DNA from: a virus
Direction: 5' to 3' (one strand)
DNA: 24,642 nucleotides
Virus record (IMG/VR): IMGVR_UViG_3300032356_000011
Span: 1 to 24,642 of that record
The position numbers and the translations under genes were made by a program. Of this stretch, positions 1-24,642 are shown in pieces. Under the pieces are notes generated by a model that had not been told where the DNA came from, made no database searches, and saw only the letters and a list, made by a program, of their open reading frames with translations. Position 1 is the stretch's first letter. Every line of letters begins with the position of its first letter.

Positions 1-32
1 CCGCGAGCCTGAAGGTGAAAGGAAAGGAACCC

Positions 33-1061
33 ATGCAGATCGAAATGTGGCACATCGACCGGATCAAGGAGTACCAGCAGAACCCGAGGCTCATTGGCGA
101 GCAAGCCGTGGACGCCGTCGCCGCCAGCATCAAGCAATTCGGGTTCAAGGTTCCGGTCATCGTTGACGCCGACGGGGTGCTCATCGCCGGGCACACACGC
201 GTCCGAGCCGCGCGCAAACTGGGCCTGAAAGAAGTGCCGGTCATCCACGCCGGCGACCTGACGCCGGAGCAGGTGCGGGCCTTCAGGATTGCGGACAACA
301 AGCTCCACGAACTGGCGACCTGGGACATGGAACTCCTGCCCATCGAGCTGTCGGAGCTGCGCGGCATGGATGTCGACCTGGAACTCCTGGGCTTCTCGTC
401 GGCGGAGCTGGAAAAGATGCTCGGCGCGATGGGCACCGAGGGCCTGACCGACCCCGACGAGGTTCCCGAGCCGCCCGACGAGGCGACAACGAAGCCCGGT
501 GACCTGTGGATTCTCGGAAACCACCGGCTGCTCTGTGGCGACGCGGGCAAGACCGAGGACGTGGACCGTCTGCTGGCCGGCGCTGCGATCCACCTCGTGA
601 ACACCGATCCGCCGTATAACGTCCGCGTCGAACCTCGCTCGAACAACGCCATCGCCGCGGGCAACAGTTCCTTCACGAACTACCATCACCAGCAGATGGA
701 CCTCGCACGGTACACGGAGAAGTCCAAAGCGACGCACCGGAAGATGCGGGCCAAGGACCGGCCGCTGGAGAACGACTTCGTCAGCGACGAGGAGTTCGAC
801 CGGCTGCTGCATGCGTGGTTCGGCAACATGGCCCGAGTGCTAGAGCCCGGCCGCGGGTTCTACATCTGGGGCGGCTATGCGAACTGCGCGAACTACCCGC
901 CCGTGCTCAAGGCCGTGAAGCTCTATTTCTCGCAAGCCATCATCTGGGTCAAGGAGCACCCCGTGTTGACCCGCAAGGACAGGATGGGTAGCCGTGTGGA
1001 AGAGCTTTCGTTCGGCTGCGAGTGGGGCCGACTCAGGCACCTCAATGGCCTGACGCAATAG
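33..1061 (+). pseudogene. ParB-like nuclease domain / DNA adenine methyltransferase, C-terminally truncated
   Basis: This is the remaining part of a two-domain phage or plasmid protein. Residues 1-95 form a ParB/sulfiredoxin-like domain (GHTR at 53-56, then a helix-rich DNK region), and from about residue 155 a beta-type N6-adenine/N4-cytosine methyltransferase begins with catalytic DPPY at 192-195. In this methyltransferase order the SAM-binding FxGxG motif lies after DPPY, and it is absent: the family-like run WVKEHPVLTRKD ends near base 993, the following ~23 residues look unrelated, and the frame stops at 1061. A frame-shifted trace of the expected continuation may survive at 1000-1055. 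The ATG at 33 is preferred over a GTG at 15 because AAAGGAAAGG lies just before it. The methyltransferase is probably inactive, while the ParB domain may still fold. The restriction gene begins 18 bases downstream on the other strand, so truncation by that insertion is the likely cause (inference). Confidence 0.8.
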
Positions 1062-1079
1062 GTGAACGCGACGTTGACC

Positions 1080-1799
1080 TTAAAGCTGCGATTGTTTGAA
1101 GTGTGCCTCCCCATACCGGGAGAAATAGTACAACACCGATCGCTCAGCGATATCCTGCATTACAGAAGCCATCTCCTCAACCGTCCATCTCTCCGGCCGA
1201 AAGTAGAAACTCCCGCGATTGAACTTCCCCGATTCCTCGTTGTATAGATAGGTCCTATTCAGCCTCCCGAACATTGCCATGGTGGAAACCCGATCCAAAA
1301 TGGATGAGTCCGGCTCAAAGTCACAGCCATACCCAAAACAGACGAACGGGAAGATGCACTCCCGCATCAGCGCGGCTCGAAGGCCAATTAGGTTCTTTCC
1401 AAGACGCTCGATCGCATTACCCTTCGCTTGCTTGGGAAGGCCCTCCTGAGCACGAAGAACGTTCGTGCCCTGATTCTTCACTTCCGCAATGAGGATAGGA
1501 TATGTCAGAATGTCACCAGGTGGCCCCTTAATGGCGAGAACGCCGCCATCGGGGCGAATCGAACTGCTGTCAAAGTGGTAATGAAACTCGGTATCGGGGT
1601 ATGTGCGGCGCAGTTCCGCCACAATATCCCTGAGATACCATTGCTTCTCGTGCGTAAGCGAGACGCCCGCCTTAAACCGGCGCCGGATATGGTCGACCAC
1701 CTTGAACAGCGCCTGTATTATGTCGGTTTCCTGCTGCTTTGAGGTCACGTTGATCACCGTGCCCGCCCGCTGCACGCGCAGTTGGTCTTTCCGCGCCAT
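1080..1799 (-). CDS. EcoRI-family type II restriction endonuclease
   Basis: A 239-residue protein, slightly shorter than EcoRI (277 residues). The PD-(D/E)xK active site is clear: PDGG with Asp84, then AEVKNQG with Glu106 and Lys108, matching EcoRI PDGG/AEAKHQG (Asp91, Glu111, Lys113). It is followed by GNAIER at 127-132, the same string that in EcoRI carries the base-contacting Asn141, Ala142 and Arg145. This predicts cleavage at a site with an AATT core, such as GAATTC or CAATTG, but specificity is inference. The gene lies 6 bases after the methyltransferase stop on the same strand, and its ribosome site GGAGG overlaps that stop region, so methylase is made first and the two are probably translationally coupled. 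No controller (C) protein gene is visible. The local G+C is lower than in the phage genes on either side, which fits horizontal acquisition. Confidence 0.9.
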   Translation of the reverse strand: MARKDQLRVQRAGTVINVTSKQQETDIIQALFKVVDHIRRRFKAGVSLTHEKQWYLRDIVAELRRTYPDTEFHYHFDSSSIRPDGGVLAIKGPPGDILTYPILIAEVKNQGTNVLRAQEGLPKQAKGNAIERLGKNLIGLRAALMRECIFPFVCFGYGCDFEPDSSILDRVSTMAMFGRLNRTYLYNEESGKFNRGSFYFRPERWTVEEMASVMQDIAERSVLYYFSRYGEAHFKQSQL

Positions 1800-1805
1800 T
1801 CCCGG

Positions 1806-2990
1806 CTACCTCCGCTCGAGAAGGAACAGATGCTCGGTCACGTGTATTCGGCGATTGTTGAAGTTCCTTGCACCTCGGAAAGCGTTATACTTCTTCTCCA
1901 CCACGTGGACTGACCCGAGAGCGCTAAGCATCCGCTTCATTTCATTGGGCGCAATGAACCCCTCGTCATTGAAGGAAACCAGAATAAAGGGGGCGTCGAC
2001 AGTGACAAGAAGGTCCTCCAATAACTCCCTGCACCTGCGACGCACGTTGTAACCTGATCGCCGCCAGTCGGGCGGTATCCCGGAAACATGGCTCACGTGC
2101 GTTGGCCGCTCATATCGCACCAGCAGGTTTAGCATGAAGTAGTTTGAGCCATAGGGATGCTGGTTGTACGGCGGGTCAAGGTAGGCTACGTCCAGGTTCT
2201 TGAGACGGCGCACAAGCCTATTGGCGTCCTCTTGGAAAACCTCGTAATCGCACTCGAAATTGCTCAAAACCGGAGGCGCCAAAACGATGTCGCCTAGAAT
2301 TCGGGTCAAGGCGTCGGCGCCTGTCCCACCGAACTGCCCAACGCCGGTCCGCCGGTTCTTGTAGAAACCTTTGAACACACCAGCGGTGTTCGCATGTACC
2401 GAAGCTTCGCTTAACAACGGCCCCAGCAAGAGGTCCGTCAAATCCGCTGGGGCTGTCTCGATTAGTCGGCGGTAGTTGTCGAGGCGCCTTGCGTTAGCGG
2501 TGGTGTAGAACACGCGATCCTCTCGCGTAATTCTAGTCTCATCACGAGGTGCGTATAGCTCTTCAATGAAACCTTTGGGAAAGGGCTCGCTCTCCACGCG
2601 CCTGTTGAAGTCGTCCACTATCGCAGATACCGCACGAACGTCTACCGTGCTCTTGTTACGAAGGTAACAGCGACCAGTAACCGCGGCGTAGTCTTCAATG
2701 TCGTTGCTCGCAAGGTATGCAGCATGAGCCTTCAAAAAGCGCGATACGACACCGGAGCCGCTGAAGGCGTCTAGCACACGAAGTCGCGGCCTGCCAAGGC
2801 GGCGCTTTACTCGTTCAAGAGCGAGCCCGATTTCACCAAGGAAGGCTCGTTTGTTCCCGATGTAGGTGAGCAGTTGCTGCGAAAGGTAGTCAGGGTTCTC
2901 GGACATGGGCTCATCCGGCCAAAGCGCCAGCTGGCGGTCCTTGTCCCACGTACCGTCTAGTCTTGCCGCTCGCATGCCACTCTTCTTCAT
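1806..2990 (-). CDS. D12-class DNA N6-adenine methyltransferase of the restriction-modification pair
   Basis: A 394-residue SAM-dependent adenine methyltransferase. Motif X, TYIGNKR, is at about 42-48, SAM motif I, DAFSGSG, at 74-80, and catalytic motif IV, DPPYNQHPYGSNY, at 272-284. The order (SAM motif before DPPY) and the IGNKR and DPPYNQH signatures place it in the D12/alpha class, as in COG3392 proteins. It presumably protects the site cut by the endonuclease gene directly downstream. The frame is open back to 3185, but the first 65 residues of that extension are low-complexity and unlike the family. The ATG at 2990 has AAGG five bases upstream; an ATG at 2906 is an alternative. M.EcoRI itself is not of this class, so the enzyme pairing is unusual. 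The promoter is not obvious: TGTAAT at 3050-3045 resembles a -10 box but has no good -35. Confidence 0.88.
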   Translation of the reverse strand: MKKSGMRAARLDGTWDKDRQLALWPDEPMSENPDYLSQQLLTYIGNKRAFLGEIGLALERVKRRLGRPRLRVLDAFSGSGVVSRFLKAHAAYLASNDIEDYAAVTGRCYLRNKSTVDVRAVSAIVDDFNRRVESEPFPKGFIEELYAPRDETRITREDRVFYTTANARRLDNYRRLIETAPADLTDLLLGPLLSEASVHANTAGVFKGFYKNRRTGVGQFGGTGADALTRILGDIVLAPPVLSNFECDYEVFQEDANRLVRRLKNLDVAYLDPPYNQHPYGSNYFMLNLLVRYERPTHVSHVSGIPPDWRRSGYNVRRRCRELLEDLLVTVDAPFILVSFNDEGFIAPNEMKRMLSALGSVHVVEKKYNAFRGARNFNNRRIHVTEHLFLLERR

Positions 2991-3339
2991 ATAAGCCTTA
3001 TTCCCGGAAACCGATCTACGAAGGCGGGCTACCGTCGAGGTCTGATTACATCCAGGGTTTTTTTGCGCAGGAGTTGTTGTTGCTAGACAGTCCTCGTGTT
3101 GCCCCATGTAGCGGCGGCGGGTATCGATGGCCTCGAACCGACGGCTACGTCGACCAAGGTCCGAAGCAAAGGTTTGGGGGGCCAATGCGTGGACTCTCTG
3201 TAGCGCGACCTCAATTGGCGCCCATCCGTGATTCCAGCGCCCTGGCGGTTCCCGCCGCCCTTATGTGGATTACTATAGCAGAGGCCGTCATGGCCGCCTA
3301 GCAGGCCGCATGAACGGCGCAGGCCGAGTGGGGAGCACG

Positions 3340-3361
3340 CCGCGTTTACCAGGAAACGCGG
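3340..3361. repeat. 8-bp inverted repeat with 6-base loop
   Basis: CCGCGTTT at 3340-3347 pairs perfectly with AAACGCGG at 3354-3361. No T-run follows on either strand, so a rho-independent terminator is unlikely. It lies in the gene-free stretch between the methyltransferase and the truncated amidotransferase. Confidence 0.6.
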
Positions 3362-3367
3362 GCGGGG

Positions 3368-3553
3368 CTACGCCGTGTCGGCAGTGAGGTGGCCACAGGC
3401 TTCGAAGCTCAAGGGGCTATGCCCGGGCAGACGTAAGTGATTGTCGAATAGCCACTTACGAAAAATCTCGTCTCGCCGTTTGCGAATCCGCCGCAGGCGG
3501 TCCAAGTCGGGCCCGCTCCCGTTCTTCGTGATGAATCCGAACACTCCGCACAT
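3368..3553 (-). pseudogene. Class II glutamine amidotransferase, N-terminal remnant
   Basis: The frame starts MCGVFGFITKNGSGPDLDRL. Cys2 directly after the initiator Met, followed by G-V/I-F-G, is the N-terminal nucleophile signature of class II (Ntn) glutamine amidotransferases, which release ammonia from glutamine. Family resemblance stops after about 23 residues (base ~3484). The rest, to residue 61, has no recognisable continuation such as the usual RRGP motif, and a full enzyme should be roughly 200 residues or more. The start is well supported, because GAAAGGAG lies 9 bases upstream. The gene follows the amidoligase stop by 21 bases in the same direction, a pairing known for amidoligase systems in which the amidotransferase supplies ammonia. 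The 3' part was presumably lost when the restriction-modification segment was acquired. Confidence 0.65.
3432..3460. repeat. 8-bp inverted repeat with 13-base loop near a gene break
   Basis: CGTAAGTG at 3432-3439 is the exact reverse complement of CACTTACG at 3453-3460. On the plus strand AAAAA follows; on the minus strand TTTTT precedes the structure, so neither orientation gives a classical terminator. It sits about 25 bases from the end of the recognisable amidotransferase sequence and could be part of a recombination end. Confidence 0.55.
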
Positions 3554-3574
3554 CGTTCTGCGCTCCTTTCGGGG

Positions 3575-4426
3575 TTAGGCTTGGGCGTCGTACTTCTTGG
3601 CCAGCCGGCGGAACTCGGCCTTGATCTCTTCCTGGGGGATGGCGTCCGAGACCCATCCGTATTGCTTGCCGCCGTGAATCCGGGCGTAGCCCGCGCCCCA
3701 GGCCAGGTATCCGATCAGGCGTTCGGCCTCGCTCGGCCCCGGGCCGGCCTTCTTCCACCCGCCGGAAAGCGCGCCGGGGTTCCACTTCGGCATCCGCTTG
3801 GCGCTCAAGGCCCGCTCGACCAATCCGAGGCAGACCTGAATCCAGCCGACCGCCTTGGTCGCGCTGGTGGTTCCCGAGAAGACGCGGAACTCGACCGTGT
3901 CCTTCGAGCCGCGGGCGAGGTTCGTCAGGTTCAAGGCGTGGTAGCGGTCGCGGTCGAGGTTGGGCTTGGCGTCCTTCTCGCTGCCGTACTTCCGCACCCC
4001 GCCGCAGTACCGACCTCGCTCGCGGTTCTTCGTGCCGGTGATCGCGTAGAGGCCCTTCTCGACGTAGGCCACGATCGTGACCAGGCGGGCGAGCGCGATG
4101 CTGGGCCATTCGCGCTTCCACCCGACGTGAACGTGGACCCCGCAGCTCGCGTTGACCCGGTGGCCTTTGGCCTCGAGGATTCGCATCACCTCGGCGACCT
4201 GGGCCAAGCCTTCGGGGCCCCGCAGGACGGGGCTGACGATCTCGCACCGATGGCCCCCGTTGCCGTTGTCGATGGAGCCGTCGGCCTCGGCCTTCCAGCC
4301 GGCGGGCAGGTAGGGCACCTGGATTCCGTGGCGGTATCCGCCGATCCGCAGGCCGTCGTCGCGGACGGCGCTGTCGGGGGCGATCGTCTCGATCTCGATT
4401 CCGAAGGTCAGGTCGTTGGCGTTCAT
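3575..4426 (-). CDS. Amidoligase-family protein (glutamine-synthetase-like/ATP-dependent COOH-NH2 ligase)
   Basis: A 283-residue protein with the signatures of the putative amidoligase family: FGIEIE at 8-13, acidic/His segments around 49-66 (EIVSP), CGVHVHVG at 95-102 and VEFRVFSGT at 178-186. Family members are predicted to form amide bonds by activating a carboxylate with ATP, with Glu and His residues of these motifs binding metal and nucleotide. The natural substrate is unknown; peptide or cell-surface modification has been proposed for the family. The start has AAGGA eight bases upstream. The gene directly precedes a class II glutamine amidotransferase start, consistent with a two-enzyme module, but that partner is broken here. 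The ligase may thus depend on free ammonia or a host partner, or may be non-functional. A long plus-strand frame antisense to it is a composition artefact. Confidence 0.85.
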   Translation of the reverse strand: MNANDLTFGIEIETIAPDSAVRDDGLRIGGYRHGIQVPYLPAGWKAEADGSIDNGNGGHRCEIVSPVLRGPEGLAQVAEVMRILEAKGHRVNASCGVHVHVGWKREWPSIALARLVTIVAYVEKGLYAITGTKNRERGRYCGGVRKYGSEKDAKPNLDRDRYHALNLTNLARGSKDTVEFRVFSGTTSATKAVGWIQVCLGLVERALSAKRMPKWNPGALSGGWKKAGPGPSEAERLIGYLAWGAGYARIHGGKQYGWVSDAIPQEEIKAEFRRLAKKYDAQA

Positions 4427-4573
4427 CGTGAGGTTCCTTGTTTGGGTGGTAATCGTACCCCTCGCAACAGTGGTAACAGTCGCTCAAACGGGACGTTTTG
4501 TCCAGGGAATTCCAGAAGCCCTAAGTCCAAACAGTGTCGTAGCTTCGGGCTCGTTCTTTGTGTCAGAATGGGC

Positions 4574-4609
4574 GGCTTTTATTGGGTGGCGGAATCGCCC
4601 GTAAAAGCC
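4574..4609. repeat. Nested inverted repeat (cruciform-like)
   Basis: Outer arms GGCTTTTA (4574-4581) and TAAAAGCC (4602-4609) are exact reverse complements. Inside them GGCG (4588-4591) and CGCC (4596-4599) form a second stem with loop GAAT. It lies about 22 bases downstream of the terminator, between HARE-HTH and amidoligase on the minus strand. It could be an operator, a second termination or processing signal, or part of an mRNA leader. Confidence 0.6.
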
Positions 4610-4630
4610 CGGGGGCCAGAGGCGGCCGTA

Positions 4631-4656
4631 AGAAACCCCGGGGGGAACCCCGGGGC
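4631..4656 (-). terminator. Rho-independent terminator after the HARE-HTH gene
   Basis: CCCCGGGG occurs at 4648-4655 and again at 4636-4643, separated by four bases. Each copy is self-complementary, so read on the minus strand they form an 8-bp all-GC stem with loop TTCC followed by TTTCT. It lies 35 bases beyond the HARE-HTH stop codon. This separates that gene from the amidoligase transcript. Confidence 0.75.
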
Positions 4657-4690
4657 GTTTGGGAGAAGGGAAGAGTGCCGCGGCGCTGGG

Positions 4691-5239
4691 CTAGGCATGG
4701 GCGAACTTGCCGCGGTCGGCCTTACGGAAACGGGCCGCGACACCCTTGGCGGCGATCTCGCGGATGATCGCGCTGTAGAGCGTGGCGTGGGGCGTCTTGC
4801 CGCCGGGCGACTGCCAGTAGCCCTTGGCCTCGACCGCCTCGATCATCTCCTTGGCGTTCATCGGCTGGCCCGAGTCCTTCAAGACCTTCGCCGCGGCGTC
4901 CAGGCCGCTCATCTTCTTCGGCTTGGTCTCGGCCTTGGCCCGCTTCGCGTTGCCGCGCTCCGGCTCGGCGCTGGGCATCGCCTCCTGGCTGACCTCGGCG
5001 GCCGGCGGCTCGGTGGTCGTGGCGGTCTGGGTCGCCTTGGCCCTGCGGCTCGTTCGCTGCGGCGCTGCCGCCGCGCCGCGGAGCCGTGCCGGGCTCTTGA
5101 TGTGAATCTTCTTGCCCGTGGCGAGGTTCGTGGCGCTCCAACCGCCGTGGCGGTTCTCGCCGTCGATCCGCACCTCGACGAGCTTGTCCGACACCTTCGA
5201 GGTGTAGACGCCGCCGAGTTGCACTTCGTTCTTCTTCAT
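4691..5239 (-). CDS. HARE-HTH domain protein
   Basis: A 182-residue, strongly basic protein. The N terminus (1-55) is a small beta-rich segment (GGVYTSKVSDKLVEVRIDG) that may be an OB/SH3-like fold. The middle (56-115) is a low-complexity Ala/Thr/Lys linker. The C terminus (about 112-182) matches the HARE-HTH/HB1 winged-helix domain: SGLDAAAKVLKDSGQPMNAKEM, then GYWQSPGGKTPHATLYSAI and RFRKADRGKFA. Such domains occur in restriction-associated proteins, RNA polymerase delta subunit and chromatin proteins, and are thought to read or recruit to DNA. A DNA-binding regulatory or anti-defence role is an inference. GGAGGTG precedes the start. A terminator lies directly downstream and the DUF6900-like gene upstream in the same direction. 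Confidence 0.85.
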   Translation of the reverse strand: MKKNEVQLGGVYTSKVSDKLVEVRIDGENRHGGWSATNLATGKKIHIKSPARLRGAAAAPQRTSRRAKATQTATTTEPPAAEVSQEAMPSAEPERGNAKRAKAETKPKKMSGLDAAAKVLKDSGQPMNAKEMIEAVEAKGYWQSPGGKTPHATLYSAIIREIAAKGVAARFRKADRGKFAHA

Positions 5240-5272
5240 CGCACACCTCCGTTGGGAAAGGGGAAAGGGAGA

Positions 5273-5470
5273 CTATTTCACCGACTGGCGGCCGGCCTCG
5301 TAGGCCGCCCGCAATGCGAGCTTGATCTGTCCGACCGACACCTCGTGGAAATCGAGCGCGTCGGAGTTGCGGTACGCGAGCGTCGGCACCTTGAGCACCT
5401 GCTGGGCGATTTGCGTCAGCCGGGCGTCGATGGTGGCGTCGTCGTCGTTGCGAGCTTGGGGACTGGTCAT
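5273..5470 (-). CDS. Small DUF6900-like protein
   Basis: A 65-residue protein containing VPTLAYRNSDALDFHEVSVG and then a helix ending AAYEAGRQ. The R-N-S-D-x-L-D-F-H-[ED]-V signature followed by a helix with AAYEAG is what I recall of DUF6900, a short family of unknown function found in phage and plasmid accessory regions. It has no membrane segment or visible catalytic motif. GGGAG lies upstream of the ATG. It is the second gene of the leftward accessory operon, between a small hypothetical gene and the HARE-HTH gene. The family name is from memory. Confidence 0.75.
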   Translation of the reverse strand: MTSPQARNDDDATIDARLTQIAQQVLKVPTLAYRNSDALDFHEVSVGQIKLALRAAYEAGRQSVK

Positions 5471-5488
5471 CTTGGGGCTCCCGGTGGG

Positions 5489-5686
5489 TTAGTAGCGTGT
5501 GCTTTCAACGATGGTCAGTTGGAACTCCTGTCCATTGGGAAGCGTGACGACCACGCCGCGGTTCATGGTCAGCACTCCGGCGGCGCGGAACGTGGTCACG
5601 CTGCCGCCGGCCCGTTCGATGCGCCGCTCGATCAGGCGGACCAGCTTCGTCTCGAATCGCTTCTCGCTCAGTCGTGGTTTCTTCAT
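5489..5686 (-). CDS. Small basic hypothetical protein
   Basis: A 65-residue protein starting MKKPRLSEKRF. The first 30 residues are a basic helix (KRFETKLVRLIERRIERAG); the rest alternates hydrophobic and polar residues and looks like a small beta unit ending LTIVESTRY. The family is not recognised. The ATG at 5686 has AAGGAG seven bases upstream, so the longer frame starting at 5734 is not used. It is the first gene of the leftward accessory operon, divergent from the terminase genes, and could be a DNA-binding regulator, but nothing proves this. Confidence 0.65.
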   Translation of the reverse strand: MKKPRLSEKRFETKLVRLIERRIERAGGSVTTFRAAGVLTMNRGVVVTLPNGQEFQLTIVESTRY

Positions 5687-5823
5687 GGTCGTGCTCCTTG
5701 GCGTTGGGGTGCGTTGGTTCGTACATCCACACATGAGCCAGGTTTTCGGCAGAACCTCAAGGCGATTCGGCGGCGGTTCGCATCGATTTCCCGGAATACT
5801 TTTTCGCCCAGGCGTAGCACCCG
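5687..5823. promoter_or_regulatory. Divergent intergenic region between accessory and late operons
   Basis: These 137 bases separate genes read leftward (from 5686) and rightward (from 5824), so promoters for both directions are expected here. I could not find a convincing -35/-10 pair by eye; TTCGCA near 5777 and a T-rich stretch near 5800 are weak candidates only. The assignment rests on gene orientation. Confidence 0.4.
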
Positions 5824-6051
5824 ATGAGCACGATTAACGCTGACGGACGGCAAGGCGGCCCGCTCAATCCCCAGGCTTTACGGCTGGAGGATTTGGCCCG
5901 CATCCTGTCCGCCTCGGGACCGCGGCCGGTGACCGTGGAGATGCTTCAAGCGGACATCGACGACGGCGCGCCGACGAATGCCGATGGCACGATGAGCTTG
6001 GTCGAGTACGCCCGGTGGCTGATCACGGAGATGTCGCATGGCCGCGATTGA
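5824..6051 (+). CDS. Small protein, candidate small terminase subunit
   Basis: A 75-residue protein directly before the large terminase, overlapping it by 14 bases; this is the classical position of the small (DNA-recognition) terminase subunit. Residues 18-70 (LRLEDLARILSASG ... LVEYARWLITEM) align by eye with residues 6-58 of the large terminase (LRPSELCRLLNSAG ... LFRYVAWLVEV): L-R-x3-L-x-R-x-L-x-S-A, a spacer with Gly, then L-x2-Y-x2-W-L. Both segments look like compact helical DNA- or protein-interaction modules. This could be a minimal TerS or an assembly partner of TerL. It is much shorter than most small terminases (about 100-180 residues), so the call is cautious. No strong ribosome site precedes the ATG. 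Confidence 0.55.
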   Translation: MSTINADGRQGGPLNPQALRLEDLARILSASGPRPVTVEMLQADIDDGAPTNADGTMSLVEYARWLITEMSHGRD

Positions 6052-8302
6052 CGTCCGCCGCCTCCGCCCCAGCGAACTGTGCCGCCTGCTCAATTCGGCC
6101 GGCGAGGTGATCAACGAGCGGCAACTGCACCGCCACCGCACGCGCGCCGGATTCCGCATCGGCGACGCCACGCACATCGATCTGTTCCGATACGTGGCGT
6201 GGCTGGTCGAGGTCCGACACACGCCGCGTCCCGAAAACGAAAGCGACCCTTATCAGTCGCTCAAGGAGCGCGCCCGGGCGCGCAATGCAGCCTTATCGCT
6301 GGCCGGGCGCGACATTGGCGAACTGCCGGCCATCGTCAACCCGGAGCGGAAGGCGAGAGCCGAACACGACTTCCGCTTTTTCTGCGAGTCGTACTTTCCG
6401 TTCACGTTCCATTTGCCGTGGTCGCCGGACCACTTGAAGGTGATCGCCAAGATCGAGCAGGCGGTGCTCCGTGGCGGATTGTTTGCGATGGCCATGCCAC
6501 GCGGCAGTGGCAAGACGAGCATCTGTGAGTGTGCCTGCATCTGGGCCGTGCTCTATGGCCACCGCGAGTTCGTCTGCCTGATCGGCTCGGACGAAGGCCA
6601 CGCGATGGGCATGCTCGAATCGATCAAGACCGAACTCGATGGCAACGAACTGCTTTTGGAAGACTTTCCCGAGGTGGTCTATCCGATCCATCGCCTTGAG
6701 GGGATCGCCAACCGCTGCTCGGGTCAGCTCTACAAGGGCCAGCGCACGCACATCGGCTGGACGGCCCGCGAAATCGTGCTGCCCACCATGCCGGGCAGCA
6801 AGGCATCCGGGGCGATCATCAAGGTCGCCGGCATCACAGGCCGCATTCGTGGCATGAAGTACAAGCGGGCCGACGGGCGGTCGGTGCGTCCGTCGCTGGT
6901 GGTGATCGACGACCCGCAAACCGATGAATCGGCGCGGTCCCTGTCGCAGTGCGCCGCGCGTGAGAGCATCTTGGCCGGCGCCGTGCTCGGTCTGGCCGGC
7001 CCGGGCAAGAAGATCGCCGGCATCATGCCATGCACGGTCATCAGGGCCGGCGACATGGCGGACAACATCCTCAATCGCGACAAGCACCCGGAATGGAATG
7101 GCGAGCGGACGAAGATGGTTTATGCGTTCCCCGCGAACGAGAATCTGTGGGCGAAATATGCGGAGGTTCGCGCCGAAGGGCTGCGGGCCGAACGCGGCTT
7201 GGCCGATGCCACCGCGTTCTACCAGGCTCACCGCCAGGCGATGGACGAAGGCGCCGTGGTCGCCTGGCCCGAGCGGCACAACCACGACGAGCTGTCGGCC
7301 GTCCAGCATGCGATGAATCTTCGCCTTCAGGACGAGCGGGCCTTCTGGGCCGAGTATCAGAACGAGCCGCTGCCCGAGGACGACGCCCCGCAGGAAGACT
7401 TATCGGCCGACCAGATCGCCGCCAAGCTGAACCACATGCGACGCGGCGAGGTGCCTATCGGGTGCAACCATCTGACGATGTTCATCGACGTGCATCAGTC
7501 ACTCCTGTTCTATGCGGTCTGCGCCTGGGAGGACGACTTCACCGGCTGCGTGCTGGACTATGGCACGTATCCGGATCAGCGACGACCGTTCTTTACGCTG
7601 CGGGATGCCCAACCGACGCTCGCCCAGGTGGCCAAGGGGGCGGGGTTGGAAGGGGCGATCTACGCCGGCCTGGAGGCACTTACCGACTCGTGCCTGGCGC
7701 GCGAGTGGCCCCGCGAAGACGGGGCGATGATGCGAATCGGACGATGTCTGATCGACGCCAACTGGGGGTTATCCACCGACGTGGTCTATCAGTTCTGTCG
7801 CCAAAGCGCGCACTCGTCGGTGGTCATGCCCAGTCACGGCCGGTTCGTCGGCGCGTCGAGCCTGCCGCTCAATGACTACCGGCGCAAGCCAGGCGACCGA
7901 CTGGGGCACAACTGGCGGATGCCGGCCGTGCAGGGCAAGCGTGCTGTGCGGCACGTGGTATTCGACACGAACTACTGGAAGTCGTTCATCTACGCCCGGC
8001 TGGCTGTACCGATGGGAGATCGTGGCGGTTTGACGCTCTTCGGCAACCGCCCGGACCAGCACCGGCTGTTGGCCGAACACCTCACCTCCGAGTATCGGGT
8101 GCGCACTGAAGGTCGCGGCCGAGCGGTAGACGAATGGAAGCTGCGCCCGAAGCGATGTGATAACCACTGGTTCGACTGCCTGGTCGGCTGTGCCGTAGCG
8201 GCGTCGATGCTGGGGGGTGTCGCCCCCGGCATGGCTACGGCACCGCGGGAGCGACGGCGCGTGAGTTTTGCAGAGATGCAGCGAAAGAGGAGGATGCGAT
8301 GA
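6038..8302 (+). CDS. Terminase large subunit
   Basis: A 754-residue DNA-packaging motor. After an N-terminal helical domain (1-70) resembling the preceding small protein, the ATPase carries Walker A PRGSGKT at 154-160 and a Walker B-like VVIDDP with Asp291-Asp292. The C-terminal RNase H-like nuclease has acidic residues at Asp484 (MTMFIDV-like strand), Asp573 (LIDANWG) and Asp713 (NHWFDCLVG), as in phage terminases. It cuts concatemeric DNA and pumps it into the prohead through the portal. It is longer than many TerL proteins (450-650 residues), partly because of the extra N-terminal domain. It overlaps the gene before it by 14 bases, and its stop overlaps the next ATG, so the three are likely co-translated. 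Confidence 0.93.
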   Translation: MAAIDVRRLRPSELCRLLNSAGEVINERQLHRHRTRAGFRIGDATHIDLFRYVAWLVEVRHTPRPENESDPYQSLKERARARNAALSLAGRDIGELPAIVNPERKARAEHDFRFFCESYFPFTFHLPWSPDHLKVIAKIEQAVLRGGLFAMAMPRGSGKTSICECACIWAVLYGHREFVCLIGSDEGHAMGMLESIKTELDGNELLLEDFPEVVYPIHRLEGIANRCSGQLYKGQRTHIGWTAREIVLPTMPGSKASGAIIKVAGITGRIRGMKYKRADGRSVRPSLVVIDDPQTDESARSLSQCAARESILAGAVLGLAGPGKKIAGIMPCTVIRAGDMADNILNRDKHPEWNGERTKMVYAFPANENLWAKYAEVRAEGLRAERGLADATAFYQAHRQAMDEGAVVAWPERHNHDELSAVQHAMNLRLQDERAFWAEYQNEPLPEDDAPQEDLSADQIAAKLNHMRRGEVPIGCNHLTMFIDVHQSLLFYAVCAWEDDFTGCVLDYGTYPDQRRPFFTLRDAQPTLAQVAKGAGLEGAIYAGLEALTDSCLAREWPREDGAMMRIGRCLIDANWGLSTDVVYQFCRQSAHSSVVMPSHGRFVGASSLPLNDYRRKPGDRLGHNWRMPAVQGKRAVRHVVFDTNYWKSFIYARLAVPMGDRGGLTLFGNRPDQHRLLAEHLTSEYRVRTEGRGRAVDEWKLRPKRCDNHWFDCLVGCAVAASMLGGVAPGMATAPRERRRVSFAEMQRKRRMR

Positions 8303-8490
8303 GCAACGAGAAGCCGAAGAACAATGAGCAGGCCAATACGCCGTCGCAGGCCGGGCTGGTGTGCCCCCGCTGTGGTTGCACCAGATTTCACGTTCTCTCG
8401 ACTCGGCGCGCCCCTGGTGGCCGGATCATTCGGCGTCGCGAGTGCCACCACTGCGGCCGCCGAGTGACGACCGTCGAAAGGGTGGTCTGA
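8299..8490 (+). CDS. Small NrdR-type zinc ribbon protein
   Basis: A 63-residue protein. Residues 22-60 form a single zinc ribbon: CPRCGC, then a beta hairpin (VLSTRRAPGGRIIRRRE), then CHHCGRRVTTVERV. This matches the zinc ribbon of the ribonucleotide reductase repressor NrdR (CPxC, RRRRECxxCGxRFTTxE), but without the ATP-cone domain. It probably binds DNA or RNA, or is a packaging accessory protein. The start overlaps the terminase stop (ATGA). A 117-base non-coding gap follows. Confidence 0.85.
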   Translation: MSNEKPKNNEQANTPSQAGLVCPRCGCTRFHVLSTRRAPGGRIIRRRECHHCGRRVTTVERVV

Positions 8491-8607
8491 AAAAGCCGAC
8501 CGCTACCGGTAGAACTTTTTCCGAAAAAACCTTCGCATCGCCGAACAGATTGCCGCGAAAAAACGAATTAATAGAGTAGGAGGGGAGCACACCACGAACG
8601 AACAGCG
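8491..8607 (+). promoter_or_regulatory. Regulatory-looking gap with palindrome and displaced ribosome site
   Basis: These 117 bases are A+T-richer than the genes around them. They contain the perfect palindrome CTACCGGTAG (8503-8512) followed by a C-T5-CC-G-A6 stretch, which may act as an operator or weak terminator. A strong Shine-Dalgarno-like AGGAGGGG at 8578-8585 lies 22 bases before the next ATG, too far for normal use. Confidence 0.4.
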
Positions 8608-8808
8608 ATGACTGAACCACTCGACGACGCAATCCGCCAGAATGCCCAGGGGCCGGCCAAGGTCACCAGCGACGCCGGTTCGGTGGAGCAACACAAACTC
8701 ACCGACCAAATCGCAGCCGATCGGTACATCGAAAGCAAGAAGGCGGCCCGCGTGAAAAAGCGCGGGCTGCGATTCAATAAGCTCATCCCCCCCGGAACCG
8801 CAGACTAA
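8608..8808 (+). CDS. Small conserved phage protein in the gpW position
   Basis: A 66-residue protein between terminase/zinc ribbon and portal. In lambda this slot (A-W-B) is held by the 68-residue head-tail joining protein gpW. The C-terminal part (KLTDQIAADRYIESKKAARVKKRGLRF) is a charged helix followed by a basic tail ending IPPGTAD. Direct sequence similarity to gpW is not evident, so the functional suggestion rests on position and length. I recall similar short proteins beside portals in planctomycete prophages. The ATG at 8608 lacks a close ribosome site. Confidence 0.6.
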   Translation: MTEPLDDAIRQNAQGPAKVTSDAGSVEQHKLTDQIAADRYIESKKAARVKKRGLRFNKLIPPGTAD

Positions 8809-8820
8809 CCACCCACCCTT

Positions 8821-8872
8821 GCGACGCCCGCCGCGTCCCCCCGCCTTCCTCCTCCTCGCGCGGCGGCGTCGC
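8821..8872 (+). repeat. Long GC hairpin just upstream of the portal gene
   Basis: GCGACGCCCGCCGCG (8821-8835) pairs with CGCGGCGGCGTCGC (8859-8872): 8 bp, one bulged C, then 6 bp, closing a pyrimidine-rich loop. It lies entirely between the preceding stop (8808) and the portal ATG (8897). No T-run follows (ATTTCCTCTT), so it is more likely an attenuator, mRNA processing or stabilising element than a full terminator. Confidence 0.7.
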
Positions 8873-8896
8873 ATTTCCTCTTACAATCAAGCGCAC

Positions 8897-10336
8897 ATGC
8901 CGCGACTTCTCAACCGCATCGCAACGTGGCTTTTTGGTGGATCGCGCAACGTAGCACGGCGCGCGCGGATCGTGCGCGCTCGTTACGACGCGGCGACGAC
9001 GACGCCCGATAATCGCCGCCATTGGGCGGCCGCCGATGGGCTGTCGGCCCGGGCGGCCAACAGCCCCGAAGTGCGGCGAGTGCTGCGCAATCGAGCGCGG
9101 TACGAAGTCGCGAACAACAGTTACGCCCGTGGGATCGTCACCACATTGGCCCACGACTGCATCGGCACCGGGCCGCGATTGCAAGTGCAGCACGATCTGG
9201 CGAGGGAGCTCGAGCGGCAATTCGCCGGGTGGGCGAAAGCGGTGGGCTTGGCTGAAAAACTCCGCGTCATGCGCATGGCCGTCGCGCAAGATGGTGAGGC
9301 GTTTGCGCTGCTGGTCAGCAACCCAATGGTGTCGCACAACGTCAAACTCGACATCCAACTTATTGAAGCGGATCAGGTCGCGACGCCTGGGCTTGTGCCG
9401 CCGCAACAGCCGAACGCGACTGACGGTATCGAGTTCGATCGGTGGGGCAATCCGACGGCGTATTTGGTGCTCGACGCGCACCCGGGCGACCCTGACTTCG
9501 CGGCAGTAGCCACGGCGAAGCGTGTGCCCGCTGCATCGATGATCCACCTGTTTGTGCCGGAGAGAGCAGGACAACTGCGCGGCGTCCCTGAGATGACGGC
9601 CGCGCTGCCGCTGTTCGCTCAACTGCGCCGCTACACATTGGCGGTGATCGCCGCCGCGGAGACGGCGGCAGACTTTTCCGCGGTCCTGTTCACCGACGCG
9701 CCGGCCGATGGCGATGTGAGCGAGGGCGAGCCGTTCGAGTCGCTTGAAATCGAGAAAAGAACGATGGTTACGTTGCCGGCCGGTTACAAACTCGAACAAC
9801 TTCGGGCCGAGCAGCCAAGCACGACCTACGCCGAGTTCAAGCGAGAAATCCTCAACGAGATCGCTCGCTGCTTGAACATGCCATACAACATCGCGGCCTG
9901 CAACTCGAGCGGCTACAACTACGCCTCTGGCCGGCTCGACCATCAGACCTACTACAAGTCCATTCGCGTGTGGCGTAATCGCCTCGAAACGACGGTGCTC
10001 GACCGCATATTCGCAACCTGGCTCGACGAGGCAGCGCTCACGGTGCTGCCGGGCCCCGTCGGCGAAGACGTGCCGCACCAATGGTTCTGGGACGGGTTTG
10101 AGCACGTCGACCCGGCAAAAGAAGCGAATGCGCAGGCCACGCGACTGGCGAACAACACCACGACACTCGCCTACGAGTACGCCCGACAAGGCCGCGACTG
10201 GGAAGAGGAACTGCGGCAGCGTGCCCGCGAGCTTGCGTTGATGCGCGAACTTGGGATAGACACTGCTGGTGCGATCACACCAATAACCGACACGACCGAC
10301 GAGGACGAATATGCCACACAAACTGATGCGAATTGA
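8897..10336 (+). CDS. Portal protein (lambda family)
   Basis: A 479-residue protein of the lambda-type portal family. Characteristic segments are the N-terminal RARYDAATTTPDNRRHW, RNRARYEVANNSYARGI, LIEADQVATP, the FERAGQ-like VPERAGQLRGVPEM and, near the C terminus, YNYASGRLDHQTY. Portals form the dodecameric ring at one capsid vertex through which the terminase pumps DNA and to which the tail attaches. The ATG at 8897 is chosen because MPRLLNRIATWLFG is a typical start and the in-frame TTG at 8819 would place the GC hairpin inside the coding region. Neither start has a strong ribosome site. The last 26 bases overlap the capsid gene, typical of tightly coupled head genes. Confidence 0.93.
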   Translation: MPRLLNRIATWLFGGSRNVARRARIVRARYDAATTTPDNRRHWAAADGLSARAANSPEVRRVLRNRARYEVANNSYARGIVTTLAHDCIGTGPRLQVQHDLARELERQFAGWAKAVGLAEKLRVMRMAVAQDGEAFALLVSNPMVSHNVKLDIQLIEADQVATPGLVPPQQPNATDGIEFDRWGNPTAYLVLDAHPGDPDFAAVATAKRVPAASMIHLFVPERAGQLRGVPEMTAALPLFAQLRRYTLAVIAAAETAADFSAVLFTDAPADGDVSEGEPFESLEIEKRTMVTLPAGYKLEQLRAEQPSTTYAEFKREILNEIARCLNMPYNIAACNSSGYNYASGRLDHQTYYKSIRVWRNRLETTVLDRIFATWLDEAALTVLPGPVGEDVPHQWFWDGFEHVDPAKEANAQATRLANNTTTLAYEYARQGRDWEEELRQRARELALMRELGIDTAGAITPITDTTDEDEYATQTDAN

Positions 10337-12203
10337 GGCTGGTCACGTAAAGTGGATCGAGGCGGCGGCAAACGAGCCGCAGTCCGTGCCGCGATTCACG
10401 ATGGTCGCATATACTGGGGCTCCAATCGAAGTCTATGGTTGGGACGACCCCGTGGTGTTTGATCTGCAAGGGTTGCAGTGGACGAAGGTTCCGATCAAGT
10501 ACGCGCACGCGGACTGGGCCGGCGTCGGGCACGCCGAGCGCGTGTGGGTCGAAGGATCGACCTTGTACGCGGAGGGCCTGATTTCGCGGGCCACACAGGC
10601 GGCCCGGGAAGTCGTGGAGTCGGCGAAGCGAGGCTTCCCCTGGGCGGCTTCGGTTGGTGTGGTGCCACTCGAGGTAGTGCGATTGCACCAAGGCCAGCAG
10701 GCCAACGTGAATGGTAAGGAAATCACCGGCCCGTGCTACATCGTGCAGCAGGGCGAATTGATCGAGATTTCTTTCGTTGAAATCGGTGCGGACGCGAACA
10801 CAAAGGCAACCGTCGCGGCCGCGTCGGCTGTAGCGAATACGACGGTTGCCCACACAACCCCCATGACTGGAGGCAAGAGTATGACCGTGGATGAACTGCG
10901 CGAACTGTTCGGGGGGCGGTACCCCGACCTCGAGGCCAAAGCGCTCGAAGAGGGCTGGGACGAAACGAAATGCCGTGACCAGATCGAAGCCCGCGCGCGA
11001 GAAGAACGCAAGCAGCAACTGCTGGCTGCGATGCGTGATTCGCGTCCGCAAGCCCCGGCTGTGCACACGTCGCAGCCGCCGGTGAATGCAGCACGAGTGC
11101 TGGAGGCCGCCGCCATGATCGCGGCCCGGGCTGATACGATCGACTACACCCCGCAGGAGGTCGAGGCCGCCCAACGCCGTTGGCGTCGAGGTCTCGGCCT
11201 TGGTGAGTTGATCGTCGAGGCGGCACGAGCGAATGGCTACTCAGGCCCCGGCTACCGCGACACGCGCACCGTGATGCGATATGCGTTCCAGCCGCATATC
11301 GAGGCGTCCGGGTTCTCGAACGTCGACATCGGTGGCATCCTGTCCAACGTCGCCAACAAGTTCCTGCTCGACGGCTTCTTCTCGGTCGAACGGACGTGGC
11401 GGAACATCTGCTCCGTCAAAAACGTCGGCGATTTTAAGACCATCACCAGCTACCGCCTGACCGGCAAGGATCAGTACGAACTGGTCCCGCCGGGTGGCGA
11501 GTTGCAACACGGCACGTTGGGCGAAGAGACCTACACGAACAAGGCCGACACCTACGGCTTGATGCTCACGATCGACCGCAAGGACGTCATCAACGATGAT
11601 CTTGGTGCGATCACCTCGGTGCCTCGCAAGCTGGGGGCTGGTGCCGCGCGAAAACTCAACAGCGTGTTCTGGACGACCTTCCTGGCGAATTCGTCGTTCT
11701 TCACGACCGCGAGAGGCAACTACTTCGAGGGCGCTGCCTCTGCGCTGGGCATCGACTCGCTGACGACTGCCGAGACGATGTTCGCGCTGATCAAAGATGC
11801 CGACGGCCATCCGACCGGCGTTGATCCCGCGATTCTGTTGGTGCCCACGGCGCTGTCGGCCATCGGATCGCAGCTCTACAAGTCGATGGAGTTGCGCGAC
11901 ACGACCTCGAGCACGAAGTACCCGGTGGCCAATCCGCACCAGGGCAAGTTCCGCGTGGAAGTCAGCCGGTACCTCGGGTCCGCATCGCTGCCTGGCGCGT
12001 CGAACACGGCGTGGTATCTCTTGGCCGATCCGAACGACCTGCCGGTGATCGAGGTCGCGTTCCTCAACGGCCAGGAAAGCCCGACGATCGAAACGGCCGA
12101 CGCGGACTTCTCGGTCCTGGGCATCCAGATGCGCGGCTACCATGACTTCGGCGTGGCGCTGCAAGATCATCGCGGCGGCGTGAAGAGCAAGGGCTCGACG
12201 TGA
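10311..12203 (+). CDS. Prohead protease-major capsid protein fusion
   Basis: A 630-residue polypeptide that unites two normally separate genes. Residues about 1-165 resemble the HK97-type prohead serine protease: KYAHAD with His66, PWAASVG with Ser114, and LIEISFVEIGA with Glu152, in the family order. Residues 185-290 are charged and helix-rich, typical of a scaffold/delta domain. From about 300 onward the sequence is a HK97-fold capsid protein (GGILSNVANKFLLDGF, VKNVGDFKTI, TYTNKADTYGLMLTIDRKDVINDDL, and the C-terminal PTIETADADFSVLGIQMRGYHDFG). An internal in-frame ATG at 10881 has GGAGG seven bases upstream, so a protease-free scaffold-capsid form may be made separately. It overlaps the portal end and is followed by the capsid cement gene. 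Confidence 0.92.
   Translation: MPHKLMRIEAGHVKWIEAAANEPQSVPRFTMVAYTGAPIEVYGWDDPVVFDLQGLQWTKVPIKYAHADWAGVGHAERVWVEGSTLYAEGLISRATQAAREVVESAKRGFPWAASVGVVPLEVVRLHQGQQANVNGKEITGPCYIVQQGELIEISFVEIGADANTKATVAAASAVANTTVAHTTPMTGGKSMTVDELRELFGGRYPDLEAKALEEGWDETKCRDQIEARAREERKQQLLAAMRDSRPQAPAVHTSQPPVNAARVLEAAAMIAARADTIDYTPQEVEAAQRRWRRGLGLGELIVEAARANGYSGPGYRDTRTVMRYAFQPHIEASGFSNVDIGGILSNVANKFLLDGFFSVERTWRNICSVKNVGDFKTITSYRLTGKDQYELVPPGGELQHGTLGEETYTNKADTYGLMLTIDRKDVINDDLGAITSVPRKLGAGAARKLNSVFWTTFLANSSFFTTARGNYFEGAASALGIDSLTTAETMFALIKDADGHPTGVDPAILLVPTALSAIGSQLYKSMELRDTTSSTKYPVANPHQGKFRVEVSRYLGSASLPGASNTAWYLLADPNDLPVIEVAFLNGQESPTIETADADFSVLGIQMRGYHDFGVALQDHRGGVKSKGST
10871..10883 (+). promoter_or_regulatory. 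Internal ribosome site and start codon within the capsid fusion gene
   Basis: GGAGG (10869-10873) is followed after seven bases by ATG at 10881, in the frame of the protease-capsid fusion (codon 191). Initiation here would give a 440-residue scaffold-capsid protein lacking the protease, comparable in principle to nested head genes in lambda (C and Nu3). Use of the start is inferred from the sequence. Confidence 0.5.
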
Positions 12204-12238
12204 GATAGTGCGAATACCCCAAACAGGAGACAAATAGC

Positions 12239-12565
12239 ATGGCGACGTATGTTTACGCTGGGGACCGAGTCCCCTATACTCCGGCGGCGGCGGTTGCCGC
12301 TGGCGATGTTGTGGTGCAAGGTGATCTGGTCGGTGTGGCGACTGCACCGATCGCTGCTGGTACCACAGGCACCATTGCGGTGCAAGGCGTTTTCGCTTTC
12401 CCCAAAGGCTCTGGTGCCATTAGTGCCGGCGCGAAAGTCTATTGGAATGCGACGAACCAGATCGTTGTCACCACCGACGGTGGTGGTGCAAACAAGCTGG
12501 TCGGCAAGGTGGTCACCGCGGCGACCACTGCCGATACCACCGTGCAGGTGCTGCTGACCCCGTGA
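12239..12565 (+). CDS. DUF2190-type capsid cement protein
   Basis: A 108-residue, low-charge, Ala/Gly/Val-rich beta protein. Features typical of DUF2190 head decoration proteins are the opening YVYAGDRVPYTPAAAVAAGDVV, the VGVATAPIAAGTTGTIAVQGVF hairpin, and the ending VGKVVTAATTADTTVQVLL. These proteins bind the outside of the capsid and stabilise it. The gene lies directly after the major capsid protein, its usual place. GGAGA lies nine bases before the ATG. Confidence 0.88.
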   Translation: MATYVYAGDRVPYTPAAAVAAGDVVVQGDLVGVATAPIAAGTTGTIAVQGVFAFPKGSGAISAGAKVYWNATNQIVVTTDGGGANKLVGKVVTAATTADTTVQVLLTP

Positions 12566-12573
12566 GGTGCGTG

Positions 12574-12921
12574 ATGCTCCGTGCCGGATTACTATATCTG
12601 ATTGCGCAGCTGCAACAATATGCTGGCGAGCAGATCGTGTACCGTCGCGGAGTAGCATCCGACTACACCATCACGGCAATCATCGGACGAAGCGGGACCG
12701 CCACCACCGATGCAAGCGGTGCTCTGGCGGTCTCGCATACCGATGCCGATTTCATCATTGCTGCTGATGACCTGCCGTTCACACCAACCGCTGGGGATCG
12801 CATTCAGCGCAACGACGGCACATGGTATCAGGTGTTGCATACTTCGGGCACTCCCGGCGTGCGACCAAGCGACCCTCTGGGTGTCGCGTGGCGCGTCAGC
12901 ACAAAACGAGTGCCTACTTGA
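12574..12921 (+). CDS. Probable head completion / head-tail joining protein
   Basis: A 115-residue protein beginning MLRAGLLYLIAQLQQYAGEQ, then YRRGVASDYTITAIIGRSG, IAADDLPFTPTAGDRI and WYQVLH ... RPSDPLGVAWRVSTK. The pattern (short helix, then a beta barrel-like part with a PxxGDRI turn, then G-x2-W-x-V ... D-x2-G-x3-R-V-x-T-K) is typical of small head-tail connector proteins in lambdoid-like phages, and the gene sits between capsid cement and tail genes. The exact family was not identified. The start is ATG 12574, with GAGGTG upstream; GTG 12571 is possible. Confidence 0.6.
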   Translation: MLRAGLLYLIAQLQQYAGEQIVYRRGVASDYTITAIIGRSGTATTDASGALAVSHTDADFIIAADDLPFTPTAGDRIQRNDGTWYQVLHTSGTPGVRPSDPLGVAWRVSTKRVPT

Positions 12922-12938
12922 TTCAGACGGAGAGCGTA

Positions 12939-13115
12939 ATGCTGGACCGGGCAATCGCGCACGGCAAGGAGCATCGGAAGCCGTACTATGGCAGCGGGCG
13001 TACTGATCGCACGTGTCGCCCGCATGGTGCGTGTCCGTATTGTCGCGGCAATCGGCTGCACGCGACGCGCAAGCGAGAGTTGTCCGCACGAGAGCAATTG
13101 GAAAGGAAGGTCTGA
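12939..13115 (+). CDS. Small Cys/His-containing protein
   Basis: A 58-residue basic protein with CRPHGACPYC at residues 28-37. Two Cys in CPYC plus a Cys and His just before could bind one zinc. The flanks (KEHRKPYYGSGRTDRTC and RGNRLHATRKRE) are positively charged, suggesting nucleic-acid contact. The family is not named; similar short proteins are remembered from planctomycete prophages. GGAGA lies upstream of the ATG. It falls between head completion and the membrane-related cassette. Confidence 0.6.
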   Translation: MLDRAIAHGKEHRKPYYGSGRTDRTCRPHGACPYCRGNRLHATRKRELSAREQLERKV

Positions 13116-13116
13116 C

Positions 13117-13449
13117 GTGTTGTTTCGCTTTGCTTTGCTACGCGCCGCCAACCAGGCCGGCGCGTCGCCGGAAGACCGCCGCGTCTTGCGGCAAGTTGTT
13201 TTGTGGCCCCGCCGCCGCATCGACGGCGAGGTAGTACGTCTTGATGATCTTGTCGAGGAGCAGGCTGTGGCTGAGTTGCAGGACACCGCTCCAGCGTTGC
13301 TGGCTGCCGCTCTGCCCACCGGCGTGCTGGCCTCGGCCGCTGCCGGCGAGTTGGTCGGCAAGATCGACTGGGCCAAGCTCCTGGATTGGCTTGTCGCCAA
13401 CTTGCCGAAGATCATCGAGATCATCATGTCGTTGATCGCGCTGTTTTAG
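13117..13449 (+). CDS. Small protein with hydrophobic, amphipathic C terminus
   Basis: A 110-residue protein starting with GTG (AAGGAAGG seven to ten bases upstream). The N-terminal half is charged (RRVLRQVVLWPRRR, then acidic VVRLDDLVEEQAVAEL). An Ala-rich middle follows, and then KIDWAKLLDWLVANLPKIIE and IIMSLIALF at the very end, which reads as a membrane-seeking amphipathic helix. The W-x-K-L-L-x-[FW]-[IL] ... LPxIIE end is a type recalled from small proteins of planctomycete prophages. The function is unknown. A holin-like or membrane-anchoring role is a hypothesis based on this end and on the following membrane protein and protease genes. Confidence 0.6.
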   Translation: MLFRFALLRAANQAGASPEDRRVLRQVVLWPRRRIDGEVVRLDDLVEEQAVAELQDTAPALLAAALPTGVLASAAAGELVGKIDWAKLLDWLVANLPKIIEIIMSLIALF

Positions 13450-13478
13450 GCCAACAATCGCGCTGGGGTAATAACACC

Positions 13479-14276
13479 ATGCAAGAGATTGTTCAGCGTA
13501 CGCTGCGCAACACACGCATCGTTACCAGTACCGCGCTTGCCGCGCTGGTGCTGATCACGATTGGCGCATGCACTGTTGCGTGGCGGGCCGAGACACACAC
13601 GGCTGCCGTTGCGGCGGCACCGGTGGTTCGCACGAGCGGAGCGAAGGTCGAACCGCTGATTGCGACGACAGAATGCGTCGTTGCCGTGGGCGACGAGGGC
13701 GACCTGCCGATTGCTTGTACAGCCGACGAAGCGTTGGGTGTTTGGTGGTCGCAATGGCCCGCCGAGGGCCTGCGCGTGCGTTTGGTGGTGCAGGCGATCG
13801 ACGGCCAATGGCGACCGGTAATGGTTGTGCGACCGACCAAACCAGGCAAATGGTCTTTGGCGGCCGCCAGAGCATCGGCGGATGGCAAGCTCTTTGCCTC
13901 GTCTGTAACGATCTCGACCAGTGAGCCGACGCCGGACCCTACGCCGGGGCCGACGCCGCCCGGCCCCAACACGCCGAAGCAGGTGGCGATCTTGGTCGAG
14001 AGCGACCGATTGGACGACCTGCCGGATGCACAACGGGCTATTGTCGCCAGCTTGGCGGCCCGCAAGCGGATCACTGATGCGGGGCACTTGTTCGTCGGGG
14101 TGTTTGATCCCGACCAGCATGGCACCAGCAAGGGCAAGTTACCGACGTGGATCGCGCAGTTTGTGGGCGAAGCCAAACGCGGCCCGATCGTTGTTGTTGC
14201 TCCTCGACAAGGTGGCACACCGGTGAGTAAGCCGCTGCCGCAGTCCATTGATGCGCTATTGGAGGCGTTGCGATGA
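13479..14276 (+). CDS. Membrane-anchored protein with proline-rich linker
   Basis: A 265-residue protein. Residues 14-35 (IVTSTALAALVLITIGACTVAW) are a signal anchor; Cys31 stands in a weak lipobox-like context, so a lipoprotein is possible. Residues 45-147 look like an Ig-type beta domain (VAVGDEGDLPIAC, GVWWSQWPAEG, RPTKPGKWSLAAA). A Pro/Thr linker (149-167, PTPDPTPGPTPPGP) leads to a C-terminal alpha/beta domain (KQVAILVESDRLDDLPDAQ; ITDAGHLFVGVFDPDQ; PIVVVAPRQGG) that may be thioredoxin-like. It probably sits in the host envelope facing outward. Its stop overlaps the start of the papain-like protease (ATGA), so the two are probably made together. The family is unknown. Confidence 0.65.
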   Translation: MQEIVQRTLRNTRIVTSTALAALVLITIGACTVAWRAETHTAAVAAAPVVRTSGAKVEPLIATTECVVAVGDEGDLPIACTADEALGVWWSQWPAEGLRVRLVVQAIDGQWRPVMVVRPTKPGKWSLAAARASADGKLFASSVTISTSEPTPDPTPGPTPPGPNTPKQVAILVESDRLDDLPDAQRAIVASLAARKRITDAGHLFVGVFDPDQHGTSKGKLPTWIAQFVGEAKRGPIVVVAPRQGGTPVSKPLPQSIDALLEALR

Positions 14277-15070
14277 TCGAGTATTTTGACAATACGCCGC
14301 CACCGACCACACCATTCGGTAAGCCGGGATTCCTGCCGCGCCGCACGGCCTACGGCGAGGCGATGGAATATGGTCTGATTCCAGTCGGCGAGTACGTTGG
14401 TATGGTCATCCAAAGGGCTGACTGGCCTGATGTAATCGCATCGTGCGAACATCTCCGGGCGTTTCCACTACACCACCAGCTTGGGAAGGGGTGGGCCACA
14501 GGTTGGAGTCAGAACGGGTTGAATTACTGTTGGGCGTACAGCCTTGCGGCTGCAGTGATGGATCGTCGCATCATCGAGGGCAAGCCTCACGTCATGCTGA
14601 GTCCGACCTCGTTGGGCTGGCTCGTTCGTTGGCGTAACGACGGCTACTATCTTGATGAGGCCATTCGCGGAGCAAGAGAGCGAGGCATCGCACCCGCATC
14701 CTACACCGCTGGCTACTCGATTTCACCAAATCGTTTCAAGGCGGGCTGGGAAGAAGCGGCCGTCAACTATCGCCCGCTCGAGTGGTGGGACATTCCGGGT
14801 GGACGAGGCGATACGACGATCGGGCATTGTCTTGCAGTGTTGCGCACCGGCTGCCCTCTTTACGTTGCGTACAATTGGTGGGGGCACGCGGTCGAGTGCG
14901 TCGGTATGAAGTGGGATGCAAGCCGAAGGCAAGTAGGCTGGATCATTCGCAACTCGCATGGCGAAAAGGAACCAATCGTTTTGTGGGGCGCACGCGGTAT
15001 TCCCGATGAAGCCTACGGTGTGCGCAGTTGTTCGCTGGCTGAGGACGACTTTCCTCAACGTGGAGCATGA
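14273..15070 (+). CDS. Papain-like (C1-type) cysteine protease
   Basis: A 265-residue protein with all four papain-family active-site positions in order: Gln80 (oxyanion hole) and Cys86 in WSQNGLNYCWAYS, His204 in WGHAVECVGM, and Asn226 in WIIRNSHG. LSPTSLGWLVRW at 108-119 matches the LSPQ-type helix after the active-site Cys, and GYYLDEAIRGARERGIAP matches the following conserved segment. There is no long prodomain or signal peptide; residues 1-70 form a short N-terminal extension. It should cleave peptide bonds, but the substrate is unknown. Proteolysis of the host envelope, a virion-protein maturation step or an injected effector are all possible. It is translationally coupled to the membrane-anchored gene before it. 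Confidence 0.85.
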   Translation: MIEYFDNTPPPTTPFGKPGFLPRRTAYGEAMEYGLIPVGEYVGMVIQRADWPDVIASCEHLRAFPLHHQLGKGWATGWSQNGLNYCWAYSLAAAVMDRRIIEGKPHVMLSPTSLGWLVRWRNDGYYLDEAIRGARERGIAPASYTAGYSISPNRFKAGWEEAAVNYRPLEWWDIPGGRGDTTIGHCLAVLRTGCPLYVAYNWWGHAVECVGMKWDASRRQVGWIIRNSHGEKEPIVLWGARGIPDEAYGVRSCSLAEDDFPQRGA

Positions 15071-15073
15071 CCC

Positions 15074-15295
15074 ATGATCGGCGACCGAATCAACCAGACC
15101 GTGGCCTATCACCTCGAAAAGGGCTTGCCGGACGGCAGCCAGATCGACAACCTCGTTGCTTGGCTCACCGTCACCGCGACGCGAATCGACTACATCGTGA
15201 AAGAGTGGATCGAAGCCGGTGAGATCGTTGTTGGGGTGAAAGCACCAATTGGTCCCGAGATTCAGTTGCGAATCAAGCTGCCAAAGGATGAGTAA
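15074..15295 (+). CDS. Small hypothetical protein
   Basis: A 73-residue acidic protein (MIGDRINQTVAYHLEK ... VTATRIDYIVKEWIEAGEIVVG). Secondary-structure impression: two helices then a short beta end (PEIQLRIKLPKDE). No family is recognised and no membrane segment is seen. It lies four bases after the protease gene, and its stop overlaps the next start (TAATG), so it belongs to the same cassette. Confidence 0.65.
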   Translation: MIGDRINQTVAYHLEKGLPDGSQIDNLVAWLTVTATRIDYIVKEWIEAGEIVVGVKAPIGPEIQLRIKLPKDE

Positions 15296-15642
15296 TGAAG
15301 CTGGCGTGTGCGTGGGTGATTGGCGCATCGATAACGGCGGTGCCGCTGGCCGTTGACACAGGCGGCTCGATGGCCGATCTGCCGTTGCAACTCGTCTCCC
15401 AGCTTGGAGGCATGGGCTTCGTCGTCTGGTTCGCGTGGTACACGATCACACGCACGCTGCCGACCTTGGCTGAGAAATACGACGCGGGCCTTCGTGCAGC
15501 GCTTGCCGAAGCCAAGGCGGCGCGTGAGGAGTTTCGTGCTGAACTGACGCGCATCCTCGACGCGCACGCGAAAGCGGCGAACGACCTGGCGACGGCAGTT
15601 CGAGACATGGTGTCGCATTGCCAGAAGCGACAGGTCGGGTGA
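15295..15642 (+). CDS. Membrane/coiled-coil protein, holin-like candidate
   Basis: A 115-residue protein with a hydrophobic N terminus and one clear transmembrane stretch (GGMGFVVWFAWYTIT, about residues 38-52) followed by a long charged helix (EKYDAGLRAALAEAKAAREE and onward) predicted to be a coiled coil. This layout, a single membrane segment near the start plus an amphipathic helix, resembles some small phage holin or haemolysin-associated proteins. That assignment is a guess. An internal Met at 26 (MADLPLQLVSQLG) may be the real start. It directly follows the small protein (overlap TAATG) and precedes the LamG gene. Confidence 0.6.
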   Translation: MKLACAWVIGASITAVPLAVDTGGSMADLPLQLVSQLGGMGFVVWFAWYTITRTLPTLAEKYDAGLRAALAEAKAAREEFRAELTRILDAHAKAANDLATAVRDMVSHCQKRQVG

Positions 15643-15643
15643 A

Positions 15644-16666
15644 ATGTCCAGCGTCGTAACACAATACAACCCGGCAGGCTGGTGGCGCGCGGCAGACAGC
15701 GGTGCGCAGGGCAATACGTTTACCGCCACCGATCTGTCCGGCAATGGGCGGCACGCCACGCAGACGGTGCTGGCAGCGCACCCGACGAAGGTCTATCGCC
15801 CGACCGGCATTTACGATTGGGCATGGTCGTTCGACGGCACGCAACAATGGATGCTGGCGAGCAACATGCTTGCGTCGCAAGACGCGCAGACCGTCATCGC
15901 CTTGGCGAGGTCCGGCAACACGTCGTTGTGGACGCGGCGCGTGTGGGGGTTTGCTGCCCCGTATGCGCTATTTGCCTTAGGCACTCAGTGGGCTTACTAC
16001 GCTAAGACAGACTACACCCACGTCAATCTTGGCGGCAACACATCCAACTGGACGGTTGTGGCAGTGCGACAGTTCAGGGTGGAGGCTGTGGGCGAAGGCT
16101 ACACGCCGCCAGTATTGCGTGCCTTGGTTGGCAGCTTGACATACGACCTGCCTTTCGGTGGCATCGTGAATGGCAAACCGCAGTGGTACGCGCTGCCGAA
16201 CGACGGATACGTCGGCCAGATCAGCGTTACATGGCACTATTGGGACAACGATGACTATCGATGGACCTGCGACATCTATGGCGGCGCTTACGCGGGCACG
16301 TGGTACAACCTCTCAGGCGCTCTCGGCGACTACACCTATTACGGCGAGGGGTCCGGTCCAGCGGACGTTACGATCAGCACGCCCAACCCCGAAGGAGCTT
16401 ACGGCTATCGCAATAACGGCGTGTATGCGGGATTCTGGTTACCCAAGCTGCTGACTGGCAACTTGTCGCTGGCGATTGGTGCCGAGAGCTATCTGGGCGG
16501 CCAGAAGTGGGTCGGCCACATCGCCGACGTAATGGCCTTCAACGACTTCTTGTCGGTCGAGGCGATCCAAGACATCTACACCAATTACTTCATTCCGCGA
16601 TATTTCGTCGAGCCGACCACGCCGCTTTCATGCGGCTTGCGCATGGGCATGCGGTTAGGAATGTAG
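15644..16666 (+). CDS. LamG/concanavalin-like adhesin or tail fibre with an inserted domain
   Basis: A 340-residue protein. Residues 10-142 (WWRAADSG, DLSGNGRHATQ, WSFDGTQQ, TVIALARSG, NWTVVAVRQ) and 270-315 (LSLAIGAESYLGGQKWVGHIADVMAFNDFLS) are the two halves of a concanavalin A/LamG-like jelly roll, as used by phages to bind carbohydrate. Between them, about 158-250, lies a separate aromatic-rich unit (GGIVNGKPQWYAL, ISVTWHYWDNDDYRW, GTWYNLSG, YTYYGEGSGPADVTIS) that has a NGKPxY plus W-rich repeat style also seen in phage and planctomycete surface proteins. The last 12 residues (CGLRMGMRLGM) are unusual. It follows the cassette by two bases and precedes a spike-base-like protein. It is probably a receptor-binding or decoration protein. 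Confidence 0.75.
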   Translation: MSSVVTQYNPAGWWRAADSGAQGNTFTATDLSGNGRHATQTVLAAHPTKVYRPTGIYDWAWSFDGTQQWMLASNMLASQDAQTVIALARSGNTSLWTRRVWGFAAPYALFALGTQWAYYAKTDYTHVNLGGNTSNWTVVAVRQFRVEAVGEGYTPPVLRALVGSLTYDLPFGGIVNGKPQWYALPNDGYVGQISVTWHYWDNDDYRWTCDIYGGAYAGTWYNLSGALGDYTYYGEGSGPADVTISTPNPEGAYGYRNNGVYAGFWLPKLLTGNLSLAIGAESYLGGQKWVGHIADVMAFNDFLSVEAIQDIYTNYFIPRYFVEPTTPLSCGLRMGMRLGM

Positions 16667-16676
16667 GAGTTCGCAT

Positions 16677-16928
16677 ATGTCAGTAGTCTATCGCACGCTA
16701 TCCGATTCGCCGCTGTGGTCCGCACCGTGGACCCCCAACGACTCGACGCCTCTTCCGTCCGGTGTGCGGGGGATCATGGTCGGCACCGCCGGCAACGTGG
16801 CGATCGTGTACTCCAACGGCAACGAGGATGTACTCCCGCTGGCCGCCAACACCTATTACGGCCTGGTGTTTCCGACGCGGATCAAAGCGACCGGAACCAC
16901 AGCTACCAATATCCACCTGCTGTTTTAG
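16677..16928 (+). CDS. Small spike-base/beta protein
   Basis: An 83-residue beta-rich protein. SDSTPLP-like DSTPLPSGVRGIMVGTAGNVAIVYSNGNEDVLPLAANTYY and FPTRIKATGTTATNIHLLF match the recurring phage pattern D-[ST]-T-x-LP-x-G-x-R-[AG]-[IL]-x-VG-x-x-G-[DN]-[VL] ... [IV]-x-ATGTTAT-x-I, found in small capsid spike or virion-associated proteins. TAGGAG, which includes the stop of the LamG gene, provides its ribosome site. It may be a partner that fixes the LamG protein to the virion (inference from adjacency). Confidence 0.7.
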   Translation: MSVVYRTLSDSPLWSAPWTPNDSTPLPSGVRGIMVGTAGNVAIVYSNGNEDVLPLAANTYYGLVFPTRIKATGTTATNIHLLF

Positions 16929-16937
16929 GCTCGTGCC

Positions 16938-17411
16938 ATGTCCGTCCAACACGCACTCGCAACTGTACTGGCAAACAACGCTGAGTTGTCGGCGTGCCTG
17001 CCCTCGGGCTGCGCCGTGCAAGCGACATGGACACCGGCCGTGGCGGTGGAAACACTCACAGCGCCGACGCTGTTGATCGTGCCCAACGGCTTCGAGGTTG
17101 AGTGGGCGGCGAGGCGAATGGACCGCATGACGTGCCGCATCTCGTTCGTGATGGCGACACCAGGCGATTCACACAACGACATCGAAACCACCGTGGAGGC
17201 CGCCGAGGCGATTGTCGCGTGGCTCAAGGGGCAGTTATCAATGGATGGCACACCGCCACGGGTAATATCGGATGGCGTGTGGCGAGTCGCTGAGGTCGAG
17301 CGAATGGAACACGATCTACTGGTTCGCGAGCAACGTATCGCGATCGTTACCGTGCCGACGACGTGGGAGTGCGATCACACCTATTACACTGCCGGACCGC
17401 CGATACCATGA
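16938..17411 (+). CDS. Probable tail terminator / tail completion protein
   Basis: A 157-residue protein with the alpha/beta pattern of small tail terminator proteins (gpU/gp17-like): an N-terminal helix (HALATVLANNAELSACL), a hydrophobic strand (APTLLIVPNGFEVEWAAR), a second strand followed by a D-rich turn (FVMATPGDSHNDIETTVEAAEAIVAWL) and a strand near the end (QRIAIVTVPTTWE). It lies upstream of the neck, tail tube and tape measure genes, the standard order. Its stop overlaps the next ATG (ATGA). No single decisive motif exists for this family, so confidence is moderate. Confidence 0.65.
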   Translation: MSVQHALATVLANNAELSACLPSGCAVQATWTPAVAVETLTAPTLLIVPNGFEVEWAARRMDRMTCRISFVMATPGDSHNDIETTVEAAEAIVAWLKGQLSMDGTPPRVISDGVWRVAEVERMEHDLLVREQRIAIVTVPTTWECDHTYYTAGPPIP

Positions 17412-18067
17412 CGCTGCTGCCCAGGCTGAAAGTCAAACAGATGTTCTTCACCTCGCCTGCTGTGACGCAGCGAGTCGATCGAGCACGTCGTCGCGTACTG
17501 TCGCGACAAGGCGCACTCGTGCGCAAGGTCGCGCGGTCCAGCATGCGACGACGCAAAGGACCATCGCCTCCAGGCCAACCGCCGCACGCTCATCGCGGCG
17601 ATCTCAAGCGAATGATGTTTTTCGTGTACGACCCCGATACCGACTCCGTCGTTGTTGGTCCAATGGCTTACAACTCACGCGCGGTTCCAGGCATTCTGGA
17701 GCACGGCGGCACTGTGCGATTACCGGGATTTTCGCGAGCGAGATGACACATGGGCTACAAGGTCAAGCGATACCAACAGCCGTACGTCGGCGGCGGTGGC
17801 CCGATTCGTTTGCTGGGCGGCCCGCACCACGCATCGCGACGACTGGTGTTCACGCCGGACGGGCGACAGGTGTTTGCGCACTTCATCTACCCGCTGAAGA
17901 CGCAGGCACAAGTTGATCGAGCCGAGCGATTGTGGGAAGAGCTGGGCTTCAGTAGCAGCATGGAATCGCGGCACACCGCAACCATCGCGCCACGACCATA
18001 CATGCGACCGGCGCTGCAAGCGTGCTTGCCGATGCTTGCCAGCTTTTGGCAAGACGCCGTGAAGTGA
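17408..18067 (+). pseudogene. Neck / virion morphogenesis protein split by an in-frame UGA
   Basis: Two frames in the same register, 17408-17746 (112 residues) and 17750-18067 (105 residues), are separated by one TGA and one His codon. The first half (VRKVARSSMRRRKGPSPPGQPPHAHRGDLKRMMFFVYD, VVVGPMAYNS, ILEHGGTV) is the N-terminal part of a gp10/virion-morphogenesis type neck protein. The second ends with TATIAPRPYMRPAL and LPMLASFWQDAVK, the normal C terminus of that family. Full-length relatives read through this point, giving about 219 residues. The separator reads AGA TGA CAC; UGA followed by C is a leaky context, so readthrough, a nonsense mutation, or two interacting peptides (ATG at 17750) are all possible. 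It overlaps the tail terminator gene. Confidence 0.7.
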
Positions 18068-18083
18068 ATCACACAATTTCGTT

Positions 18084-18096
18084 GCGGCACAGCCGC
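18084..18096 (+). terminator. Small hairpin before the tail tube gene
   Basis: GCGGC (18084-18088) and GCCGC (18092-18096) form a 5-bp stem with loop ACA, followed by TATTCTTT. It lies in the 48-base gap before the tail tube start. It is short and the T-tract interrupted, so partial termination or an mRNA 5' end stabiliser for the abundant tail protein is plausible. Confidence 0.4.
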
Positions 18097-18115
18097 TATT
18101 CTTTGGAGGTGTTTT

Positions 18116-18502
18116 ATGCCGACGAATTACAAACTTGGACGCGAGTGTACAATCAGTGTTGGATCGAATACGCTGGCGTTGGTGAAGGATGCCACCGTCA
18201 CCGCACAGGCGGAGGAAATCGACATCACCACTCGCGGCGATGGCGCGTACAAGCGCACGGCCCTTGGGCAGCGCGACATCACGCTCTCGATGACGTGTCG
18301 CTATTCGCCTGATGATGCGGCGCTCACCGCGTTGTACGCCGCATTCGAGAATGGCGGCACAGTCTCGCTGACGATCAGTGATCCGACTCTCGCCTACGCT
18401 GGCGTTTGGTGCATCCCGAAGTTCACGATCAGCCAGCCGCTCAACGGCGAAGTGACTGCGGAGATCGAGTGCAAACCCTCGTTGGCAGCGAGCACCACAT
18501 GA
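18116..18502 (+). CDS. Major tail tube protein
   Basis: A 128-residue protein with the tail tube style: YKLGRECTISVGSNTLALVKDATVT at the start, EEIDITTRGDGAYKRTALGQRDITLSMTCRYSPDD, and ending FTISQPLNGEVTAEIECKPS. The [DE]-[IV]-[ST]-[ST]-R-x-x-x-[FY]-[KR] segment and the alternation with G-x-x-D-x-[ST]-[IL] are typical of siphophage tail tube proteins. It is preceded by one of the best ribosome sites in the late operon (GGAGG, seven bases before ATG), as expected for a protein needed in many copies. It precedes the tail chaperones and tape measure. Confidence 0.82.
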   Translation: MPTNYKLGRECTISVGSNTLALVKDATVTAQAEEIDITTRGDGAYKRTALGQRDITLSMTCRYSPDDAALTALYAAFENGGTVSLTISDPTLAYAGVWCIPKFTISQPLNGEVTAEIECKPSLAASTT

Positions 18503-18942
18503 GCACGTTCATCGATTCGGCTGATCGTGAGTGGCGCGTGCGAGTCACGCTATCGCGGGCAGAGTTCCTTCGCCGCGAAGAGTCTATCGACATCCTGGCG
18601 ATCGAGACGCTGTGGCCGCAATTGCTCGTTGATCCGCTCATACTCGGTCGCACATTGTGGGGCCTGTGCCACTCACAGGCCCGCGAGCGCGGCGTCAGTC
18701 GAGAAGACTTCCTCGACAGTATCACGGGCGAGACGATCGATCGGGCGCGGCAAGCACTCGAAGAGGCACTGGCTGATTTTTTCCCGCCGCTGAAGGCGAA
18801 GGCGGCGAAAGCGATCTTCGCCGAGATGAAGCGGGTGGTCGCGAAGCTGACCGACGAGATGATCGAGATGCTGCCAGCGCTTGGAGAACAGTGTATCGCT
18901 GTTGCGGCATCATCGGCATCGATCCCACCGCAAGCGAACTGA
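18499..18942 (+). CDS. Tail assembly chaperone, first gene
   Basis: A 147-residue helical protein (FIDSADREWRVRVTLSRAEFLRREESIDILAIE, LWGLCHSQARERGVSREDFLDSITGETIDRARQALEEAL). It sits between tail tube and tape measure, the position of gpG-like chaperones that guide tape measure folding. The recurring phage sentence 'D-x-x-x-R-x-W ... L-x-P-x-x-L-[AV]-D ... L-W-x-L-C ... F' is recognisable. The start overlaps the tail tube stop (ATGA) and its end overlaps the next gene by 52 bases in another frame, the arrangement typical for a gpG/gpGT pair. Confidence 0.75.
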   Translation: MSTFIDSADREWRVRVTLSRAEFLRREESIDILAIETLWPQLLVDPLILGRTLWGLCHSQARERGVSREDFLDSITGETIDRARQALEEALADFFPPLKAKAAKAIFAEMKRVVAKLTDEMIEMLPALGEQCIAVAASSASIPPQAN

Positions 18943-19139
18943 CGCTGCAAGCGCTGCTCGACATGGTGCATGGTCGCCGTGAAGAACAGTGGTGGCATAC
19001 CGCCGCGATCACGAGTACCGTCGTCAACATGCTGCGCGATCCGAAATCGTCGCCTGTTCGAGTTGAAGAAATGCACCCCATGATCGAGCCACCGGTGATT
19101 GACGCAAACGGCTTGGCCGCATTGATCGGAGGCACCTAA
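18891..19139 (+). CDS. Tail assembly chaperone, second gene (gpT-like part)
   Basis: An 82-residue protein starting with GTG: VYRCCGIIGIDPTASELTLQALLDMVHGRREEQWWHTAAITSTVVNMLRD. The phrase G-[IV]-x-P ... [TL]-L-[RQ]-[EA]-L-x-x-M ... R-x-x-x-W-x-x-[TS]-A is common in phage chaperone C-terminal parts. The frame is -1 relative to the previous gene and is open upstream into it, so it could be expressed as a -1 frameshift fusion (as gpGT in lambda) or from GTG. No canonical slippery heptamer was found in the overlap. Its stop overlaps the tape measure start (TAATG). Confidence 0.65.
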   Translation: MYRCCGIIGIDPTASELTLQALLDMVHGRREEQWWHTAAITSTVVNMLRDPKSSPVRVEEMHPMIEPPVIDANGLAALIGGT

Positions 19140-20713
19140 TGCCTACGCCAGGCTCCATACGAGCAGGAAAAGCGCACGTCGAAATTGGCGCAGACGATTC
19201 GCCGCTGCAACGCGGGCTGAAAACTGCCGCCAGCAAGCTCAAGGCTTGGGGTGCGAGCGTTCAGGCTGCGGGCACACGAATGGCAACTGTGTTTGGCGGC
19301 GTGTTGGGCAGCATGGCAGGTGGCGCGAAGCTGTTCGCCTCGATGGGCGACCCAATCGCAAAAGCCGCGAAGCGTGCAGGCATGGCGGTGGAGCCGTTCT
19401 CACAGATCGCCTATGCGGCGCAGAGAGCCGATGTGTCGTTGAGCGCACTGAGCGCAGCGCTCTTCAAGATGCAGCGCGAGGCTGGCTCGGGCGTGTTGGC
19501 CAAGCACATGGCCGAGATGGGGCTGGTGATCGAGGGCTTCGAGCAGATGTCGCCTGAGGAGCAGTTTTTGGCCATCGCCGACGCGCTATCAGCGGTCGAC
19601 GATCAATCGGCCAGAGCAGCGGCGACGATGCGGATATTCGGTCGCGCCGGCCTGGCGTTGCTTCCACTGTGGCAAACGGACATACGCGGCGGCATGGCAC
19701 GAGCCGACCTTGCGGGTGCGAAGTGGTCGGTGGAAGACGCGCGAAACGCCGAGCTGTTCAGCGACCGCATCGCTGACCTCTGGTTGTCGATCAAACGCAC
19801 GCTGGCAGAGATTGGTTATCAAGGATTCCGGCGGCTCATCGAAAACATGGATGCGCTGCTTGAGGATCTGCGCAGCATGCGCCAGTGGTTGCGTCAAAAC
19901 GGCGAGTGGGTCGGCCGTCTTGTGGTTGCTTTCGCGGCGTTGACTGCGGTCGGGTTGACGATCAAGGGAATTGGCATGGCCTTGAGCGGCGTCGGAACAG
20001 CGCTGTCCGCGCTGGTCACGATGTTGCCGGTGCTCCTCAATCCTTGGGTGGGCGGGTTCGTTATCGCCGCTAGTGTGATCGCACTAGTCACTTCGCGGTT
20101 GCTCGATCTGCAACAAGTGTTTGGCGGCGTCTTCAAGGCGCTGCTCAGTGGCGACTTCGCCAAGGCGTGGGACATTTTTTCAACCGCGGCCGCCTTAGCG
20201 TTCGAGCGTGTCAAGAACATCGCAAAAGAGGCTATGCTGTCTGTCTGGTTGGCAATCAAACACGCCATCGCAAACGCTGTCCTCGACTTGACGACGTTTC
20301 CCTCAATCGTATGGGGCGATATTACCGGTGATGGCGGCGCGGCCCAGCGGGCATATGAGCAGCAGGCCAAGGCGCTCGAAGAAGATCAACGTCGCGAGTT
20401 GCAGCGCCGCATCGATCGTTCGCGGGAGCGCGAATTGCAGAGACAGCTTGATCGACTGCTCGCGACTCCCGAGGAGCGGCAGGCCGATGAGCCACAGCCG
20501 AACAAACCGACATTGCGACTGAACTTCGCCAAGCTGGCAATGGCGGGCGGGGCAGGTGCCGCCGAGGTGCTCGGCACTTTCTCGGCCCGTGCCGCCGCGG
20601 CGATGGCGCAGCAGCGAGAACGCCCAATCGTGGCGGCAATCGAGCGCGGCAACGAGTTGTTGGAGGATATCCGAGACGCCGTTGAAGGCGGCGAAGGCAT
20701 GGTGTTCGAATGA
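19139..20713 (+). CDS. Tape measure protein
   Basis: A 524-residue protein. It has a basic Ala-rich N terminus with the common tape measure opening (GADDSPLQRGLKTAASKLKAWG), helical body, a long hydrophobic block at about 261-318 (LVVAFAALTAVGLTIKGIGM onward), then a charged coiled coil (QRRELQRRIDRSRERELQRQ, about 420-445) and an Ala-rich end. Tape measure proteins set tail length and may help DNA cross the inner membrane. At the usual ~0.15 nm per residue, the tail would be about 80 nm, i.e. fairly short for a siphophage (estimate). Start and stop overlap both neighbours. Confidence 0.88.
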   Translation: MPTPGSIRAGKAHVEIGADDSPLQRGLKTAASKLKAWGASVQAAGTRMATVFGGVLGSMAGGAKLFASMGDPIAKAAKRAGMAVEPFSQIAYAAQRADVSLSALSAALFKMQREAGSGVLAKHMAEMGLVIEGFEQMSPEEQFLAIADALSAVDDQSARAAATMRIFGRAGLALLPLWQTDIRGGMARADLAGAKWSVEDARNAELFSDRIADLWLSIKRTLAEIGYQGFRRLIENMDALLEDLRSMRQWLRQNGEWVGRLVVAFAALTAVGLTIKGIGMALSGVGTALSALVTMLPVLLNPWVGGFVIAASVIALVTSRLLDLQQVFGGVFKALLSGDFAKAWDIFSTAAALAFERVKNIAKEAMLSVWLAIKHAIANAVLDLTTFPSIVWGDITGDGGAAQRAYEQQAKALEEDQRRELQRRIDRSRERELQRQLDRLLATPEERQADEPQPNKPTLRLNFAKLAMAGGAGAAEVLGTFSARAAAAMAQQRERPIVAAIERGNELLEDIRDAVEGGEGMVFE

Positions 20714-21528
20714 CAATTCAGGTGATCGAACACATCGAATCGCAATCACTCTCCGGCGGACAGCGTGCCGACGGCGAGCGAGTGTGGATCGTGCGCGGAA
20801 CCGAAGACCCGCAAGCAGCCTACGATGCGGTCAAAGCAGCATCGCCGACGACGTGGCTCGATTTCGTTCGCGGCACCATTCGTATCGAGCCGCTTGGGCA
20901 AGACATCTGGCGGGCGCGCGTGGAATACCAGCCCGCGCCGCGCATCCGCTGGCAGGGCGAGCCTGGCGACGGTGGTGCCGGCAGCGAACTGCTTCGCGAG
21001 TGGTCGTTCTCGGTTTCGACCGCGACGGCTCATCGTGAGCTTGCAATCTCCACGCAACGATTCGGCAACTACACCGATTACGGCCACCAGATTGCCGTTG
21101 ACGAAAACGGCAAGCCGCACGGCGTCGATTACTTCGTGCCGACGATGAAGTTCAGCGAGAAGAGACGTGTCGATGCGTCGCTGATCACCGAAGGATGGGT
21201 CAAGGCCCGGGCCGACCAAATCGCCACCGTCAACAACGCTCCGTTTCGCGGGTTCCCTGCCGGCGAGGTGCTGTTTCTCGGCCTGCAAGGCCACCGCACC
21301 ACGCTGGAATCGTGGGAACTTGAGTGGGAGTTCGCACGCGAGAAGAACACGACACTGAACCTCACGATCGACGGGCAACAAGTGCAGGTTGTCAAGAAAG
21401 GTTGGGAGTACATCTGGTTCGAGTATCGCCCTGATGTCGCCAGTGGTACGAAAAAGCTCGTGTTGCGAGCAGCACACGTCAACCAAATCTACGGGAGTTC
21501 CGACTTCTCGTTGTTGTTCCCGGCGTAG
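20710..21528 (+). CDS. Distal tail / baseplate-type protein
   Basis: A 272-residue beta-rich protein right after the tape measure, where distal tail or tail tip proteins normally stand. It opens MTIQVIEHIESQSLSGGQRADGE, then YDAVKAASPTTWLDFVRGTIRIEPLGQDIWRARVEY, and later WVKARADQIATVNNAPFRGFPAGEVLFLGLQG and the ending HVNQIYGSSDFSLLF. Planctomycete-type prophages carry a similar protein at this point (remembered). It has no enzymatic motif. It is coupled to the tape measure by an ATGA overlap. Confidence 0.65.
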   Translation: MTIQVIEHIESQSLSGGQRADGERVWIVRGTEDPQAAYDAVKAASPTTWLDFVRGTIRIEPLGQDIWRARVEYQPAPRIRWQGEPGDGGAGSELLREWSFSVSTATAHRELAISTQRFGNYTDYGHQIAVDENGKPHGVDYFVPTMKFSEKRRVDASLITEGWVKARADQIATVNNAPFRGFPAGEVLFLGLQGHRTTLESWELEWEFAREKNTTLNLTIDGQQVQVVKKGWEYIWFEYRPDVASGTKKLVLRAAHVNQIYGSSDFSLLFPA

Positions 21529-21552
21529 TGTTTTCACCCCGTCGAGCCGCAC

Positions 21553-23163
21553 ATGGAATACAAACACCCTGGCGACCGGTTCTCGATCAAGGCGCGCGAC
21601 TGGAACGCGATTGCCGACGTGGTGTCTCGCGTCAACTCGCTGGGGGCGATGCCGGGCGACGTGGATCACCAGTCGCGGCACGGCGTCATTTGGGCCGTCA
21701 ATACGTCTGGCACCGGCACCGATCCCATCGAGTTCGGCGAGACCGTATCGGTTGTCGGCCTGCGTAGTGGATCGACACCTGCCGAGCAGGCCGAGCTTCG
21801 CGGCGTGACATGTGAGCGACCGACACCCGGCGCGCTTGGATGCGTGGGCATTGCGCTCGAGCGCATCGAGCCGGGGCGGACTGGCCGCGTCGTGATTCAC
21901 GGCCTGGCCGTTGCGAAGGTGGAAATCTCCAGAGCAGCAGATGCACTGTGGGGCTGCGCTGAGCCCGTTGGCGAATCGATGGTATTGCGGCTCAGCCAGA
22001 CTGGCCGCGTGGCCGTGTGGTCGCTGCTCAACCCGGGCAGCGGCGAATACCCGCGACGCAACGCATGGGCGCTAGTGTGCCTCGGCGAGCAGGCTACCGC
22101 GACCGGCGTAGCGCGTGTCGTGGTCGAAGGTGGCCAACGCACGCTGCGCTGGGTTGACTGGAATTACAGCCGCGAGGATGATGCGCGTGTGCCACACCAC
22201 GATCCCGGCGGTTTCCTTGCAACCGCCCGCGACGGCGATCTCGCAACCATTGCACTTGAGCGGCGCACCGATGGTACCAGCCAATACATCGTCACCGGCG
22301 CGCAAAACCGAGCGCACTACGGCGTCGCATATGCCGATGGCGATATGACCGCCAACCGTGAGGTGCCGCTGCGTGGTGTGCAGTTGTTCGGTCCGCGCAA
22401 CGGTGCCGACGATCTGCCGACGACCGCATACTGCCTCGGCCCCGCAGCGCAGCGAGATGACTTCTTGCTGCTGTTCAGAGATACCGTGCAGCGTCAAGGC
22501 GATTGGGTATGCGTCGTCTTGCATGGTGCGAATACACCATCGCAAGGCGAGTTCGCTTGGGCGACGGCGACCGGCAAGCCGATTGGCGGCAACGGCCCCG
22601 GCCCGGTGCAAGTCGAGGCGACCATCGCGGGTGAGACCGTGACGGTGCACGTGCGGCCGTGCTCTTCACGGCACACTGCGATCTTCGCGGGCACGTCTAT
22701 CTTCGTCGCCAAACGTGCCGATAGCGGATGGGATGCCGTTGGTGGTGATCTGTACGATGACCCCATCGGCACGATTAGGATGGTCGATAATGCGAACAAC
22801 GTGCCGCAGGGGTGGCAGGTCATCGCGAATGTCGCCGACCGCTATCTGCGAGTTGGCCATGCGGCAGGCAACACTGGCGGCGTTGGTGTGATTACCCCAA
22901 CGCATAATGCCGGCATGTATGCGCCTGCGACGCATACGGTCGCGCTAGATAACCACCAAGGATTTTGGCTAAAACTGGCGTCAGACGAAGCTGCGCCGCA
23001 ACGCGAATACATCCTCAACGCGAGCGGCTCATCGTCTCATTCGATCAATTCGCAGTACACGAATCTGTCGCATCCGACGCTCGACTTCGAGGCGATCACG
23101 CATGCCGAGATGCAGGTCGAGCCCCCCTACTACTCGGTCGTGCTCATTCGGCGCGTCGAGTGA
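21553..23163 (+). CDS. Large tail / fibre protein
   Basis: A 536-residue protein, the last structural gene of the late operon. It opens MEYKHPGDRFSIKARDWNAIADV, a type of N-terminal attachment segment in phage tail proteins, followed by several beta domains (ERIEPGRTGRVVIHGLAVAKVEI, GDLATIALERRTDG). The C-terminal third contains NVPQGWQVIANVADRYLRVG and ends PPYYSVVLIRRVE, similar in style to tail-collar type fibre ends (P-x-G-W ... PPY-x3-F-I-x-R). A receptor-binding or baseplate appendage role is likely. The ATG has no clear ribosome site; the gap to the previous gene is 24 bases. Confidence 0.65.
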   Translation: MEYKHPGDRFSIKARDWNAIADVVSRVNSLGAMPGDVDHQSRHGVIWAVNTSGTGTDPIEFGETVSVVGLRSGSTPAEQAELRGVTCERPTPGALGCVGIALERIEPGRTGRVVIHGLAVAKVEISRAADALWGCAEPVGESMVLRLSQTGRVAVWSLLNPGSGEYPRRNAWALVCLGEQATATGVARVVVEGGQRTLRWVDWNYSREDDARVPHHDPGGFLATARDGDLATIALERRTDGTSQYIVTGAQNRAHYGVAYADGDMTANREVPLRGVQLFGPRNGADDLPTTAYCLGPAAQRDDFLLLFRDTVQRQGDWVCVVLHGANTPSQGEFAWATATGKPIGGNGPGPVQVEATIAGETVTVHVRPCSSRHTAIFAGTSIFVAKRADSGWDAVGGDLYDDPIGTIRMVDNANNVPQGWQVIANVADRYLRVGHAAGNTGGVGVITPTHNAGMYAPATHTVALDNHQGFWLKLASDEAAPQREYILNASGSSSHSINSQYTNLSHPTLDFEAITHAEMQVEPPYYSVVLIRRVE

Positions 23164-23197
23164 TTGCGCCCTCGCCTCTCCTCAGATTGCCCCCTCG
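23162..23197. repeat. Imperfect 13-bp direct repeat upstream of the sigma promoter
   Basis: GATTGCGCCCTCG (23162-23174) and GATTGCCCCCTCG (23185-23197) differ in one base and start 23 bases apart, close to two helical turns. They lie 28 bases or more upstream of the -35 box. This is a common layout for an activator or repressor binding pair; the function is inference. Confidence 0.5.
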
Positions 23198-23224
23198 ACG
23201 GTCTCCGTGCGCCGAAATTTTTGG

Positions 23225-23253
23225 TTGACAGTGGTGTTTTTTTTCGATAAGAT
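23225..23253 (+). promoter_or_regulatory. Sigma-70-type promoter of the sigma factor gene
   Basis: TTGACA (23225-23230) is a perfect -35 box; after exactly 17 bases, including eight T's, comes TAAGAT (23248-23253), matching the -10 consensus TATAAT at four of six positions including the key first A and last T. It is the best promoter in the window and lies 24 bases before the sigma gene ATG. Confidence 0.75.
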
Positions 23254-23277
23254 GTCGTAGAGTTGAAAGGAGGACAC

Positions 23278-23757
23278 ATGACCGCAGAATTTGCTGATTT
23301 GATGACCCAGCCAGCCGTTCGGGCGGTGCTTCAGCGCGCCGCCCGCCGGTTGACCGCCGCGGGATGCTCCGACGCCCGCGAGGATGCGGAGCAAGAATTG
23401 CTCCTGCAACTCTGGCGGGCGTTCCGTTCGCACCCGCCAGCCCCCCCGATGGAGGGAGTCGCGTGGGTCGCGAGCCAAGTGCAGCAACGCACAGTGGATA
23501 TGCTGCGCCGCCGTCGCAAAGAGAAGCCATCGGGTGATATGTGCTCGATCGTTGACCCGCACGATCACGTCGCCGAGATAGATCGGCGACTCGACATCGA
23601 GGCCGCGCTCAGCCGACTACCGGCGGAGTTGCGCGAGATCGCGCAAGACCTGGCCGCCGGGTACACACCGACAGAAATCGCAGACAGGCTGGGTATCGGT
23701 CGCACGACGGCCTGGGAGTGGATTCAGCGATTGCGAGGTGTCTTAGAATCTATCTGA
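23278..23757 (+). CDS. ECF-like RNA polymerase sigma factor
   Basis: A 159-residue protein with the two-domain sigma layout. Region 2 (about 12-82) contains DAREDAEQELLLQLWRAFRSHP and WVASQVQQRTVDMLRRRRKE, matching the D-[AV]-x-Q-E-x-[WL]-L-x-x-W and R-N-x-x-D-x-x-R-[RK]-R pattern of ECF sigmas. Region 4 (about 108-155) is LSRLPAELREIAQDLAAGYTPTEIADRLGIGRTTAWEWIQRLR, a helix-turn-helix for the -35 element. It probably directs transcription of a set of phage genes, perhaps the late or replication genes. AAAGGAGG lies four bases before ATG 23278; a TTG at 23263 is in frame but is part of the leader. It has its own near-consensus promoter, so it is likely expressed by host polymerase first. Confidence 0.88.
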   Translation: MTAEFADLMTQPAVRAVLQRAARRLTAAGCSDAREDAEQELLLQLWRAFRSHPPAPPMEGVAWVASQVQQRTVDMLRRRRKEKPSGDMCSIVDPHDHVAEIDRRLDIEAALSRLPAELREIAQDLAAGYTPTEIADRLGIGRTTAWEWIQRLRGVLESI

Positions 23758-23771
23758 GGGAGGGGATCGCT

Positions 23772-23930
23772 ATGTCGCAACAACTATTACTCCACGAGCC
23801 GGCCGACGTGTACCATGCGGCCGCGAAGCACCGCCTGACGAGCCATCAGCTTGCCGTGCTGCTCTACCGCGTGAGGGTACCAGACACTGCTTGTGCGCAA
23901 TCGTCCGATGAGGCAGGCGGCAATGGCTAA
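23772..23930 (+). pseudogene. Likely N-terminal remnant of a phage PD-(D/E)xK (DUF3799-type) exonuclease
   Basis: A 52-residue frame after GAGGGAGGGG. Residues 4-32 (QLLLHEPADVYHAAAKHRLTSHQLA then VLLYR) resemble the usual start of phage RecB-like/DUF3799 nucleases, which reads about 'NEPAxxYHAxAxxxLSSHxLxDFRxCPxLYxxK'. Here the DFRxCP part is missing, as if about 15 bases were deleted in frame, and after LYR the sequence is unrelated. So it is probably a decayed recombination nuclease. The comparison is from memory and the short length makes it uncertain; it could also be an independent small protein. It overlaps the metallophosphoesterase by 8 bases. Confidence 0.4.
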
Positions 23931-24642
23931 ACGGCATCGCAGCAAGAAGCTCCTGGCCTTCGGCGACGTGCATATTCCTGCACACAGCCCGCGAGCCGTC
24001 GAGGTGTTTTGCCGCGCAGCCGAGAAAATCCGACCGGACATCATCGTCTGTCTCGGCGATCTGCTGGATTGCAGCCAGTTCAGTACGCATCCGCCGACGT
24101 GGGGCGTGCGCACGACCGACTACGAGGATGACGTTGCGACAGCCAAGGCGCTGCTAGCTCGGCTGAGAGCGACGGCCAAGCATCTCATCATCCTCGAAGG
24201 CAACCACGAGTACCGCATTGAGCGCTGGGCCGCAAGCTCGCCAACGGGCAAGGGCACCTACTCCATGCTGTCGCCGCGAAAAGCCTTGACCGCAAACACC
24301 GACTACGAGTGGATACCTTACGGCTCGGCAACCGGCCGCTATCCGCACTATCGCATCAACAGCCGGCTCGTCGCCGTGCACGGCTGGAGCTATGCCCGAG
24401 CGGCGGCCAGAGTACATTTGATGGCCGCGCAGGGCAAGAGCATTATTTATGGACATACTCATCGAGCGGAATCAGTGATGGCTCAACATATATGGACACG
24501 CGACGGCATTGTGGAAGCTCGCAATGGCGGCTGTCTCTGCAAGCGCGTCCCCCTGTACGGCGTCGGCAATCCGGTCGAATGGACGCATGGATTTGTGCTC
24601 GGGTTTCTGGGTCGCCGTAGCGACACGCTATACTCGATTCCG
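23923..24642 (+). CDS. Calcineurin-like metallophosphoesterase (partial at window end)
   Basis: An open frame of 240 codons that continues beyond the window. All signature motifs are present in order: GDVH at 14-17, GDLLD at 45-49, GNHE at about 93-96, HGWSY and GHTH near residue 185-188. These bind the two-metal centre of calcineurin-like phosphoesterases, which hydrolyse phosphomono- or diesters, including nucleic acids and nucleotides. The N terminus MAKRHRSKKLLAFGDVHIP is typical of phage-encoded members, which usually lie near DNA replication or recombination genes. The start overlaps the preceding remnant's end. Substrate cannot be told from sequence. Confidence 0.9.
   Translation, partial: MAKRHRSKKLLAFGDVHIPAHSPRAVEVFCRAAEKIRPDIIVCLGDLLDCSQFSTHPPTWGVRTTDYEDDVATAKALLARLRATAKHLIILEGNHEYRIERWAASSPTGKGTYSMLSPRKALTANTDYEWIPYGSATGRYPHYRINSRLVAVHGWSYARAAARVHLMAAQGKSIIYGHTHRAESVMAQHIWTRDGIVEARNGGCLCKRVPLYGVGNPVEWTHGFVLGFLGRRSDTLYSIP

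Follow-up and report, generated by a model that had tools for sequence, protein, structure and literature searches.

A restriction-modification pair beside a recurrent, codon-exact junction in the ParB-methyltransferase gene of planctomycete-type phages

Phage defence hotspots and phage-borne cassettes are already known. In the phage locus system described in 2022 (PMC9122126), varied defence systems including restriction-modification (R-M) occupy one place between conserved phage genes, as they do at the locus reported here. This locus differs in that one edge is a codon-exact gene truncation with a shared coding tail of ~50 bp, and in that the tail is also found in other genes and in chromosomes, with hosts that are apparently planctomycetes. 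Members of the Planctomycetes are known to carry integrons (PMC2426708, PMC8352920), and integrons and attC clusters occur in phage genomes, where some of the phage-borne attC cassettes encode DNA methyltransferases (PMC9892861). In contrast to the latter, the copy of the tail in the sequence analysed here has no attC-like site and that sequence no integrase, and attC-like sites adjoin only some copies of the tail, mainly chromosomal ones. With EcoRI-family type II R-M systems the pair shares the nuclease family by profile, the catalytic PD...ExK residues and the GNAIER stretch, whereas its partner methyltransferase is of the D12 class. New here is a fixed, codon-exact edge common to dozens of loci and, judged by sequence comparison, spreading by recombination between phages.

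A foreign block between two truncated phage genes

The whole stretch of DNA analysed (the window) is a viral record of 24,642 bases with portal, head, tape-measure and terminase genes; the host of the locus would be an uncultured planctomycete-type bacterium. An R-M pair lies between two truncated phage genes (Table 1), as the first-pass annotation had proposed and as profiles and comparison with relatives now confirm. The lower G+C content, which had been suggested from hand counts, was right in direction: it is 56.4% over 1028-3485, compared to 64.2% in the left and 65.3% in the right flank, and no other stretch of equal length in the window is lower (minimum 59.2%). At third codon positions the block has 66% G+C, the flanks 82-94%. 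By both measures, the block from ~980 to 3485 is foreign DNA.

Table 1. Features at the left end of the window and the basis of their assignment
Feature	Position	Strand	Basis
Phage ParB-DNA methyltransferase, retained 5' part, codons 1 to ~315	36..979	+	Pfam, PHROG, relatives
Conserved junction sequence, in-frame C-terminal tail (DRMGSRVEELSFGCEW...)	978..1027	+	Profile; shared loci
Rest of fused reading frame to stop codon	1028..1061	+	ORF
EcoRI-family restriction endonuclease, 239 aa	1080..1799	-	Pfam PF02963; PADLOC REase_II; EcoRI structure alignment
D12-class adenine DNA methyltransferase	1806..2990 (~2990)	-	Pfam PF02086; PADLOC MTase_II; L199 relative
Spacer, methyltransferase gene to right junction	2991..3485		No match in relatives
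Class II glutamine amidotransferase, first 24 codons only (72 nt)	3486..3557	-	Matches L004, L006, L019
Amidoligase, intact right flank	3575..4426	-	Pfam PF12224 (3.6e-24)

The left neighbour (ORF 36-1061) matches Pfam ParB_N and N6_N4_Mtase, the latter only over positions 1-100 of the 221 in the profile, and PHROG 498 over positions 34-314 of 633. Its family likeness ends at codon ~315-319 (nt ~980-993), whereas full-length relatives have 437-450 amino acids, with ~120 more codons that include TEKP and FGGSGST, motifs which we take to be required by a functional enzyme of that methyltransferase class. Judged from these alignments, the C-terminal portion of the methyltransferase domain is missing from the retained part. 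The family also carries insertions at other places. Intein-like insertions between NHEW and C, a site six codons past the junction site, were found in L002, L019, L026, L030, L038, L044, L051, L067, L073 and L074, with a second one in L051 before TEKP. The gene of L118 contains a group II intron (RF00029; 2564-2637, minus strand) and a reverse transcriptase frame near motif IV.

On the right, the similarity of three relatives (L004, L006 and L019) to the window starts exactly at 3486. The compact allele with both genes full-length, the search for which had been proposed as a check, was found in two of these, the syntenic L004 and L006: a full-length ParB-methyltransferase gene converges on a full-length amidotransferase gene (229 and 224 aa, respectively), followed by the amidoligase gene. 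The intervening DNA amounts to 1.6 kb in L004 and 2.2 kb in L006, compared to 2.5 kb in the window. No second case of the right break at amidotransferase codon 24 was found among the relatives compared, and this gene may have been cut by the R-M pair or by the agent that delivered it.

The nuclease scores 40.8 bits (cut-off 22; 1.8e-10) against the EcoRI profile of Pfam and 3.3e-16 against REase_II, and aligns to EcoRI structures at 2.2e-10. The catalytic PD...ExK residues are present (in RPDGG, as PDGG, and in AEVKNQG), and GNAIER is also kept in the EcoRI alignment. By profile and alignment the protein belongs to the EcoRI family; cleavage is predicted. The methyltransferase scores 3.9e-15 with Pfam and 2.1e-107 with MTase_II. 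Its reading frame is open to 3185, with a likely start near 2976-2990, from where approximately the relative in L199 aligns. Both genes are on the minus strand, 6 bp apart. The viral contig L199 carries a homologous pair in the same order (~50% identity in each gene), so the two genes are considered to form a real, portable system; a nuclease gene next to a methyltransferase gene, a pairing kept in L199, is what is expected of a Type II R-M system. The junction sequence described below was absent from the 10.7 kb of L199. Avoidance of sites by the predicted system was not seen in the window, where both GAATTC and CAATTG occur and are not rare, and no specificity can therefore be read from avoidance.

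Recurrence and spread of the left junction

Among the 80 viral relatives found at first, five likewise break off at ...HPVLTRKD and continue with a similar tail, two of these five (L017 and L022) being identical over the 4 kb compared. A pattern scan followed by a synonymous-codon scan gave nine distinct viral loci besides the window with the short form at the same codon, and a genome scan gave eight further ParB-methyltransferase loci broken there. No fewer than 17 sequences besides the window thus share this breakpoint, and the cargo beside it varies, often consisting of defence or toxin genes. When the window is left out of the profile, its copy is still detected with E=1.2e-6. The consensus common to all short loci, with variations, is GGGTAGCCGTGTGGA(A/G)CGGGT...GGGTTCGCGTGGGAGCGGGGAAAGG, and counting all sites, the window sequence is shared with 33 copies. 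GTGTGGA served as an anchor when these copies were gathered, only the degenerate searches being free of anchor bias, which weakens the conservation of CGTGTGGA alone as proof of a site acting at the DNA level. As coding sequence the junction is constrained: pN/pS is 0.46 in frame, whereas the two alternative frames give 1.6 and 1.9.

This recurrence bears on two alternative explanations. In the model of the first-pass annotation, the R-M pair itself took the place of the 3' ends of the two neighbouring genes in a single event. Much of the arrangement it invoked is present, namely truncation of both neighbours at the edges of foreign cargo, whole alleles in L004 and L006, and a right break seen only in the window. 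Its left side is refuted by the 17 loci in which the same cut and ~50-bp tail stand beside other cargo, that is, the same short end without these restriction genes; as a single event covering both sides, the model is very unlikely. According to the second alternative, different phages were wrongly joined during assembly at one or both of the window junctions. The window is a single metagenome viral contig and its right junction was seen once, but the left junction recurs in many independent contigs, and the junction sequence is also present inside the terminase gene of a genome assembled as one contig of 7.74 Mb (G301), all of which makes an artefact most improbable.

In a tree of the N-terminal halves the short forms are scattered, with eight changes, of which at least six are forced by supported branches. 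The residues DKQ precede the junction in 11 of 18 short genes versus none of 139 full-length genes (Fisher 1e-12, a value which treats related sequences as independent). Over most of the ParB-methyltransferase gene, L084, L086 and L088 group with the full-length L053; in the last ~180 nt the identity to L053 is lost, and the three are equally close or closer to L089, a short form from another lineage. The mosaic of upstream identity and the linked DKQ haplotype indicate that homologous recombination within the methyltransferase gene carries the truncated 3' end, together with its tail, across phage lineages. The window carries the common WVKE haplotype, and its own junction is without the DKQ mosaic.

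Cargo at the junction and copies outside the methyltransferase gene

R-M genes, unrelated between loci, lie behind the junction in the window, L017/L022, L058 and L088, and a GmrSD-type restriction gene in L124. An apparent 3' half of the methyltransferase in L017 was considered as part of a split gene and rejected; it is a separate R-M methyltransferase. Rhs-like proteins, named by eye from YNRARYLDPTTGRW-type repeats, are encoded in L043, L084, L089 and L118, and some junction loci carry cargo of no recognised kind. For 26 of 32 copies, the cargo gene that comes first runs antisense to the tail. Different predicted defence systems are thus found at one locus in related phages, the hallmark of a phage defence hotspot.

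The right edges differ, being located inside the terminase gene (L058, L084), in another open frame (L086) or, in the window, at codon 24 of the amidotransferase. L058 and L084 are probably defective or rearranged, since the 5' part of the terminase gene is missing there at the right edge. In L058, a 29-residue amidoligase fragment (10416-10502) at the right edge of the cargo, beside the mid-cut terminase gene, points to a two-step rearrangement. The distance to the terminase start did not differ between short and full alleles (p=0.92), since flanking genes are missing as well from some of the short forms. The distance to the HARE gene is 3.7 kb in the window, the only short form comparable, and exceeds that of all 35 full alleles. 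L110 and L114 are near-identical after the junction copy, with different flanks (the methyltransferase gene and a chromosomal site, respectively).

Copies of the junction sequence also lie in the terminase gene after ...VRPSLVVLD (L138, L140 and L144; L140 is the copy within G301), and about a dozen other sites carry it, nearly all in planctomycete genomes. The terminase copy of L144 is followed by another methyltransferase gene and an ORF of unknown type, and a GajA/AriA-like ATPase gene comes after the chromosomal copy of L175. Of the 29 hits in the genome scan, 14 belong to Planctomycetota, and the extended consensus is missing from most of the remainder; a sample of 392 Planctomycetota genomes gave a match in only four. 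Several of these contigs show further peculiarities. On the G301 chromosome (L177, reverse complement, 6883-9315), terminase residues 153-292 are followed by the junction with an attC-like site and by terminase residues 199-752, an overlapping partial duplication. In L123 the tail is fused in frame to a 154-residue open frame resembling a genuine protein end (ARKANEILGSVFTGLD), which is possibly a third gene type carrying the tail. L144, a planctomycete-type phage contig, has a match to a Type II hammerhead ribozyme at 70-133 (minus strand).

The terminase and chromosomal copies are not explained by recombination in the methyltransferase gene alone, and count against a purely recombinational account. 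They favour an alternative in which the junction sequence either marks one end of a mobile element that targets particular sites or serves for attachment in the manner of an integron, settling afresh at the same target and bringing defence cassettes. It would account for copies at such unrelated sites as methyltransferase, terminase and chromosomes. The chromosomal flanks of L113, L121, L174, L169 and L123, which resemble the methyltransferase target above chance, are in line with it, although this resemblance is compatible both with targeted insertion and with hitchhiking out of the phage gene. An attC-like imperfect palindrome directly adjoins 12 of 34 junction copies, with 0.3 expected at the control-based 99% level of the purpose-written scoring script (these are candidate sites only), most of them at a nearly equal offset from the junction sequence. 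In one case, a two-ORF unit and an attC-like site lie between the copy and an integron integrase gene.

Against this alternative stands, first, the missing attC-like site at the window copy, which scores 5.0, within the control range (p=0.57), and at most viral copies by the same scoring; the arrangement of an integron gene cassette, with attC directly after the gene, is not seen at the window copy. An integrase was found in 6 of 14 genomes with the junction sequence versus 2 of 10 without it, which is not clearly different. With no attC-like site at the window copy and no clear enrichment of the integrase, the integron route is a lead rather than a finding. Furthermore, each short-form locus has a single junction copy without a second end or an inverted partner on either strand, by which a transposon with two defined ends was rejected. 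A simple integrative element leaving both target halves was rejected likewise, there being no orphan methyltransferase 3' halves, and no mirror junction of such a half to foreign DNA, among the matches listed. The linked upstream haplotype points to recombination instead. Taken together, a mobile element or attachment site appears possible but rather unlikely. A group II intron, suggested by the start GTGTG, was dismissed as well: apart from the intron of L118, which lies upstream of the junction, neither the window nor any short-form locus that was scanned gave an Rfam intron match, and the window has no 3' exon.

A probable variable phage locus with a recombining edge

On balance, it is somewhat probable that the R-M pair serves as defence cargo, at a variable locus of planctomycete-type phages with a recurrent, recombining left junction and cargo units replaced over time. 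The left edge of the locus is the truncated ParB-methyltransferase allele ending in the conserved junction sequence of ~50 bp, an allele present beside different cargo in many phages and prophages, and the upstream mosaic shows that this end passes from one phage lineage to another via homologous recombination in the conserved gene. Cargo units, mostly convergent to the phage gene, would attach next to the junction sequence and be exchanged for others in time, at copies with an attC-like site sometimes in the form of integron-like cassettes, otherwise by another route. Such exchange at the junction edge is suggested by comparing loci, none of them a case between near-identical phages. In the window, the incoming unit would have been joined on the right by the break in the amidotransferase gene that is seen only here.

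A more far-reaching and unlikely idea is that the ~50-bp sequence represents a mobile docking element, so far undescribed, in Planctomycetota and their phages. Inserted in frame after an aspartate codon in conserved phage genes, it would supply a selected C-terminal tail with a stop codon and a receiving edge for defence or toxin units, with an integron integrase or another recombinase acting in trans.

The R-M pair is presumably active, and would help the lysogen to exclude other phages or make itself hard to lose. A defined 50-bp sequence makes the entry and exit of defence genes in phage genomes a testable question, and its edge is linked in places to integron attC-like sites. The junction sequence also provides a handle by which planctomycetes and their phages can be searched for new R-M and toxin systems.
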